NCBI RefSeq assembly: GCF_018389385.1
Contig: NZ_CP062698.1
Span: 3,041,501-3,105,500 of the forward strand
Length of the DNA: 64,000 nt
Direction: 5' to 3'
Source of the DNA: Anthocerotibacter panamensis C109
Lineage (GTDB): Bacteria > Cyanobacteriota > Cyanobacteriia > Gloeobacterales > Anthocerotibacteraceae
The stretch's first letter is position 1. Each line of letters opens with the position of its first letter. The notes below the pieces were generated by a model. That model was not told the origin of the DNA and made no database searches. It saw nothing but the letters and a program-made list of their open reading frames with translations. A program made the position numbers and the translations under genes. Positions 1 through 64,000 of this stretch are shown piece by piece.

Positions 1-1
1 T

Positions 2-127
2 GGGTTTAAGTTCATCGGGTCGCAGCACCCGGAAATCCCGTCGCGTTTCTGCAATCTGCAACCCTGGCTGGATCGAGTTGGTCAACGGCCTACAGTTATT
101 GCAGGCATGAGCATTCCAAACGTTTAA
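2..127 (+). CDS. 3' end of an unidentified protein (partial)
   Basis: An open frame enters from the left edge and stops at TAA 125-127, giving 41 C-terminal residues that end in IAGMSIPNV. It lies 14 bp upstream of the flavoprotein gene on the same strand, and the next gene's ribosome binding site overlaps its stop codon, so the two are probably cotranscribed. The fragment is too short to recognise a family. It could be a chance open frame, but its tight junction with the next gene supports a real gene end. Confidence 0.5.
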   Translation, partial: GFKFIGSQHPEIPSRFCNLQPWLDRVGQRPTVIAGMSIPNV

Positions 128-141
128 GGAGACCAACCCCG

Positions 142-720
142 ATGGCGACTATCCCCAAAATCCTGGCTTTTGCCGGGAGCACCCGTGTCGATTCCTACAA
201 CAAAAAGCTCGTCAAGATTGCGGCGGCGGGTGCCGCTACTGCCGGGGCTGAAGTGACTTATATAGATTTGCGCGACCTACCCATGCCCTTATTTGATGAG
301 GACGTGGAGGCCAAAGAAGGGATGCACCCCAATGCACTGACGTTTAAGAACTTGCTGATGGAGCACCAAGGGCTGCTGATTGCTTCGCCAGAGTACAACA
401 GTTCGATCACCGCTGTCCTCAAGAATGCCCTTGACTGGGCTTCGCGTCCCGCACTGGGAGAGCCTCCGCTGGCGGCTTTTTCGGGCAAGGTTGCGGCGAT
501 CATGAGTACTTCTCCAGGAGCCCTTGGCGGTTTGCGGGGTCTGGTCCATCTGCGCGCGATCTTAAGCAATATTGGGGTCTTGGTGCTACCGGGTCAGGTG
601 GCAGTCCCCAAAGCCTACGAGATGTTTAAGGACGATGGGACGCTCAAAGATGCTAAAAAGCAGCAGTCCATCGAAAAACTCGCAGAAAGTGTCGCTACGA
701 TCCTGCTCAAGCTGTCCTGA
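142..720 (+). CDS. NADPH-dependent FMN reductase family protein
   Basis: A flavodoxin-fold NAD(P)H:FMN oxidoreductase of 192 residues, the usual length. The N-terminal phosphate-binding loop reads GSTRVDSYNKKL (residues 12-23), and the SPEYNSSITAVLKNALDW stretch (about residues 81-98) is the signature of the NADPH-dependent FMN reductase/azoreductase-like family. It is cytosolic, with no signal or membrane segment, and should reduce FMN or quinones with NAD(P)H. AAGGAGA lies about 10 bases before the ATG and settles the start. The physiological substrate cannot be read from the sequence. Confidence 0.9.
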   Translation: MATIPKILAFAGSTRVDSYNKKLVKIAAAGAATAGAEVTYIDLRDLPMPLFDEDVEAKEGMHPNALTFKNLLMEHQGLLIASPEYNSSITAVLKNALDWASRPALGEPPLAAFSGKVAAIMSTSPGALGGLRGLVHLRAILSNIGVLVLPGQVAVPKAYEMFKDDGTLKDAKKQQSIEKLAESVATILLKLS

Positions 721-848
721 GCCTGTGCTTAAGACCCTCCGCGCGCGCTTTGGCTCAGGCTGCTGACCACGGTAGATTCTGGGGTCCTTCCGGGTTACTG
801 AAGCTCGCCAAGTTCCGTTATTCTAAAAGAAAGCAGTTGGAACCGCCT

Positions 849-1823
849 GTGGCCGAGCTTATTCTGCTGGAATTTGAGAAACCGCTGGCCGAACTCGAGA
901 AGAAAATCGACCAAATCCGCGCCCAAGCCAGAAATGAGGGAGTAGACGTCACCGATCAGTTAGTGGAACTGGAGGAGAAGATCACCCATCTCAGGACTAA
1001 CCTCTTCGCCAAACTCACCCCCTTCGAGCGGTTGCAGGTGGCCCGCCATCCCCAACGCCCGAGCGCTCTGGACTACTTTCAGACAGTGGCGGATGAATGG
1101 CTGGAGCTACGTGGGGACCGGGCTTTTGCAGATGACCCGGCGCTGGTCGGGGGGCTTGCCCGTCTGGAAGGCGGCGGCGTGAGCTTCAATGTGGTCGTCA
1201 TGGGCCACCAAAAGGGCCGCGACACCAAGGACAACATCAAGCGCAACTTCGGGATGCCCCAACCCGAGGGCTATCGTAAGGCACTGCGCCTGATGCAGCA
1301 CGCTGACCGTTTCGGGTTGCCGATCTTGACTTTTATCGATACTCCAGGAGCCTATCCGGGGGTCCAGGCTGAGGAACGGGGGCAGGGTGAGGCGCTAGCG
1401 CGCAATATCCGCGAGATGTTTCACCTCAGTGTGCCGGTGGTCTGTACGGTGATTGGGGAGGGCGGCTCGGGGGGGGCGCTGGCTGTCGGGGTCGGCAATC
1501 GGGTGATGATGCTGGAGAATGCGGTCTATTCGGTGATCGCGCCTGAGAGTTGTTCCTCGATCCTCTGGCGCGATACCAAGCACTCCCAGGAAGCAGCCAA
1601 TGCCCTGAAGATCACTGCGCGCGACCTCAAGCGGCTGGGGATCATCGACGAGATTATCCCGGAACCCCTGGGCGGGGCGCACCGTTCGCCGGTCACTATG
1701 GCCCAGACGCTCAAAGCCATGCTCCTTCGCCAACTCAAAGAACTCTCCACCCATGCCCCCGAGGAACTACGCGCCCAGCGCTATGAAAAGTTCCGCAGGA
1801 TGGGGGCTTTTATGGAAGACTAG
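849..1823 (+). CDS. accA: Acetyl-CoA carboxylase carboxyltransferase subunit alpha
   Basis: The alpha subunit of acetyl-CoA carboxyltransferase, which with AccD moves the carboxyl group from biotin-BCCP to acetyl-CoA in the first step of fatty acid synthesis. Diagnostic stretches are LLEFEKPLAELE near the N terminus, MGHQKGRDTKDN, TFIDTPGAYPG and the glycine-rich TVIGEGGSGGALAVGVG. No ATG exists near the expected start. The frame is open upstream to TTG 750, but homologues begin about ten residues before LLEFEK, so GTG 849 (324 residues) or TTG 837 is more likely. upp follows 22 bp downstream. The identity is firm; the start is not. Confidence 0.93.
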   Translation: MAELILLEFEKPLAELEKKIDQIRAQARNEGVDVTDQLVELEEKITHLRTNLFAKLTPFERLQVARHPQRPSALDYFQTVADEWLELRGDRAFADDPALVGGLARLEGGGVSFNVVVMGHQKGRDTKDNIKRNFGMPQPEGYRKALRLMQHADRFGLPILTFIDTPGAYPGVQAEERGQGEALARNIREMFHLSVPVVCTVIGEGGSGGALAVGVGNRVMMLENAVYSVIAPESCSSILWRDTKHSQEAANALKITARDLKRLGIIDEIIPEPLGGAHRSPVTMAQTLKAMLLRQLKELSTHAPEELRAQRYEKFRRMGAFMED

Positions 1824-1845
1824 CCCGGTCACGGGAGGACAACTG

Positions 1846-2496
1846 ATGCAACTGCGGGTCCATGTCCCTGCCCATCCGTTTATCGGACAACTGCTCACAA
1901 TCTGCCGGGACTGCAATACCCCGGCCCCCATTTTTCGCTCGGCGGTGGCTGATCTAGGACGCTGGCTGACCTATGAGTGCTGCCGGGATTGGCTGCCGGT
2001 AGTCGAGACGCAGGTGGAGACACCTTTGGAGGTGGTCGCAGACGCCAAACTCATCGACCATACCCAACCCCTTGCGGTGGTGCCGGTTTTGCGGGCGGGG
2101 TTGGCGCTATTGGAGGGGGCGCTGCCGCTGTTGCCGATGGCGCGGGTCTACCACATCGGGCTCAAGCGCGATGAAGAGACGCTCGTGGCGCACTGCTACC
2201 TCAACAAATTGCCGCAGAAGTTTGAACCGGGGGTCCGGGTATTGGTCTTGGAGCCGATGCTGGCAACGGGAGGGACGCTCTTGCAGGTGCTCAAGGAGCT
2301 TTATCGGCGGGGGGCGGACCCACAGTTGGTCCGGGTCATCTCGGTCCTTGCGGCGGCTCCGGCACTGCAAAAGATCGCGCCGCTGAACCCGGAGTTGGCG
2401 ATTTATTGCGCGATGATTGATGAGTTTTTGGATGATAGAGCATTTATTGTGCCGGGATTGGGGGATGCGGGGGACCGGGCTTTCGGGACGGACTAG
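1846..2496 (+). CDS. upp: Uracil phosphoribosyltransferase
   Basis: A 216-residue type I phosphoribosyltransferase that makes UMP from uracil and PRPP in pyrimidine salvage. The conserved PVLRAGLALLEG segment and the PRPP loop region VLVLEPMLATGGTLLQVL are present; in upp the loop usually reads DPMLATGGS, so the E and T here are mild variants. The uracil-binding end has VPGLGDAGDRAFGT, which is typical. GGGAGGAC lies 6 bases before ATG 1846, which decides against longer upstream starts that would overlap accA. Confidence 0.93.
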   Translation: MQLRVHVPAHPFIGQLLTICRDCNTPAPIFRSAVADLGRWLTYECCRDWLPVVETQVETPLEVVADAKLIDHTQPLAVVPVLRAGLALLEGALPLLPMARVYHIGLKRDEETLVAHCYLNKLPQKFEPGVRVLVLEPMLATGGTLLQVLKELYRRGADPQLVRVISVLAAAPALQKIAPLNPELAIYCAMIDEFLDDRAFIVPGLGDAGDRAFGTD

Positions 2497-3019
2497 GGCT
2501 GTTTGGGTGGCTTCTGTGCACATAGGCTAACTTCAGGGGTACGGCACCCTTGTACCCTCTTCAAGCTGGCACTTTGGGATAATTTAGCCACCAACAAGAT
2601 CAAATGGGGTAGCGGAGTGCCTCAGGTGCTTGAGCGTAGAGGATTTCTGCTGAACCCATCAGGCGCTAGGGCTAGCTTACGGAAACTCACGTAGGAATGA
2701 CCCTGTATTTAGGGTCTGGGTGCTCAAAAACCCTTGCCAAGAACCAGATGAGATCGTACATCTGATTTAGGTTCTTCTGTTAAAGGCTCTTTCTGCCAAA
2801 TGCGAGGTCCCCCGTAATGAGCCCGCACCTACGCTGAATTCCCTCTACTCAGGCTTTGACTTGCTTGCTAGTTGAATCCATATGTCCTACGGCAGGACCG
2901 TAGCGGTTAGTTGCGAGACGACGCCTTTGAGTGCGCTCCAACGTTCCAGACCGGGGGGATGCTGTGTGCTTTGCACATACCGGCATCCCCTCTTTGTTGT
3001 GCACCTTCGGGAGTTATGT
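2497..3019 (+). promoter_or_regulatory. Intergenic region with the probable promoter and leader of the polysaccharide operon
   Basis: This 523-bp stretch has no convincing gene. A 63-codon frame at 2503-2694 has no ribosome binding site and no recognisable protein. An imperfect inverted repeat (AAGAACC 2739-2745 with GGTTCTT 2770-2776) lies in the middle. TTGACT at 2856 with a weak TATGTC at 2881 could be a promoter for the downstream operon. A strong hairpin at 2955-2990 sits inside the presumed leader. The promoter is inferred only. Confidence 0.4.
2955..2990 (+). terminator. Leader hairpin (attenuator-like) before the Wzc-type kinase gene
   Basis: GGGGATGC (2955-2962) pairs with GCATCCCC (2983-2990). 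Inside it TGTGTGC pairs with GCACATA around a TTT loop, giving about 15 base pairs with a 3-nt bulge. It is followed by the T-rich TCTTTGTTGTG and ends 30 bases before the ATG at 3020. The shape and position suit transcription attenuation or ribosome-access control, but the T-run is not continuous. Confidence 0.5.
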
Positions 3020-5191
3020 ATGAGTTTCGAGACGATCCAGCGCTACGGGTCCGCGCTCAGACGCCAGTGGGTCCCGGCGACGACCGTGCTTGGTGCAGTG
3101 CTTGTCTGCACCACTGTCGTCACCTTTGTGCAAACCCCGCTCTATGAAGCTCAGGGCCAACTTTTGCTCAAGCAGTCTGACTCAGCAGCGGCCCTCACCG
3201 GCCTTAATAAGGGGCGGGGGGAGTTGAGCGGGGTAGCGCGCCAAAGTAATCCCCTCGCCACTGAGACGGAGATCCTGCGCTCGGTCCCGCTCGCAAACCA
3301 GGTCATTGCCCGCGTCGGGTTGGTCGATGGACAGGGTAAACCGCTGGACCCGGAAGTCTTTCTCAAGCGACTGACGGTCGAAAACCTGCGCGGGACGGAT
3401 ATTCTGGCGGTTTCCTATCTAGGGCGTGACCCGCGTCAGGCAGAGCGGATCGTGGACACCCTGATGGACCGCTACCGCGAAAATGACGTGGTGAGTAACC
3501 GCGAGGAAGCCGCTACCGCCCGTCGCTTTATTGACCAGCAATTGCCTCGCGTCGAGACCAGTTTGCACAAAGCGGAAGTGGCGCTGCGCGATTACCGGGA
3601 AAAGCATGACATTGTCAACCTCGACGAGGAGGGCAAAGCGGCGGTGGGGATTTTAGCCAACCTGGAGAACCAACTCACGCAGACCCAGGCCAACCTCAAG
3701 GATGCCACCAGCCGCGCCAGCGCCATCAGCCAGAAAGTGGGGATGGATTCTCGGCAAGCTATGGCTTTGACCAGCCTCAACCAGTCTCTGGCGGTCCAGG
3801 AGGTCGTGACCCAACTCCAGCAAGTACAGGCACAACTAGCGACCGACCGCACGCGCTACGGCCCGGTCCACCCAGCGATTCGCAGCTTGGAGGAAAAAGA
3901 AGCCGCCCTTAAGGGCTTGCTCCAAAAGCGGGCGAAACAGGTCATGGCAGCCAGTGGTACGACAAGCAACAAACCCCTATACCAGATGGGTGCCCTCAAG
4001 CAAGAACTGGTGGGGAATCTCGTGCGCACAGAGGTAGAACGGCTGGGCCTCAACAGCCGTATCGCGGCGTTGACTTCGCTACAGGAGCGCTACCGCACCC
4101 GCATCGGGGTCCTACCGCGCCTCGCCCAGGGTCAACAGGAATTGGAGCGCCGCCTCAAAGCTGCCCAGACCACCTACGAACTGCTCTCCCAAAAACTTCA
4201 AGAGATCCGCGTCTCTGAGAACCAAAATATCGGCAATGCCCGTATTGTGGCCCAAGCCCGCGCCGCAGATACTCCAGCCGCTCCTTCCAAGCCGCTCAAT
4301 CTCGCTCTAGGTGGACTCTTGGGAAGCCTTCTAGCCCTGGCCTTGGTCCTGATTCGTGAGGCTCGCGACACTTCGCTCAAGACGGTGCAAGAGGTCAAGG
4401 ACCAGTTCAACTACCTGCTTTTGGGCACCATTCCCTTGATGGAGGCCGACCAGCCCCAGCTGGGGGTCAGTCGGCTGGAGCCGTTGCTGGGCGATGGTCG
4501 TCCGGCTACAGTGGTGGTCGTCCGTGACCGGCCTGATTCACCGGTCAGTGAGACTTTCCGCATCATCCAGACCAATCTGAAAATTTTGAGCCAGGGGCGC
4601 AAGACCTTTGTGGTGAGTAGCTGTGTAGCAGGAGAGGGCAAATCCACAATCTCGGTCAATCTAGCGGTAGCTCTAGCCCAACTCAACCGCCGGGTGCTGC
4701 TGATCGACGCGGACCTGCGCCGTCCTTCTCAGCATGACCTCTGGGACTTGCCCAACCGTGAGGGACTGAGCAATGTCCTGCTCGGGGAAGTTGCTCTTCA
4801 GACCGCCCTGAGGCCGGTTATGGACAACCTGGAAGTGCTCACCTCTGGGATTCCTGTCCCTAACCCGCTCGCGCTCCTTGACTCCGAGACGATGGCGCGA
4901 CTGGTGCAGGATCTGCATGGGACCTACGACTATGTCCTGATTGACACCCCGCCCCTCTTGGAGGCGGCGGATGCCTCGATCTTGGGCCGGATGGGGGATG
5001 GTTTTCTGCTGGTAGTCCGTCCGGGTGTGGTGGACTTTGGGACCGCTGCTTCGGGGCGTGAGCTGTTGGAGCACGCCGGTCAGAACGTCCTGGGTCAGGT
5101 CATCAATGGGGTCATCCCCAGCAACGAACCCAGCCCCTACTATGCTCGGGGCTACTACAGCGGCTACACCGCCCAAAATCCTGTTTCTTGA
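3020..5191 (+). CDS. Wzc-type polysaccharide co-polymerase / BY-kinase
   Basis: A 723-residue inner-membrane fusion of a Wzz chain-length domain and a bacterial tyrosine kinase. The first membrane helix is at about residues 19-38, followed by a long coiled-coil periplasmic part and a second helix (LNLALGGLLGSLLALALVLI, about 420-445). The cytoplasmic kinase has Walker A AGEGKST (about 537-543), Walker A' LLIDADLRRP (about 560) and Walker B VLIDTPPLL (about 639). The C-terminal tail is tyrosine-rich (SPYYARGYYSGY), the usual autophosphorylation cluster. GGGAG at 3009-3013 supports ATG 3020; the frame is open further upstream, but only through the leader hairpin. It heads the polysaccharide operon and should control chain length and export. 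Confidence 0.93.
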   Translation: MSFETIQRYGSALRRQWVPATTVLGAVLVCTTVVTFVQTPLYEAQGQLLLKQSDSAAALTGLNKGRGELSGVARQSNPLATETEILRSVPLANQVIARVGLVDGQGKPLDPEVFLKRLTVENLRGTDILAVSYLGRDPRQAERIVDTLMDRYRENDVVSNREEAATARRFIDQQLPRVETSLHKAEVALRDYREKHDIVNLDEEGKAAVGILANLENQLTQTQANLKDATSRASAISQKVGMDSRQAMALTSLNQSLAVQEVVTQLQQVQAQLATDRTRYGPVHPAIRSLEEKEAALKGLLQKRAKQVMAASGTTSNKPLYQMGALKQELVGNLVRTEVERLGLNSRIAALTSLQERYRTRIGVLPRLAQGQQELERRLKAAQTTYELLSQKLQEIRVSENQNIGNARIVAQARAADTPAAPSKPLNLALGGLLGSLLALALVLIREARDTSLKTVQEVKDQFNYLLLGTIPLMEADQPQLGVSRLEPLLGDGRPATVVVVRDRPDSPVSETFRIIQTNLKILSQGRKTFVVSSCVAGEGKSTISVNLAVALAQLNRRVLLIDADLRRPSQHDLWDLPNREGLSNVLLGEVALQTALRPVMDNLEVLTSGIPVPNPLALLDSETMARLVQDLHGTYDYVLIDTPPLLEAADASILGRMGDGFLLVVRPGVVDFGTAASGRELLEHAGQNVLGQVINGVIPSNEPSPYYARGYYSGYTAQNPVS

Positions 5192-5200
5192 GGGAGGAAC

Positions 5201-6190
5201 ATGCGCGATACACCCCTGGTCTCCATCCTGATCAACAACTACAACTACGGCCACTTCCTGAAGGCGGCCATCGACAGTGCTCTGGACCAAACCTATCCCT
5301 ATACCGAGGTCATCGTCGTCGATGACGGTTCTACCGATAACTCTCGGGCGGTGCTGGAGCGCTATGGTAACCGTATCATCCCGATTTTTAAGGCGAATGG
5401 GGGCCAGGGATCGGCGCTCAACGCGGGTTTTGGACGCAGTCGCGGCAAGCTCATCTGTCTGCTGGATGCCGACGATGTCTTCAGTGCCCAAAAAGTCGCG
5501 CGGGTAGTCGAGACCATGCGGGCCAATCCTGGGAGCGGTTGGTGTTTTCATCGGCTCGCGCGCTGTGACACCCGGACAGGGCTGAGCTTGCCCAGCGATC
5601 CACTCGAGCAGCCCAGCCGCGCCATCGATTTTCGGGCCGATCTGCGGCGAGCGGTGTTGCCCAGTTTTGCTCCGGCGACTTCAGGACTGAGCTTCACCCG
5701 CGAACTCCTCCTTCAGATCTGGCCTATGCCGGAATTGGGGGGAACTTCTGCTGACCGCTTTACCAAGTTTGCCGCGCTGGGTCTGGCGACGGGCTCCTTC
5801 TTGAATGAGAATCTCGCAGAGCAGAAGGTCCACGGCTACAACGCCTACACGCTCCAGGGAACTTCCCGGCAGTGGGTGGCGGCTAAGTCTCTGCTCCATA
5901 CGGCGACTTGGCTTAAGGAGCGCTTTGTGCAGTTTATCCCGATGGCTGATGCTCTCTTTGGGATTGGCCTGGGCCTCTACGAGCGCAATGGCGGCGTAGA
6001 CCCCCAGTATATGCCCCTAGTCGAGCGCTATTTGCAGGATGCTGGCCCCATCCGGGCGCTTGCGATTCAGGGGCGGGCTTTTTATCATGCCCAGGAACTT
6101 TTCGCTCCGCTGCGTGAGGTGCGTCTGGCTCAGTTTCAGGCCCGTGCCCGTCAGGCAAAAGCTCCTTTGGCGGCCTCCAATGCCTCCTAA
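5201..6190 (+). CDS. Glycosyltransferase family 2
   Basis: A GT-A fold family 2 glycosyltransferase of 329 residues. The nucleotide-binding start VSILINNYNYGHFLKAAIDS and the VIVVDDGSTDNS motif are classic, and the metal-binding DXD motif is LLDADDVF at about residue 88. No membrane helix is evident, so it is probably a peripheral cytosolic enzyme that adds one sugar to the lipid-linked repeat unit. GGGAGGAAC directly before the ATG gives a clear start, 9 bp after the kinase gene. Its 3' end overlaps the next glycosyltransferase gene by 11 bp. The sugar specificity cannot be read. Confidence 0.92.
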   Translation: MRDTPLVSILINNYNYGHFLKAAIDSALDQTYPYTEVIVVDDGSTDNSRAVLERYGNRIIPIFKANGGQGSALNAGFGRSRGKLICLLDADDVFSAQKVARVVETMRANPGSGWCFHRLARCDTRTGLSLPSDPLEQPSRAIDFRADLRRAVLPSFAPATSGLSFTRELLLQIWPMPELGGTSADRFTKFAALGLATGSFLNENLAEQKVHGYNAYTLQGTSRQWVAAKSLLHTATWLKERFVQFIPMADALFGIGLGLYERNGGVDPQYMPLVERYLQDAGPIRALAIQGRAFYHAQELFAPLREVRLAQFQARARQAKAPLAASNAS

Positions 6191-7337
6191 TCTCGTCGTC
6201 TTCAGCAGTCTGCTCTTGCCGCCCTCGCAGACCTTTATCCAGGCCCAAGGGGAGCGGCTCACCCGCTTCACCCCTTACTATGTGGGCTCCCGCCAAGTTC
6301 AGGGCTTGGCCTTACCCCCAGAGCGCACGCTGGTCGTCAATCGGGGTGGACCGCTCGGGCTGCTGCAAGAAGTTGGGTTCAAGGCCCTGGGCTGGGCTCC
6401 TGGGCTGGGCTCGCGCCTGCGGCAGATGGAGCCTTGCTTGATCCATGCCCATTTTGGGCTGGGGGGGGCCTTGGCCTTGCCCTTGGCGCAGCGTCTGGGG
6501 GTGCCGTTGGTGGTCACCTACCATGGCGCGGATGCCACCGCTCGCAGTGCCCCGTATTCCTGGAGTCATCACCTCTATCGGCAGCGCCATCAGACCTTGG
6601 TGCGGGAGGCTTGCTTGTTTATTGCCGTGTCCCGTTTTATCTATCGGACGCTGTTGGCGGGGGGATTCCCTACCGAAAAAATCGTGCAACATTACATCGG
6701 CGTGGACACACAGAAATTTTGTCCGGCGGACAGGGCGGCAAGGGTGCCCTACGTGCTGTGCGTCGGCAGGCATACCCCCAAAAAGGGCCTCGACACGCTC
6801 CTCAGAGCGTTTGCCCGCCTTGCTGTGCAGTTCTCAGATATCCACCTTTTTCAGGTCGGGACCGGGGAGCTGACGGCAGTGCTAAAAGCTCTGGCGGCCC
6901 ATTTGGGTATCGCTGAGCGGGTGCATTTTTTGGGTAGCCAACCCCCGCAGGTGGTGCTCCGGCTGATGCAGGGGGCGCGCCTCTTCGCCCTTGCTAGCCA
7001 GCAGGCGGCGGATGGCGACAGTGAGGGCTTGGGCATGGTGTTTCTCGAAGCCTCAGCCTGCGGAATACCGGTCGTGGCGACTTGGCATGGGGGCATCCCC
7101 GAAGCGGTGGTCGCGGGCGAGACGGGGCTGCTGGCACCAGAAGGCGACGATGCAGCGCTAGCTGAACATATCGCCCACCTGCTCAGCGACCGGACCCGTG
7201 CCCAACAAATGGGCGTCCGGGGCCGGGAGTATGTCTGCGAATGTTTCGATTTGCACAAGCAAAGCCAGGTATTGGAGCAGATCTACGCCGGTCTGCCCAC
7301 CTGGAGTCCCTCCAGGAACATCGCTTTGTCCTATTGA
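6180..7337 (+). CDS. Glycosyltransferase family 4 (WcaL-like)
   Basis: A GT-B fold glycosyltransferase of 385 residues. The donor-binding C-terminal half starts at VLCVGRHTPKKGLDTLLRAF and includes FLEASACGIPVVAT and GGIPEAVVAGETGLL, typical of family 4 enzymes of the colanic-acid WcaL type. The N-terminal acceptor half has HAHFGLGGALALPLAQ. ATG 6180 overlaps the preceding gene by 11 bp, pointing to translational coupling; longer in-frame starts would sit inside that gene. It should add a sugar to the polysaccharide repeat unit at the cytoplasmic face. Confidence 0.9.
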   Translation: MPPNLVVFSSLLLPPSQTFIQAQGERLTRFTPYYVGSRQVQGLALPPERTLVVNRGGPLGLLQEVGFKALGWAPGLGSRLRQMEPCLIHAHFGLGGALALPLAQRLGVPLVVTYHGADATARSAPYSWSHHLYRQRHQTLVREACLFIAVSRFIYRTLLAGGFPTEKIVQHYIGVDTQKFCPADRAARVPYVLCVGRHTPKKGLDTLLRAFARLAVQFSDIHLFQVGTGELTAVLKALAAHLGIAERVHFLGSQPPQVVLRLMQGARLFALASQQAADGDSEGLGMVFLEASACGIPVVATWHGGIPEAVVAGETGLLAPEGDDAALAEHIAHLLSDRTRAQQMGVRGREYVCECFDLHKQSQVLEQIYAGLPTWSPSRNIALSY

Positions 7338-7348
7338 ACGAGGACACT

Positions 7349-8806
7349 ATGGTGCAGCTCAAAAAGGTGCAGCTCAAAAACTGGGGGGGGACCCTCGCGG
7401 TCTTTCTCGCAGTGCCTCTGGCGGTGGCTTTCGGGATTGCCCGCAACCCGCTATTGACCACCGGAGCCGGGATTGCCGCCTTTGGAGTGTTGGTGGGTCT
7501 GTTGTTGGCCCATCGACTGCCTCGGATCTTCTTGGGGGTCATCACGCTGTTGCTTACGGGCTACGCTTTTTTGGGCAAAGGCTTTGCCTACTTGGGGGAT
7601 TCGCCCTTTTTTGTGGGGGAGCTTACGCTTCTGGTCGGGAGCTTCACGTTGCTGGTGGCGGGGGGGCTGGGCGTCCTGTTGGAGGGACCACTTGCGCTGT
7701 TGGTGGGGCTGTTTATGCTCTGGGGCGCAACCTGTACTTTTCCCCACTTCGGCACCTATGGCCTGGATACGCTGCGCGATGGCGTGCTCTGGGTCTACGG
7801 GGCCTTTGCCCTGATCGTGGCGGCCCTGCTTTATCGGACGAAGAGCGTTCAGAGTGTCCCTCGGGTCTTCGCCCACCTGTTGCCCTGGTTTTTGGTCTGG
7901 GCACCCGTCGCGGGCTTGCTCTACCGCGCGGGTACGGTGGCCCTCCCGCACCTGCCGGGGAGCCCGGTGCCGCTGTTGGTCTACAAAAGTGGGGACACCG
8001 CAGTCCATCTGGCTGGAGCGGCAGTCTTTATCCTGCTCGGTCTCCAGAAGCGCTGGCCCTGGCGATGGGAGTGGTTGACTTGGGTCTTCTGGTTTGCGGG
8101 GTTTGCAATCGCAGGGGTGGGGCGAGCGGCGGCAGTCTCGGTCCTGGCAGGGCTGGGGGTACTTTTGGTCCTGCGCCCCAAGAGCCCCTGGCCGAAATTT
8201 TTGGGCGTGGGGGCGGCCATGGCGACCCTGGCGCTGCTATGTAACTTCCAGATCGGGCTCAATGGGAGCCGCGCTGTATCGGTCGAGCAATATGTTCAAA
8301 ACTTCCAGAGTCTAGTCGATCCGTCCGATGAAAAACTAGCAGGCTCCAAAGAGTGGCGACAGGAATGGTGGCAAGACATCGTTCACTATACCTTTGAGGG
8401 GCGCTACTTCTGGACCGGCAAGGGCTTTGGGATCAACCTCGCCGACGCGGATGGCTATCAAGTAGAGAACGACGGTTCGCTGAGACATCCGCACAACGGC
8501 CACATGAATATCCTTGCGCGTAGCGGGGTGCCTGGACTGGCTCTATGGTTACTGCTCCAGGTGACTTTTGGCGGGAGCCTCCTGTTAGCCTACTTCCGGT
8601 CGCGCCACGCAGGTCAAGAGGACTGGGCCAAACTCAACCTCTGGGTCCTAGCCTACTGGACCGCCTTTATGGTCAATGCCAGCTTCGATGTCTATCTCGA
8701 AGGCCCACAAGGGGGAATCTGGTTCTGGAGCCTCATGGGGTTTGGCATCGCACTCTTGCTGGCCCAACCAAACCAACCTGCCCGCGCGCGCCGGGGCCGC
8801 CCATGA
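7349..8806 (+). CDS. O-antigen ligase / Wzy-type polymerase family membrane protein
   Basis: A 485-residue polytopic membrane protein with about ten or more hydrophobic segments and a large loop after residue 310. The stretch LRHPHNGHMNILARSGVPG, with its HNxH-type element in that loop, is the hallmark of the Wzy_C/O-antigen ligase family. In a Wzc-dependent cluster it most likely polymerises repeat units on the periplasmic face. GAGGA lies 5 bases before ATG 7349; earlier in-frame codons overlap the preceding GT4 gene. Its stop overlaps the next ATG in an ATGA arrangement. Confidence 0.85.
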   Translation: MVQLKKVQLKNWGGTLAVFLAVPLAVAFGIARNPLLTTGAGIAAFGVLVGLLLAHRLPRIFLGVITLLLTGYAFLGKGFAYLGDSPFFVGELTLLVGSFTLLVAGGLGVLLEGPLALLVGLFMLWGATCTFPHFGTYGLDTLRDGVLWVYGAFALIVAALLYRTKSVQSVPRVFAHLLPWFLVWAPVAGLLYRAGTVALPHLPGSPVPLLVYKSGDTAVHLAGAAVFILLGLQKRWPWRWEWLTWVFWFAGFAIAGVGRAAAVSVLAGLGVLLVLRPKSPWPKFLGVGAAMATLALLCNFQIGLNGSRAVSVEQYVQNFQSLVDPSDEKLAGSKEWRQEWWQDIVHYTFEGRYFWTGKGFGINLADADGYQVENDGSLRHPHNGHMNILARSGVPGLALWLLLQVTFGGSLLLAYFRSRHAGQEDWAKLNLWVLAYWTAFMVNASFDVYLEGPQGGIWFWSLMGFGIALLLAQPNQPARARRGRP

Positions 8807-10002
8807 AAATCCTGATGATTCATAACCGCTACTTGATTGGCGGCGGCGAGGACCAATCCACCCAAGCTGAAGTGGACCTGCTGCGCGACCACGGGCATAC
8901 GGTGGACTATTTGGAGTTTGACAACCAACAGATCGCACAGTTGGGAGCAGCCCAAACCGCACTGCGGGCCATCTGGTCCCATCCTGCCTACAACGCTGTG
9001 CGCGAACGGCTGAGCGGTCACGACCTCGTCCACGTCCAAAATTTCTTTCCCCTCGTCTCGCCAGCCGTCTACTACGCCGCCCGAGAAGCGAGGGTCCCCG
9101 TGGTACAGACTCTCAGAAATTACCGGCTACTGTGTCCCAGTGCGGTTTTTTTTAGAGCGGGCCGCATTTGCGAGGACTGTCTGGGCCATGCGGCACCCTG
9201 GCCCGGTGTAGTGCATGGCTGTTACCGAGCGGACCGGGCCGCTACGGCTGCTGTCGCGATGATGATCAGTGTCCATCGCCTGCTGAGAACCTACCAACAG
9301 CGGGTGGACGTATTGATTGCCCTAACCGAATTTGCCCGCGAGAAGTACATCCAGGGGGGCTTACCCGCTGCGAAGATCCTGGTCAAACCCAACTTTCTTC
9401 ACAGCGATCCGGGCATGGGCAAGGGCGATGGTCACTTCGCGCTCTTTGTGGGCCGCCTCTCTGCTGAGAAGGGTATCGACACCCTGCTGACTGCATGGCA
9501 GGGCATCGGCGCGCGCCTGCCACTCAAGATCGTCGGCACCGGCCCGCTTTTGGAGCGCGTCCTGGCGCTGACCCGCCAGACCCCCGCTGTCCAATATTTA
9601 GGCCCCCGCCCCATCGGTGAAGTCTACGACCTGATGGGGCAGGCCAAGCTGCTCCTCTTCCCCTCCGAGTGGTACGAACCCTTTGGTCGGGTAGCTATCG
9701 AAGCCTTTGCCAAAGGCACCCCGGTCCTCGCTACAAAACTAGGATCGCTTGCCACCCTGGTCGAGCATGGACGCACGGGTCTCCACTTCCCCCCCGGCGA
9801 CCCCCAAGCCCTTGCCCAGCAAGTCGATTGGCTGCTTACGCACCCCGTTGAGCACGCCCGGATGCGCCACAGTGCGCGCGCCGAATTCGAAGCCAAATAC
9901 ACCGCCCCCCAGAACTACCAAGCCCTCCTAGCCATTTATCAACAAGCCCTCCACCCATCCCAACCCAACAGGAGACCATCATGTACCAAGACCTCATCGT
10001 AG
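8803..10002 (+). CDS. Glycosyltransferase family 4
   Basis: A GT-B glycosyltransferase of 399 residues. It starts KILMIHNRYLIGGGEDQSTQAE, a GT4 N terminus with a glycine-rich loop. The donor half has ALFVGRLSAEKGIDTLLTAW, then PSEWYEPFGRVAIEAFAKGTPV, which carries the conserved E-x7-E, and HGRTGLHFPPGD. A Cys pair in RICEDCLG (about residues 122-127) is seen in some family members. The start is fixed by the 4-bp ATGA overlap with the polymerase gene. The 3' end overlaps the next gene by 22 bp. Confidence 0.9.
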   Translation: MKILMIHNRYLIGGGEDQSTQAEVDLLRDHGHTVDYLEFDNQQIAQLGAAQTALRAIWSHPAYNAVRERLSGHDLVHVQNFFPLVSPAVYYAAREARVPVVQTLRNYRLLCPSAVFFRAGRICEDCLGHAAPWPGVVHGCYRADRAATAAVAMMISVHRLLRTYQQRVDVLIALTEFAREKYIQGGLPAAKILVKPNFLHSDPGMGKGDGHFALFVGRLSAEKGIDTLLTAWQGIGARLPLKIVGTGPLLERVLALTRQTPAVQYLGPRPIGEVYDLMGQAKLLLFPSEWYEPFGRVAIEAFAKGTPVLATKLGSLATLVEHGRTGLHFPPGDPQALAQQVDWLLTHPVEHARMRHSARAEFEAKYTAPQNYQALLAIYQQALHPSQPNRRPSCTKTSS

Positions 10003-10979
10003 TAACCGGAGCCGGAGGCTTTATTGGCGGTCATCTCGTCGCCGACTTGCTGCGCCAGGGCCACACCCACCTCCGCGCGGTCGATTGCAAGCCCCTCAGC
10101 CAGTGGTACCAGCGCTTCCCTGAAGTAGAATCCCGCCGCCTCGACCTCAGCCTGCGCGAAGCCTGCTACGAAGCCTTAGACGGAGCCCACACCGTCTACA
10201 ATCTAGCTGCCGACATGGGCGGGATGGGCTTCATCGAGAACAACAAAGCCCTGTGTATGCTCTCGGTCACCATCAACACCCACGCCCTGCTCGCTGCGCG
10301 CGACTTGGGCATAGAGCAGTACTTCTTTGCTTCCTCCGCCTGCGTCTATGCCGCCGACCGTCAGACCAGCGCCGATGTCATCCCCTTACGCGAATGCGAC
10401 GCCTACCCTGCGTTACCCGAAGACGGCTATGGCTGGGAAAAACTTTTCAGCGAGCGCATGTGCCGCCACTTCCGCGAAGATTTCGGACTCTATACCCGGG
10501 TCGCTCGCTACCACAACGTCTATGGACCCCACGGCACCTACCAAGGCGGACGCGAAAAAGCCCCCGCCGCCATCTGCCGCAAAGTCATTGAGGCCAAATG
10601 CTCTGGTCGCCATGAGATCGAGATCTGGGGCGACGGCCATCAGACACGGAGCTTCATGTATATCGACGACTGCATTAAGGGCACCCAAGACATCCTGCAC
10701 AGCGACATCCTTGAACCCATCAACTTGGGCAGTGCTCAACTGGTCTCGATCAATCAGTTGGTGGACATTGTTGAGGACATCGCGGGCGTAAAACTGCGCC
10801 GCAACTACAACCTCGCTGCCCCCAAGGGCGTCCGGGGCCGTAACAGCGACAACACCCAGATGCTCGCAGAACTGGGCTGGGAGCCCAACATCCGCCTGGA
10901 GGACGGCCTAGAGAAAACCTACCGCTGGATCTACGACCAGATGGTAGGTGCCCTCCAAGTCCCCACCCTGGCTGCCTGA
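9981..10979 (+). CDS. NAD-dependent sugar epimerase, GDP-mannose 3,5-epimerase-like
   Basis: An extended short-chain dehydrogenase/epimerase of 332 residues. The Rossmann motif is VTGAGGFIGGHL (residues 8-19), and the catalytic Tyr-Lys pair is YGWEK at about residue 150. NLAADMGGMGFIENN and RSFMYIDDCIKG closely match the GDP-mannose 3,5-epimerase type known from plants and some bacteria, which makes GDP-L-galactose or GDP-L-gulose. It probably supplies an activated sugar to this operon. AGGAGA is placed correctly before the ATG. A related GDP- or UDP-sugar epimerase cannot be excluded. Confidence 0.82.
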   Translation: MYQDLIVVTGAGGFIGGHLVADLLRQGHTHLRAVDCKPLSQWYQRFPEVESRRLDLSLREACYEALDGAHTVYNLAADMGGMGFIENNKALCMLSVTINTHALLAARDLGIEQYFFASSACVYAADRQTSADVIPLRECDAYPALPEDGYGWEKLFSERMCRHFREDFGLYTRVARYHNVYGPHGTYQGGREKAPAAICRKVIEAKCSGRHEIEIWGDGHQTRSFMYIDDCIKGTQDILHSDILEPINLGSAQLVSINQLVDIVEDIAGVKLRRNYNLAAPKGVRGRNSDNTQMLAELGWEPNIRLEDGLEKTYRWIYDQMVGALQVPTLAA

Positions 10980-10997
10980 CCTTGTTAGGAGAACACT

Positions 10998-11834
10998 ATG
11001 AGTACAACGCGCATCCCACAGCAGCGCACCATCCCCACCACTAATGTGCTCGGGGTGGAGGTCAGTGCTGTCAGCTTGGAGTTTGCCACCGACGAGATCC
11101 TGCACTGGATCGAGGAAGACAGACAGCACAGTGGCCTGTGGTCAGGCCACTGTGGCCTGACCACAGGCCACTACGTCGCGGTGACGGGCGTCCATGGCAT
11201 TATCGAGTCCCAGGATGACCCCCACTTCAAGCGCATCCTCAATGCCAGCGGGATGGTGGTACCGGATGGGATGCCTCTCGTCTGGCTCTCCCGGCTGGCT
11301 GGACACCGCTCTGTCACCCGCGTCTACGGACCGGACCTCACCTTGAGCTTGAGTCAGGCTCTGGGGGCACGTCAAAAGTCTGCTTTTTACTACGGTGGGG
11401 TTCCAGGGGTCGCCGACCAGCTAGCCCGGATTTTAGAGACGCGCTATCCAGGGCTCAAGACCGCAGGCACTTTTAGTCCCCCCTTCCGGGAACTGACCTC
11501 CCAGGAAGAAGACGGAGTCGTGGCCCTCATCAACCACTCTGGGGCTCATGTCGTCTGGGTGGGCTTGAGCACCCCTAAGCAGGAGCGCTGGATGGCCCGC
11601 CTGCGCCACCGGCTCAAAGTCCCGGTCCTGATTGGTGTGGGCGCAGCTTTTGATTTCCACACAGGGCGCGTACGTCAGGCCCACCCTTGGGTCCAGCGCT
11701 CGGGCTTCGAATGGCTCTTTCGTCTGTGTATGGAGCCGAGGCGGTTGGCGAAGCGCTACTTGCGCAACAACCCCCTCTTCATCTATCTGCTCTTGTGCCA
11801 ACAACTTAAGCTGCGCGATTTTCGGGCCACCTGA
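10998..11834 (+). CDS. WecB/TagA/CpsF family glycosyltransferase with an in-frame palindromic insertion
   Basis: A family 26 glycosyltransferase of 278 residues, the type that adds ManNAc or related sugars to a lipid-linked acceptor. Conserved blocks are YVAVTGVHGIIESQ, ASGMVVPDGMPLVWLSR (catalytic Asp region), YYGGVPGVADQLA and VWVGLSTPKQERWM. Just before YVAVTG, where the family usually passes directly from a short linker to the YVxVT strand, the protein has about 14 extra residues (SGLWSGHCGLTTGH). They are encoded by a nearly perfect palindrome at 11131-11171. AGGAG lies 7 bases before the ATG. The insertion keeps frame, so the enzyme may still work. Confidence 0.88.
   Translation: MSTTRIPQQRTIPTTNVLGVEVSAVSLEFATDEILHWIEEDRQHSGLWSGHCGLTTGHYVAVTGVHGIIESQDDPHFKRILNASGMVVPDGMPLVWLSRLAGHRSVTRVYGPDLTLSLSQALGARQKSAFYYGGVPGVADQLARILETRYPGLKTAGTFSPPFRELTSQEEDGVVALINHSGAHVVWVGLSTPKQERWMARLRHRLKVPVLIGVGAAFDFHTGRVRQAHPWVQRSGFEWLFRLCMEPRRLAKRYLRNNPLFIYLLLCQQLKLRDFRAT
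11131..11171. repeat. Perfect 20-bp inverted repeat with 1-base spacer inside a coding sequence
   Basis: The left arm GTGGCCTGTGGTCAGGCCAC (11131-11150) is the exact reverse complement of the right arm (11152-11171), with a single T between them. Each arm is itself a smaller inverted repeat (GTGGCCTG/CAGGCCAC). A CAC triplet stands at both ends of the extra segment. No second copy was noticed in this window. It resembles an in-frame palindromic element of the kind known from Rickettsia, but relation to any known family is not established. Confidence 0.9.
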
Positions 11835-11844
11835 ACAACCCACT

Positions 11845-14454
11845 ATGAAAATACCTACGCCTCTGCTTACGGTCAGCCTCCTGAGCGCTATGGTCCTGGC
11901 ACGGGTGGGGGCACAGGGCCTACCCGCTCCCGTGCCCGCCATCCCTGCCTTGCCCCCCATTCCTCCGACTGTGGTCACTGCTGGGGGCCAGCGCTTCTTG
12001 CTGGCGGACCAGCCCGTGGTCGTCCGCTACGATCACGGGCATCTCACCAGCAATCGGCCCGGTTGGTGGCTCATCAACTATCCCATCACCGCAATTCAAG
12101 GTCTGGAGGGGAAGAGTATAGAGCAGATGAGTCAGATGCTTTTTCACCAGCCCTCCCGAAACCTGCGTAACTGGTACCTCAACACCCCCGGTACCCCCAC
12201 CCCCGAACCCGGTCAGGCCAAAGGTCCTGCCCCTATTGCCTTGACTGCGGGACCGGCTTTGATCGTAGATAACCGCCATCCGCGAGCCAGCGACAACAAT
12301 CCCGCAACTGCGGCTCAACCGCTGCGCACGATAGGAGCAGCGCTCCGGCGAGCGGGTTCGACGATCCGCGTCCAGCCCGGGATCTATCGCGAAGCGCTGA
12401 CCATCACCAAGGGCGGCACCGCCCAACAACCGCTGCGCCTAGAGGGGGTGCGCGGACCAGCAGGAGACCTCCCGGTCATCACCGGCAACACCCCCTTCCC
12501 CGCCGGAGCTTGGCAGCCCGTCAAGGGCCTGACCGGGGTCTATCGGGCGGAGATTTTCACAGGACAAGAAGGGGCAGTGTCGGCGGCAGGCGAAACCCTC
12601 GTCGAGCGTTCGCTGCCCCAAGACCTCCAACCGGGCGAGTACACCTTCAACCGGGGCTCCCGAGAATTCCTCAACCCGCGCTTTGCCACAGCAAAGCCCG
12701 CCCCGGCTCCAGGACAGACTTGGCAACGGCGCGGGGTCGATGAAAAAGGTTCCCTCAAGCTCGACGGCCCTACAGGTGTCTGGTGGGCCTCGACTTATGT
12801 CTATGTTCCTCCCGCCATCCTGGCTGAGGACAGCGAGCAGACTTTGGACCCAGGGGTCTGGCACCTCAAGGTGGAGGGGGATTTCAGGGCACGCCGTGTA
12901 CCGGGCCTAGCTTTGCGCAAAGAGCCCAATGCCTACCGCGTCTGGCTCAACGGTCAGTTGCTCCCCGCCTATATCTATTCCACCGCCCACCGCTTTGAGC
13001 TGGAGCGGCCCCATCCCGAGCGCAATAACTGGCAGAACTTCCCCTTCCAGACCGGGTGGAACCATCTGGTTTTCCAGTTCGACACCACCATTCGCCCCGG
13101 ACCAAAAACCTTCAAGTTCAGCGTACCCCGCGCCCTGCGGCAGGTTTTGACCTCAGCCCAGGGACCGATGGACCCTAAAACGCCCGCGCCGCGCCATTCC
13201 TATCTCACGGAATATCTGGTTGCGGGGCCATTTTCGGGAGCCCCCGACCGGGGCGTGTACGTCCGGCTCAGGGGAGACCGCGACCCCAACCGGGCCGCTT
13301 TAGACCTCGCCCGCTACAATACCCCGCTTCTCAAAGTCCAGGCTGATTTCGTCGCGATCCGGGGGTTTGAGGTCCGGCACGGAGCACAACCGTTGCAGCA
13401 GGGGCAGGTACAGCTCAAGGGCGCAGGGCTCCTGCTTGAGGGAAATCTGATCCGCGACAGCGAAATGGCCGGGGTGTTCTTCTTTGCCGACCGCGACCAA
13501 CAGAGCCCGCCCATCACGATCCGCAACAACTGGATCATCAACCCCGGTAACACCGGGATCAAGGGTCTGGGCCGCTCGGGTCGTCTCACCTCCGAGAACC
13601 AGGACACCACAGCTCCAGGTCGCACACCTGTCCGCCTTGAGTACAACACCATCATCAACAGTAACTGGGCGGGCTACGATCCGGGCTGGGAATCAGGCGG
13701 GATGAAACTCTTCCGGCTGACAGGGAGCATCATCCGCTACAACACCATCAGAGGAGGGAGTGGACCGGGCATCTGGCTCGATTCGGAGCACTATAGTAAC
13801 CGCATTGAGGGCAACCAGATCGAGAACAGCTACGCCTACGGGATAGGCGTCGAGCTCTCCCCCGGCCCCAACCTGCTCGCCAACAACCTCATCACCGGGC
13901 TGCGTCCCGGTCCTGTCTGGTTTCGCACCGCCTTGCTTGCCTGGGATACTAACCGCACTTGGGCCGTCAATAACACCCTGGATGGAGGCTGGAACACCCA
14001 ACGGGGCGGGCAGGACTCAGGGACCATGGGCATCAGCCTCAGTACCCGGCCCACCGACCGCACCACCCGCTGGAGCACCCGCAGGCCGGATGCCGCCTAT
14101 GTGAATAATCTTGTGGTCGGCTCTCAGCGCACCCTCCTCACCCAAGCGTCGGACCTCGTAGCCGCCAATTTCACCGACCGGGGCAAGGGAGCACACATCC
14201 CTCGCAATCATGCAGACTACCGCCTACCTGCTGTTGACCGGCTCAACACCCTGGGCACAGTGAATAGGATCACCCACTTCGTAACCCATGACTTTTACGG
14301 GCTGCTGCGCTTCTGCGATCAAGGACAGGGCGTGGGCGCGTTCCGGTCGCCCCCGCCACCGAACCAAACCTGGCTGGAAGTCGAGCTTCAAGATGGCACC
14401 CCACTGCGGCTCAGCCCTGACCCACTGCACCCTTCTATTGCTGGAGAACCCTGA
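11845..14454 (+). CDS. Secreted right-handed parallel beta-helix protein
   Basis: An 869-residue exported protein. The N terminus KIPTPLLTVSLLSAMVLARVGAQG is a signal peptide, probably cut near AQG, followed by a Pro-rich linker. From about residue 140 it has AAQPLRTIGAALRRAG and TIRVQPGIYREALTI, the usual entry to a DUF1565/NosD-type beta helix. Later it has Asn-rich turns such as IIRYNTIRGGSGPGIWLD and NRIEGNQIENSYAYGIGVE. Such proteins bind, cleave or epimerise polysaccharides. Within this operon a periplasmic or surface role on the nascent polymer is likely. No catalytic triad was identified. No clear ribosome binding site precedes ATG 11845, 10 bp after the previous stop. Confidence 0.8.
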   Translation: MKIPTPLLTVSLLSAMVLARVGAQGLPAPVPAIPALPPIPPTVVTAGGQRFLLADQPVVVRYDHGHLTSNRPGWWLINYPITAIQGLEGKSIEQMSQMLFHQPSRNLRNWYLNTPGTPTPEPGQAKGPAPIALTAGPALIVDNRHPRASDNNPATAAQPLRTIGAALRRAGSTIRVQPGIYREALTITKGGTAQQPLRLEGVRGPAGDLPVITGNTPFPAGAWQPVKGLTGVYRAEIFTGQEGAVSAAGETLVERSLPQDLQPGEYTFNRGSREFLNPRFATAKPAPAPGQTWQRRGVDEKGSLKLDGPTGVWWASTYVYVPPAILAEDSEQTLDPGVWHLKVEGDFRARRVPGLALRKEPNAYRVWLNGQLLPAYIYSTAHRFELERPHPERNNWQNFPFQTGWNHLVFQFDTTIRPGPKTFKFSVPRALRQVLTSAQGPMDPKTPAPRHSYLTEYLVAGPFSGAPDRGVYVRLRGDRDPNRAALDLARYNTPLLKVQADFVAIRGFEVRHGAQPLQQGQVQLKGAGLLLEGNLIRDSEMAGVFFFADRDQQSPPITIRNNWIINPGNTGIKGLGRSGRLTSENQDTTAPGRTPVRLEYNTIINSNWAGYDPGWESGGMKLFRLTGSIIRYNTIRGGSGPGIWLDSEHYSNRIEGNQIENSYAYGIGVELSPGPNLLANNLITGLRPGPVWFRTALLAWDTNRTWAVNNTLDGGWNTQRGGQDSGTMGISLSTRPTDRTTRWSTRRPDAAYVNNLVVGSQRTLLTQASDLVAANFTDRGKGAHIPRNHADYRLPAVDRLNTLGTVNRITHFVTHDFYGLLRFCDQGQGVGAFRSPPPPNQTWLEVELQDGTPLRLSPDPLHPSIAGEP

Positions 14455-15884
14455 TGGATGTTTCGCGCCCAAGGCTCAATCCCACGCCCGCACCGGACCT
14501 GCGGCTGGACCTGCGAGCCCCCGCCATCACCAAAATTCGGGCAGGCATCACCCGAGGCTCCCTCCGCGTGCTCACGCTCTTGCTGGCGGACAGTGTCATG
14601 CTGACGCTGGCTTGGGAGGTGACCGCCGCGTTGGGGACGCCCACCGATAGCTTTGGGGCGACCGGACCCTGGCCCTTGCTGGTGGTGCCATTGGGCCTGA
14701 TGGCGACCGTCGGGCTCTACGATACGGACTGTGCCCGCCGGAACTACCCTGCTATCGTCAAGGCACTGACTCTGGCTCAAGGGATTTTCCTACTCGGGGC
14801 CTATCTCTATAGACCAGGGCTCATCTTGGTGTCGCGCTCGGAATTTCTCATCTCCTGGGTCTTGGGCCTAGGCTTGGTCTGTGCCAGTCGTCTAGGAATT
14901 GATCTGCTCGTCCGCATCCTGTACCGTCAGGGCGCTGCTCGCTGGCCTATCTTTCTCATCGGTCATCCTGAAGACACCCAGCCTGCTCATCAACTGCTCA
15001 CAGCACAAGAGCGCTACCAAATCCTCGGTCAGGCCGACCTCTGCAACACCGAATGGAGCACCACCCTCGAACATATCCGGCAGTTGGGCGTCAGCGAAGT
15101 CTTCGTCTGCTCCTGGCAAGCACTCCCCGAACCCATGTTTGTCTACTGGGACCTCCAGCGCTCCGGCATCCGCCTGCGCGTCCTACCCATGGGCCTCGAA
15201 CTCCCCCGCCGCCGCGCCGAGGTCAAAATGTTGGGCTCCTTGCCCACCATCCAATTCGCCCTGCCCTCTATCATCGGCTCCGACTTCTGGCTCAAGCGCG
15301 GCTTCGATCTGGTCGTCGCCTCCTTGATTCTGCTCGTGCTCGGCCCGCTCTACTGCGCCATTGCCCTGTGGATCAAGCGCGACTCCCCTGGACCAGTCTT
15401 CTATCGCCAGACACGCATTGGGCTCAAGGGCCAACCCTTCAAGGTCTGGAAGTTCCGCACGATGGTCTGTGATGCCGAAGCCCTGCAAAAAGAACTGGAG
15501 GCCAGCAATGAGATGAAAGACGGGGTGCTCTTCAAAATGAAGGAGGACCCACGCATCACGGGCATTGGTAAATTCCTAAGGCGCTACAGTCTGGACGAAT
15601 TGCCGCAGGTCTTTAATGTGCTCGCTGGGGAGATGAGTTTGGTGGGGCCACGCCCGTTCCCGATGCGCGATGTGGAGCGCTTCAGCACCCATCACTTCAT
15701 CCGGCAGGAGGTCTTGCCGGGGATCACAGGGCTGTGGCAGGTGTCGGGTCGGTCGGACATAGTGGACTTTGAGGATGTGGTGCGGCTGGATGTGGCGTAT
15801 ATCCAGAACTGGTCGCTGGCTTTGGATTTCGAGATCCTGCTCCAGACCATCAAAGTCGTCCTGGCGAAACAGGGGGCCTATTGA
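14454..15884 (+). CDS. Undecaprenyl-phosphate sugar phosphotransferase (WbaP/PglC family)
   Basis: A polyprenyl glycosylphosphotransferase of 476 residues that starts repeat-unit synthesis by moving a sugar-1-phosphate to undecaprenyl phosphate. The N-terminal half has several membrane helices, then a Rossmann-like domain. The C-terminal catalytic domain starts at LKRGFDLVVASLILLVLGPL and has SPGPVFYRQTRIGLKG, VWKFRTM, LRRYSLDELPQVFNVLAGEMSLVGPRP and GITGLWQVSGRSD, all core family motifs including the DE pair. It is the last gene of the operon and overlaps the previous stop (TGATG). Confidence 0.92.
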   Translation: MDVSRPRLNPTPAPDLRLDLRAPAITKIRAGITRGSLRVLTLLLADSVMLTLAWEVTAALGTPTDSFGATGPWPLLVVPLGLMATVGLYDTDCARRNYPAIVKALTLAQGIFLLGAYLYRPGLILVSRSEFLISWVLGLGLVCASRLGIDLLVRILYRQGAARWPIFLIGHPEDTQPAHQLLTAQERYQILGQADLCNTEWSTTLEHIRQLGVSEVFVCSWQALPEPMFVYWDLQRSGIRLRVLPMGLELPRRRAEVKMLGSLPTIQFALPSIIGSDFWLKRGFDLVVASLILLVLGPLYCAIALWIKRDSPGPVFYRQTRIGLKGQPFKVWKFRTMVCDAEALQKELEASNEMKDGVLFKMKEDPRITGIGKFLRRYSLDELPQVFNVLAGEMSLVGPRPFPMRDVERFSTHHFIRQEVLPGITGLWQVSGRSDIVDFEDVVRLDVAYIQNWSLALDFEILLQTIKVVLAKQGAY

Positions 15885-16103
15885 GCGGCAATGATTAAGA
15901 AATAGATCGTTGCCCAGTAAGGGTTTCAGCGATTTATTCCGGGTGTATATCCAGGAAAAAAGTATTGGGACTGTTCTTTGGATACAGCGTTGCTTGAGGA
16001 AAATGTGATATCTTTTTTGAAACTATCAACCCTCCGGTGCGGTGGAGTCTGTCAGGTTTGAGCTGTGCTCAAACCTACCGGGGCATCCTTGAGGAGGTGC
16101 TCC
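15885..16103 (+). promoter_or_regulatory. Intergenic region with a 10-bp perfect inverted repeat before the antiporter
   Basis: The 219-bp gap is AT-richer than its surroundings. AGGTTTGAGC (16054-16063) and GCTCAAACCT (16067-16076) form a perfect 10-bp stem with a TGT loop, ending 14 bases before the GAGGAGGTG ribosome binding site. It could be an mRNA hairpin controlling the antiporter or an operator. No clear -10/-35 pair stands out. Confidence 0.45.
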
Positions 16104-17333
16104 ATGGAATTTTTTATCGCCTCGGGTCCGATAGGGGAAACCCCAGCAGGTTTACTCACCCTGGGGCAACTGATGATCAGCCTGGTCATCATCTATCTCG
16201 CCAGCAAAGTTGGTGGAGAACTGGCCCTCCGTCTAGGCCAACCGGCAGTGTTAGGAGAGTTGGTAGCGGGTCTGGCGGTTGGGGTTTCAGGCTTGCGGTT
16301 GGTTGACCCGGAACAGCCTGTCCTGCTCCTGCTTGCGCAGATTGGGGTGACCCTCCTGCTCTTTGAAATTGGCCTGGAATCGGATTTGAGGAGTTTACTC
16401 AAGGTCGGTCCTCAGTCTCTGGGGGTCGGATTGGTCGGGATGCTCCTTCCCTTTGGCTTCGGCTACGCCGTTATGAAAGCCTATGGAGCCACTGATCTGG
16501 TCAGTATTTTTGCTGGGGCCGCCATGACCGCAACCAGTATCGGGATCAGCGCCAAAGTGCTTGCGGACCTAGGCTATCTCAAGCGGCTGGAGGGCCGGAT
16601 CATTTTGGGGGCGGCGGTCCTCGACGATATCCTGGGCGTGATTGTCCTGGCGGTAGTCTCAGGGATTGCCGGGGGAAACGGTCTGGAACCGCTAGTCCTC
16701 CTGCAAACCATCGGCACGTCCATCGGCTTCCTGGTAGGAGCGATTGTCCTGGGAAACCTCGGTCTACCGCTCTTCCTGCGCGTGGTGCGGGCGTTGCGGA
16801 CTCGGGGTGAATTGCTCACTGCCTCTTTGGTATTTGCCTTTGCGCTGGCTTATCTGGCAGAACAACTGGGTTCGGCGGCCATTATCGGGGCATTTGCCGC
16901 AGGACTGGTCCTGAGTGAAACCGATAGACGCCACGATATTGAGGCGCGTCTGCGCCCGGTCACAGATTTCTTTTTACCAGTATTTTTTATCACGGTCGGG
17001 GCTGGGGTCAATCTGGCCCTCTTAGGGAATTCCCAATCGCTCACCCTTGCGCTGGCCCTTACAGCCACTGCCGTTCTCGGTAAGCTGGTGGCTGGATATG
17101 CCGCTTTTGGCAGTCAGGCCAATAAACTCGCCATCGGAGCAGGCATGGTCCCTCGGGGTGAGGTGGGGCTCATCTTTGCTAGCGTCGGGCTGGGGTCCGG
17201 CATCCTAGTCGGAGTCAACCACACAGCCGTCGTCACCATGGTCATCCTGACAACCTTCTTGGGACCACTGCTACTGGGTTTGGTACTCAAGCCAGCCGCG
17301 CCAGCAAAAACTAAAGAAGCAGAGACCTTTTAA
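16104..17333 (+). CDS. Cation:proton antiporter, CPA2 family
   Basis: A 409-residue Na+(K+)/H+ antiporter of the monovalent cation:proton antiporter-2 (KefB/NapA-like) family, with about 12 membrane helices. LGELVAGLAVGVSGL near residue 50, LLLFEIGLESDL near 95 and AAVLDDILGVIVLAVVSG (about 170-187), with the acidic pair in the transport site, are characteristic. It lacks the C-terminal TrkA-N nucleotide-binding domain of full-length KefB proteins, so it belongs to the short forms. GAGGAGGTG lies 4 bases before ATG 16104. Its stop overlaps the convergent acetyltransferase stop by 4 bp. Confidence 0.9.
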   Translation: MEFFIASGPIGETPAGLLTLGQLMISLVIIYLASKVGGELALRLGQPAVLGELVAGLAVGVSGLRLVDPEQPVLLLLAQIGVTLLLFEIGLESDLRSLLKVGPQSLGVGLVGMLLPFGFGYAVMKAYGATDLVSIFAGAAMTATSIGISAKVLADLGYLKRLEGRIILGAAVLDDILGVIVLAVVSGIAGGNGLEPLVLLQTIGTSIGFLVGAIVLGNLGLPLFLRVVRALRTRGELLTASLVFAFALAYLAEQLGSAAIIGAFAAGLVLSETDRRHDIEARLRPVTDFFLPVFFITVGAGVNLALLGNSQSLTLALALTATAVLGKLVAGYAAFGSQANKLAIGAGMVPRGEVGLIFASVGLGSGILVGVNHTAVVTMVILTTFLGPLLLGLVLKPAAPAKTKEAETF

Positions 17334-18559
17334 AAATAGTCCCAACTGAATGGGGGCGAAGTTTGCCACGCCTGATCGAGAGCACTGAGTACCGCCGGGT
17401 CGCCTTCAACCTCCAGTACTCCGCTCCAATGGGCTGCTGTCGCACTCCAAGAGCCACACCAAAGCTGGGTCAAGCGGTCGATGTCCAGTTTCACCGTGGT
17501 CTTAGCGGGGGTTGGGACTAAAGCTACGGTGCCCTGTTCAACCGCTATGGTTGGTCGATGGACGCCGAGCACCGGGTCGTGCACTTCAAAAGTAAGGGTA
17601 AAGTTAGCTCCAGGGTGAATTGGGCGCAGCCTGAGCGCCTGCTCCAAGTGCACCATCCGCCACATAAAACTGCTGTGGACCGCCGCAAACCCAGTCTTGT
17701 TCAAAACAGTACGGATAGTTTGGTCACGCGCGTCACGCTGTTCGGCAATAAGCTTGGGCAGGGGGTCTTCCCGGTCGGTGTCCCAGACGACGGCCTCCAC
17801 TTGGTCGCGCTGCGCCGCCAGAAATCCCAAAAGTCCCCGATAGGCACGACTGGAACAGACTACCCATTCACGCACCGCAAGATGATCCAATTCCTCGCTA
17901 TCGGAGGCAAGCTTTTTATAGGTAAAGACCAAATAGCCTTCTAGCAAGCCATCTTGCCAGTAGCCAAACCATTGATAGCGACTGTCTGCGCGGAAATGTC
18001 CCTGCCACTGCCGTGCGTTGCGTACGAGCCAGCCATTGTGCTTCGGGGCTTCGCTTTGATAGAGCGCTTCGATAGCCAGACGGTCCATGTCTCGGTCGAG
18101 GGGGAGCACATCTTTGGATTCGCGGTAGCGTGGTAGATGGCGGGTGCTGACACGGTAGCGGTAGACCTCCCCGACACAGGCCCAGCCTAGACGACGATAA
18201 AAGCCATGCTGGAAGCCATACAGCATCGAGAGCGGGTATTCCTGTTCGTGCATCAACGTGACCGCATGGTTCATCAAAGCGGTCGCTACACCCTGTCCAC
18301 GCCCCTCAGGAGCGACTGCGACCCCGCCGATACCACCCATCGCTAAGGGCATCCCCCGCAGGTAGACCCGATAGTCGAGGAGTGCGTATTTACCCCAGAT
18401 GCGCCCATCTTCGGCGACAAAAGAGGTCTGCTGAAGGACAGGATCGCGCTCATAGCGCTCCAGAGTTTCTCCCAAAGGGGCTGCTGGCGAAAAAGCCAAG
18501 TGGGACAACCGGGCCAGGGTCGCCCGGTCTTCAGGAAGCGCTGGTCGAATAGTCAACAT
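17330..18559 (-). CDS. GNAT family N-acetyltransferase, Eis-like
   Basis: A two-GNAT-domain plus sterol-carrier-like protein of 409 residues, the size of Eis. It starts LTIRPALPEDRATLARLSHLAF. The acetyl-CoA loop is GGVAVAPEGRGQGVATALM (V-x-x-x-x-RGxGxA motif), followed by MLYGFQHGFYRRLGW, and the C terminus has the Eis SCP2-like part. Eis proteins acetylate aminoglycosides, polyamines or protein lysines; the substrate here is unknown. The start could also be ATG 18577, six codons earlier; neither has a strong ribosome binding site. It stands alone, convergent with the antiporter. Confidence 0.85.
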   Translation of the reverse strand: MLTIRPALPEDRATLARLSHLAFSPAAPLGETLERYERDPVLQQTSFVAEDGRIWGKYALLDYRVYLRGMPLAMGGIGGVAVAPEGRGQGVATALMNHAVTLMHEQEYPLSMLYGFQHGFYRRLGWACVGEVYRYRVSTRHLPRYRESKDVLPLDRDMDRLAIEALYQSEAPKHNGWLVRNARQWQGHFRADSRYQWFGYWQDGLLEGYLVFTYKKLASDSEELDHLAVREWVVCSSRAYRGLLGFLAAQRDQVEAVVWDTDREDPLPKLIAEQRDARDQTIRTVLNKTGFAAVHSSFMWRMVHLEQALRLRPIHPGANFTLTFEVHDPVLGVHRPTIAVEQGTVALVPTPAKTTVKLDIDRLTQLWCGSWSATAAHWSGVLEVEGDPAVLSALDQAWQTSPPFSWDYF

Positions 18560-18796
18560 CAGTAGGGAACTTAGCATAAATCCCACAATATCGCCATGTG
18601 TTTGCCAGCGGGCTCTTCCCGTCGCCCATGCTAATGCTGCTCGCCTGTCGTTCGGGATAGATCGTGGACTCACAGGTAAACGCTTGACGGTTTAAAGGTC
18701 TATAGAGGTCAATAGAGGGTATCAGCCGGGACGAAGGTGAACATTTCCTCCTTACGCTTCGTCCCAATCCTCATCCAGCATTCAGCGGCAGGAAGC

Positions 18797-20140
18797 ATGG
18801 TTGCCCTCACAAAGACGTTAAAACAACGCCTGCCCTGGATTGCTCTGGGGCTCATCCTCTCTATCTCGATAGCCCTCTGGCTGCTGCTCAACCCGTCACG
18901 GGAACCCGCAACCACCGCCCTCAAGGACCAGACCGCCCCGGTCATCCGCCAAGACATCACAATCACGATCACCGCCACCGGGGTCATGCGGCCCCTCACG
19001 CCGGTCAATATCAGTCCCAAACAGTCAGGCCGCCTGATGGCGCTCATGGTCGAGCAGGGAGACCGGGTGAAAAAAGGCCAAATCCTCGCCCGCATGGACG
19101 ACTCCAACCTGCAAGGGCCGCTCCTCCAGGCCCAGGGTACTTTGAAAGCTGCTGAGGCCAACCTGAACAAGCTCAAGGACGGCAACCGTCCCCAGGAAAT
19201 CCAATCCGCCGAAGCCAATCTGCGCGACGCTCAAGCCCAACTAGCCAGCGCCCGCTCTACCCATACGCGCAACCAATCGCTGCTTGCGGACGGGGCCATC
19301 AGCCAAATTACCTTCGATCTCAGCCTATCCCAGCTCCAGTCCGCCCAGGCTCGGGTCCGTGCCGCCCAGTCTCAGCGCGACTTGGCCCGTGCTGGATTTC
19401 GCACAGAGGACATCGCTGCCGCCCGTGCCCAGGTGCTCCAGGCCCGAGGCGCGCTCGTCAGCATCCAGACGCAAATCGCGGACACCGTGATCCGAGCACC
19501 CTTTGATGGCGTGATCACCCAAAAATTCACCAATGTCGGAGCCTTCGTGACCCCGACCACCTCGGCTAGCGCCACCAGTTCTGCAACTTCTTCCTCCATC
19601 CTCTCCTTGGCGGGGCCGTTGGAGGCGGTGACCAATGTAGCTGAGTCGGACATCCGCAATATCTACCCCGGTCAATCGGTAAACTTGATCGCCGATGCCT
19701 ACCCTGACCGGGTCTTCAAGGGACGCGTCCGCCTTGTCGCCCCGGAGGCCGTGGTCACCCAAAATGTGAGTAGCTTTGAAGTCCGAGTCCAGGTGGAGGA
19801 TAAAAAGGGCGACCAATTGCGCTCGGGGATGAACCTCAAGGGGGAATTCCAGGTCGGGGCGGTCAAGGATGCCCTGCTCATCCCTACGACTTCAGTGGTG
19901 AGTGAGGCAGACCAGACCGGGGTCTTCGTGCCCAAGCCCAAGGGTAAAGAAGGCCGTGCTAAATTCCTACCTATTAAAGTTGGAGCCACTGTCGGTAGCC
20001 AAACCCAGGTGCTCAGTGGACTAGAGGAAGGAGACAGCGTCTTTATCACCTTGCCCTCACGCAGACGGCCCAACGGTCAGCCCCCGAACCAGAACTCGCC
20101 CTTCGGCGGTCCTCAGCCCGGAAACCGCCCGCCGCGCTAG
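18797..20140 (+). CDS. Periplasmic adaptor subunit of an efflux system (HlyD/MacA family)
   Basis: A membrane-fusion protein of 447 residues. One N-terminal anchor helix (WIALGLILSISIALWLLL) is followed by a lipoyl half (SPKQSGRLMALMVEQGDRVKKGQILARMDD), an alpha-helical hairpin with Ala/Gln-rich heptads, the second lipoyl half (DTVIRAPFDGVITQKF) and beta-barrel/MP domains. The last 30 residues are rich in Pro, Asn and Gly. It would link an inner-membrane RND or MacB-type pump to an outer-membrane channel, but no pump or TolC gene is adjacent. GTG 18737 would add 20 residues; ATG 18797 fits the anchor position better, although AGGAAG is very close to it. Confidence 0.87.
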   Translation: MVALTKTLKQRLPWIALGLILSISIALWLLLNPSREPATTALKDQTAPVIRQDITITITATGVMRPLTPVNISPKQSGRLMALMVEQGDRVKKGQILARMDDSNLQGPLLQAQGTLKAAEANLNKLKDGNRPQEIQSAEANLRDAQAQLASARSTHTRNQSLLADGAISQITFDLSLSQLQSAQARVRAAQSQRDLARAGFRTEDIAAARAQVLQARGALVSIQTQIADTVIRAPFDGVITQKFTNVGAFVTPTTSASATSSATSSSILSLAGPLEAVTNVAESDIRNIYPGQSVNLIADAYPDRVFKGRVRLVAPEAVVTQNVSSFEVRVQVEDKKGDQLRSGMNLKGEFQVGAVKDALLIPTTSVVSEADQTGVFVPKPKGKEGRAKFLPIKVGATVGSQTQVLSGLEEGDSVFITLPSRRRPNGQPPNQNSPFGGPQPGNRPPR

Positions 20141-20185
20141 AGCCGTTGGCTACAATCGAGACGTAGCCTGGACGAGACAAATCTC

Positions 20186-21091
20186 ATGCGCATTGGAATC
20201 GACTTGGGGGGGACCAAAATTGAGGGGCTAGCCCTCGACCGGACGGGGCAGGCGGTGCTCCGCAGGCGTATATCCACCCCCCGCGATGATTATCCAGGAA
20301 CGATCCAGGCCATTGTCCACCTTGTCCATGAGCTTGAAGCTACGCTAGGTGAAGCGGCGACCATCGGAGTGGCGATGCCGGGAGCTATTTCCCCAGCCAC
20401 GGGCCGGATCAAAAATGCCAATTCAGTCTGGCTAAACCACCAACCCTTTCATCATGACCTGACCCAGGCACTAGGTCGCCCCGTTCGGTTTCGCAATGAT
20501 GCCGACTGCTTCGCGCTCTCCGAGGCCACCGATGGCGCAGCAGCGGGGGCGAGCATCGTCTTTGGGGTCATTGTCGGGACGGGTACCGGCGGGGGCATAG
20601 TCATCCACGGGCAATTGCTCAGCGGGCCGAACGCGATTGCCGGAGAGTGGGGCCACAATCCTCTACCCTGGCCCACTGAGGCGGAATGGCCGGGTCCCTC
20701 TTGCTACTGTGGTCAGCGCGGTTGTATCGAGACGTTCCTCTCAGGTACAGGCTTTGCCCGCGATTATAGGCAGGCCACCGGCCAGGAACTGAGGGGCAGC
20801 GAGATTGTCGCTTTAGCTGAAGCGGGAGATTTTCAGGCCGAGTTGGCCCTCGTCCGCTACGAAAGCCGTATGGCCCGTGCTCTAGCCTCGGTGATCAACA
20901 TCCTCGACCCTGAAATAATTGTCCTCGGCGGAGGCATGTCCAATATCAGCCGTTTTTATACCCAAATTCCCCAACTCTGGGGGGCCTACGTCTTCTCCGA
21001 CCGCGTCGATACCCGCTTGGTTCAGGCCAAATACGGGGACTCCAGTGGTGTGCGCGGGGCGGCTTGGCTGTGGCCTGATAGCTCATCCTGA
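20186..21091 (+). CDS. ROK family sugar kinase
   Basis: A 301-residue ROK-family ATP-dependent hexokinase (glucokinase/fructokinase type). The phosphate-binding start is GIDLGGTKIEGLALD (residues 3-17), the catalytic base lies in RNDADCFALSE (about residue 104), and GVIVGTGTGGGIVIHG follows. The ROK zinc site is CYCGQRGCIE (about residues 172-181), complete with three Cys. The length and motifs resemble E. coli Mak/NagK. It is cytosolic. The sugar cannot be decided from the sequence. It starts 45 bp after the adaptor gene and may be cotranscribed. Confidence 0.9.
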   Translation: MRIGIDLGGTKIEGLALDRTGQAVLRRRISTPRDDYPGTIQAIVHLVHELEATLGEAATIGVAMPGAISPATGRIKNANSVWLNHQPFHHDLTQALGRPVRFRNDADCFALSEATDGAAAGASIVFGVIVGTGTGGGIVIHGQLLSGPNAIAGEWGHNPLPWPTEAEWPGPSCYCGQRGCIETFLSGTGFARDYRQATGQELRGSEIVALAEAGDFQAELALVRYESRMARALASVINILDPEIIVLGGGMSNISRFYTQIPQLWGAYVFSDRVDTRLVQAKYGDSSGVRGAAWLWPDSSS

Positions 21092-21102
21092 GGCTCAGGA
21101 TG
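21084..21102. terminator. Short perfect hairpin at the ROK gene end
   Basis: CATCCTGA (21084-21091) and TCAGGATG (21095-21102) form an 8-bp stem with a GGC loop that includes the ROK stop codon. It lies between convergent genes and may end transcription. No T-run follows, so the call is weak. Confidence 0.4.
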
Positions 21103-21148
21103 TCCGTAGACCGCCTGTCTATTGGTGGGGCATCTCTGAGAAAGCATC

Positions 21149-22171
21149 CTACTGCGGGTCGGCAATTTTGACCATCAACTTGCCGATCTTGTCGCCATCG
21201 AACAGCTTATTAAAGGCTTCGGGGACATGCTCCAGCCCTTCGACGATGGTTTCGCGGTGCTTCAGTTTCCCCGCGATCAACCACTGACCCAACTCGGCTT
21301 GAGCTTCAGCGAAGCGCTCAGCGAAGTCAAGGACGATAAAACCCTCAATGCGGGCACGCTTCATCAGGATGGGGACGAGGTCAGCCCGACTCGCCATGCT
21401 GTGACCGTTGTTATAGGCAGAGATCAGCCCACAGAGGACTATGCGTGCCCGGAGCTTGAGCAGGGAAGACACCGTGTCCAGGATCTCGCCGCCGACGTTT
21501 TCAAAATTTATATCTACGCCGTTGGGACAGGCTTGTTTGAGCTGATCTTTCCAGCCCAGGTCTCGGTGATTGACAGCCGCCGCAAAGCCAAGCTCCCCGG
21601 TAAGCCAAGCGCACTTCTCTGACGATCCGGTGATCCCCACCGCACGGCAGCCTTTCAATTGGGCGATCTGACCCACTATTGAGCCCACAGCTCCAGCTGC
21701 CGCCGAGATGACCACAGTCTCACCGGACTTGGGTTGGCCCACTTCCAAAAGCCCGAAATAAGCCGTCAGCCCGGTCGGCCCCAACACGCCAAGTACTGTC
21801 GGGAGGTCTAGGGGCAAGCCCTTAGGTAGAGGCGCATAGCGCAACGCTTGGTCCGTCATCGTATAGTCCTGCCAGCCTATCAGACCCATCACGAGGTCTC
21901 CCACCTGATAGTGGGGATCTTGCGAGGCGATGACCTGAGCGATACCGCTGCCGCGCATCACATCACCCAATTGGACCGGCGGCATGTACTGCTCCATATC
22001 GCTCATCCAAATGCGGTTGGTCGGGTCAAGGGAGAGGTATAGATTGCGCAGGAGTGCCTGTCCGGGACCGGGCTGAGGAAGGGGTTCCTCTACAAAGTCG
22101 AAGTGATCTCTGGTGACACGGTGTTCTGGGCGATATTTCAGGCGGAATTGGCGGTTGATCGCGCTGTTCAT
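21149..22171 (-). CDS. MDR-type NADPH-dependent oxidoreductase (CurA/YncB-like)
   Basis: A 340-residue zinc-free medium-chain reductase of the leukotriene B4 12-hydroxydehydrogenase/CurA type. It starts with NRQFRLKYRPEHRVTRDHF and has LYLSLDPTNRIWMSD, GDVMRGSGIAQVIAS and the Rossmann run ETVVISAAAGAVGSIVGQIA. NFENVGGEILDTV and ALYxxxS-like ARIVLCGLIS elements follow. Family members reduce alpha,beta-unsaturated carbonyls (alkenals, curcumin) with NADPH. Its ATG overlaps the stop of the small upstream gene by 4 bp (ATGA), so the two are probably translated together. Confidence 0.9.
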   Translation of the reverse strand: MNSAINRQFRLKYRPEHRVTRDHFDFVEEPLPQPGPGQALLRNLYLSLDPTNRIWMSDMEQYMPPVQLGDVMRGSGIAQVIASQDPHYQVGDLVMGLIGWQDYTMTDQALRYAPLPKGLPLDLPTVLGVLGPTGLTAYFGLLEVGQPKSGETVVISAAAGAVGSIVGQIAQLKGCRAVGITGSSEKCAWLTGELGFAAAVNHRDLGWKDQLKQACPNGVDINFENVGGEILDTVSSLLKLRARIVLCGLISAYNNGHSMASRADLVPILMKRARIEGFIVLDFAERFAEAQAELGQWLIAGKLKHRETIVEGLEHVPEAFNKLFDGDKIGKLMVKIADPQ

Positions 22172-22371
22172 GGCTCCCGCTCCACCGTGGCGGCCCGTTC
22201 ATCCGTGGAACGAAACGGATTTAGGTAGCCTGCGTTGTGGGCGTCTTCGACAGTGATGTAATCGCCCGTGTCCTCTGTCGCATCTGTCGGGGGCGTAACG
22301 CTAGTGTTAATCTTCTTGGTGGTACGACAGACCATGATGTTGCTCCAGCTATCCAGCTTCATCCTGACCAC
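22168..22371 (-). CDS. Small hypothetical protein upstream of the MDR reductase
   Basis: A 67-residue frame ending in an ATGA overlap with the reductase start. It has basic N-terminal and Thr/Asp-rich central parts (NTSVTPPTDATEDTGDY) and no membrane segment, and I do not recognise a family. The overlap and codon use make a real gene plausible. It might also be a translated leader that feeds ribosomes to the reductase. Confidence 0.4.
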   Translation of the reverse strand: MVRMKLDSWSNIMVCRTTKKINTSVTPPTDATEDTGDYITVEDAHNAGYLNPFRSTDERAATVEREP

Positions 22372-22457
22372 AAGGGGCTTGAGGTCTAATCTGTCTTGGG
22401 GCTTATCCTCATAAAATCTAGCTTCCCGGTCTTCATGCTCTAGATGGCCGGCTTTGG

Positions 22458-23168
22458 TTATAGAGGAATACTTGGGAAAAGCGGGGCCAGTAATAGCTGA
22501 AGTTCGTTATCCCAACCAAGGAGCATGGCAACTGCGCTCAAGGCAATGAGTACGCCGCCCACACGCTGAACTTTTTCAGTGTGGGGGTAGAGCCAGCGGA
22601 CCCGTTCCACCATGCCCCTTCCCCCGTAAGAGAGGGCTAGCATCGGTATTGCCGCTCCCAAAGCATAGGCCAAAAGAGCAAGAAAACCGGGAAGGACAGC
22701 CTGTTGCACGGTCACCAGCGTCAGGATTGCACCCAGGACCGGACCGGCGCAGGGAATCCATACGACCCCCAACTGTGTACCGACCAAGAATTCTGCCCAG
22801 AGTCCGCGCTCTTCCTTCTCGGCACGGTCTCCAAAAATCTTGGTCAAGGGTAAGAAAATCTGACCGACCCAGCCAAAAAAACCATAGCTGAGTTTGGGAA
22901 ATGCCGCTCCTAGTCCCAGCAGCAATAGGACAACGATCGCAGCCTCTCGCAGAAGACTATTGAGCGGACCCAGGAACTCCGCCCACAGACTCAGGACACT
23001 CCCAACCAGAGCAAAAGAAAGGGCGAGACCCGCCACCAAAGCCACAGGTCCGTAGCGGTGACTTTGGAGGGAACGGCCCACCAGAATGGGTAGGACCGGC
23101 AAAACACAAGGCGAGAGGACCGTCGCCAGTCCCGCTAGGGGTGCAAGAGCCAGGAGGGATAGATTCAT
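22458..23168 (-). CDS. CcdA-type thiol:disulfide transmembrane protein
   Basis: A 236-residue six-helix membrane protein of the CcdA/DsbD-beta family, which passes reducing equivalents from cytoplasmic thioredoxin to periplasmic thiol proteins. The conserved cysteines lie in GLATVLSPCVLPVLPILVG (about residue 21) and in GVVWIPCAGPVLGAILTLVT (about residue 140), both with the family's Pro context. It follows the exported thioredoxin-like gene by 61 bp on the same strand, so it is the likely electron donor for that protein. It is the last gene of the redox block. Confidence 0.92.
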   Translation of the reverse strand: MNLSLLALAPLAGLATVLSPCVLPVLPILVGRSLQSHRYGPVALVAGLALSFALVGSVLSLWAEFLGPLNSLLREAAIVVLLLLGLGAAFPKLSYGFFGWVGQIFLPLTKIFGDRAEKEERGLWAEFLVGTQLGVVWIPCAGPVLGAILTLVTVQQAVLPGFLALLAYALGAAIPMLALSYGGRGMVERVRWLYPHTEKVQRVGGVLIALSAVAMLLGWDNELQLLLAPLFPSIPL

Positions 23169-23229
23169 AAAAACCTCCAGAAGAGAACCGTCCCCACAGG
23201 GAGTAGGGACGGATGGAGCATAACGGTTC

Positions 23230-23757
23230 CTAGGCTTCGGCGAGCAGCTTTTTCACGACGCGTTCGTTTTCGTCGTAGGCCCCTTCTCCGATGTGATCGT
23301 AGCGTAGGATGCCCTTGCGGTCAGCGATAAAGAGGTGCGGCCAGTATTCGTTATTGTAGGCGCGCCAAGTTTTGAAGCCATTGTCTACAGCGACAGGGTA
23401 GGCAATGTTGCGCTGCTTGATCGCTGCTTGGACATTTTTGAGTTCCCGCTCGAAGGGGAATTCAGGGGTGTGGACCCCGACGATGACCAGCCCTTTGTCT
23501 GCATACTTGCTGTAGAGGCTGACAACAGAAGGCAGCGTGCGCTGACAGTTGATGCAACCCAGCGTCCAGAACTGAACTGCGACCACCTTGCCCCGTAAGT
23601 CATTCACCGACAAGGGCTGACTGTTGAGCCAGTTACTGATGCCTTGAAACTCCGGTAGCCGTTCTCCTGCTTGCGCCGCCTGTCCTGGGCGGGTAAGCCC
23701 AAAGCCCAAGCCCAACGCTCCTAATACTCCTAATCCCAAAATATTTCGCCGGTCCAT
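23230..23757 (-). CDS. Exported thioredoxin-fold protein (TlpA/redoxin-like)
   Basis: A 175-residue protein starting with MDRRNILGLGVLGALGLGFG, a twin-arginine-like or uncleaved signal anchor. The thioredoxin fold follows with VVAVQFWTLGCINCQRTLPSV, whose CINC (Cys68-Cys71) is the active-site CxxC, and GLVIVGVHTPEFPFERE. This matches the TlpA/DipZ-type periplasmic reductants. It stands between the MsrP-like gene and ccdA, so it could be reduced by CcdA and in turn reduce envelope thiols or peroxides. The start is set by the signal. Confidence 0.88.
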   Translation of the reverse strand: MDRRNILGLGVLGALGLGFGLTRPGQAAQAGERLPEFQGISNWLNSQPLSVNDLRGKVVAVQFWTLGCINCQRTLPSVVSLYSKYADKGLVIVGVHTPEFPFERELKNVQAAIKQRNIAYPVAVDNGFKTWRAYNNEYWPHLFIADRKGILRYDHIGEGAYDENERVVKKLLAEA

Positions 23758-23812
23758 GTCAGCCCCTCAAAGCCTTGTACTGCTATTACGCACAGGCTAA
23801 TGGCTCGGATTG

Positions 23813-24550
23813 CTAGAGCCCACCGTACCATTCGTAGCCCTCGTCCTCCCAATAGCCCACCTGCTCGGGGATCTTGTTGACCAACATGATTTCCTGTACA
23901 TATTTGATGTTCTTGTACCCCAACTTGATGGGCGAGCCCACCCGTAGCGGCGCTCCATTCTCCTGGGTAATCGGCTCCCCATTGTGCTCGTACACCAACA
24001 ACGTCTGCGGATGCACACAAGAAGCCAGGTCCCATGTCTCGTAGTAACCATACAGGTCGCCCTGAGTGTCCCGGAACCCCTCGGCAGAACGAAAGAACAC
24101 ATAGCGCGCTTCGGGGGTCGGCTCGACCTGTTTGAGCAACTCCACCAAGGGCAGCCCCCCCCACTGCACGATTTTTGACCAGCCCTCGACACACACCTGA
24201 CGGATGACCTGCGATTTGTGCGGCAGCGCTTGGATTTGCTCCAGGCTCAGGGTCGTCGGGTTGTTGACCAGACCCCCCACCGTCAAACGATACTCCTGCG
24301 CGTCCAACTCAGGGATGACATCCTCGACGGTATTGCCCAATGGGGTCAGCCGGTCAATTTGCGCTGCCGGGAATTCGGGGGCGAGGCGCTGTGTACTGAA
24401 CAGCAGTTGCTCAAAGCTGGCATTGAGCGGGTCTGAGAGCTGATGGAAGGTTTCATTGACTGTTTGCTGTGTCTCCCCCACGCCACAGCCGGAGAGGAGG
24501 ACGCCCAGGGCACTCAGTTTGATGAAGGTACGCCGTCTGGTGTTTGACAT
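23813..24550 (-). CDS. MsrP/YedY-like molybdopterin oxidoreductase, Tat-exported lipoprotein
   Basis: A 245-residue sulfite-oxidase-fold molybdoenzyme. The N terminus has a clear Tat motif (RRRTFIKLS, residues 5-13) followed by a lipobox ending LLSGC (Cys22), so it should be exported folded and lipid-anchored. The molybdenum ligand Cys lies in IRQVCVEGWSKIVQWGG (Cys120), and NGEPITQENGAPLRVGSP and KNIKYVQEI further match the family. MsrP reduces methionine sulfoxide in periplasmic proteins using a membrane cytochrome. The cytochrome gene is immediately upstream (7 bp). It could instead oxidise or reduce another small substrate. Confidence 0.85.
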   Translation of the reverse strand: MSNTRRRTFIKLSALGVLLSGCGVGETQQTVNETFHQLSDPLNASFEQLLFSTQRLAPEFPAAQIDRLTPLGNTVEDVIPELDAQEYRLTVGGLVNNPTTLSLEQIQALPHKSQVIRQVCVEGWSKIVQWGGLPLVELLKQVEPTPEARYVFFRSAEGFRDTQGDLYGYYETWDLASCVHPQTLLVYEHNGEPITQENGAPLRVGSPIKLGYKNIKYVQEIMLVNKIPEQVGYWEDEGYEWYGGL

Positions 24551-24557
24551 GGAGCCC

Positions 24558-25157
24558 CTACGCGAAAATCGAGCGGACTAAGCGCCACTCGCCGACCTTG
24601 AGGGCGAGCAGGGAGTGAAAAATCAGCAGCAGCAGCACCGCCGGGATGGAGATGAAGTGCAAAGTCCTGAGCGTCTGCCAACTGCCGAAGAGCGTCACGA
24701 TCCAGCCAAACTGTACCGGTTTCCACATCCCCAGCCCAGTCAGCAAAGACAGCAGCAGCATGGGAATAAACGAAGTGTAGACCAAGCGGTGAAAGGCATA
24801 GTTTTTGCGTTTGGGATTGGTGCCTTCGCGCAGGACTTTGAGGTCTGCGCTGCCGACATAGCGGTTCTTCCAGCGCTTGGTAGCGAAGATATAGAGGCCA
24901 TACCAGAGTAAGTTAAGTCCAAAAAACCACATGAAGAAGAAGTGCCAGTGCCGTCCCCCAGCCAATCCCACGCCCAAGGTCATCCCCACCGGAAAGGAGA
25001 AGCTACCGCGCCCGCCAAAAACCGGGTTGGCGTTGTAGATGCGCAAGCCGCTGCCCATCAAGGCAAAGAGACTGACAATATTGACCCAGTGAAAGAGCTT
25101 GGCGGCCAAGTCCTGTTTGGGTATCGGGGGCTTGCGCGTGGTACTTTTGGTGGTCAT
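24558..25157 (-). CDS. b-type cytochrome membrane subunit (cytochrome b561 / MsrQ-like role)
   Basis: A 199-residue membrane protein with four main helices. Histidines at the right places to hold two b hemes are in KLFHWVNIVSLFAL (His23), GGRHWHFFFMWFFG, YAFHRLVYTSFIP and LHFISIPAVLLLLIFHSLLAL. It resembles the cytochrome b/b6-like subunits of hydrogenase, formate dehydrogenase and thiosulfate reductase more than YedZ itself. Seven bases before the MsrP-like gene, it should pass quinol electrons to that enzyme. The first residues are basic and Pro-rich, consistent with an inside N terminus. Confidence 0.85.
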   Translation of the reverse strand: MTTKSTTRKPPIPKQDLAAKLFHWVNIVSLFALMGSGLRIYNANPVFGGRGSFSFPVGMTLGVGLAGGRHWHFFFMWFFGLNLLWYGLYIFATKRWKNRYVGSADLKVLREGTNPKRKNYAFHRLVYTSFIPMLLLSLLTGLGMWKPVQFGWIVTLFGSWQTLRTLHFISIPAVLLLLIFHSLLALKVGEWRLVRSIFA

Positions 25158-25289
25158 AAGGTAGTCGCCCTGTGCGTGGACTTTAATTACGAGTAAACCG
25201 CGCCCCCGCCCTGCTCTGAATTGAAGCTCTACATCAGTTCAGCAGAGTGCCTTTCAGGAGTGTACGGGGACGCGGCGGGGTGGGTCAGC

Positions 25290-25733
25290 TTACGGCTTTT
25301 CTTTCATGGCGTCTTTCTTCATGGCGTCTTTCTTCATGGCATCGCCTTTCATGGCATCGCCTTTCATGGCATCGCCTTTCATGGCGTCGCCCTTCATGGC
25401 GTCTTTCTTCATGGCGTCGCCCTTCATAGCATCACCTTTCATGGCAGTCGTTTTTTTGGTGCTTTTCTTCTTCGTAGCGGTTTTCTTCATGGCGTCGCCC
25501 TTCATGGCATCACCTTTCATGGCGTCGCCTTTCATGGCATCGCCTTTCATGGCGTCCTTCTTCATGGCATCGCCTTTCATGGCGTCGCCTTTCATGGCGT
25601 CCTTCTTCATGGCATCGCCCTTCATGGCGTCTTCTTTCTTCATGGCATCACCCGTTTGGGCCAGCACAGGGGTGACTTGGGCAGGCAGCACGGTCAGAGC
25701 AGCTAACAGCAGGGCAACAGGAATAGTACGCAT
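25290..25733 (-). CDS. Methionine-rich MXKDX pentapeptide-repeat exported protein (MrpX-like)
   Basis: A 147-residue protein. The signal peptide RTIPVALLLAALTVLPAQ ends near LAQ, and the rest is tandem five-residue units of the form MKGDA or MKKDA. These are split into two blocks by a Lys/Thr-rich linker (TATKKKSTKKTT). I count about 21 methionines in the mature part, spaced five residues apart, with almost no aromatic residues. NCBI names such proteins pentapeptide MXKDX repeat proteins, and MrpX of Azospira is a methionine-rich periplasmic scavenger that MsrP recycles. GAGGAAA lies 7 bases before ATG 25733. It is 132 bp upstream of the cytochrome/MsrP-like genes on the same strand. Confidence 0.85.
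   Translation of the reverse strand: MRTIPVALLLAALTVLPAQVTPVLAQTGDAMKKEDAMKGDAMKKDAMKGDAMKGDAMKKDAMKGDAMKGDAMKGDAMKGDAMKKTATKKKSTKKTTAMKGDAMKGDAMKKDAMKGDAMKGDAMKGDAMKGDAMKKDAMKKDAMKEKP
25304..25640. repeat. 15-bp tandem coding repeat of the MXKDX protein
   Basis: About twenty 15-bp units read TTCATGGCATCGCCT or close variants on the plus strand, interrupted once at 25446-25490. Differences are mostly synonymous or swap Gly for Lys, so the protein pattern is kept while the DNA has drifted. The reverse strand is the coding one. Confidence 0.9.
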
Positions 25734-25869
25734 CGGAAATTTCCTCAAGATGAAAGAGTGGGAACGCAGCAACCCGCAAGCCGGATTTTAGGCAGCAGCC
25801 CAACCCATATTACGCAGAAACCACCAGACTGGATGGAACTGGCGTAATAATTTTGTGTGTCATCGTGTG

Positions 25870-26997
25870 TCAATAAAGCTCGTATTTGAGTAGCGTGCAG
25901 GGCAAAGCGCCGTTATAGACAGGGATACGGGCTGCGGTTCGCAAGCCTACCCGCTTAGCCAGTTCGCGGTTGCCCGTGAGGATAAAAGCGGTCCAGCCTT
26001 TGAAGCGCTGTTTAAAGACATCCCCCAGCAGCTTATAGAGCGGCTCCAGGTCTCGGAGGTCTCCCAGCCGCTCCCCATAGGGAGGGTTACACAAGAGGAC
26101 CCCTGTTGGAGCTGGAGCTTCGAGGTCCGCCAAGGTACAGCAGGCAAAGGCTATATGGTCCTCCAGACCACAGCGTTCAGCATTGGTCTGGGCCAGTTTT
26201 AGCACCTCCGGGTCTTGGTCACGGCCAAAGATAGGCGCTCGGAGGTGAAACAGGGCGGCGCTGTGTGCTTCTTGGCAGAGGTCCTCCCAGCATTGGGAGT
26301 CAAAGTCGGGCCAAGTCAGGAAGCCGAAATGACTGCGAAAGAGTCCGGGGGCCAGATTCAAGCTCTTCAGACCCGCCTCCAACGGCAGGGTTCCCGAGCC
26401 ACAGAGCGGGTCGAGGAAAGGCATCTCTGGTTCCCACCCGGCTAGAGCGAGGAGGGCTGCCGCCAGAGTTTCCTTGAGCGGAGCAACACCCATAGCCGGT
26501 CGATAGCCCCGCCGATGCAAGCTCGTCCCCGAACTGTCCCGGCTCAGGATACAACGATCCTGATGAATGTGGAGATTGAGGCGCACGTCGGGGCTTTTGG
26601 AATCTACACTGGAGCGCTCCCCAGTCTGCTTGCGTTGTTGGTCCACGATGGCATTTTTGACCTGGAGCGCGGTGAAATGGGTATGGTTTAAGGCGGGGCT
26701 CAGACCAGTGGCATCTACCGCGAGGGTATGACCGGGGGTGAGGTATTCCGCCCAATCAATAGCTTGGACTTCCCGATAGAGGGCTTGAGCATCCGGGCAG
26801 GGAAACTCCCGAATCGGCGCCAACACCCGAAAAATAGTCCGCGCCCACAGGTTCACCCGATAGAGCAGGGCCTTGTCCCCCGTGAAGTGCACACCCGCGA
26901 AATCCAGGTGGATATCCCGCCCGCCTAGACCCTCCAACTCTCGGGCTACGACAGATTCCAGTCCCCGAGCGACCGTGGCGAAATAGCAGTTCATCAT
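25870..26997 (-). CDS. THUMP-domain class I rRNA/tRNA methyltransferase (RlmL N-terminal-like)
   Basis: A 375-residue S-adenosylmethionine RNA methyltransferase. The N-terminal THUMP region (about residues 45-155) starts after YFATVARGLESVVARELEGL. The Rossmann domain has FLDPLCGSGTLPLEAGL (SAM motif I, about 193-209) and the catalytic VLLCNPPYGERLG (motif IV, NPPY). This is the architecture of the m2G-forming RlmL/YcbY N-terminal half and related TrmN/Trm14 enzymes. The most likely target is a guanine in 23S rRNA. Two adjacent Met codons give alternative starts one residue apart. Confidence 0.88.
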   Translation of the reverse strand: MMNCYFATVARGLESVVARELEGLGGRDIHLDFAGVHFTGDKALLYRVNLWARTIFRVLAPIREFPCPDAQALYREVQAIDWAEYLTPGHTLAVDATGLSPALNHTHFTALQVKNAIVDQQRKQTGERSSVDSKSPDVRLNLHIHQDRCILSRDSSGTSLHRRGYRPAMGVAPLKETLAAALLALAGWEPEMPFLDPLCGSGTLPLEAGLKSLNLAPGLFRSHFGFLTWPDFDSQCWEDLCQEAHSAALFHLRAPIFGRDQDPEVLKLAQTNAERCGLEDHIAFACCTLADLEAPAPTGVLLCNPPYGERLGDLRDLEPLYKLLGDVFKQRFKGWTAFILTGNRELAKRVGLRTAARIPVYNGALPCTLLKYELY

Positions 26998-27197
26998 TGC
27001 AGCAAGGTCGTGTGTTGGGCTTAGGACAGGTCCTCTATCCAGAATAGTCCAGACGCTGATCCCTGATCCGGGTTTTACCGGAGGTCTCAGCCCGTTAACG
27101 TGCTTTTGTCGTGGGTTTGAACAGTCCTGGATAGGGCAGTGTATTGTAGCCGTAGGGGGGTCTTGCTACCCGATGTCCATCAGCAACCGGAGCAAGC

Positions 27198-28028
27198 ATG
27201 TTCGAGTCGCGCATTGAAAAAGCTCAAAAGCACTTTGTCGATCTGCTCCAACGGTCGCAGGTCTTCCCCACAGAGCGCGGGATCCCGGTCGAACAAAAGC
27301 TTCTATTAGAAGAAGCGCTCATGGAACTCTCGGTCAATCTGGAGGAGCTCCAAGTTGTTACTGAGGAACTCCATCGGCAGGATGAGGCCCTGATTACCGC
27401 TCGGGAGGTGGTCGAGGCGGAGCACCTCTACTATCAGGAACTCTTTGACACGGCCCCTCATGCCTATTTGGTCACCGACCCTGAGGGGTTGATTCGCTTG
27501 GCAAACCACGCCGCCTGCACCCTTTTTAACGTCGCTCCAGCTTTTCTCAAGGGCAAGCCACTGATCACCTTCGTGGTGATGGAGGAACGGAAGACTTTTC
27601 GGGCACGTCTGGTCCGGGTGCGCCAAGTCTCTCTCTCCCAGACTTGGGAAGCAGCCCTACAGCCACGCAACCATGTTCCCTTGACTGCCTGCCTGACGGT
27701 CACCCCTATCTATGACCGGGACGAACGGGTGCTAGAGTTACGCTGGCAGATGTGGGATACCACCCGGCACAAACGTATCCAAGAGAGTCTCCAACGGACT
27801 AACGCGAGCCTAGAAGCACAAATTAAGGAGCAAACCGAAGCCCAGGAAGCCCGACTCGCGGAAGTGGAACAACTCCAGCGCCGCTGGCGTAGCGAAGTCA
27901 GCGAGCGCGAACAACTGGCCCGAGAACTCCAGTACTCTCAAGAGGAACTGGCCCGCGCCCAAGAAGCCCTGCGGCAAATCCAGGTCTGCTACACGGGTGA
28001 CTCCTTACTGGTCCACCAGGAAGGATAA
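27198..28028 (+). CDS. PAS-domain protein with flanking coiled coils
   Basis: A 276-residue cytosolic protein. Residues 1-75 form a helical region rich in Glu and Gln, and a PAS domain at about 77-190 starts YYQELFDTAPHAYLVTDPEG and continues with IRLANHAACTLFNVAP. A long heptad-rich coiled coil (about 195-270) follows. No kinase, GGDEF or DNA-binding domain is attached, so it probably signals through a partner. The related region in cyanobacterial and Gloeobacter-type response proteins is often named only a PAS sensor. Its stop directly abuts the stop of the convergent dioxygenase. Confidence 0.82.
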   Translation: MFESRIEKAQKHFVDLLQRSQVFPTERGIPVEQKLLLEEALMELSVNLEELQVVTEELHRQDEALITAREVVEAEHLYYQELFDTAPHAYLVTDPEGLIRLANHAACTLFNVAPAFLKGKPLITFVVMEERKTFRARLVRVRQVSLSQTWEAALQPRNHVPLTACLTVTPIYDRDERVLELRWQMWDTTRHKRIQESLQRTNASLEAQIKEQTEAQEARLAEVEQLQRRWRSEVSEREQLARELQYSQEELARAQEALRQIQVCYTGDSLLVHQEG

Positions 28029-28931
28029 TCAAAAAGCAGTGTAGCTCAGCCGGACGTAGATATCGCGCTGGTCGTCGTTAAAAGGCCGCCTGCCATGGAG
28101 TAAGCGCGTATTGTCCACCATCACCAAATCTCCACGCTGCCAAGCGATAGGCAAGGCCAATTGATCCGCAACGGCCTTCAGTTCGTAGAGCACCGCGTCA
28201 GGTATCTTGGTGTCATCTTCAAAGCGAACAATGCTATCTTTCTTGCCCTGGAGATATTCACCCCCGATGACCGGCAGGATGTTGTTGATAAAAATCTCCT
28301 GACCGTCGGGGTCTCGGACGGTAGCCCAACAGACGTACTCCGAGGTGACCGAGCGGTCGGCGCTGTGGACGGTGAGCTGGATGTCATTGGCTTGACAGGC
28401 TTGAGCGACCTCTTCCAGGTTGTCGGTCTGGTAGACCTCCTGCCACACACCATCGGCGTAGTGGCGGGTATATTTGATGCGCTTGGTCTGAAATAGCATC
28501 TGGGTAGTCGGACTCAGAGCCTGATAGATCTGGGCTCCATCACAGACAGTCGTCTCGCCATTCTGGAGCGCAGGCGTCGCGCAGTAGAACCAGAGCAGGG
28601 TCGGCTTATGCTTGAGGTAGTACATCTCCCCGTGCAGAGGAATACCAAACTTAAGCCTGCGCCCGGTCACCGTCATGAGTGTCTTATCTTTATTGACTGC
28701 CTCGCGCTGGTTGTGCGACCCCCCGACGTAGGCCATGAAGTCGCCCCCGAACTGGTCGCTAAAAGCCTTAAACCCATTCCGGTCCACCGCAAATCCCCGA
28801 AAGAGCAGCAGGTGGTAGCGACAGAACAGCGCAATGACTTCATCTCGGTTGAGCGTGGAGATATCGGTCTCGTCTTCAGCCAGGAGCGTTGCGCCATACC
28901 CAGCAGCCAAGGGTGCAATCTGGATGCCCAT
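28029..28931 (-). CDS. TauD/TfdA family Fe(II)/2-oxoglutarate oxygenase, SyrP/clavaminate-synthase-like
   Basis: A 300-residue non-heme iron oxygenase. The iron ligands are the H-x-E of PLHGEMYYLKHKPTLLWFYC (about residues 98-100) and the distal His in VDNTRLLHGRRPF. The following Arg is the 2-oxoglutarate ligand. The HxE rather than HxD form, together with ALQNGETTVCDG, is typical of the SyrP/clavaminate synthase branch that acts on amino acids or peptide natural products. It lies at the downstream end of a minus-strand group with a propeller-like protein and a sulfotransferase. The substrate is unknown. Confidence 0.87.
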   Translation of the reverse strand: MGIQIAPLAAGYGATLLAEDETDISTLNRDEVIALFCRYHLLLFRGFAVDRNGFKAFSDQFGGDFMAYVGGSHNQREAVNKDKTLMTVTGRRLKFGIPLHGEMYYLKHKPTLLWFYCATPALQNGETTVCDGAQIYQALSPTTQMLFQTKRIKYTRHYADGVWQEVYQTDNLEEVAQACQANDIQLTVHSADRSVTSEYVCWATVRDPDGQEIFINNILPVIGGEYLQGKKDSIVRFEDDTKIPDAVLYELKAVADQLALPIAWQRGDLVMVDNTRLLHGRRPFNDDQRDIYVRLSYTAF

Positions 28932-28945
28932 GATAAATCCCTAAC

Positions 28946-30142
28946 TTAGGTGCAAAGCAGGATCTCCAGACTCGCTTGCGTGCCGCCTGAGATGAGGACC
29001 AGACCCAGGGGCGTCGAGAGAGCGCTGTGAACGCTGGTCAGGGGGTAGCTTGTCAATTGCTCCACCGCAACTTGCTCCCAGGTCTCTCCGTCCATAGACC
29101 CCCAGAGTTGGAAGTCTTCTCCTTGATTAGCTCCGATATAGAGATAGCCTTGGTGGACCACGCTGAACAGAAAGGTCGTGGTATACGGCTCGTCAAACCC
29201 TGCCCCCATTCCGGTGAAAGGAATCTTGAGCCCCTGAGGACTGAAGCGGGGCGAGCCGATCAGGACATCCCAGGTGTCGTCGGAATTGACCCGGAGCAGT
29301 TCTGGTTCTTTGAGGGGGATGTGGTTGAGGCTACCACAGCCGGGGACCGGATAACCGCACAGCAGATAGAGCGCATCCTTAAAGACCTGCACCTCGCCCA
29401 CCACCTGATTGAGGGTATAGCGGAAGGTGCCACTACCCAAAACCTGCTTCCAGGAGTGGGAGGTTTCTGCTCCTTGGGTCTTCCAGAGTTGGAAGCCGCG
29501 AACGCTATTGGCTGTTGCAGCCCAGAGACTCTGGTTGAAGACGACCAAGCGCGAGATGGCGTCGTTGTCGAGATCGTTAAATCCGGGCTGGCTTACCTCT
29601 TCCCAGTGTCCAGGGGCGCTGAGGTCTGTGGCTGCGACCAAGGGTATCTCCGCCCAACCGCCCGGAGTGTCCTCTAGCGGAACGATAGGTAGTGAGTAGA
29701 GTTTGCCCTGGAAGGTGACCAGACGACGTAGGGAAAAAGCTTCTTCGCTGTCAGGCTCCAGTTGCGAGACCAGGGTGTATGCTATTCCGTCCTCAGAGCT
29801 ATAGACTTGGACCCCGAGGGCTGAACGGATGCTCACACAGAGGACCGCTGGTTTCTCTCCCGCTGGGATGACGGTCATCTCACTCCAGACCTGAGAAGGC
29901 GTGGCCCCAGCATCGAGAAGAGGAAGTGTGAAGACGGGTTGCCAGCCCGCCTGGGGATCGTAGCGCAACACCTGCCCGGAAGTCGTGGCGGAAGCTTCCA
30001 GGGCATAGATGGCGCTGAGGTATAGGTGGCCGTTAAAAAAGGCGGCGGCGCACGCCTCCTTGTACGTAGGCTGGTCGAGCTTATCAGGGCTGGTCGTGAC
30101 CATTGTTGTGACCATGCGCTCGGCGGTGAGTAGCGACGACAT
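28946..30142 (-). CDS. Propeller-like protein of unknown function
   Basis: A 398-residue protein without signal peptide or membrane helix. It contains repeated short strands of the type VxxFNGHLYLSAIY, LVTFQGKLYSLPIV, LVVFNQSLWAATAN, VQVFKDALYLLCGY and VVHQGYLYIGANQGEDFQLW. Each is spaced by about 50-70 residues, as in a beta-propeller of roughly six blades. No active site is recognised. AAGGAGG sits 9 bases before ATG 30142; a longer frame upstream would overlap the sulfotransferase stop. Neighbouring genes encode an oxygenase and a sulfotransferase, so it may bind or help modify the same metabolite. Confidence 0.6.
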   Translation of the reverse strand: MSSLLTAERMVTTMVTTSPDKLDQPTYKEACAAAFFNGHLYLSAIYALEASATTSGQVLRYDPQAGWQPVFTLPLLDAGATPSQVWSEMTVIPAGEKPAVLCVSIRSALGVQVYSSEDGIAYTLVSQLEPDSEEAFSLRRLVTFQGKLYSLPIVPLEDTPGGWAEIPLVAATDLSAPGHWEEVSQPGFNDLDNDAISRLVVFNQSLWAATANSVRGFQLWKTQGAETSHSWKQVLGSGTFRYTLNQVVGEVQVFKDALYLLCGYPVPGCGSLNHIPLKEPELLRVNSDDTWDVLIGSPRFSPQGLKIPFTGMGAGFDEPYTTTFLFSVVHQGYLYIGANQGEDFQLWGSMDGETWEQVAVEQLTSYPLTSVHSALSTPLGLVLISGGTQASLEILLCT

Positions 30143-30176
30143 GCTGCTTGTCCTCCTTGGACGCCTTGCTGGTGAT

Positions 30177-31085
30177 CTAGACATAACCAACTTGATGAGC
30201 GAGCTTACTGAGTTTCTCGGAGAAACCTTCGTTGACAGCCCACTTCAGGGCTCCCTGCTCGATCTCATTGGCTAAAGACGGCTCCTTGACTTTACCAGGA
30301 CGCAATTTCGGGCTCATCATGAACTTCCCGTCATTGCCGCCCCGAGCGGGGTAAGGACCAACGCAGGCGTAGGGGGAGTCCTCAGGATGCTTCATCGCCT
30401 CAATCGCCGCTTTGTCGGTGCGGATGCCTAACCATTCGGAGATCTGCGGCAGGTACAAGTCGGGATCAGAGAGAATATCTTCTCCCTTGACGCGCATACT
30501 CTGGCCGGTGGGCAGGCTGTTGATGAAGTTAGTGATGTTGAGGTGGGTGTTGTACCACAGTCGGATAGGGTCGATGGGCAAACCCGTAATCGGCTCAACC
30601 TTGCTGGACTTACCTTTGCGGTCTACAAACTCCAGCATCGATTTGCGGGCAGAGACCGGATGGCGAATAAGATGCAAGTAGCTGGCCTGGGGGTAGTACT
30701 GGTAGGCTCGCTCAATAAATTCTTTGGTCGTCACCGTGACCGGACTCTTCTCGACTCCGATTTTGGGGTGGATGAGTTCGAGTAGGTAGTCGTAGAGTTT
30801 TTTGGTGGACCAGTCACCGCGCTCGCTCAACCAGAGTCTAGCTTTGGCAATCGTGGCGATGGTCTGGGTCTTATCGTGGAGCTGGGCCAAGGTCCTGAGC
30901 AGTCCCGGCGGTCCCTGGGGGCGACCCCGATGAGCGTGATGCTCCATCACCCCTTGGATAGTATCGGCGACAAAGAGGTGTAACTCCGGGAATCCGTACA
31001 GATCGGGGTGCTGACCAATCATGGTAGACACCACTGACGAGAAGGAGCGCGGAGGTGAGAGGATGATCAAAAGTTCAGAAGTCAT
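30177..31085 (-). CDS. PAPS-dependent sulfotransferase
   Basis: A 302-residue sulfotransferase-fold protein that would move sulfate from PAPS to a hydroxyl or amine. The 5'-phosphosulfate loop is ILSPPRSFSSVVSTMIGQHP (residues 8-27), and the 3'-phosphate site is SYLHLIRHPVSARKSM (about 136-151), with its Arg and Ser. A paralogue encoded on the opposite strand at 31912-32820 shares the two motifs and a YAC-GPY-A--GND segment near the C terminus. It is 74 bp from a small coiled-coil gene upstream. The acceptor is unknown. Confidence 0.86.
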   Translation of the reverse strand: MTSELLIILSPPRSFSSVVSTMIGQHPDLYGFPELHLFVADTIQGVMEHHAHRGRPQGPPGLLRTLAQLHDKTQTIATIAKARLWLSERGDWSTKKLYDYLLELIHPKIGVEKSPVTVTTKEFIERAYQYYPQASYLHLIRHPVSARKSMLEFVDRKGKSSKVEPITGLPIDPIRLWYNTHLNITNFINSLPTGQSMRVKGEDILSDPDLYLPQISEWLGIRTDKAAIEAMKHPEDSPYACVGPYPARGGNDGKFMMSPKLRPGKVKEPSLANEIEQGALKWAVNEGFSEKLSKLAHQVGYV

Positions 31086-31159
31086 GGCAGTCCCGTGAAT
31101 CTGTTCTAGAGAGAAGTGTGTATTGGGGAGGGTTCAATGCCAGAGAACAGAACACCGGA

Positions 31160-31750
31160 TCACTTACGCGAATCGATGTGCGTTTGAATAAACGTCAATT
31201 CCTTCTGCATCTCCTGGAGTAGACCACTCAACCAGTCACAGCGGTACTGAACCTCTTTCTTGCGCTGCTCCAACTCTTCGAGGCTGGTAGTGCTCAAGTC
31301 AGCTTCAGTGCTGGCGGAGAATGTCTGCTGCATGCTCTTAAAAGAATCTGGAGCCAGGGCTTTTTCGTTGGTAGTTTTTTGAGCGTCTTTCTTCTTCTTG
31401 CGTCGTCCCATGAAAGCTTGGATCGCAGGGTCTTTGATCTCGTTTATGGCTTCTTCGCCACCGCCTTGCTTCTTTTTGCGGCGGGCTTCTCGCATCTGCA
31501 TCAGGGTCCCGAGCAGCGGATCATTGGCATCCAACTGGCTGATTTGGCTTGCGATATCGCCGCCTTTTGAGAGGCTGGCCTTGAGGTTACGCAGGCGCTG
31601 AAAGGTATCCATAAAGGTATCGCTTTCGAGGCCGCCGCTGGTCGGTTGGGGCTCTTCGGTCTCGGTGCGACGAGCCTCGCCACGACGGTCGCGCATCCGT
31701 TGAAGAAGTTCTTGGCGCTTGGTATTAGGGGTCTTTGCGTCTTCGGTCAT
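31160..31750 (-). CDS. Charged coiled-coil protein of unknown function
   Basis: A 196-residue soluble protein that is very rich in Lys, Glu, Arg and Gln. Low-complexity stretches include MREARRKKKQGGGEE and MGRRKKKKDAQK, and a C-terminal helix from about residue 150 (LEELEQRKKEVQYRCDWLSG) looks like a coiled coil. I do not recognise a family. It is the first gene of the minus-strand group ending in the oxygenase, and is divergent from the second sulfotransferase with about 160 bp between them, a likely shared promoter region. Confidence 0.65.
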   Translation of the reverse strand: MTEDAKTPNTKRQELLQRMRDRRGEARRTETEEPQPTSGGLESDTFMDTFQRLRNLKASLSKGGDIASQISQLDANDPLLGTLMQMREARRKKKQGGGEEAINEIKDPAIQAFMGRRKKKKDAQKTTNEKALAPDSFKSMQQTFSASTEADLSTTSLEELEQRKKEVQYRCDWLSGLLQEMQKELTFIQTHIDSRK

Positions 31751-31911
31751 TATCTATAACCCCAGAGTGGAGGTAACAGAACACGCTAAGTGTACCACAG
31801 GTTAATTGGACGTAACGGGGGCTCTTATTTTACTCTAAAAACTGTATATTGACCTCAGCCCAATGGCAGCCCTAGCAGATAATGCTTGGCCCCATCCACC
31901 CGCAACGGACC

Positions 31912-32820
31912 ATGAACGTACCCCAGCCTGTGTTCATCCTGGCTTCGCCCCGCTCTTTTACTTCTTTGATCTGCGCGATGCTCGGACAACACCCCGAAAC
32001 CTACGGGGTCCCAGAACTCAATCTTTTTGTCGCTGAGACTATGGACCAGCTCTTGCGCCGCTTCAAGGGGCTACGTCAGTTCATGTTGCATGGCCTGTTG
32101 CGGACGGTGGCCCAACTGTATGGGGGGGAGCAGACGATGCTCTCGATTGACATGGCCCACCGCTGGATTGGTCGCTACCGCACGGCGACGACGGCTGAGG
32201 TCTACCAAGAACTCTGTCGCAAGGTAGCTCCTCTGCGCATCGTAGACAAGAGCCCCGTCTACTGCTCCAATCCCCAGATTTTACTGCGGCTGCAACGCAC
32301 CTTCCCGGAGGCCCACTATCTCTATCTGGTACGCCATCCCCGGACTCAGGGGCAGTCGGTGATGAAGGTCAAAGGCGGGGCGGTAGTGGCGGCGCTAGCT
32401 GATTCTGTGGACTACTCTACCCAGCCTCCAACCATTGATCCCCAGTACGCTTGGTACAAGATGCAGCGGATCATCCTCGATTTTTTGGGTACAGTCCCTC
32501 CTGAAAAACAGCTCCGTGTGCGTGGGGAGGATGTCCTCAACGATCCAGCGGCCCAATTCGAGCTGATTTGTCGCTGGTTGGGCTTGACCTGGAGCGAAGA
32601 TGCCTTCGAGCAGATCCTCCAGCCCGAGAACTCCACCTACGCCTGCCCCGGTCCCTACGGCGCACATCTGGGCAACGACCCCAATTTTCTCAAGTCACCG
32701 GGCTACCGCTATCGAGGCATCGACCCAAGCGACCTGGCAGGACCGCTCCCCTGGCGCAAGGACGGCACGGGCTTTACGCCGGAGGTGATCAGGTTGTGCC
32801 GGGAGTTGGGCTATCCCTGA
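31912..32820 (+). CDS. PAPS-dependent sulfotransferase (paralogue of the one at 30177)
   Basis: A 302-residue sulfotransferase-fold protein. The PAPS loop is FILASPRSFTSLICAMLGQHP, and the 3'-phosphate motif is HYLYLVRHPRTQGQSVM. Its C-terminal YACPGPYGAHLGNDPNF block matches the segment YACVGPYPARGGNDGKF of the neighbouring paralogue, so both arose from one duplication. ATG 31882 would add ten residues, but ATG 31912 is placed like the paralogue start; no clear ribosome binding site decides. It is followed 109 bp later by phosphoketolase on the same strand. Confidence 0.85.
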   Translation: MNVPQPVFILASPRSFTSLICAMLGQHPETYGVPELNLFVAETMDQLLRRFKGLRQFMLHGLLRTVAQLYGGEQTMLSIDMAHRWIGRYRTATTAEVYQELCRKVAPLRIVDKSPVYCSNPQILLRLQRTFPEAHYLYLVRHPRTQGQSVMKVKGGAVVAALADSVDYSTQPPTIDPQYAWYKMQRIILDFLGTVPPEKQLRVRGEDVLNDPAAQFELICRWLGLTWSEDAFEQILQPENSTYACPGPYGAHLGNDPNFLKSPGYRYRGIDPSDLAGPLPWRKDGTGFTPEVIRLCRELGYP

Positions 32821-32929
32821 GGGGGAAATCGCTCTAGGAGCGTAGGTAGGTAGATAGGGAAAGGGCTAAACAGGACGCAGGAGGATGGCGAACTGCGCCG
32901 GTCACCTGTTCTGTCTTTGGGGGAGCGTC

Positions 32930-35374
32930 ATGACCTTTACTGCCCTACCCGCCGCCTTATCGTCCTTGCCCGGTCCATCCGTCGATGTCCAAGGGACCCG
33001 TGAGCAGCAACGGGAGGAATTGACGTCTATTGCCCGCTACCGTCGGCTGGTCAACTATCTAGCCGCCGCGCAGGTCTATCTCAAGGACAACGTCCTGCTC
33101 CAAGAACCCCTACGCCCTGAACACATCAAGGACCGGCTGCTGGGACACTGGGGCACCTGCCCAGGGATCAATCTGGTCTACGCCCACCTCAACCGTCTGA
33201 TTTGCCACTATGACCTGGATATGTTTTTGGTGACGGGTCCGGGTCACGGGGCTCCAGCCAACCTCGCCAATCTCTATCTCGAAGGGACGCTCCAGGAATA
33301 CTATCCCCACCTCACCCTCGACCGGTCTGGGCTCCACGAATTCATCCAGGGTTTCTCCTGGCCGGGGGGATTTCCGAGCCATCTCTATCCCGGAGTACCA
33401 GGGACGATCCACGAAGGCGGCGAACTGGGCTATGCCCTCGCTACGGCCTTCGGAGCGGCTTTTGACAACCCGGACCTGATCGTAGCCTGCATCGTCGGGG
33501 ATGGTGAGGCGGAGACCGGACCGACAGCGGCAGCATGGCACAGCTATAAGTTTCTCGACCCCCAAGAATCAGGGGCGGTCCTGCCCATCCTCCATCTCAA
33601 CGGCTACAAAATTTCTAACCCGACGATCTACGGCACGATGAGCGATGTCGAGTTGGTCTATCTCTTTACGGGCTATGGTTGGCAGGTGCGCCTTGTGGCG
33701 GACAGCGACCTGGATGCCGACCTGTACGCCTCTTTGGACTGGGCATACCGCGAGATCCGTTCGATCCAACGGTGCGCCCGCGAGGGTAAACCACTCCTGC
33801 AACCGCGCTGGCCGCTGATTATCCTGCGCTCTCCCAAAGGGATGTCGGGGATCGGCTGGCTGGATGGCAGACCGATGGAAGGCTCCTACCGCTCCCATCA
33901 GGTCCCCGCCAAAGACCTCAAAACCAATCCCGAACACCTCAAGCTGGTCGAATCCTGGTTGCGCTCTTATCGGATCGACGAACTTTTGGACGAGGCGGGC
34001 CATCCTGATACTCAGTTGCTCGCCCTGTGCCCGCAAGGTAACCGGCGCATGGGTAGCAACCCCCATACTTTCGGGGGCCGTATCCGCAAACCCCTCGACC
34101 TGCCGTCTATTGCGGCCTTTGCGGTACCTGTTATCCCGGTGGGCCAGGAGCCTATCTGCCAGCGTGGGGAGACCCAGATGAGCAGTGTCCAGGCCGTGAC
34201 GCAATATATAAAAGAGGTCATCTGCCGCAATCGTCAAACCTTCCGCATCTTTTGCCCGGACGAGTTGGAGTCCAACTTACTGGGGAGCGTCTTAGAAGTG
34301 ACCGGGCGTAATTATCAGTGGCCGGTCCCGCCTTTTAATGAACACATCACCGCCGACGATGGGCGGGTGCTCGAAATCCTCAGCGAGCATACCTGCCAAG
34401 GTTGGCTACAGGGCTATCTGTTGACGGGTCGCCACGGACTTTTCCCGTCCTACGAGGCATTTTTAAATATAGTGACCTCAATGATGGACCAGTACGCCAA
34501 GTTCCTCAAGATGTCCCAGGAATTTCCCTGGCGCTTGCCCGTCGCGTCTTTAAACTATCTGGAGACCTCGACGCTGTGGCGGCAGGAGCACAATGGTTTC
34601 TCCCACCAGAGCCCCGGCTTTATCAACTCAGTCCTCAACAAAAAAGCGGGGGTGATGCGCGTCTACCTGCCGCCGGACGCCAACTGCCTCATCAGCACGG
34701 TGGACCATTGCCTCAGGAGCAAAAACTACGTCAATCTAGTCATCGCCAACAAACAGCCCGCCCCGCAGTGGCTGACCATGGATGAGGCGGTCCACCACTG
34801 TCGGGCGGGGGCTTCGGTGTGGCCTTGGGCGAGCACAGATGCGGGGGTGGACCCGGACGTAGTCCTAGTAGGCATCGGCGACAACTCGACCTTAGAAGTC
34901 CTAGCGGCGGCGCACACCCTGCGCAACGAGTTTCCGCAACTGCGCCTGCGGGTGGTCAATGTGACGGATCTGCTCGTCTTAGAAGAAGAAACAGAGCATC
35001 CCCACGGACTCAACCACGACCTCTTCAATGCCCTTTTCACCCCCGACCGCCCGGTGATCATCAACTTCCACGGCTATCCGTCGGTGGTGATGCAGCTACT
35101 CTTTCACCGGCCCAATCAGGAGCGGTTTTTCATCCATGGCTATCGGGAGGAGGGGACGACGACGACGCCCTTTGACATGAATGTCCGCAATGGCACGAGT
35201 CGCTACCACCTCATCAACCAAGCAATTCGCCTCGCAGCGGCCCACAATCCCTACGTGGCAGCGAGAGCGAGTGAACGGGTCTCGCACTACACCTACATCC
35301 TGCGGGACCATCGCCGCTATATCCATAAACACGGGTGTGACCCCGAGGAGATTACCCATTGGCGGTGGTGCTAG
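32930..35374 (+). CDS. xfp: Xylulose-5-phosphate/fructose-6-phosphate phosphoketolase
   Basis: A thiamine-diphosphate phosphoketolase of 814 residues, the family length. It cleaves xylulose-5-P (and often fructose-6-P) to acetyl-phosphate and an aldose phosphate, a carbon-saving route in cyanobacteria. Motifs include GHWGTCPGINLVYAHLNRL, VTGPGHGAPA, EGGELGYALATAFGAA, the ThDP site VGDGEAETGPTAAAWH and LPPDANCLISTVDHCLRS. GGGGGAG before ATG 32930 supports this start; ATG 32885 has its Shine-Dalgarno too close. The sequence is intact. Confidence 0.95.
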   Translation: MTFTALPAALSSLPGPSVDVQGTREQQREELTSIARYRRLVNYLAAAQVYLKDNVLLQEPLRPEHIKDRLLGHWGTCPGINLVYAHLNRLICHYDLDMFLVTGPGHGAPANLANLYLEGTLQEYYPHLTLDRSGLHEFIQGFSWPGGFPSHLYPGVPGTIHEGGELGYALATAFGAAFDNPDLIVACIVGDGEAETGPTAAAWHSYKFLDPQESGAVLPILHLNGYKISNPTIYGTMSDVELVYLFTGYGWQVRLVADSDLDADLYASLDWAYREIRSIQRCAREGKPLLQPRWPLIILRSPKGMSGIGWLDGRPMEGSYRSHQVPAKDLKTNPEHLKLVESWLRSYRIDELLDEAGHPDTQLLALCPQGNRRMGSNPHTFGGRIRKPLDLPSIAAFAVPVIPVGQEPICQRGETQMSSVQAVTQYIKEVICRNRQTFRIFCPDELESNLLGSVLEVTGRNYQWPVPPFNEHITADDGRVLEILSEHTCQGWLQGYLLTGRHGLFPSYEAFLNIVTSMMDQYAKFLKMSQEFPWRLPVASLNYLETSTLWRQEHNGFSHQSPGFINSVLNKKAGVMRVYLPPDANCLISTVDHCLRSKNYVNLVIANKQPAPQWLTMDEAVHHCRAGASVWPWASTDAGVDPDVVLVGIGDNSTLEVLAAAHTLRNEFPQLRLRVVNVTDLLVLEEETEHPHGLNHDLFNALFTPDRPVIINFHGYPSVVMQLLFHRPNQERFFIHGYREEGTTTTPFDMNVRNGTSRYHLINQAIRLAAAHNPYVAARASERVSHYTYILRDHRRYIHKHGCDPEEITHWRWC

Positions 35375-35470
35375 CCCTTGGGGGAGGAATCTTTAGCGGA
35401 AGTTCAAACATCCTGCTTTCCGGCAGCCTGCACGGTATGAAAAGATAGGGTTCTAACCACAGGTCAGCCT

Positions 35471-36472
35471 ATGTACGCCGTAGTCATGACTGCTCCCGGA
35501 GACCCGGAAGTACTCCAGTTTCAGGAAGTCCCGGACCCAAAGATCACTACGCCCACAGAGGTTTTGGTCGAACTCAAGGCGGCAAGTATCAACCCTATCG
35601 ACACGAAATTGCGTCGTCGAGGGACTTTTTTCCCGGAGCACATGCCCGCCATTCTGGGGTGTGATGGGGCGGGGATCGTCCGGGTAGTGGGTTCTGAGGT
35701 GAAAAAATTTCAACCTGGAGATGCGGTCTTTTTCTGCGCTGGGGGGCTGGGAAAGACAGGCAACTATGCCCAATACACCGTCGTCGAGGAGCGTCTACTC
35801 GCGCCCAAACCCGCATCGTTGCCCTTCGCACAGGCGGCGGCTCTGCCTTTGGTCTTACTCACCGCCTGGGAAGGACTCTACGACCGGGGGCGTCTAGCGG
35901 CGGATCAGCGGGTGCTCATCCACGGCGGGGCGGGAGGGGTCGGACATGTGGCGATTCAACTGGCGAAACTCCGCAGGGCGCAAGTATGTACCACTATTGG
36001 TTCTGAGGAGCGGGCTAAATTTGTCCGGCAGTTGGGAGCAGATCAGCCGATTTTCTATAAAGAGCAGGACTTTGTGCAGGAGGTGCGCGCATGGACCGGG
36101 GGTGCGGGGGTAAATCTGGCCCTCGATACAGTGGGTGGGGAGACTTTTTACCGCACGGTCGAAGCTGTTGCCTACTACGGTGATTTGGTGACGATTCTGC
36201 AACCGGTCAGAGCAGCTCATCCTGCCTGGGAAGAAGCCCGCCGCCGCAACCTGCGCATTGGCTACGAACTGATGCTGACCCCGCAATTGGTGGGACTGCA
36301 CGACGCTCAAGTACACCAAACTACAATCCTTAATGAGGGTGCGCAGCTAGTAGCTACCGGAACGTTGCAGGTCCATGTCAGCCACACTTTTCCCCTATCG
36401 GAAGCAGTAGCAGCCCACCGTTTATTGGAAGCAGGTTCGATACAGGGGAAAATCGTCTTGGCAACAGAATAA
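35471..36472 (+). CDS. Zinc-free quinone oxidoreductase (MDR family)
   Basis: A 333-residue NADPH-dependent quinone reductase-like protein. It starts YAVVMTAPGDPEVLQFQEVP and has KAASINPIDTKLRRRG, DGAGIVRVVGSEVKKFQPGD, QAAALPLVLLTAWEGLYDR and the Rossmann loop VLIHGGAGGVGHVAIQLAKL. The zinc-binding residues of true alcohol dehydrogenases are absent. It is cytosolic. The substrate is probably a quinone or enone. It is preceded by a 96-bp gap with AGGTCAGCCT before the ATG and followed at about 100 bp by an SDR gene on the same strand. Confidence 0.9.
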   Translation: MYAVVMTAPGDPEVLQFQEVPDPKITTPTEVLVELKAASINPIDTKLRRRGTFFPEHMPAILGCDGAGIVRVVGSEVKKFQPGDAVFFCAGGLGKTGNYAQYTVVEERLLAPKPASLPFAQAAALPLVLLTAWEGLYDRGRLAADQRVLIHGGAGGVGHVAIQLAKLRRAQVCTTIGSEERAKFVRQLGADQPIFYKEQDFVQEVRAWTGGAGVNLALDTVGGETFYRTVEAVAYYGDLVTILQPVRAAHPAWEEARRRNLRIGYELMLTPQLVGLHDAQVHQTTILNEGAQLVATGTLQVHVSHTFPLSEAVAAHRLLEAGSIQGKIVLATE

Positions 36473-36574
36473 CGTTAGCCAGATTTACAAGCAGACACCC
36501 ATAGAACGAATAAAGCTGCGTGTCTATCCATGATAGGATGGTCTCCGAGTAAGTCTTCTAGAAGCGGGGGTATT

Positions 36575-37321
36575 ATGAAGGACCAGGTAATTTTTGTCAC
36601 GGGTGGTAACGCAGGGATTGGTCTGGCAACCGCGCTGGCCTTTGCAAAACGGGGTAGTCATGTCGCCATCCTGAGCCGCCGCCCCCAGGAAAATCAAGTT
36701 GCCCAACGCTACATCGAGTCTGAGGGCGTCAAGTGCCTTACTTTTGAAGGGGATGTCACCCACGAATCAGACCTAAAAAATGCCATTGACACTACCTATG
36801 AAGCCTTTGGAAGACTCAACTACGCCTTCAATAATGCAGGGGTTGAACAAGTTCCAGGTCCATTGACCGAGCAGACGGAAGAAGACTATCGGCGTATTAT
36901 TGATGTTAATGTCAAAGGCGTTTGGCTGTGTATGAAGTACGAAATCCCGGCCATGCTCAAGTCGGGTGGCGGCAGTATTGTAAACACTTCGTCGGTGGCT
37001 GGAGTTATCGGTATGGCACAGATCCCCCTATACGTAGCCGCTAAGCACGCTGTCATCGGGCTTACTAAATCGATTGCTCTTGAGTATGCTACACAGGGTA
37101 TCCGGGTCAACGCTGTTTGTCCGGGGGCTGTGAGGACGGATCTCTACGAGCGCTTCACCAACAAAAATCCCGAGATGGAAAAAGCCATCGAGGGGATGCA
37201 TCCCATGGGCAGAAGCGGAACGGTGGAAGAAGTTGCCTCTGGGGTGCTGTGGCTGTGCAGTGAAGCAACCTGGACAACCGGACAGTCGCTCGTCTTGGAT
37301 GGCGGATTTACTGTTCCTTAG
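36575..37321 (+). CDS. Short-chain dehydrogenase/reductase
   Basis: A classical SDR of 248 residues. The NAD(P) loop is [21 protein letters not shown] (TGxxxGIG), NNAG is at about residue 88, the catalytic Ser is in [13 protein letters not shown], and [12 protein letters not shown] has the YxxxK pair. The last part, [25 protein letters not shown], is the standard C terminus. GCGGGGG precedes ATG 36575. It may use a sugar, polyol or hydroxyacyl substrate; the sequence does not decide. Two exact copies of a 12-base sequence (GATGTTTCAAAA) follow its stop. Confidence 0.92.
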
Positions 37322-37506
37322 ATGTTTCAAAAGATGTTTCAAAAAGCGCTTCAACAGGATGTACTCGCGGTAGATGCCTCCGGCGTCTCCTGATGGATAC
37401 ATTAGGGAGGTGTTTTGAGGAAAGCTGAGAACAGGGAAATCATAAGCTATATTAAGAAAAGTTAAGGAATTGCAACTTTTGCTGCATCCTGTCCCTTTCG
37501 CGAGGA

Positions 37507-38061
37507 ATGTCAGTGACTTTCGTACTCCAGCGCACCCAGGCGGAAACACCCGCTCTGATCCAGACCTATTTCCAGCAGTCGGAGGGCCAGTGGCGTTCTG
37601 AGCGTCGATACTACACACTACCCGACGGTCAAACGAAAGAAGTCATCAGTGTGATCACGATCCGCTTCCTCGCCTGGGGCTCTGAAGAACTGCGCGTACT
37701 CGCCCAACTCCATGGTCTTGCGGATGAGTTGGCCTTGACCTGTGGAGCACACGTGTGTTGGGACTCCTCCAATGCCCATACCGAGCGCCGGGAAGCCAAT
37801 GGTTCCACCCTCTTCGGGGCGCAAGGTAACCTGCTCTATCGGGACCGGGGCTTCGCCACCAGCCAACCCATCACCGCTGAGTTTTACTTCACCAATCCCC
37901 AAACCCTGCACCTGCGCAGTGAGTACAAAGGTTCCGCCTTTGAGGAACAGATCCAGCTCATCGGCCAGAGCTACCGGACGCGTCAGACGATCATCTCGCG
38001 GGCCGGGGAGCAGCAGATGATTGGTCAATATTTGGAGAAGCGCCTCCTACAGGACCACTAG
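37507..38061 (+). CDS. Phycobiliprotein chromophore lyase, CpcS/CpeS family
   Basis: A 184-residue lipocalin-fold lyase that attaches phycocyanobilin or phycoerythrobilin to a cysteine on phycobiliproteins (usually the beta-82 site). The family start is YFQQSEGQWRSERRYYTL, and later segments SNAHTERREANGSTLFG and RTRQTIISRAGEQQMIGQYLEKRL match the CpcS/CpeS group. Substrate selection among CpcS, CpcU and CpeS cannot be made from the sequence. It lies alone, about 85 bp before pdhA. This gene ties the window to an organism with phycobilisomes. Confidence 0.87.
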   Translation: MSVTFVLQRTQAETPALIQTYFQQSEGQWRSERRYYTLPDGQTKEVISVITIRFLAWGSEELRVLAQLHGLADELALTCGAHVCWDSSNAHTERREANGSTLFGAQGNLLYRDRGFATSQPITAEFYFTNPQTLHLRSEYKGSAFEEQIQLIGQSYRTRQTIISRAGEQQMIGQYLEKRLLQDH

Positions 38062-38145
38062 GAAAAAATGCTTAGGATTCGCCGAATCAATCTTAAGAAA
38101 CTGATAAGATTTTAACAATTCATCCAGCCCCACAATGGAGCCCTC

Positions 38146-39144
38146 ATGGTCCAAGAAATGCAGGCCCCGGCCAAAGCAGAAGTATCTCGGGCCGATGGCC
38201 TGACCCTCTACCGCGATATGGTCCTCGGGCGTACCTTCGAGGACATGTGCGCCCAAATGTACTATCGCGGGCGCATGTTCGGCTTCGTCCACCTCTACAA
38301 CGGACAGGAAGCCGTCTCCTCCGGCCTCATCCAGCAACTCAACTGCGATGACTTTGTCGCCAGCACCTACCGCGACCATGTCCATGCTCTCAGCAAGGGC
38401 GTCCCCGCCCGCGCGATTATGGCTGAACTGTTCGGCAAAGCCACCGGCTGCTCCAGAGGCCGCGGCGGCTCGATGCATCTCTTCTCAGCCCAGCACAACT
38501 TCCTCGGCGGCTATGCCTTTGTCTCCGAGGGGATCCCGGTGGCCTTGGGGGCGGCCTACAGCGCCAAGTATCGCGGGACCCAGCAGGTGACAGTAAACTT
38601 CTTTGGGGATGGGGCGACCAACAATGGCGCCTTCTTCGAGAGTTTGAACATGGCGGCTTTGTGGAAGCTGCCGATTATCTTTGTGGTGGAGAACAACTTG
38701 TGGTCGATTGGGATGCAGCACGCGCGGGCGTCCTCGGTGCAGGAGATTTACCGCAAGGCGGAGGCGTTTGGTCTACCGGGGTACCGGGTGGATGGCATGG
38801 ATGTGTTGGCGGTGCGTAGCGCGGCGCTGACGGCGATAGCGCGGGCGCGGGCGGGGGAGGGTCCGACGCTGTTGGAGTGCATGACCTATCGGTTCCGGGG
38901 GCACTCGTTGGCGGACCCGGACGAGTTGCGCGATCCGGCAGAGAAGGAGTTATGGCGGGCGCAAGACCCGATCCCGAAGCTGGAGCGGTATTTGCTGGAG
39001 CATGAGCTGGCGACGAAAGGGGAGTTGTTGGGGATTGAAGAAGCGATCCAGGAGCTTGTGGACGATGCGGTACAGTTTGCGGAGGAATCGCCGGAGCCGC
39101 CGGTGGATGAGATCTACCGCTTTGTCCACGCTGAAGACGAATAG
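38146..39144 (+). CDS. pdhA: Pyruvate dehydrogenase E1 component, alpha subunit
   Basis: The alpha subunit of the heterotetrameric pyruvate dehydrogenase E1, 332 residues. It has [50 protein letters not shown] and the ThDP/Mg motif [20 protein letters not shown], then [15 protein letters not shown]. It decarboxylates pyruvate and reductively acetylates the lipoyl group of E2. pdhB follows 13 bp later with its own GGAGAGGA site, so the two are an operon; in many cyanobacteria the two genes are apart. The 3' half is noticeably GC-richer than the 5' half. Confidence 0.95.
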
Positions 39145-39157
39145 GAGAGGACAAACT

Positions 39158-40135
39158 ATGGCTGTGCAGTTTTACTTTGAGGCACTCCGGGATGCTATTC
39201 GCGAGGAGATGCTCCGCGATCCAATGGTGTTGGTGATCGGCGAAGATGTCGGTCACTACGGCGGTTCCTACAAAGTCACCAAAGATCTCTTCAAGGAATT
39301 CGGGGAACTGCGCGTCCTCGACACCCCCATCGCTGAAAATAGCTTTGCAGGAATGGCCGTTGGAGCCGCGATGACCGGCCTCAGGCCCATCATTGAGGGG
39401 ATGAATATGGGGTTTTTGCTCCTAGCCTTCTCCCAAATTGCCAATAACGGCGGGATGGTACGCTACACCAGTGGGGGGCAATTCACCGTGCCGATGGTTG
39501 TCCGGGGTCCAGGCGGCGTAGGTCGTCAGTTGGGGGCCGAACATTCCCAGCGTCTTGAAGCCTATTTCTACGGGGTTCCCGGCCTTAAGATTATCGCCCC
39601 AGCCACTCCTTTGGATGCTAAGGGCTTGCTCAAGGCGGCAATCCGCGACAACAACACCGTGCTCTTCTTTGAGCATGTCCTGCTCTACAACCTCAAAGAA
39701 GAGATCCCGGACGACCCTGAGTTCATCGTCCCCATCGGCAAGGCCAACCGCCTCAGGAGCGGTCAGGACCTCACCATCCTCACCTACTCGCGCCAAGTTC
39801 ATCACTGCCTGCAAGCGATCAAGACCTTGGAAATCGAAGGCTACGACCCCGAACTCATCGATCTGAGGACGCTCAAGCCCCTTGACCTCGACCTGATCGG
39901 TGAATCGGTCCGCAAGACCCACCGGGTCCTCATCGTGGAGGAAGACTACAAGACGGGCGGCGTCGGCGGCGAAATTGTCGCCCTTATCGACGAGCACTTT
40001 TTCGATGAGCTAGATGCCCCAGTGGTCCGCCTCGCCTCCAAAGACATCCCCACCCCCTACAATGGGCGGATGGAGGCGGCGACCATCCCCCAGCCCGAAG
40101 ACATCATACGGGCCGTCAAAACCCTTGTGGACTGA
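39158..40135 (+). CDS. pdhB: Pyruvate dehydrogenase E1 component, beta subunit
   Basis: The beta subunit of pyruvate dehydrogenase E1, 325 residues. Typical stretches are [49 protein letters not shown]-like [36 protein letters not shown] and [16 protein letters not shown], then [12 protein letters not shown] and [24 protein letters not shown] lies upstream of ATG 39158; the longer open frame upstream runs inside pdhA and is rejected. A 71-residue gene follows 5 bp later. Confidence 0.95.
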
Positions 40136-40140
40136 GGGCG

Positions 40141-40356
40141 ATGAAGCCGACTGTACGCCAACGGGCACTCCAGCTCTATCAAGCCTACTGTGAAGGGCAT
40201 CGCACCGCTCAACCCGTTGGTTTTGTCTACAACCGCGAGACTCAGGGGCTCAAGCTCCTCTTCAACACCCCCGTGCTCCTTCCCGCAGAGGATTTTATCC
40301 CGCTCAAACAGGTATTAGAAGAGACCAAACCAAAAAATCCGCGCCGTCTCTCTTAA
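40141..40356 (+). CDS. Small hypothetical protein following pdhB
   Basis: A 71-residue basic protein, without membrane segment, starting 5 bases after the pdhB stop. It begins KPTVRQRALQLYQAYCEGHR and ends in a Lys/Arg-rich tail. I do not recognise a family, but the tight spacing and the same strand suggest it is part of the pdhA-pdhB transcript. A GAGGG lies only 3-4 bases before the ATG. It could be a regulator or assembly factor; nothing in the sequence tells which. Confidence 0.6.
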   Translation: MKPTVRQRALQLYQAYCEGHRTAQPVGFVYNRETQGLKLLFNTPVLLPAEDFIPLKQVLEETKPKNPRRLS

Positions 40357-40508
40357 CAACCACCCGAATCTTGTCTATACTTAGAGTAACCTCAGCCTCT
40401 CATCGGCAATGGTTAAAACGTCCTCATAGCTACTCGGTTCAGAATAGGTGAAAGCTTCCAATTCTCCGGGTCCAGGACAACACCTCGTTACAGTGATTCG
40501 GAGCGACA

Positions 40509-40835
40509 ATGGCAATTTACGTCGGTAATCTCTCGTTCAAAGCCACAGAGCAAGACATCATTGATGTTTTTGCTGAATATGGCGAAGTTAAGTCAGTCAA
40601 ACTGCCTACGGATCGGGAAACCGGACGGATGCGTGGTTTTGCTTTTGTTGAGCTAGCCTCAGAGGCCGAGGAGCAAGCAGCTATCGAAGCTCTTGACGGG
40701 GCAGAATGGCTTGGCCGCGACCTGCGCGTCAATAAAGCCCAGCCCAAACCCCAAGGCGGTGGCGGCGGTGGTGGTCGCCGGGAAGGCGGCGGTTATGGCG
40801 GCGGACAGCGCCGTGGGGATGGTGACCGCTACTAA
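40509..40835 (+). CDS. RRM-domain RNA-binding protein with glycine-rich tail
   Basis: A 108-residue single-RRM protein of the cyanobacterial Rbp type. RNP2 is IYVGNL (residues 3-8) and RNP1 is RGFAFVEL (about 42-49), with aromatic residues in place. The C-terminal tail from about residue 80 is Gly/Arg-rich (GGGGGGGRREGGGYGGGQRR). Such proteins are cold-induced in many cyanobacteria and bind or localise mRNAs. A 152-base untranslated leader lies between the previous gene and the ATG. A palindrome and a T-tailed hairpin follow the stop. Confidence 0.93.
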   Translation: MAIYVGNLSFKATEQDIIDVFAEYGEVKSVKLPTDRETGRMRGFAFVELASEAEEQAAIEALDGAEWLGRDLRVNKAQPKPQGGGGGGGRREGGGYGGGQRRGDGDRY

Positions 40836-40842
40836 ACAGATC

Positions 40843-40866
40843 TTAGCCAGAAAGCTTTCTGGCTAA
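40843..40866. terminator. Perfect 24-bp palindrome downstream of the RRM gene
   Basis: TTAGCCAGAAAG and its exact reverse complement lie back to back at 40843-40866, 7 bases after the stop codon. It is capable of a long hairpin but has no T-run. A second, T-tailed hairpin follows, so this one may stabilise the 3' end or act together with it. Confidence 0.6.
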
Positions 40867-40900
40867 ACCGATATCGTGCTGGAAATTTGATTATAAAAGG

Positions 40901-40935
40901 GGCTGCGGTTGGTTTTCCTGCCGCAGCTCTTTTTA
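40901..40935 (+). terminator. Rho-independent terminator
   Basis: GCTGCGG (40902-40908) pairs with CCGCAGC (40921-40927), followed by TCTTTTTAT. It ends the RRM gene transcript before the ABC ATPase gene. Confidence 0.75.
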
Positions 40936-41031
40936 TGTAGACTTACGGGCTTCTGTGTAAGCACTTCTGCCCGCGGTGTAGGGGTGTGCTGAGGTAATTT
41001 GATACAGTGATGTGAAATCAGGTTACCGCCG

Positions 41032-41844
41032 ATGCCTTTTGCCCCGCTATCACCGCAAGCTCATCCAGAACGCACCCGGCCCATCATTCAACTCAAGGGT
41101 ATCCATAAACGGTTTGGCGATAAAGTGGTCCTAGATGGAGTAGACTTTGAACTCTACGACGGAGAAGCAGTCGCTATCGTTGGTCCTTCGGGCACAGGCA
41201 AATCGACTATTCTGCGCATTATGTGTGGGCTTTTGGAGCCGGACGAGGGCGAAGTCATTGTAGATGGGAAAAATGCTGAGGGGGCGCTCAGTAACGGCGA
41301 CAAACTAGGCGTCCGCATCGGTATGGTCTTCCAACAAGCTGCCCTCTTTGATTCCCTGACGGTCGAAGAAAACGTGGGCTTCCTCCTTTATCAGAAGAGT
41401 CGTCTACCACGGACCAAGATTCGGGAATTGGTGACGCACACGCTCAGTCGGGTTGGGCTCAACGATATCGAAAGCCTTTATCCAGCCAGTCTCTCAGGCG
41501 GGCAACGCAAGCGGGTGAGCTTCGCTCGGGCGATCATGGAAGACCCGAGCTATCAAGATAGCCGTCATCAAATCATCCTCTATGATGAGCCCACCGCTGG
41601 ACTCGACCCTATCGCCTCTACCGTGATCGAAGACCTGATTCAGGATTTGCGCGTGGGCGGGACTGTCAATGGCTACGTAGTCGTGACGCATCAGGAGAGT
41701 ACGATTCGCCGCACTGCGGACCGGATTCTGTTGCTCCATCAGGGGAAAAGCCGCTGGAGTGGAGCCGTTTCTGAGATTGACAGCGTAGATAACCCTTACG
41801 TGCGCCAGTTCTTTGCCGGTTCTACGCAAGGCCCCATTCACTGA
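41032..41844 (+). CDS. ABC transporter ATP-binding protein, MlaF/Ttg2A-like
   Basis: A 270-residue ATPase subunit. The Walker A motif is VGPSGTGKSTI (about residues 53-63), the Q-loop is GMVFQQAALFDSLTV, the signature is LSGGQRKRVSFARAIM, and Walker B is ILYDEPTAGLDPI, followed by the His switch VVVTHQES. The A-loop and the AALFDSLTVEENVGF text match the MlaF/Ttg2A group, which moves phospholipids or other lipids between membranes. The matching permease and MCE substrate-binding genes are not next to it. It converges on the RNase E gene across a bidirectional hairpin. Confidence 0.87.
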   Translation: MPFAPLSPQAHPERTRPIIQLKGIHKRFGDKVVLDGVDFELYDGEAVAIVGPSGTGKSTILRIMCGLLEPDEGEVIVDGKNAEGALSNGDKLGVRIGMVFQQAALFDSLTVEENVGFLLYQKSRLPRTKIRELVTHTLSRVGLNDIESLYPASLSGGQRKRVSFARAIMEDPSYQDSRHQIILYDEPTAGLDPIASTVIEDLIQDLRVGGTVNGYVVVTHQESTIRRTADRILLLHQGKSRWSGAVSEIDSVDNPYVRQFFAGSTQGPIH

Positions 41845-41848
41845 GAGT

Positions 41849-41874
41849 GGGGCGGACAGGGTACTATCCGCCCC
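41849..41874. terminator. Hairpin between convergent ABC ATPase and RNase E genes
   Basis: GGGGCGGA (41849-41856) pairs with TCCGCCCC (41867-41874) across a 10-base loop, in the 36-bp gap between the two stops. It could serve both strands; no T-run follows on either side. Confidence 0.5.
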
Positions 41875-41880
41875 GGTAGG

Positions 41881-43998
41881 CTAGCTATTTTCGCTACCTT
41901 CTTCGGTTGAGAGGTCTGAGCCCTTAGTACGACGGCGACGGCGACGGTTGGGTGGGGGTTCTTCACTCACTGGGGGTGCCGAGGGCAAGACCGAGACAAT
42001 GGAGCTCTCCCGGTCGTTGATGAGGATACGCTCGTTCTGAATCGGTGCGGGCGTCAAAGGTGGCGGCGGGACCACCAAGGGCGGGACCAACAGGGGTGGT
42101 TCGATCTCCTCTGGCTCAAGTTCTACCGGCCTACTCTCGACCACCGACGCTGGTGCAGGAGGAGCGGACGTGGGCGGGGGTGCGACAGGAGGCCCCCCTT
42201 CCACAAAGCTCATAGGCGAAAAGAAAGCAGGTGGCGGCGTCTGGTCCGGGAACATGGGCGGAACTGGAGGAGGAGTTCCGTTACCGGGTACAGGTGGCAG
42301 CGAAGTACCGTAAGGCGGGGTGGGCAGTTGTGGCGTGTTTGCTTCCGGGCGGGGTGAACGGTTGGCGGGACTGCGTGAATGGCGACGGCGACCGCTACGG
42401 TCTGGGCGTTCACCCCGCCCGCTAGCTTCCTCGGGGCGGGTAGCCGGATCGGGGATCTGGCGGCGCTCTGAACGACCCCCCTCAACAGGACGCTCGGAGG
42501 TGCGTTCTTGGGACCGTTCCCCGCGGCCACTAGGGGCCGAACGGGTCGAGCCGGTATTGCGTCCACCGCGCCGGTCCATGCGGAAGGTGGGATGCGGCGT
42601 GACCAAGGACTCGCCTTTGTCGCTGTCTTTACCTTCTTCTTCGTCACTGTCTTCGTCGCTGCCGTAGCCCCCGGTAAAATCTTCTTCTTCCAGGTTGGTA
42701 AAACTATCGCTGAGTTCCGAAATTTCCCGAGAAGCCACCACCAGATCGGGGATGCTCTCTTTCTCCCCCGGCAACGTCGCCAATAGTCCAAGCCCATCGC
42801 AGGTGGGGCAGGGACGACCAAAGACTTCGTAAAGGCTCTGGCCCTGACGTTTGCGCGTCAGTTCCACCAGTCCCAGTTCTGTAAGTTGGGCAATTTGAGG
42901 ATGAGCCTTATCCGCCTTGAGTGCCTTTGAAAAGTGCTCCAACACCTGGAGTTGGTCACGGCGGGACTCCATATCAATGAAGTCCACGATAATCACCCCG
43001 GCTACATTTCTCAACCTGAGCTGGCGAGCAATTTCCGTGGCGGCCTCGCAATTGGTCCACAGTACGGTCTCACGCGATGTGGCAGAACGCGTGAAGCTGC
43101 CGGAGTTGACATCAATGACCACCAACGCCTCGGTTGGTTGGATCACGACATAGCCCCCGGAAGGCAAGTCCACTCGGGGCTTGAGCGCTTCGCGGATGGC
43201 GGCATTGACCCGGTAGTATTCAAGGATCTGAGTATTTTCGCGGTGGTGCTCGACGTAAAGGCCCTGGGGCATCCGCCCCCCGTTCCAGCCGATGAGGTAT
43301 TGCTTGACGCGCTTTTGACCGAAGGCACTGTCTACAACAATGCGGTTGACCTGACTGGTGTAGGTATCCCTCAAGACGCGCTGGATAAAGTCCTCATCTC
43401 GGTTGAGCATGGCTGGAGCGCGGCTGACCTGCATTTTTTGTTGGATCTTCTCCCACGACTGCTTGAGCGCCTCTAAGTCATCGATGATCGACTGTTCATC
43501 GACCCCTTCGGCCTCGGTGCGTACCAGAAGGCCCATACCTTCCGGCTTGATGAGGATAGCGAGCGCCCGGAGGCGATGGCGCTGGTCTTCGTCGCGGATG
43601 CGTCGGGAGAGATTGACCCCCCGCCCCGAGGGCATCAGGACCAAAAAGCGCCCAGGCAGGGTAATATTGCCGGTGAGGCGCGGCCCTTTGTTCCCTGTGG
43701 GCTCCTTCATTACCTGAACTAGAACTTTTTGTTGGGGGACTACCAGTTCGGTGATCGAAGCCGAGTTACGCCGTTGTCGGATCGGCCCGAGGTCAGTGAC
43801 GTGGATAAAGCCATTACGTTCAGCATTGCCGATATTGACGAAAGCCGCATCTATGCTGGGCAGGACATTTTCAACTACACCGAGGTAGATATCCCCGACT
43901 TGGTGACTACCCTTAGCCACGATTAGTTCCTGGATTTGCTCTTCAGAAAAAACAGCAGCAAGGCGGTGTTGCTCCGCAATAATGATCTGCTTGGGCAT
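41881..43998 (-). CDS. rne: Ribonuclease E/G
   Basis: An endoribonuclease of 705 residues that starts mRNA decay. The S1 domain (about 35-110) starts GDIYLGVVENVLPSIDAAFV. The catalytic Asp pair lies in VVIDVNSGSFTRS (Asp296) and GVIIVDFIDME (Asp339), and the zinc link is GRPCPTCDG (Cys397, Cys400). Residues from about 430 onward are a long disordered tail: acidic, then Arg/Ser-rich, then Pro-rich, ending in RRRRRRTKGSDLS. An arginine run of this type in cyanobacteria binds polynucleotide phosphorylase. AAGGAG stands 5 bases before ATG 43998. Confidence 0.94.
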   Translation of the reverse strand: MPKQIIIAEQHRLAAVFSEEQIQELIVAKGSHQVGDIYLGVVENVLPSIDAAFVNIGNAERNGFIHVTDLGPIRQRRNSASITELVVPQQKVLVQVMKEPTGNKGPRLTGNITLPGRFLVLMPSGRGVNLSRRIRDEDQRHRLRALAILIKPEGMGLLVRTEAEGVDEQSIIDDLEALKQSWEKIQQKMQVSRAPAMLNRDEDFIQRVLRDTYTSQVNRIVVDSAFGQKRVKQYLIGWNGGRMPQGLYVEHHRENTQILEYYRVNAAIREALKPRVDLPSGGYVVIQPTEALVVIDVNSGSFTRSATSRETVLWTNCEAATEIARQLRLRNVAGVIIVDFIDMESRRDQLQVLEHFSKALKADKAHPQIAQLTELGLVELTRKRQGQSLYEVFGRPCPTCDGLGLLATLPGEKESIPDLVVASREISELSDSFTNLEEEDFTGGYGSDEDSDEEEGKDSDKGESLVTPHPTFRMDRRGGRNTGSTRSAPSGRGERSQERTSERPVEGGRSERRQIPDPATRPEEASGRGERPDRSGRRRHSRSPANRSPRPEANTPQLPTPPYGTSLPPVPGNGTPPPVPPMFPDQTPPPAFFSPMSFVEGGPPVAPPPTSAPPAPASVVESRPVELEPEEIEPPLLVPPLVVPPPPLTPAPIQNERILINDRESSIVSVLPSAPPVSEEPPPNRRRRRRTKGSDLSTEEGSENS

Positions 43999-44695
43999 CA
44001 AGACTCCTTCATGACAACGGGGGAGTAAGTATCCACCCGGAAAGCAAAAAATTCGCCGAAAGTCCGCAATTGGAAAACAGGGGGTAAGGCCGAGTTATTA
44101 CTCTTGGGAGCCTTTGACCTGGAATGCTATGTATGTACCGCAGGTCACTGTATAAAAGACCGCTGTATCCTCAGACCTTCGCCTGTGGGCATTGTAGCGC
44201 AAATCTGCCGCCGGATATAGCAAAATTTGGTTTCTTGTCCAGAATTTCACGCTTATTGTACGAGAAATTGGACCGATTATCCAGATGTTTAGCTAGAACG
44301 CGAGATATAAAGATTTATTTCAAAGTATCTAATCGCACAAGAACACCTATAGTCATAGTCTTAAGCTTCCCTCAGGTTATCGAAGGTGGGAGTTTTAAAA
44401 ACATGTCCAGGCGCAAAGTCCCGAAAGCAGTAGCTCATTGAGGCGCTGTTTGTCTATCGGGACAGCCTTGATGGCGAAGATCTACTTTGCAGTCATAGGG
44501 CGGGTTGTAACGCTTCCCCCCAAGCTCTCTTTCGAACAACCTAACGAGAAGGGCGTTTAGCTGAACTCGTCTGAAGAACTGTTCTCAGAGGACAGCACAG
44601 ACGGATTGCGCCGAACAATACCCGGACAACCCTGTGGATCGGGCCATGGATCAAGGCCCCTATTATTGCTCATGTCAATAAGGAGTGCATTGCTG
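43999..44695. promoter_or_regulatory. AT-rich intergenic region, rne leader and upstream of a secreted-protein gene
   Basis: About 700 bp separate two divergent genes. It holds the rne Shine-Dalgarno on the minus strand and AATAAGGAG for the plus-strand gene. A 105-codon frame at 44124-44441 has no ribosome binding site or recognisable protein. The half next to rne is AT-richer and could be a long rne 5' leader, where cyanobacterial rne is often autoregulated; that is inference. No RNA gene or clear promoter is identified. Confidence 0.4.
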
Positions 44696-46258
44696 ATGTT
44701 CAAGCTCAAGTCCAAGGTTCTTTGGGCTCTCGCCGTGCTGCTTGCTGCCCAGATATCGGTGCTTGCCCAGCCTCAAGCGGAGCCCGAAGGCACCGCCGGA
44801 GTCGCGGTACCCGGTAAAATTATCGATCCTCTAAAGTTACCCTTTGAAGCTCCCCGTTGGCGGGGGATCAAGATCCTCAAGCCGCTCGCGCGCGACCTGA
44901 GAGACCGCATTGAACGGGCAGTCTATTTCGAGGATGTCCCGGAAGCTAACGTGATTGACCAAGCAGAACCCTCGACCACAGCGGCACGAATTCAGCCTTT
45001 GGTCCCCGCTACCAACCAGCTTGGTTTTGTCTCGGTAGAAGCTTCGGGGTTGGAGCCCCCTGATCCGCACCTTGCGGTGGGTCCAAATGACCTCATCGCG
45101 GCTACTAACGGGGGACTACAGGTCCACAGCAAAACCACGGGCGCGAGAATCGGCGGGGTGCTCGGGCTCAATGGTTTCTTTGGGGTACCTGCAGGTTACA
45201 ACATCGTCTCAGACCCCAAAGTGATCTATGATGCCCCCTCGGGTCGATTCTTCGCGGTTTTGATTGGCTATAACAGTTCAACGACCACCGGAAGCTGGTT
45301 TATCGCTGTCTCTACCACCAACAGCGCGAGCGGTACCTATCGGACCTTCCGGGTTGACCAAGCCCGTGATCTGCCGGACTACCCAGGTTGGGGGATCTGT
45401 GATGACAAAGTAATCGTGACCTCCAACAACTTCAACTTCTCGATAGCCTCGTCCCCCTTTACCGGAGCCGTGGCAGTCGTCCTCAACAAAGCGCAGTTGG
45501 TCGCCGGGGGTACCGTCAATACCACTCGTTTTGCTGACGTGCGCCTCAGCGGCGGCGCTCAGGCTTTCACGATCCAGCCTGCGCACTCTTTGAGCGCCAC
45601 GACTACTTGCCATATGGTTACCCGTGGAGCTACTGCGACCACCATGCAGTTCTACCGGGTCACTGGGGTCCCGACGAGCACAACCAACGCCACTCTGACT
45701 ACGGGCAGTTCGGTGACGGTCGCCTCTTCTAGCACCCCACCGAGCGGAGCACAATCCGGTTCCTCGACCCGCATCAGTCCGGGGGACACGCGCCTGTTGG
45801 ATGCTACTTTCCGCAACGGCGCGCTCTGGACTGCCCACAACACTGGTTGTACTTTTACCGGCAGTAGCACAACGTTCTCCTGTGCCCGCTTGCTGCGCTT
45901 CAACAATGTCGCCGGGACGCCCACGGTGGCCCAAGATGCCCGCTATGGGCTGAGTGGGTTTTACTACTACTTCCCGGCCCTCAGGACCGATGCAAGCGAC
46001 AATATGGGGGTGGCCTTTACCCGTACTGGTACCAGCGAGCAGCCTAACCTGCGCTTCGGGGGGCTCAGGGCTGGTTCTGCGAGCTTTGAGAGCACGGTGG
46101 TTTTTGCCACGAGCGGGGCTGCCTACACGGGCACGCGTTGGGGGGATTACTTCGGGGCGGCGTTCGATAGCGCTGACGGCTCCATCTGGTTCATCGGGGA
46201 GTACAAGCGGGCCACTACACCCCTGTGGAGCACTTTCGTCGTGAGGACCCGGTTCTAA
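44696..46258 (+). CDS. Secreted protein of unknown function, probably beta-rich
   Basis: A 520-residue exported protein. The signal peptide is KVLWALAVLLAAQISVLAQ with cleavage likely after LAQ. The mature part has PPDPHLAVGPNDLIAATNG, which resembles a family of secreted proteins found in cyanobacteria and other bacteria. It then has repeated strands such as GRFFAVLIGYNSS, GSWFIAVSTT and TRWGDYFGAAFDSADGSIWF, suggesting a propeller-type fold. Ser/Thr content is high in the C-terminal half. AAGGAG 10 bases before ATG 44696 sets the start. The function is not recognised. It probably acts at the surface or outside the cell. Confidence 0.75.
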   Translation: MFKLKSKVLWALAVLLAAQISVLAQPQAEPEGTAGVAVPGKIIDPLKLPFEAPRWRGIKILKPLARDLRDRIERAVYFEDVPEANVIDQAEPSTTAARIQPLVPATNQLGFVSVEASGLEPPDPHLAVGPNDLIAATNGGLQVHSKTTGARIGGVLGLNGFFGVPAGYNIVSDPKVIYDAPSGRFFAVLIGYNSSTTTGSWFIAVSTTNSASGTYRTFRVDQARDLPDYPGWGICDDKVIVTSNNFNFSIASSPFTGAVAVVLNKAQLVAGGTVNTTRFADVRLSGGAQAFTIQPAHSLSATTTCHMVTRGATATTMQFYRVTGVPTSTTNATLTTGSSVTVASSSTPPSGAQSGSSTRISPGDTRLLDATFRNGALWTAHNTGCTFTGSSTTFSCARLLRFNNVAGTPTVAQDARYGLSGFYYYFPALRTDASDNMGVAFTRTGTSEQPNLRFGGLRAGSASFESTVVFATSGAAYTGTRWGDYFGAAFDSADGSIWFIGEYKRATTPLWSTFVVRTRF

Positions 46259-46276
46259 TTTGCGCCTACTTCGTCC

Positions 46277-46308
46277 AGTCCCGGTCTATCGCACGATAGA
46301 CCGGGACT
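46277..46308. terminator. Perfect 15-bp hairpin after the secreted-protein gene
   Basis: AGTCCCGGTCTATCG (46277-46291) and its exact reverse complement (46294-46308) are separated by two bases. The hairpin begins 18 bases after the stop codon, and no T-run follows. It should be very stable and probably ends or protects the transcript. Confidence 0.6.
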
Positions 46309-46392
46309 GCTCGGCGTTCTGGTGGACCTTTGAACGGATGAACCCGTCGGTGCTCGCGTTACGATAGCAGATGATGGCTTGGAAAGGCTCTT

Positions 46393-47667
46393 GTGATTGA
46401 CCTGCGCCTGTTGGAGAAAGACCCTGAAGGGGTGAAAGCCGCCTTGGATCTGCGGGGTTTTCCTGCTGAATCTTTAGAAACGCTGCTCTTGCTCATCCGG
46501 GAGCGCAGAGAGCGGGCGGGGCAGTTGGACGAACTGCGGGCTTTTGTGAACGCTGCCTCCAAAGAGATTGGTCGCCTGATGGCTGCCAAACAAACCGAAG
46601 CCGCCCAAGCCCAACGTCAGACGGTCAAAGAGAAAAAAGAAGCGCTTGAACAGCTAGAAGTCAGCCTGCGCCAGAGCGAAGAAAAACTGCGCCATGTACA
46701 TCTAGAAATTCCCAATATCCCCGCTCCAGAAGCGCCGGTCGGAGCCTCGGAAGCGGATAACGTCGTCCGTTATACCCGCAACTGGAACCCTGACGACTAC
46801 CTGAGCAAGACCTACCGTCCGCACTGGGAACTAGCCGAGCAGTGGGGTTTACTGGACTTGCCGCGCGCTGCCAAGACTTCAGGCGCAATGTTTACCTTTT
46901 ATAAGGGGGCGGGGGCAAAACTAGTGCGGGCGCTGATCCACTTGGGTCTAAATCTCAACGCGGAGCGCTACACCGAGTTGTTGCCGCCCCATTTCGTGCG
47001 TACAGAGACCCTGAGTGCTACAGGACAACTCCCCAAGTTTGCTGAGGACGCCTACTATCTTCCTGCGGATGACCTGTGGGCGATTCCTACGGCTGAAGTC
47101 CCCTTAACCAGCTATTACCGGGATGAGATCCTGGACTATGAGCAGTTGCCCCAGTGTTTCATGGCCCACAGTGTTTGCTTCAGGCGCGAAGCAGGGTCGG
47201 CGGGCAAAGATACCCGAGGACTACAGCGCCTCCACGAATTTCATAAAGTCGAGCTACTTAAGTTTGTCCGCCCAGAACAAGCTCAGGTGGAACATCAGGC
47301 AATGCTGGCGGATGTAGAGCGGATGCTGACGCTTTTGGGCTTGCCCTATCGGGTACTGGACCTCTGCACTGGGGATTTGGGCTTCTCGGCGGCACGGACT
47401 TTTGACCTGGAGGTGTATGCTCCGGGCGTAGGACGTTGGCTGGAGGTCTCGTCAGTGAGCCATTTCACTGATTTCCAGTGCCGTCGCGGGAATGTCCGCT
47501 ATCGGGATGCTCAGGGTAAACCCCAATTCGCCCACACCCTCAATGGCTCGGGCATGGCGACGCCCCGGATCTGGGCTGCCCTCATCGAGCACGGACAGCA
47601 ACCAGACGGATCGATTCTCCTGCCGGAAGTACTGCACCCCTTCATGGGGACGCAGCGCATCGGTTAG
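46393..47667 (+). CDS. serS: Seryl-tRNA synthetase
   Basis: A class II aminoacyl-tRNA synthetase of 424 residues that loads serine on tRNA-Ser and tRNA-Sec. It has the N-terminal coiled-coil arm (about 30-100). The catalytic domain contains WAIPTAEVPLTSYYRDE (motif 2 vicinity), CFRREAGSAGKDTRGLQRLHEF (motif 2) and LNGSGMATPRIWAALIEHGQ (motif 3). The length is normal. The start is GTG 46393, needed because the typical IDLRLLEKDPEGVKAAL start follows at once. It is monocistronic or starts a short operon with the TPR gene. Confidence 0.95.
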   Translation: MIDLRLLEKDPEGVKAALDLRGFPAESLETLLLLIRERRERAGQLDELRAFVNAASKEIGRLMAAKQTEAAQAQRQTVKEKKEALEQLEVSLRQSEEKLRHVHLEIPNIPAPEAPVGASEADNVVRYTRNWNPDDYLSKTYRPHWELAEQWGLLDLPRAAKTSGAMFTFYKGAGAKLVRALIHLGLNLNAERYTELLPPHFVRTETLSATGQLPKFAEDAYYLPADDLWAIPTAEVPLTSYYRDEILDYEQLPQCFMAHSVCFRREAGSAGKDTRGLQRLHEFHKVELLKFVRPEQAQVEHQAMLADVERMLTLLGLPYRVLDLCTGDLGFSAARTFDLEVYAPGVGRWLEVSSVSHFTDFQCRRGNVRYRDAQGKPQFAHTLNGSGMATPRIWAALIEHGQQPDGSILLPEVLHPFMGTQRIG

Positions 47668-47804
47668 CCGTTCACCCACATGCCTCCGCCTGAAAACTGC
47701 ACTCCATTTGGGGCTTTCTATGATCCCCGTCACCGCATATTTGTGGGACTCCCCTTATATATGGGTCTAAGGTGTCCCCCCCCACATTTCTTGGAGCAAT
47801 AGCT

Positions 47805-48104
47805 ATGATTGCTGATGGCCGCTTTTCCTTCATCCATGACCTCTATCGTCGGGCTGTAGACCGGGCGGTGCTAGGAGACCATCAGGGAGCCGTTGCCGAT
47901 TGGACCCAGCTTTTGGCCCTTGACCCCCGCGCTGCTGATGCCTACTACAGTCGGGGCATCTCCTATGCCAGTTTGGGGGAGCACCGTCGGGCGATTCAGG
48001 ATTTTGTGGCATACCTCCAGTCGCGCCCCGACAATCTCTATGCCGTTGAAGCTATGCAGCATATCCTGGCTTTTAATCAGGCAGAACTCCTGCCTTCTAG
48101 CTAA
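47805..48104 (+). CDS. Small TPR-repeat protein
   Basis: A 99-residue soluble protein made of about two tetratricopeptide repeats. The first is AVLGDHQGAVADWTQLLALDP and the second AYYSRGISYASLGEHRRAIQDF, with the usual A, G, Y and P positions. It is probably a protein-protein interaction module. TTGGAGC precedes ATG 47805, about 140 bp after serS on the same strand. The partner is unknown. Confidence 0.8.
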   Translation: MIADGRFSFIHDLYRRAVDRAVLGDHQGAVADWTQLLALDPRAADAYYSRGISYASLGEHRRAIQDFVAYLQSRPDNLYAVEAMQHILAFNQAELLPSS

Positions 48105-48384
48105 CTGGCAGACGTGAATGAGTCCCGCACTGACCTGGAATGGATTAGGAGGTAAGAGCTTTGCAAAACTAGATTTTTATGGGATGATTTAGAACTTTAT
48201 TTTTATATATTTTTCAGAGAAGCAATGGGAAAAGGCTGTGATCCCCCCAAGCGGGGCAACTTCAGGGGGGAAAAGTTTTCTGCACAGACTGGTTGAGAAA
48301 TCAAGATAATTTCGCTATACTTCCTGGAGGCTTTGTAATCGAAACTACATTTTGTTTCCACAGCAAAGTCCAAGGAGGAAGTTT

Positions 48385-48693
48385 TTGGCAAGGCGTAAGC
48401 GTAAGAGTCCCAGCCGTCTTGAGGGGAAAAAGCTACTAGAGTCGGTGCCCAAGTTTCGACTGGATTGTGGCGACGAGAAATCTGTCACAGCAGCCCGCAA
48501 GTACATCCGCGACCGTGACGTTCCCCCCCCAGCTTTGATCCTGGTACGGCGAAACGAACACACCATCGACCGCTATTTTTGGGCTCATAAGGGTCTATTT
48601 ACTGCTCAGTACGTCGAGGAGAATCATTTCTTGTTCCCCTCCCTGCGCGTCTTCAAACAGGACGGCCCAGACGAAGAGCGCGAAGCGGTTTAG
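48385..48693 (+). CDS. DUF3155 family protein
   Basis: A 102-residue basic protein of a family seen widely in cyanobacteria. Typical text is ARRKRKSPSRLEGKKLLE, then VTAARKYIRD, PPALILVRRNEHTIDRYFWA and GLFTAQYVEENHFLFPSLR. It has no known function. The best start is TTG 48385, 6 bases after a strong AAGGAGG; no ATG is available nearby. A 280-bp gap upstream from 48105 contains no recognisable gene and is AT-rich with poly-T runs. Confidence 0.8.
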   Translation: MARRKRKSPSRLEGKKLLESVPKFRLDCGDEKSVTAARKYIRDRDVPPPALILVRRNEHTIDRYFWAHKGLFTAQYVEENHFLFPSLRVFKQDGPDEEREAV

Positions 48694-48865
48694 TCCACAT
48701 TGGGCCACGTGCTATCTAGTGTGCGTGGCCGCGAGGGGTAAGTCGGTAGCCCCTAGCGTTTTGGGGTCGCTCTAGGTCATCAACTTAAGTAAGCATTTTT
48801 CAGTTACTCCCTTTACAATAATTTATAGGACTGTAAAGTTCCTTAACTTTTTTTGGGAGCCGCTC

Positions 48866-49837
48866 ATGGTTTCTAGCGCTAGCTTCTTTGCTTTGGTGGA
48901 GGATGACCTTGAGCAGTTATCTGACAATCTAGTCAACCTGGTAGGGGCCAGCCACCCAGATTTGGCAAAAGCAGCGGAACATTTGTTTAAGGCGGGCGGC
49001 AAGCATCTGCGTCCGGCACTAGTCATGTTGGTCTCCCGAGCCACCGCTCCCGGAGGTGAGCCCACGCCCCGACACCGTCGTCTGGCAGAAATCACCGAAA
49101 TGATCCACACGGCTTCGCTCATCCACGACGATGTGATCGATCAGGCATTGTTGCGGCGTAGCCAACCCACGGTCAATGCTCTTTTTGGGGACAAAGTTGC
49201 GGTTTTGGCAGGAGATTTTTTGTTTGCCAAGTCTTCAATTTATCTGGCTCGTCTGCGCGATCTTGAAGTGGTGGAATTGCTGTCCACGGTCATTGATCAT
49301 TTTGGAGAAGGAGAGATCCGCCAGATGATGCAAGCCTTCGACACCAAGCTGACCTTCGAGGATTATTTAGAGAAAAGTTTTTATAAAACCGCTTCACTCA
49401 TGGCCCACAGTTGTCGGGCAGCGGCGGTCCTGAGTGCGGTTCCTGAGCCGCTCTGTGCTGCGGTGTATCAGTTCGGACACCATTTCGGGACGGCTTTCCA
49501 AATTGTGGATGATCTGCTCGACTTCACCGCTTCCATCGAGACTTTGGGGAAGCCTGTCGCCTCTGATCTCGCCAACGGCCACCTCACAGCCCCTGTCCTC
49601 TATGCGCTTCAGGAGCAACCCGAACTGGAAGCGCTGATTCAGGATCGCTTTGAACAACCAGGGACCTTTGAGCGAGCCTTAGACCTCATCTATCAAAGTC
49701 GGAGTCTGGAGCTTACCCGTAGCCTTGCCCAAGCCCAAGCGCTTGCAGCCAAGCAATGCCTGGAGGCACTCCCCCCCTCCGAGGCTCGCCAGTCGCTGCG
49801 GGGGATGTCCGATTACGTACTGGACAGGGTGCATTAA
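48866..49837 (+). CDS. sds: Polyprenyl diphosphate synthase (solanesyl diphosphate synthase type)
   Basis: A trans-prenyltransferase of 323 residues that makes the long side chain of plastoquinone in cyanobacteria. The first Asp-rich motif is LIHDDVIDQALLRR (DDxxD, about residues 85-89), preceded by FKAGGKHLRPALVML. The second is QIVDDLLDFTAS (about 214-218). VNALFGDKVAVLAGDFLFAKS is also characteristic. The chain length is not fixed by the sequence, so solanesyl is inferred. GGGAG lies before the ATG. It converges on the metalloprotease gene with 48 bp between. Confidence 0.9.
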   Translation: MVSSASFFALVEDDLEQLSDNLVNLVGASHPDLAKAAEHLFKAGGKHLRPALVMLVSRATAPGGEPTPRHRRLAEITEMIHTASLIHDDVIDQALLRRSQPTVNALFGDKVAVLAGDFLFAKSSIYLARLRDLEVVELLSTVIDHFGEGEIRQMMQAFDTKLTFEDYLEKSFYKTASLMAHSCRAAAVLSAVPEPLCAAVYQFGHHFGTAFQIVDDLLDFTASIETLGKPVASDLANGHLTAPVLYALQEQPELEALIQDRFEQPGTFERALDLIYQSRSLELTRSLAQAQALAAKQCLEALPPSEARQSLRGMSDYVLDRVH

Positions 49838-49885
49838 AAACGGTAGATAAGCAAACCGTGCAGCCTGCTCACTCAGGCGCTTCGG

Positions 49886-50779
49886 TCAAATTCCTGGCCG
49901 AAACCGGGAAACCTGCGCTTGCATCCGGGAAGTTTGTCCCGAGGTGAACTGATACATACAAAAATCGTCCACATAGTCCATGAAGTTGGTGATGGGATCG
50001 AGCCCGGATCGGGTGGGGCAGCTATCGCGACCTGTGGGACAGCCATAGGCAGGGCTCTGCTCGGCAGGAGTATCATTGATAGCGTCACCACTCCCGCTAC
50101 AGCCGGTGCTCACGGCATTTGGGGCTTGAAAAGTATGGAAGAGCCCAAACCAGTGACCGACTTCGTGGGTCCCAGTATCCCCCTCATTGTAGGGAGCCGC
50201 AGCGCCTCCAGGGAGGGAGGAATAGAGGACCACAACCCCGTCATGGTCAGGGTTATCCGCGAGGCTTGAGGGGAAAGTAGCCCAGCCCAACAGACCCTGT
50301 CCTGGGCTAGCGGTATAGAAATTTAAAGTCGTTTGCGGAGATTTGACGAGTGCAGTTTTGGCATCCCGTTCTGCCGTCGAGCCAGGGGTCATCGTGAACC
50401 ACGCAGCATTGTTTGTCCGGTCCACCGAAGCCAGGGTAAAAGCAAAACCACTGTCGGCATAGGCTGCATTGAGGACCTTGATTTGTGCCGTGAGTTGGTC
50501 TTCGGGGACATTGCCGGTAGCGCCATTGTAGATGACATGGAAGGCCACAGGAATCGTCTTAGTGGCGAAAGGAGCAAGGGTGCGCCGGTGTTGCTCGATT
50601 AGCTCCCGCTCTACCCGAGCGACCTCCTGCCAGGAGAGGTCATGTGTCCCACAATGGGCACTACGCTCGATCAACGTCTCGGTTTTAGCCCTGGTTAATA
50701 GTCTTTCCGGCTCTGCCTGAGCACAGGTGGCTCCAAGGGCTAACGCAGCCATCAAGGCTCCGGTCGCAACCTGTTTCAT
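49886..50779 (-). CDS. Secreted zinc metalloprotease, M43 family
   Basis: A 297-residue exported protease. The signal peptide [21 protein letters not shown] ends at AQA. The zinc site is [14 protein letters not shown] (HExxHxxGxxH), the metzincin signature, and the Met-turn is in [18 protein letters not shown], both typical of the pappalysin/cytophagalysin group. Four cysteines in the C-terminal part may form disulfides. It should act in the periplasm or outside. It lies opposite an Rrf2-flavodiiron block, with a 354-bp divergent region between. Confidence 0.9.
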
Positions 50780-51133
50780 AATTTTTTTAGGGCGGTATTA
50801 AGTGCTTAAGCCATGGTACTTTTTTCTACGCGGGGGGCCTATAACGGATACAAAGGAGATCTCTAGGGGATTTAGCGGATATTGGGGAAGATTTTAGGGG
50901 GAGTATAAGTCCCTAAAAAAGCACCCCGGGCGTCTTTCCGTGTTTCGACTCCGGGGGGCTCTTTAGCTTTCATGTACTCCTCACGTAACGAATAATACTA
51001 AAGCCCAAAGCGTCTTGTCAACCATTGGCCCAAAAAGTATTCAAAAATACTTCTCGACGGCATAGAGCCTAGCCGGTCAGACTCTTAGGGGGCATAGGTT
51101 GCAAGGAATGCTGTCGGATGCCAAAGTAAAGGA
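50780..51133. promoter_or_regulatory. Divergent intergenic region with two hairpins
   Basis: No gene was found in this 354-bp gap. TTTTAGGG (50892-50899) pairs with CCCTAAAA (50911-50918), and CCCCGG (50924-50929) pairs with CCGGGG (50951-50956), so two hairpins stand in tandem. A small TTAAG-TG-CTTAA repeat lies near the protease start. The region should hold promoters for both the metalloprotease and the Rrf2 regulator. Confidence 0.4.
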
Positions 51134-51565
51134 ATGTTTAACCTGTGCAGCAAAAGCGAATACGCCCTGCTTGCCCTCATGGAATTAGCCCTGGCTTACG
51201 AGGGAAACGAACCCTTGCAGATCCGCGAAATTGCCAGTCGTCAAAACATCCCTGACCGCTATCTAGAACAGTTACTAGCCAGTCTGCGTCGGGTAGGTCT
51301 AGTCCGCTCCCAACGAGGTGCCCGAGGCGGCTATTTACTGGCCCGCGAACCTTGGCGTATCAGTCTCTGGGAGGTGTTGCAGGCGATTGAGGGCGAAGAA
51401 ATGCCCCCGGATGCGGGCACCCTACCTACGCTGGAACTGACCGTCGTCCGCGAAGGGTGGGCGAAGGCGTGTCTTGCAGCGCAAGAGGCTCTCCAAAAAG
51501 TCACCCTCAAAGATTTACTTGAGACCCGAGCTAGTCGTCAGACGCCGGTTATGTACTATATCTGA
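51134..51565 (+). CDS. Rrf2 family transcriptional regulator
   Basis: A 143-residue winged-helix regulator. The start CSKSEYALLALMELAL and the recognition part IREIASRQNIPDRYLEQLLASLRRVGLV with GARGGYLLAREPWRISL are the family hallmarks. The three-cysteine cluster of IscR/NsrR is missing, so it resembles the cluster-free CymR-type members. It may still sense a metabolite or redox state through other means. It is followed 103 bp later by the flavodiiron gene on the same strand, a likely target. Confidence 0.88.
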   Translation: MFNLCSKSEYALLALMELALAYEGNEPLQIREIASRQNIPDRYLEQLLASLRRVGLVRSQRGARGGYLLAREPWRISLWEVLQAIEGEEMPPDAGTLPTLELTVVREGWAKACLAAQEALQKVTLKDLLETRASRQTPVMYYI

Positions 51566-51668
51566 GGACTCAGGCTGCAACTTGATCGCTCAAGGCGGGT
51601 GCTCTATAAACTAGGGCTATGCTGAAAGCAGGGATTTATACCTAAAATCTCTAGTCGAGGTATCCGCC

Positions 51669-53390
51669 ATGGTCACTGCTGCCGCTAAATCTGCCCGCAA
51701 GACTGTTCAAGTCCAGGCCATCGCACCTGAGACCACCACCATCCGCTCTCTGGATTGGGACCGGGACCGTTTTGATATCGAGTTCGGCCTCCAGAACGGA
51801 ACTACCTACAATTCTTTTGTTATCAAGGGCGAGAAGACCGCGCTCATCGATGCTTCCCATGAGAAGTTCACAGACCTCTATCTGGCTGTGCTCAAAGAAC
51901 AGATTGACCTGAGTACCCTCGACTATCTGATTGTCAGCCATACGGAGCCGGACCACAGCGGCTTGATTCCTATCATCCTAAAACTGGCTCCGCAGGCGGT
52001 AGTCGTCTGCTCAAATGTGGCCGCTCAGTTCCTCGATAATATGGTTCATGCTCCCTATACCCGGCAGATCGTCAGGGGCGGCGATACCCTAGACCTCGGA
52101 GGAGGGCACCGGCTGGAGTTTGTTATTGCGCCCAATTTGCACTGGCCGGACACCATGTTCACCTACGACCATGGCACCCAAGTGCTCTATACCTGTGATG
52201 CTTTTGGGATGCACTACTGCGATGAGCGGACCTACGATGAAGACTTTGAGGCGATTGCCCCAGACTTCCGCTTTTATTACGAGTGTCTGATGGCCCCCAA
52301 TGCCCGCTCAGTCCTGACTGCCCTCAAACGCATCGCGCCTTTTGTAGTCGAGACGATTGCCACCGGTCACGGTCCGCTCCTGCGCCACAATGTCCAAGAA
52401 GCAACCCGCCGCTATGAGACCTGGAGCCAAAAACAGACCCGGTCAGAAACACTGGTACTGGTTTTTTATATGTCGGACTACGGCTACTCCGACCGTATTG
52501 CTCAGGCCATCGCACACGGACTGACCAAGACCGGGGTCGCCGTCGAAATGCTGGATATGCGGACAGCAGAAATTTGGGAGGTCCAAGAGAGCGTAGGTCG
52601 GTCAACGGGGCTGGTACTCACTCCCCCCCCGAGTAGTCTGGAGGGGACCACGCACGCCCAAGCAGTCCTGGGAACAATCCTTGCCACGGCCAAGACCAAA
52701 CAAAAAGTGGGCGTCTTTGAGTCCTATGGCAGTCACGATGACCCTATCGAACTGTTGGTGGGCCGTCTGACCGACGCGGGGCTGACTCTGGCCTTTGAGC
52801 CGCTCAAACTCCGCAGTGGCCCCACCCCTGCTTTTTATCAGGCGTGCGAAGAATCAGGGACCGACCTAGCCCAGGCTTTGACCTTAAAGGAGACCATCCA
52901 AAAGTCCAAAGCCATCGCCCCGGACTTGGACAAGGCACTGGGCACACTGGTGGGCGGTCTCTACATCATCACGGCGAGCCGGGACGACGTAAAGAGCGCT
53001 ATGCTAGCCTCCTGGATTTCCCAGGCGAGCTTTAATCCGCCGGGTCTGACGATTGCCGTAGCGAAGGACCGCGCCATCGAGTCTCTGCTGCACCCTGGAG
53101 ACCGTTTTGTGCTCAATATTTTGGCCGCCGACACCTACTTGCCGCTGATGCGCCACTTCCTTAAGCGTTTTGGCCCTGGAGAAGACCGCTTCAGCGGGGT
53201 CAAGATCTATAGCGCGAACAATGGTGCGCCGGTCCTCGCCGAAGCACTGGCCTACCTAGAGTGTCAGGTCGCAAGCCGTCTAGAAGCCGCCGACCACTGG
53301 CTGGTCTATGGGATAGTCGAAGCAGGCGATGTTTCCCAGGATGAAGCCCTCACCGCTGTCCACTACCGTAAAGTCGGCAACCACTACTGA
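51669..53390 (+). CDS. Flavodiiron protein (diflavin flavoprotein A type)
   Basis: A three-domain oxygenic-phototroph flavodiiron protein of 573 residues that reduces O2 (or NO) to water with electrons from the photosynthetic chain. Residues about 25-270 are the metallo-beta-lactamase domain with the diiron ligands intact: SHTEPDHSGLIP, NLHWPDTMFTY, CDAFG and TGHGPLLRHN. Then come a flavodoxin domain (FYMSDYGYSDRIAQ) and a C-terminal flavin-reductase domain (ASRDDVKSAMLASWISQASF). Because the metal ligands are canonical it resembles the Flv3/Flv4 side rather than Flv1/Flv2. Its partner is not in this window. Confidence 0.93.
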   Translation: MVTAAAKSARKTVQVQAIAPETTTIRSLDWDRDRFDIEFGLQNGTTYNSFVIKGEKTALIDASHEKFTDLYLAVLKEQIDLSTLDYLIVSHTEPDHSGLIPIILKLAPQAVVVCSNVAAQFLDNMVHAPYTRQIVRGGDTLDLGGGHRLEFVIAPNLHWPDTMFTYDHGTQVLYTCDAFGMHYCDERTYDEDFEAIAPDFRFYYECLMAPNARSVLTALKRIAPFVVETIATGHGPLLRHNVQEATRRYETWSQKQTRSETLVLVFYMSDYGYSDRIAQAIAHGLTKTGVAVEMLDMRTAEIWEVQESVGRSTGLVLTPPPSSLEGTTHAQAVLGTILATAKTKQKVGVFESYGSHDDPIELLVGRLTDAGLTLAFEPLKLRSGPTPAFYQACEESGTDLAQALTLKETIQKSKAIAPDLDKALGTLVGGLYIITASRDDVKSAMLASWISQASFNPPGLTIAVAKDRAIESLLHPGDRFVLNILAADTYLPLMRHFLKRFGPGEDRFSGVKIYSANNGAPVLAEALAYLECQVASRLEAADHWLVYGIVEAGDVSQDEALTAVHYRKVGNHY

Positions 53391-53447
53391 GTGAGACCTA
53401 GGAGCAGGCTATACTGGCTGGATTCGCATCAAAGGGATGGGCAAGCG

Positions 53448-54344
53448 ATGGTAAAACCAGCGTGGTTGCGCGTCAAGGCTCCGCAGTGGGAGCGCATTGG
53501 GGCGGTGAGCGAGACCCTCAGAGACCTCAAGCTCAACACGGTCTGCGAAGAAGCTTCTTGCCCCAATATCGGTGAGTGTTTTAAGGCAGGGACAGCGACA
53601 TTCTTGATCATGGGTCCAGCTTGCACTCGGGCCTGCCCCTACTGTGACATTGACTTTACCAAGGCCACTCGGGCTCTAGACCCCACCGAGCCCTCCCGTC
53701 TAGCCGAGGCGGTCCGGCGGATGAACCTGAGCCATGTCGTCATCACCTCGGTGAACCGCGACGACTTAGAAGATGGCGGAGCCAGCCAATTTGTGCACTG
53801 CATTGAGGAGATCCGCACTCTGATGAGGACCACCACCATCGAAGTCCTCATCCCTGACCTGTGCGGCAACTGGAACGCCCTAGAGGCCATCTTACGTGCC
53901 CGCCCCGAAGTCCTCAACCACAATACCGAAACTGTCCCACGCCTCTATCGTCGGGTTCGTCCCCAAGGCCGTTATGACCGGACTCTGGAACTGTTGCACC
54001 AGTCGCGGAAACTCTTTCCGGGTGTCTTTACCAAATCGGGGGTCATGGTCGGTCTCGGAGAAACGAACGCCGAAATCGAGCAAGTTATGCGTGATCTACG
54101 GGCGGTCGATTGCGATATCCTGACTCTGGGCCAATACCTCCAACCTTCTGCAAAACATCTGCCCGTGGACCGCTTTGTCACCCCTGAGGAGTTTACCCAG
54201 TTGGGTCAGGTGGGCGAAGCCCTAGGTTTCCTCCAGGTTGTAGCCTCTCCGCTTACGCGCAGTTCTTACCACGCCGCTGAAGTTCAAAAGCTCATAGCTG
54301 CTCACCCCGAGCGAACCATCCATCTACCGCCAAAGGTATTGTAA
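53448..54344 (+). CDS. lipA: Lipoyl synthase
   Basis: A radical SAM sulfur-insertion enzyme of 298 residues that turns octanoyl into lipoyl groups on E2 and H proteins. The auxiliary cluster motif is [12 protein letters not shown], the radical SAM motif is [12 protein letters not shown] (CxxxCxxC), and downstream [18 protein letters not shown] and [14 protein letters not shown] are typical. ATG 53448 has GGGATGGG upstream; the frame is open to 53391 but that would start right after the flavodiiron stop. Lipoate links it to the pdh genes. It is followed by a structured hairpin region. Confidence 0.94.
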
Positions 54345-54350
54345 TAGGAT

Positions 54351-54423
54351 GGCCTCCCGACGCTGACTACCAGAGAAACTAATCAAGATCTCTGGACCCG
54401 CGCACTCGGTAGTATGGGAGGCC
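54351..54423. terminator. Nested inverted repeat between lipA and the hemerythrin gene
   Basis: GGCCTCCC (54351-54358) pairs with GGGAGGCC (54416-54423), ACTACC (54366-54371) pairs with GGTAGT (54408-54413), and CAGAGA pairs with TCTCTG inside. The arms are in nested order, so one long branched stem can form. It sits between convergent genes, so it is probably a bidirectional terminator, but a small RNA is possible. Confidence 0.55.
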
Positions 54424-54476
54424 ATGGGCTTCAAAAGTTGCTCAGCCTTGCTGGGGAGCCTAAGATGAACAAGATC

Positions 54477-55529
54477 TCAAGAGGCAGTGATCTCTTCGCC
54501 ACGGGCCATACGCTCTTGTAGACGGCTCTTGACGTTCTGGAATTCCTTGCCCATCTCGATCAGTTGCTCCCGGCTAAAGTGGCGACGCATCCGTGGAAAG
54601 ATGTCATTTTCTTCCAGACCGATGTGCTCACAGGTTACGTCTTCGATTTGCTTCACCCGCGACTTGAATTCAGAAGCACTGGGAGAGACATTCAAGGTTT
54701 CACGGAGCATTCGCTTCATATCTGCTTGTTCCTCGTAGGCTTGCTCGGCCATGTTGATCGTGTCATCGAACTGGCGTAAGGTGGCGTACCACGTCTGCTC
54801 CTCAGCTTGAGTATGAACCATCAGATCCTTGTAGACTTGCTGATAATATTCCTGGCATTTTTCGGGGCGGTCGGCACCTTCAATTTGCCGGAATAAAGTC
54901 TTGGCCTTGTCATGGTCCATCTTAACGAAGTCCAGCACCGTCATATCTGTGGTACCCATGCCCGTTGCACTCCCTAACGCTCCTACAGCGGCGGCGGCGG
55001 CATCCATCACTTTGGCAAAGAAACTCTGATCAGGCTCTCGTCCCGTCAAGGCCCGGACTCCTTCGATTTCCAGGATACCCTTGAGTTGTTCTTGCTGGGC
55101 GCGGTTCTCGAAATTGACCATGTTGATGGGAGCTATCGCTGCCTCAATATCAGCCCCGACAACCTGCCCTGCTTTGTGCACCAAATAGCCCATCATAAAC
55201 TGCTTGTGCTTAAGCAGCTCGAGCCGACCAAACTTTTCCTTGAGGCTTAGTTCCGGGTCGTCAAAGGACTGATCTGCTTCCGAGATCATAGTCTGGAGAC
55301 GTTGGGAAGGTTCGCAACGATTACCGTACTGGATCATGGCATTTTCAAGGACTCCCAGATTTTTTTGATCGGTCTTCATGAAGTCGCGTAAACGTTCACA
55401 AATCCGCTCATCTCTACAGACTCCAAGCAGCTTTTGCTCAGCAGAAATTGCCAACATTTGAAGCGCTTTGATTCCCGACAATTCTTCAGCGATGGACATG
55501 CGCTTTGCATCATCAAGCCTAGTCACCAT
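54477..55529 (-). CDS. Hemerythrin HHE-domain protein
   Basis: A 350-residue soluble protein. Residues about 197-340 form a hemerythrin-like four-helix bundle with metal ligands in FVKMDHDKAKTLF (His206), LMVHTQAEEQTWYATL (His239, Glu243) and CEHIGLEENDIFPRM (His302, Glu306/307). The N-terminal 165 residues are another helical region that may be a diverged ferritin-like bundle (ALQMLAISAEQKLLG, LLKHKQFMMGYLVHKAGQ). The family senses or stores O2, iron or NO. GGAG stands 8 bases before the ATG. Two small palindromes lie upstream. Confidence 0.82.
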   Translation of the reverse strand: MVTRLDDAKRMSIAEELSGIKALQMLAISAEQKLLGVCRDERICERLRDFMKTDQKNLGVLENAMIQYGNRCEPSQRLQTMISEADQSFDDPELSLKEKFGRLELLKHKQFMMGYLVHKAGQVVGADIEAAIAPINMVNFENRAQQEQLKGILEIEGVRALTGREPDQSFFAKVMDAAAAAVGALGSATGMGTTDMTVLDFVKMDHDKAKTLFRQIEGADRPEKCQEYYQQVYKDLMVHTQAEEQTWYATLRQFDDTINMAEQAYEEQADMKRMLRETLNVSPSASEFKSRVKQIEDVTCEHIGLEENDIFPRMRRHFSREQLIEMGKEFQNVKSRLQERMARGEEITAS

Positions 55530-55684
55530 GGTCTGGTCTCCAGTTACAAGAAGTTAAGATCTATCCCCACCGTGTCACACGGAGACAAGACCCTCCATCC
55601 GCCTCTGGGCGGATAAAACAGTTGACAATTATTATCAAGAATTGAGAGGAAAATATGGAGAGATTGTCATGTCTTATTAGAGGT
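55530..55684 (-). promoter_or_regulatory. Upstream region of the hemerythrin gene with candidate operators
   Basis: CCGTGTCACACGG (55570-55582) is a perfect 6-bp-arm palindrome, about 41-53 bases before the hemerythrin ATG. TTGACAATTATTATCAA (55622-55638) is a near palindrome with one mismatch, of the AT-rich type bound by Fur/PerR regulators. ATCCGCC-CAGA-GGCGGAT (55596-55613 on the minus strand) is a hairpin that could end the upstream symporter transcript. Confidence 0.45.
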
Positions 55685-57058
55685 TTACTTCTTGCGGGCA
55701 GCAAGTTGATCTAGGATTTCCTGGTGTTTGGCGCGCGTGATCGGGTAAAACCAAGCCAGGACCATCCCCAGGGCCAGGACAACTGTGGGCACAGGGCCAA
55801 TAAAGATGCGTAGCGTGGTGAGGGCACGCTCGGGCTGTACGAGGTCAGCATTAGCCGTGGAGGAGGAGATGAACCCAGTCAGTTCCAGAGCTTGTCCGAC
55901 CAGAAAGAGCCCCGCCGCCAGACCAACTTTTTGTAGCAAGACCATAAAGGCGTAGAAGACCCCTTCTCGGCGTTGCCCCGTCTCCAGTTCATCCCACTCG
56001 ATCACATCGGGGATCATCGACCAAGGGATAAGATAAGCGGTCGCCACCCCGACTCCAGCCAAGACCGCGAGGACGAGCATAAGTACAACCTGACCCGGTT
56101 GCAGAGTGAGTAGACCAAGCTGGGCCACGATCCACACCCCCATCCCAAGCAGGTACACCGCCTGCTTCCCGATGCGCACGCTCACTGCATTCCAGACGAA
56201 GAGCATGACAAAGGCTGTCCCCTGCACCGCAAGAATGGTGTAAGCGACCCATTCGCCTGACAGCCGCATCCAGTAGGTAATGTAGTAGGGAATGATGGTC
56301 GCGGTGAGCTGAACGGCAAGCCACGAGCACAAGTAGATACCAATCACAAACAAATAAGGGCGGTTGCGAGCAGCGATTTGGAGTTGGTCCTTAAAAGGCA
56401 ACTCCTGAGCCTGGGCCTGAAAGCGCTCTTTAGTCCCGAGAAAGCACCAAAATAAGGGCAGGACCGCCAACACCGTCCAGAGCCCTCCCGAGACCAGGTA
56501 GCCCAACTGCGGATTTCCGGGGAATTGCTCCAGGATAAAAGGATGCAGTACCCCAGAGGCCAGCGAACCTCCAATGGAGAAGGCAAAGCGGTAATTACTC
56601 AGACTCGTGCGCTCGTCGTAGTTGTCGGTGAGTTCGGGGGTCAAAGCGGTATAAGGCAGGTTGACTGCTGTATAGAAACTGTTGAAAAGAACCGCCACCA
56701 CAAGGTAGTACCAAAAGAGCGCATTCTGGTCCCCTGGAAAGGGCACAAACCATTGGGCGAAAAACGCAAGCCCAAAAGGAATCGCCCCCAATAAAATCCA
56801 AGGTCGTCTGCGCCCCCAACGGGACCGGGTCCGGTCGGTGAGTACCCCCACTATCGGGTCGTTGATGGCATCCCAGATCTTGCTCAGAGCAAGGATACTC
56901 CCTGCCAATCCCGCCGCTAGCCCCGCCACATTCGTAAAAAAGGGCAACAGAAAAAATACTAGGATATTGGCGGTGATCGCCGGTCCGAGGTCTCCAGCTC
57001 CATAGGCCAGTTTTTGGCTCAGACTCAGGCGCGGCGGAGTCTTGGAAGTATCAGTCAT
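55685..57058 (-). CDS. Sugar:cation symporter, GPH (MelB-like) MFS family
   Basis: A 457-residue, 12-helix transporter of the glycoside-pentoside-hexuronide:cation group. It starts LSLSQKLAYGAGDLGPAITANILVFFLLPFF and has LALSKIWDAINDPIVGVLTDRTRSRWGRRRPWILLGA, the GPH family's helix 2-3 text with the conserved Asp and Arg. LIPWSMIPDVIEWDELETGQRREGVFYAF in the second half is equally typical. It should import a glycoside or hexuronide with Na+ or H+. ATG 57058 is chosen since the longer frame upstream has no membrane-protein-like start. The substrate is unknown. Confidence 0.9.
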   Translation of the reverse strand: MTDTSKTPPRLSLSQKLAYGAGDLGPAITANILVFFLLPFFTNVAGLAAGLAGSILALSKIWDAINDPIVGVLTDRTRSRWGRRRPWILLGAIPFGLAFFAQWFVPFPGDQNALFWYYLVVAVLFNSFYTAVNLPYTALTPELTDNYDERTSLSNYRFAFSIGGSLASGVLHPFILEQFPGNPQLGYLVSGGLWTVLAVLPLFWCFLGTKERFQAQAQELPFKDQLQIAARNRPYLFVIGIYLCSWLAVQLTATIIPYYITYWMRLSGEWVAYTILAVQGTAFVMLFVWNAVSVRIGKQAVYLLGMGVWIVAQLGLLTLQPGQVVLMLVLAVLAGVGVATAYLIPWSMIPDVIEWDELETGQRREGVFYAFMVLLQKVGLAAGLFLVGQALELTGFISSSTANADLVQPERALTTLRIFIGPVPTVVLALGMVLAWFYPITRAKHQEILDQLAARKK

Positions 57059-57215
57059 AGACAGTCCCGGCAGAGGTACGCAACTATCGTACAGGGGGTG
57101 GATACTCCATGGGGACAACCGATGCCACTTCAGGGGGTGTCCAAATGCTTGGGAAACGTGCAGCAGGGGCTTCCATCTCGGCTAAGGCTATGCCAATATT
57201 AAAGACTGGGTTAGC

Positions 57216-57286
57216 GGCGGTGTAGCCAAGTGGTAAGGCAGGGGCCTGCAAAGCCTTCACCCCCAGTTCGAATCTGGGCACCGCCT
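57216..57286 (+). tRNA. tRNA-Cys (GCA anticodon)
   Basis: A 71-base cloverleaf. The acceptor stem is GGCGGTG with CACCGCC, the D arm GCCAAGTGGTAAGGC, the anticodon loop CTGCAAA (GCA), and the T arm CCCAG-TTCGAAT-CTGGG. The CCA end is not encoded. The anticodon stem holds two G-U pairs. The discriminator is T, as expected for tRNA-Cys. Confidence 0.95.
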
Positions 57287-57382
57287 TGAATCTTTCCAAT
57301 GGGTCTGTCGCTGCTGGGTCTGTCGCTGCAATGTTTTCGAGTTATCAGATAAGATAAAAATACTTCGTGACGAGTTGAGGTT

Positions 57383-57553
57383 ATGAAACTAGCTGGATGG
57401 AAACTGGAAGACAAAGGCAAACGTAAAGGACAAGCCACACCGCAGCGGGCACGACAGTACAAGAAAAAGATACAAGCCCTACGCAAACGGCTCGAAGCCA
57501 AGGGTAAAGAGGCCAAAAGGCCGGGTTTCAGACCCGGCCTTTTAGTTGGATAA
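57383..57553 (+). CDS. Tiny very basic protein whose 3' end is a terminator
   Basis: A 56-residue frame starting KLAGWKLEDKGKRKGQ, with more than a third Lys and Arg and no acidic balance in the second half (YKKKIQALRKRLEAKGKEAKR). Its last dozen codons lie in a perfect hairpin. A GAGG is only 2-3 bases before the ATG, so translation is not certain. It may be a small nucleic-acid-binding or ribosome-related protein, or just an open frame over a terminator. No family is recognised. Confidence 0.45.
   Translation: MKLAGWKLEDKGKRKGQATPQRARQYKKKIQALRKRLEAKGKEAKRPGFRPGLLVG
57515..57543. terminator. Rho-independent terminator
   Basis: AAAAGGCCGGGT (57515-57526) and ACCCGGCCTTTT (57532-57543) form a perfect 12-bp stem with a TTCAG loop, A-rich before and T-rich after. 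It can act on both strands and lies inside the 3' end of the small basic ORF. Confidence 0.85.
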
Positions 57554-57661
57554 GACCTAGGAGAACGGTTAGTAGACTTATAGTTTGCAAAAGATTTAAG
57601 TCATAGGTGAGAACACCCTAGCGTGAATGGTATTATCTAACCAACAGCAATGGAGCTTGAG

Positions 57662-58747
57662 ATGTCAGTATTTCTGACGGACCTACCCAACTGGAATAGC
57701 TTTGCTGAGCGATCCCTAGCTGGTGATAGGCTCTCTCGGGAAGAAGCGCGTGCTGTCCTGAGTGCTCCTGATGATGTGCTGCTCGAACAGTTGGCTGCTG
57801 CCTACCGGGTCCGCAAACACTATTGGGGAAATCGGGTCCGGTTACACTTCCTACTCAATGCCCAAAGCGGGCTGTGCCCCGAAGACTGCCACTACTGCTC
57901 CCAATCCAAAATCTCGACCGCTGAGATTCAAAAATATCCACTCCTCGCCCAAGAAAAGATTCTGGATGCCGCCCGTCAAGCCCAAGTATTCAAGGCTGGG
58001 ACTTTTTGTATCGTTATCTCCGGGCGCTCCCCCAACGAAGCCACGTTTAGCCGCGTCCTGGAAGCTGTCCGCACCGTCAAAGCCAACTATGACTTAAAAA
58101 TTTGCGCCTGCCTGGGGCTCTTGAGTGCCGAGCAGACCCAACGGCTGGCTGAAGCAGGGGTAGACCGTGTAAACCACAATCTCAACACCTCCGCAGACCA
58201 CCACACCAATATCTGTTCTACACATACTTTTGCGGACCGGGTGAGCACTATCGAGCACGTCAAGTCCGCTGGGATCACCACCTGCTCGGGGGGGATTATC
58301 GGCATGGGGGAGTCTGATGACGATGTGATCGATCTGGCGCTCTCTCTGCGGGCGTTGGGGGTGACTAGTGTCCCTGTCAATTTCTTGATTCCTATTCCCG
58401 GCACACCCCTCGCCGAACTAAGCCATCTGGACCCGCGCCGCTGCCTGCGGGTTCTCGCTCTGTTTCGGTTTTTACTGCCATCCCAAGAGATCCGCATTGC
58501 CGGAGGACGGGAGGTCCATCTCCGGTCGCTCCAACCCCTCGGGCTGTACCCAGCCAACTCGATCTTCATCGGCGACTATCTAACAACCCCAGGACAAGCC
58601 GCCCAAGCTGACTTCCAGATGATCCGCGACGCGGGTTTTGTTTTGGAGGCAGCGGACGGTTCTCCTCTGGCTGAGCAGCCTATACAGTCCATTCTTGATA
58701 CCCCTGGAGGTGAGCACCCTGTCCCAGATGTCCTCATACCGCGTTGA
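57662..58747 (+). CDS. bioB: Biotin synthase
   Basis: A radical SAM enzyme of 361 residues that inserts sulfur into dethiobiotin. The cluster motif is [13 protein letters not shown] (CxxxCxxC, about residues 72-79). [37 protein letters not shown] and [13 protein letters not shown] are core BioB segments, and [29 protein letters not shown] gives the [2Fe-2S] Arg/Asn region. ATG 57662 follows GGAG at a good distance; ATG 57650 has none. bioY overlaps its end by 20 bp. Confidence 0.95.
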
Positions 58748-59366
58748 CCGCAGGCGTGCCCGTCGCCGTCGTTGGCCCTTACCGACCCTGGCTGACCTGC
58801 TTTGGGCTGCCTTGGGCCTGGAGCTGACGGTAGCCGGGACACTGGTGCAACTATATCTGCCGGATTCCTTGCCCCAAGCGGTCTTTTGGCAGTGGCCCCC
58901 GGTGATTATCTGGAGTTGGGAGCCATCCTATGTCTTTTCGTTGCAGGTAGCCGCAGTCTTGCTTACCGCCGTAGCGGGAGGCCCCCTGGCGGGTTTCCTG
59001 GCTCAGGTAGCTTATCTGGCGCTGGGGCTGTGGAAGTTTCCTCTTTTTTATGAGGGCGGGGGGCTAGAGTACCTGCACCACCCCGCTATCGGCTACCTGT
59101 TTGGATTTATCCCTGGAGCATGGCTCACCGGAGTCCTCGCTTTTCGGCAGCAGTCGAGCCTGAATTGGCTGGCGAGCAGTTGTTTGGCGGGGCTTGCAGC
59201 CATTCATCTCTCGGGTGTCGTGGGGCTTATTTCCCATTACGGCTGGAGTTGGAACCTACTGGAGGCCGTGACCCAGTATTCGCTGCTGCCGCTCTTGGGA
59301 CAGTTCATCGGCATTCTGGGCGTAAGCTTGGTAGGGTTCGGCCTGAGGCGCTTATTTTTTACCTAA
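58728..59366 (+). CDS. bioY: BioY-type biotin transporter
   Basis: A 212-residue membrane protein with about six helices of the BioY S-component family, which brings biotin into the cell alone or with an ECF module. The conserved part [23 protein letters not shown] is typical, and the Arg-rich start RRRARRRRW gives an inside N terminus. It overlaps the bioB end by 20 bp, so translation is coupled and the two act together in biotin supply. Its ATG could instead be the nearby GTG 58710; neither has an optimal ribosome binding site. Confidence 0.85.
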
Positions 59367-59481
59367 ACTTAAAGGATAAATTTTTAGGCCCTGGTGGTAC
59401 GCTTATGCCAGAACCAGTAATGGTTGACCCGGCTGAACGCTCTCCCGGGCGCAAGGTCTAGGGAGGCCATCTGTTACCGTT

Positions 59482-60183
59482 ATGAGCACAACAAAGATTT
59501 TGGTTGTAGACGATGAACTGACCATAAGAACCCTGGTGCGTCGCTATCTGGAGCGAGAAGGCTATCAGGTTGAGATTGCTGAGAATGGGGAGATGGCCTT
59601 ACGTCTGTTCGAGCAGATGGAGCCGGAATTGGTGGTTCTGGACCTGATGCTCCCGGATATCAACGGCTACGAACTCTGCCAACGGATGCAGAGCCGCACC
59701 AATGTCTATATCTTGATGCTCACCGCCCGTTCGGATGAATCTGACAAGGTACAGGGGTTTGCCCTCGGGGCGGACGACTACCTGACCAAACCGTTTAGCC
59801 TCAAGGAACTCAGTGCCCGCATCTCAGCCATCCTCAAAAGACAACGCAGCAGTAGCCAGCCGACCGATCAAATCCTCAAATACCGCTCCATTGCCATTGA
59901 TCCGGTACGCCGTGAGGTGCGGATGGCTGGGTCGGACCTCATCGAACTGACAGCCCTGGAGTTTGATCTACTCTACCTGCTGGCCCAGGCTCCAGGAAAA
60001 GTCTGGCGGCGCTCGGACCTCATCCGCGAGGTGTGGGGCTATGACTATGTAGGGGACGAACGGGTCGTAGATGTGCACATCGGCCAGATCCGCAAGAAGC
60101 TGGAGAACAATACCAGTGAGCCGCTCTTTGTCAAAACAGTCCGCGGGGTGGGCTACAAATTTGACGAAGGCCCTGGAAACTGA
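59482..60183 (+). CDS. OmpR-family response regulator
   Basis: A 233-residue two-domain regulator. The receiver domain (1-120) has the acidic pair DDE (about residues 10-12), the phosphorylation site LDLMLPD (Asp55), the conserved Thr in MLTARSD and Lys in LTKPFS. The winged-helix DNA-binding domain follows with LTALEFDLLYLLAQAPG and VDVHIGQIRKKLE plus FVKTVRGVGYKFD. No histidine kinase is adjacent. It lies 115 bp after bioY on the same strand. The target genes are unknown; it is not obviously RpaA or RpaB. Confidence 0.92.
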   Translation: MSTTKILVVDDELTIRTLVRRYLEREGYQVEIAENGEMALRLFEQMEPELVVLDLMLPDINGYELCQRMQSRTNVYILMLTARSDESDKVQGFALGADDYLTKPFSLKELSARISAILKRQRSSSQPTDQILKYRSIAIDPVRREVRMAGSDLIELTALEFDLLYLLAQAPGKVWRRSDLIREVWGYDYVGDERVVDVHIGQIRKKLENNTSEPLFVKTVRGVGYKFDEGPGN

Positions 60184-60321
60184 GGCTAGAGCGGGTAGGC
60201 AGTTTGCCAAGCTGGGTGCGGACCGGAGGGGTGCTGTTTTTGGGCTGAAACAGACAGACGTCCTCGGGATGGCGCGGGGCGGTAGGTGCGGGAATAGGAA
60301 GGCTGCAAAAACGACACCACT

Positions 60322-61479
60322 TCAAGAATAAAAGGAGGGCGTCGGAAGCTCGTGGTTGAGCGCCCAGTCACCCAGCTCGTGCACTTTGGCATCGACAGAG
60401 TCGTGGAGGGTGAGGGTACGGACATTGCGCCAGTAGCGGTCAAAGCGAAACTTGCTGTCCGTGGCTCTAGCCCCCATTACTTCAAAAACCTGGGCGGTGA
60501 TGTCCAACGCGACTTTGGAGGTCAAGACTTTGGCGCTGGCAATGGTGAGGGCATGCTCCCCCCGCTCTTGGGGGGTCAATTCATCGCCCCGGTCCCAGGC
60601 GGTTTGGAGGTGTCGGGCAGCCTGATCGGTGACGAGTTGGGCCGCCTGGAGGTCTACCCACATCGTGCCATAGCGGTGGAGAACAGTCGGTGCACTAGGT
60701 TTCATCGCGGAATTCAACGTGTAGGTGCGGGCGGTGGCAAGGGCTCCTTGGGCCGTTCCTAAGAAGATATTCGCCAGGATGAGTTGGGCGAAACAGGAGC
60801 GCAGGCTGGCAAAGGTACTCCCTAAAGGACCGGGAGGGCCGAGGATTTCTTCATCCCGGAGTAGCACGCCACTAAAGGCAATACTGCCGCTATCCGTCTG
60901 GCGCTGGCCCATATTGTTCCAGTCATTGAGGATCGTAATGCCCTCGCGCTCGGTAGGAATGACACCGACGAGTAGCGCTCCTGTGTCCGGGCGCAGGGCT
61001 GAGACTACCAAGACCTCTGATCCTGTCGCTCCTGAGCAGAAATTTTTAAGGCCATTGAGCTGCCAGCCTGCATCCGTGCGCGTGGCGGTCATCCGGCGGT
61101 CTAGGGGATTGAGAGCATTCCCCCAAAACCAGCCCTGTTGGACAGTCTGGGCATAGTAGTGGGCACATTGCTCGGGGGTGCCCAAGAGGTGGGGGGTTAT
61201 GACCTGGAGATGGTGATAGGCAAAGAGGTGCGCAAGAGAGCTGTCGGCTCGGGCTATCACCCGTACCATTTCAAAAAATGTCGGCCAGGATTGTCCCAGT
61301 CCCCCGTAGACCTCAGGGACCGTGAGCAAGAGCAGCCCACTCTCGCGCAACAACTGGCGTTCGTGCCAAGGCGTACCCCCTAGAGCATCCCGCTGTGCTG
61401 CCGTCAGGGCAAATACTCCAGCCAATGCCTCCGCTCGTGCGATTAAATCCTGAGCACCCACCATCGCTATTCCCTGCAT
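60322..61479 (-). CDS. Acyl-CoA-dehydrogenase-fold flavoprotein, DszC/SfnB-like
   Basis: A 385-residue flavin-dependent protein of the ACAD fold. The N-terminal helical part has LTVPEVYGGLGQSWPTFFEM, the flavin-binding middle has GWQLNGLKNFCSGATGSEVLV and GQRQTDSGSIAFSGVLL, and the C terminus has VFEVMGARATDSKFRFDRYWRNVRTLTLHD. This text resembles DszC/SfnB FMNH2-dependent monooxygenases that oxidise organosulfur compounds, rather than true acyl-CoA dehydrogenases with a catalytic Glu. No partner flavin reductase is adjacent. M6 (61464) is an alternative start. Confidence 0.82.
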   Translation of the reverse strand: MQGIAMVGAQDLIARAEALAGVFALTAAQRDALGGTPWHERQLLRESGLLLLTVPEVYGGLGQSWPTFFEMVRVIARADSSLAHLFAYHHLQVITPHLLGTPEQCAHYYAQTVQQGWFWGNALNPLDRRMTATRTDAGWQLNGLKNFCSGATGSEVLVVSALRPDTGALLVGVIPTEREGITILNDWNNMGQRQTDSGSIAFSGVLLRDEEILGPPGPLGSTFASLRSCFAQLILANIFLGTAQGALATARTYTLNSAMKPSAPTVLHRYGTMWVDLQAAQLVTDQAARHLQTAWDRGDELTPQERGEHALTIASAKVLTSKVALDITAQVFEVMGARATDSKFRFDRYWRNVRTLTLHDSVDAKVHELGDWALNHELPTPSFYS

Positions 61480-61731
61480 TACACCTACTCGCTCTATGGT
61501 CCACTTTTCACAGAATAGCGGTCTCTTTAAGCATATGCACGAAGTAAACGGCAGTTGGCATCTATGCAGCTACCCGGAAAAAGTGCTTCTCTAGGGCAAC
61601 CGTTCTACCAATCCTCCACCCATAGGAGGAATCAAGTAGCTCAATTGCAATCCATTTGATGGGAGTGTTCGTAGAAGGGGAGATGGTTGGTCAACTCCGC
61701 CACACCTGCCCTTTACATGAGAAGCTCCATC

Positions 61732-62181
61732 ATGAAAGCCAAATTTTTTTCCTTGCTTGCCTGCCTGAGCACCTTCGTGGCTATATCTAGTGTTCCTGCT
61801 GTAGCCGGACCCTGTAGTGGTGGTTATTCCTCCCCCAGCGCTTACCAGCCCACGACCTCTCCTAGCGCCGGTAAACTCAATCCTTGCGCCCCAAAAATCA
61901 ATCCTTGCGCGGCTAAAGCAGCAGCTCGAGCTGCCGCCAATCCCTGTGCCGCTAACCCTTGCGCCGCTAACCCCTGCGCCGCCAAAAACCCCTGCGCTGC
62001 CGCTAAAAACCCCTGCGCCGCCAAGAATCCTTGTGCTGCCAAAAACCCCTGCGCCGCTAAAAACCCCTGCGCCGCTAAAAACCCCTGCGCCGCCAAGAAT
62101 CCTTGTGCTGCCAAAAACCCCTGCGCCGCTAAAAACCCCTGCGCCGCTAAAAACCCTTGCGCGGCTAAAGCCAAACCCTAA
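61732..62181 (+). CDS. Exported cysteine-rich NPCAAK-repeat protein
   Basis: A 149-residue protein. The signal peptide is KAKFFSLLACLSTFVAISSVPAVA, likely cut after AVA. The mature part starts GPCSGGYSSPSAYQP and then turns into repeats of the type NPCAAK. I count about sixteen cysteines in it. Nearly all are spaced six residues apart. Such Cys-rich repeats may bind metal ions or form disulfide-linked oligomers outside the membrane; no function is known to me. ATG 61732 has only a weak GAG upstream. A terminator follows about 25 bases after the stop. Confidence 0.8.
   Translation: MKAKFFSLLACLSTFVAISSVPAVAGPCSGGYSSPSAYQPTTSPSAGKLNPCAPKINPCAAKAAARAAANPCAANPCAANPCAAKNPCAAAKNPCAAKNPCAAKNPCAAKNPCAAKNPCAAKNPCAAKNPCAAKNPCAAKNPCAAKAKP
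62008..62151. repeat. Exact 72-bp tandem duplication in the NPCAAK gene
   Basis: Two successive 72-bp blocks (62008-62079 and 62080-62151) are identical base for base, including synonymous variants such as AATCCTTGTGCTGCCAAA. Each holds four 18-bp NPCAAK units. One more diverged unit follows. This shows recent, in-frame expansion. Confidence 0.92.
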
Positions 62182-62204
62182 CTCTTTCATAGTCTTAAAC
62201 TGAA

Positions 62205-62250
62205 GGCGCAGTTGGAACTACTTTACAAACCCAACCGCGCTTTTATTTTT
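62205..62250 (+). terminator. Rho-independent terminator of the NPCAAK gene
   Basis: GCGC-A-GTTGG (62206-62215) pairs with CCAAC-C-GCGC (62231-62240), followed by TTTTATTTTT. The inner mismatch is a single A-C pair. Confidence 0.8.
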
Positions 62251-62376
62251 GGTTTCTAGAGGTCTTGCACTTTTTTAAGCTATCTGCCAAAGTTACGACA
62301 GTGTGAGCAAAGCTTGGTTTGACAATCCACTATCCGCCTCGCTTCGTACGTAGAGTAAGCTTTGGAGAAAAGTGAC

Positions 62377-63051
62377 GTGAAATCTTGGATCAAGCCTCTC
62401 ACCTTAGTCCTACTCTTTGTGGGAGTGTTGCTGGCCTACTACTTCACTCCTGTTAGCCAACTGCTTAACAAAGAAGCAATCTCTAATTTCCTTGAACAAT
62501 TCGGTGTGTGGGCTCCGTTAGGGTACTTATTTCTCAAAACTATTTTCACGGCAATCGGTGTTCCGGCTACGATCTTGACGTTGATTAGCGGAGCGGTCTT
62601 TGGGGTCGCCCAAGGCTCAGTCTACTCTATTACCGGAGCAACTATCGGGTCTGTGGGTGCCTTTTTGATCGCTCGTTATCTGGCCCGTGACTGGGCACAA
62701 TCCAAATTTGCAGCGGGCGGAAAATTGACTGAACTCGATAAAGGGCTCAAGGATAATGCCCTCTGGTTCGTGCTCTCCACAAGGATTACGCCGCTTTTTC
62801 CTTTTAATGTCGTCAATACTCTTTTCGGGCTGACCAGTGTCTCTTTGCGCAACTATACTTTAGGAACATTTTTTGGAATTATTCCAGGAACTATCGTCTA
62901 TGTTTGGCTGGGCTCCAGTGGGCAGGAAGCTCTCTCTGGTGGCAGCAAGTGGGGCGTACTTGGTGCTTTTGCAGCGCTGGGTATCCTCTCTTTGCTACCG
63001 GTTTTACTTGGCGCATTAAATAAAAACAAACAGACTAGTAGAAAAGCTTAG
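62377..63051 (+). CDS. TVP38/TMEM64 (DedA/VTT domain) family membrane protein
   Basis: A 224-residue membrane protein with about five to six helices. The VTT (SNARE-associated) region has FLKTIFTAIGVPATILTLISGAVFG, GATIGSVGAFLIARYLARDW and RITPLFPFNVVNTLFGLTSV, with the conserved Gly, Arg and Pro of this family, which is thought to act in lipid or phospholipid traffic. GTG 62377 with GGAG 9 bases before is better than TTG 62362. It is divergently spaced from psbA and stands alone. Confidence 0.85.
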   Translation: MKSWIKPLTLVLLFVGVLLAYYFTPVSQLLNKEAISNFLEQFGVWAPLGYLFLKTIFTAIGVPATILTLISGAVFGVAQGSVYSITGATIGSVGAFLIARYLARDWAQSKFAAGGKLTELDKGLKDNALWFVLSTRITPLFPFNVVNTLFGLTSVSLRNYTLGTFFGIIPGTIVYVWLGSSGQEALSGGSKWGVLGAFAALGILSLLPVLLGALNKNKQTSRKA

Positions 63052-63182
63052 CAGACTAGCGATGGTTAATTTATGGGTAAGGATGTGCACCAAAATGACC
63101 CACAGGGGAGATGAACAAGGTTTAGGTGTGTATTATCTTCTGGCAAAGGCTGTATTTCAAACTAGAATTTACAAATATGCAG

Positions 63183-63208
63183 AAAAAGCCCCCTTGCGGG
63201 AGCCTTTT
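63183..63208. terminator. Terminator of psbA
   Basis: On the minus strand AAAAGGCTCCC-GCAA-GGGGGCTTTTT forms an 11-bp stem with two G-U pairs and a GCAA loop, followed by CT. It is 29 bases after the psbA stop codon. It can also act on the plus strand for the upstream membrane protein gene. Confidence 0.8.
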
Positions 63209-63236
63209 CTGCTGTACGTTTTAGACGTTTCGGGGA

Positions 63237-64000
63237 TTAACCAGCGACTTTGATGGCTTTGCCAGAAGCAAGATCCAGAGGGAAGTTGTGGGCATTGCGC
63301 TCATGCATCACTTCCATCCCCAGGTTCGCACGGTTCACAATGTCCGCCCAGGTGTACACTACCCGACCCTGCGCATCCACAATCGAGCTGTTGAAGTTGA
63401 ACCCGTTCAGGTTCACGCTCATCGTGCAGATCCCCAAAGCTGTGCACCAAATCCCGATGACAGGCCATGCCGCCAGGAAAAAGTGCAGCTTACGCGAGTT
63501 GTTGAAGCTCGCATATTGGAAAATCAGACGACCGAAGTACCCATGCGCCGCCACGATGTTGTAGGTCTCTTCTTCTTGTCCGAACGTGTAACCGTTGTTG
63601 GCTGACTCTTCATAGGTCGTCTCACGCACCAGCGAAGAGGTCACCAACGAACCATGCATCGCAGAGAACAGCGAGCCACCGAACACCGCCGCTACACCCA
63701 ACATGTGGAAGGGGTGGTTGAGGATGTTGTGCTCTGCTTGGAACACGAACATGAAGTTGAAGGTCCCGGAAATCCCGAGGGGCATCCCATCCGAGAAAGA
63801 ACCCTGACCAATCGGGTAGATGAAAAACACCGAGGTTGCCGCTGCAAGCGGGGCACTATACGCAATGCAGATCCACGGACGCAGACCCAACCGGTAGGAC
63901 AGTTCCCACTGCCTGCCCATGTAGCAGAAGATGCCAATCAGGAAGTGGAAAACGATCAACTGGTAGGGGCCGCCGTTGTAGAGCCACTCATCCATGGAAG
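63237..64000 (-). CDS. psbA: Photosystem II D1 protein (3' part, cut by the window edge)
   Basis: The C-terminal part of D1, about 254 residues present. Residues typical of the oxygen-evolving site are there: [14 protein letters not shown] (Asp170), FQAEHNIL (Glu189, His190), HPFHMLG (His198), AMHGSLV (His215), AAHGYFG (His272), FQYASFNNS (Ser264) and [14 protein letters not shown] (His332, Glu333, His337, Asp342, Ala344). The pheophytin-side residue in [10 protein letters not shown] is Gln (position 130). The C-terminal extension after DLA reads SGKAIKVAG. The gene runs off the right edge, so its start and promoter are not visible. Confidence 0.95.

Follow-up and report, generated by a model that had tools for sequence, protein, structure and literature searches.

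How a perfect palindrome came to lie inside the open frame of a glycosyltransferase gene, and whether it belongs to a mobile repeat family, are the questions raised by this locus. The palindrome is the longest inverted repeat detected within the window, the whole 64,000-nt stretch of DNA analysed here. A first-pass annotation, made from the letters alone, had described it as a 20-bp perfect inverted repeat with a 1-base spacer at 11131–11171; perfection and spacer are correct, while the arms measure 21 nt and the repeat occupies 11130–11172. Its layout is 21+1+21 nt, AGTGGCCTGTGGTCAGGCCAC-T-GTGGCCTGACCACAGGCCACT, with 100% complementary arms and a lone unpaired T between them. The features of the locus are as follows.

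10998–11834, plus strand: WecG/TagA/CpsF (GT26) glycosyltransferase, 278 aa, intact ORF (PF03808, 8.6e-59; TIGR00696)
11127–11129, plus strand: CAC codon at the 5' edge, forming a 3-nt direct repeat with CAC 11169–11171
11130–11171, plus strand: in-frame insertion of 42 nt, encoding S45–H58, absent from 109/109 homologues
11130–11150, plus strand: left arm, holding hairpin 1, GTGGCCTG-TGGT-CAGGCCAC, at 11131–11150
11152–11172, plus strand: right arm, holding hairpin 2, GTGGCCTG-ACCA-CAGGCCAC, at 11152–11171

Each arm is itself a small inverted repeat, as had been noticed earlier, and forms an inner hairpin GTGGCCTG-NNNN-CAGGCCAC with an 8-bp stem and a 4-nt loop; the entire element can be described as one 8-mer present four times in alternating orientations. 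The RNA stem of the whole palindrome has a computed energy of −45.4 kcal/mol (z −6.5). Perfect 21-nt arms with a spacer of 0–10 are expected only ~1.4e-5 times per 4.19-Mb genome at its own composition. A terminator reading was rejected, given the position inside a gene and the lack of a T-run after the stem. Assignment to a known RNA family was likewise discarded: Rfam returned nothing above threshold, and the weak matches below it were almost exclusively to models of microRNA precursors, as any perfect hairpin will produce.

Reading frame, host enzyme and predicted fold

The insert comprises exactly 42 nt, or 14 codons without a stop, and its residues SGLWSGHCGLTTGH stand directly before YVAVTGVHG, confirming the initial observation of about 14 extra residues at this point and placing them in frame. 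Alignment with homologues, proposed at the outset as a check, found these residues in 0/109 sequences: all 14 are missing throughout the aligned set, which covers many phyla. The nearest homologues (~60% identical) have ...KETPTFVTVTGVHG or ...REPHYVCVTGVHG at the site, and cutting out the 42 nt gives back ...EEDRQHYVAVTGVHG (...DRQHYVAVTGVHG). Sequence comparison supports the view that the palindromic in-frame insertion is derived and lineage-specific.

The CAC triplets reported at both ends of the segment are indeed present (11127–11129 and 11169–11171), and because of them the insertion point can be shifted by up to three bases, giving four equivalent placements with 11127, 11128, 11129 or 11130 as first base. 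This direct repeat may represent a target duplication, a microhomology or a pair of matched codons. By our own estimate, a random insertion of similar length would keep the frame and lack stops with a probability of roughly 0.17, and the in-frame state is therefore not in itself remarkable.

The residues conserved in the family (D90, R108, Q195, E196, R242 and R249) are all present in the host protein, with D90 aligned to the catalytic Asp65 of TagA (catalytic residues from PMC6493773), and a Foldseek comparison matched the protein model to the TagA crystal structure 7n41 (4.1e-17). In a quick tree, the gene clusters with non-cyanobacterial homologues, not with other cyanobacterial ones, and adjoins a gene from an alphaproteobacterial MAG (SH-aLRT 99). 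To judge from these relationships, the gene at 10998–11834 was probably acquired by horizontal transfer into the lineage; given its non-cyanobacterial grouping, the insertion may predate the arrival of the gene in this genome.

An AlphaFold2 model of the host protein, built on a 69-sequence alignment, reached a mean pLDDT of 93.7. Residues 49–54, within the insert (45–58), fall below 50; nowhere else do three or more consecutive residues score so low. The insert links the first long helix (27–47) to strand 58–63 and is predicted to occupy a disordered loop. The original suggestion of a landing in a surface loop is thereby upheld by the model as far as the loop is concerned. The active-site pocket of TagA lies close to the C-terminal ends of the β-strands (PMC6493773); the insert joins its strand at the opposite, N-terminal end and should therefore sit off the pocket. 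Model and sequence together support an insert that is tolerated in an otherwise intact enzyme.

Copy number

The palindrome had been likened to the Rickettsia palindromic elements (RPEs), as a possible selfish or mobile sequence, and a search of the genome and its relatives for the arm had been proposed. In the complete genome (4,187,797 bp, single contig), both the hairpin pattern (≤2 mismatches) and the palindrome centre (≤3 mismatches) returned this locus and background only, and two covariance models (double hairpin; long stem) detected, besides this locus, a single match at E = 8. A mobile palindrome family was rejected for this genome, the copy number being one by pattern and covariance models alike.

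Among the relatives, 386 cyanobacterial genomes contained no copy, as did 299 genomes from the phylum of the nearest homologue and the viral contigs searched. The 38 genomes with the closest homologues gave two chance-like matches with 2 mismatches, one each in two Meiothermus genomes. Plasmid and phage matches were at chance level (E 0.6 or worse), and a Gordonia plasmid match at E = 0.6 proved to involve another hairpin, in a region unrelated to this one. The search thus recovered only this locus, and the comparison with a selfish or mobile palindrome of the RPE kind was not sustained. Since a second copy was not found, the insertion is a curiosity and not evidence of a spreading selfish element. 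Double-hairpin elements of fungal and algal mitochondria likewise consist of two adjacent small GC-rich hairpins per unit, but they are repetitive and mobile in mitochondria, unlike the single-copy palindrome described here.

Origin of the insertion

The reading that we tentatively prefer, at less than even confidence, is a single, recent and tolerated in-frame insertion of a 42-nt palindrome, by fold-back synthesis, into a horizontally acquired wecG/tagA-type gene. We infer that the insert originated once, through fold-back or template-switch DNA synthesis on a hairpin template, and that it is translated like the codons around it and tolerated, without a role of its own. A short seed would first fold back and be copied into a 20-nt hairpin, a second round of fold-back copying would extend this hairpin to the 41-nt palindrome, and the strand would rejoin its template at the CAC microhomology. 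Two fold-back rounds would produce just such a pattern of four alternating 8-mers, which could explain it. The perfection of the arms far above chance, the CAC microhomology at the ends and the copy number of one all favour this route. Against it, two successive fold-backs are required and the seed has no local donor, the longest local match being 10 nt, the same as in random controls; moreover, GTAG directly at one end and a REP-like geometry would equally suit an origin by transposition.

According to the literature, perfect inverted repeats can be generated by template switching (PMC6649704; PMC8604942). A further point against the fold-back route is that the published cases are mostly homogenisations of inverted repeats already present, not insertions of 42 nt (PMC8604942). 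The coding palindromes of Nematomorpha mitochondria (PMC6649704) resemble the present case in being perfect inverted repeats within translated genes; their arms, however, encode conserved residues and there are many per genome, whereas the palindrome here is wholly extra sequence.

The first rival, which is possible though doubtful, sees in the palindrome a lone head-to-head dimer of REP-like hairpins (REPIN-like) that a Y1 transposase (RAYT or IS200/IS605-type) placed as ssDNA on the 3' side of a GTAG target, possibly in the gene-donor lineage, where the family may persist. One further feature bears on it.

11171–11174, minus strand: GTAG directly 5' of the hairpin; plus-strand CTAC, in which the last base of CAC meets the ancestral codon TAC; pre-existing and outside the insert

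On the minus strand this GTAG immediately precedes a hairpin with an 8-bp stem and a 4-nt loop, and the two hairpins stand head-to-head with a spacer of 1–3 nt. GTAG REPs have stems of 5–13 bp and loops of 2–20, mostly form HH dimers that are sometimes 1–2 bp apart, occur at times within ORFs and are known in Cyanobacteria (PMC3733652). The palindrome resembles intragenic GTAG/CGTC REP dimers (PMC3733652) in its facing 8-bp/4-nt hairpins, its GTAG at one end, its location in an ORF and the extra residues it encodes; it differs in lacking a dispersed family, in having one tag that was already there, and in having no REPtron that shares its hairpin. Transposition would also gain from the probable transfer of the host gene and from the genome's one full IS200/IS605 transposase and 217-aa RAYT-like protein. 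The RAYT hit, however, scored 61.7, below the curated cut-off of 80, the flanks of the two transposases (IS200/IS605 and RAYT-like) hold no similar hairpin, and other copies are absent from this genome and all genomes searched. The GTAG itself is supplied by ancestral His-Tyr codons and would arise by chance at about 3%, counting four placements and either strand, while the second end carries no tag. Within 30% of the genome, GTAG hairpins numbered 7 where 4.4 were expected, an excess that is not significant, and over-strong palindromes are reported to block RAYT cleavage (PMC3733652). With no clear excess of tagged hairpins and an ancestral GTAG, the REP explanation is therefore placed as first rival and the element is not filed as a REP. 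As for the CGTC signature of REPs, the CGTC found close by is on the 3' side of the hairpin when read on the plus strand, not on the 5' side, and the sampled 30% of the genome held 0 CGTC-tagged hairpins.

The RAYT-like transposase gene (L190:1045-1698) holds, within its coding frame, an inverted repeat of its own, with arms at 1365–1379 and 1414–1428 (GGTAATGCATTCGC ... GCGGATGCATTACC), a pair without a further copy in the genome at ≤1 mismatch. The IS200/IS605-type element (L188:208-1881) carries divergent tnpA-like and tnpB-like genes.

An unlikely source is a lost transposon, whose imprecise excision would have left behind a 3-bp target duplication (CAC) together with remnants of its two terminal inverted repeats. 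The perfect inverted repeat, its minimal spacer and the 3-bp direct repeat at its flanks agree with such a scar; yet no element with such ends was found in the genome or in the plasmid or phage collections, and terminal repeats that are hairpins themselves would be unusual. There is a slim chance of a true RPE-like mobile family whose remaining copies lie in genomes outside those searched. RPEs, too, are palindromic DNA inserted in frame in coding genes at permissive sites and tolerated there (PMC10969869; PMC3767692), as in the tolerant loop seen here, but they measure 100–150 bp and form many copies and families, whereas the present palindrome has 42 nt and a single copy in a complete genome, with none in 386 + 38 + 299 other genomes. 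A fold-back chimera introduced in sequencing or assembly is very improbable: although the segment is known from one assembly of one strain, it is exactly in frame, stop-free and at a loop boundary, and its precise removal restores the ancestral sequence.

Scarcely credible is an in-frame translational bypass, in which ribosomes would take off from the CAC preceding the 21-bp hairpin and land on the matching CAC beyond it, giving some product without the 14 residues, because no stop follows the first CAC (11127–11129), the next codon being AGT in place of the stop of a gene 60-type take-off, and because plain translation already explains the open frame. Known bypassed inserts (phage T4 gene 60, 50 nt; Magnusiomyces mitochondrial inserts; PMC5009743) are similar in size and stably structured, and the gene 60 edge codons GGA/GGA form a matched pair like CAC/CAC; the insert here differs in being in frame and open, with neither a take-off stop nor a known nascent-peptide signal. 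In-frame bypassing is reported only with synthetic constructs in E. coli (2016 review, PMC5009743), and bypass here, if true, would be a natural in-frame case in a cellular bacterial gene.

Under the preferred fold-back origin or otherwise, the locus is a clear, isolated example of the in-frame entry of a perfect palindrome into a bacterial protein-coding gene, lacking the repeat family by which such insertions are usually explained. If confirmed in other strains, it would indicate that coding palindromes can arise singly and be tolerated, a possible start of REP or RPE families; for now, it contributes one more carefully described example and otherwise alters little.

Other palindromes in the genome

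A sample of 1.264 Mb, or 30% of the genome, was screened for palindromes regardless of their sequence and contained 13 long ones, 4/13 within ORFs. The palindrome of the glycosyltransferase gene is the longest of these four, and it alone has been demonstrated to be inserted. A candidate in a squalene/phytoene-synthase-like gene was rejected as an insertion, its alignment to human squalene synthase being gapless. A perfect 28-bp palindrome, GACCCTGGGAAAAATTTTTCCCAGGGTC, lies in an orphan ORF (L140:15871-15898) for which homologues were absent from 29 relatives and from plasmids, and a near-perfect 41-bp palindrome (L154:12931-12971) lies within a 347-aa ORF (12806–13849). Outside long ORFs, the window contains a perfect inverted repeat with 16-nt arms, CAGTCCCGGTCTATCG/CGATAGACCGGGACTG, and no T-run (46276–46309), and a perfect inverted repeat with 23-nt arms (L136:4145-4195) is perhaps a bidirectional terminator.
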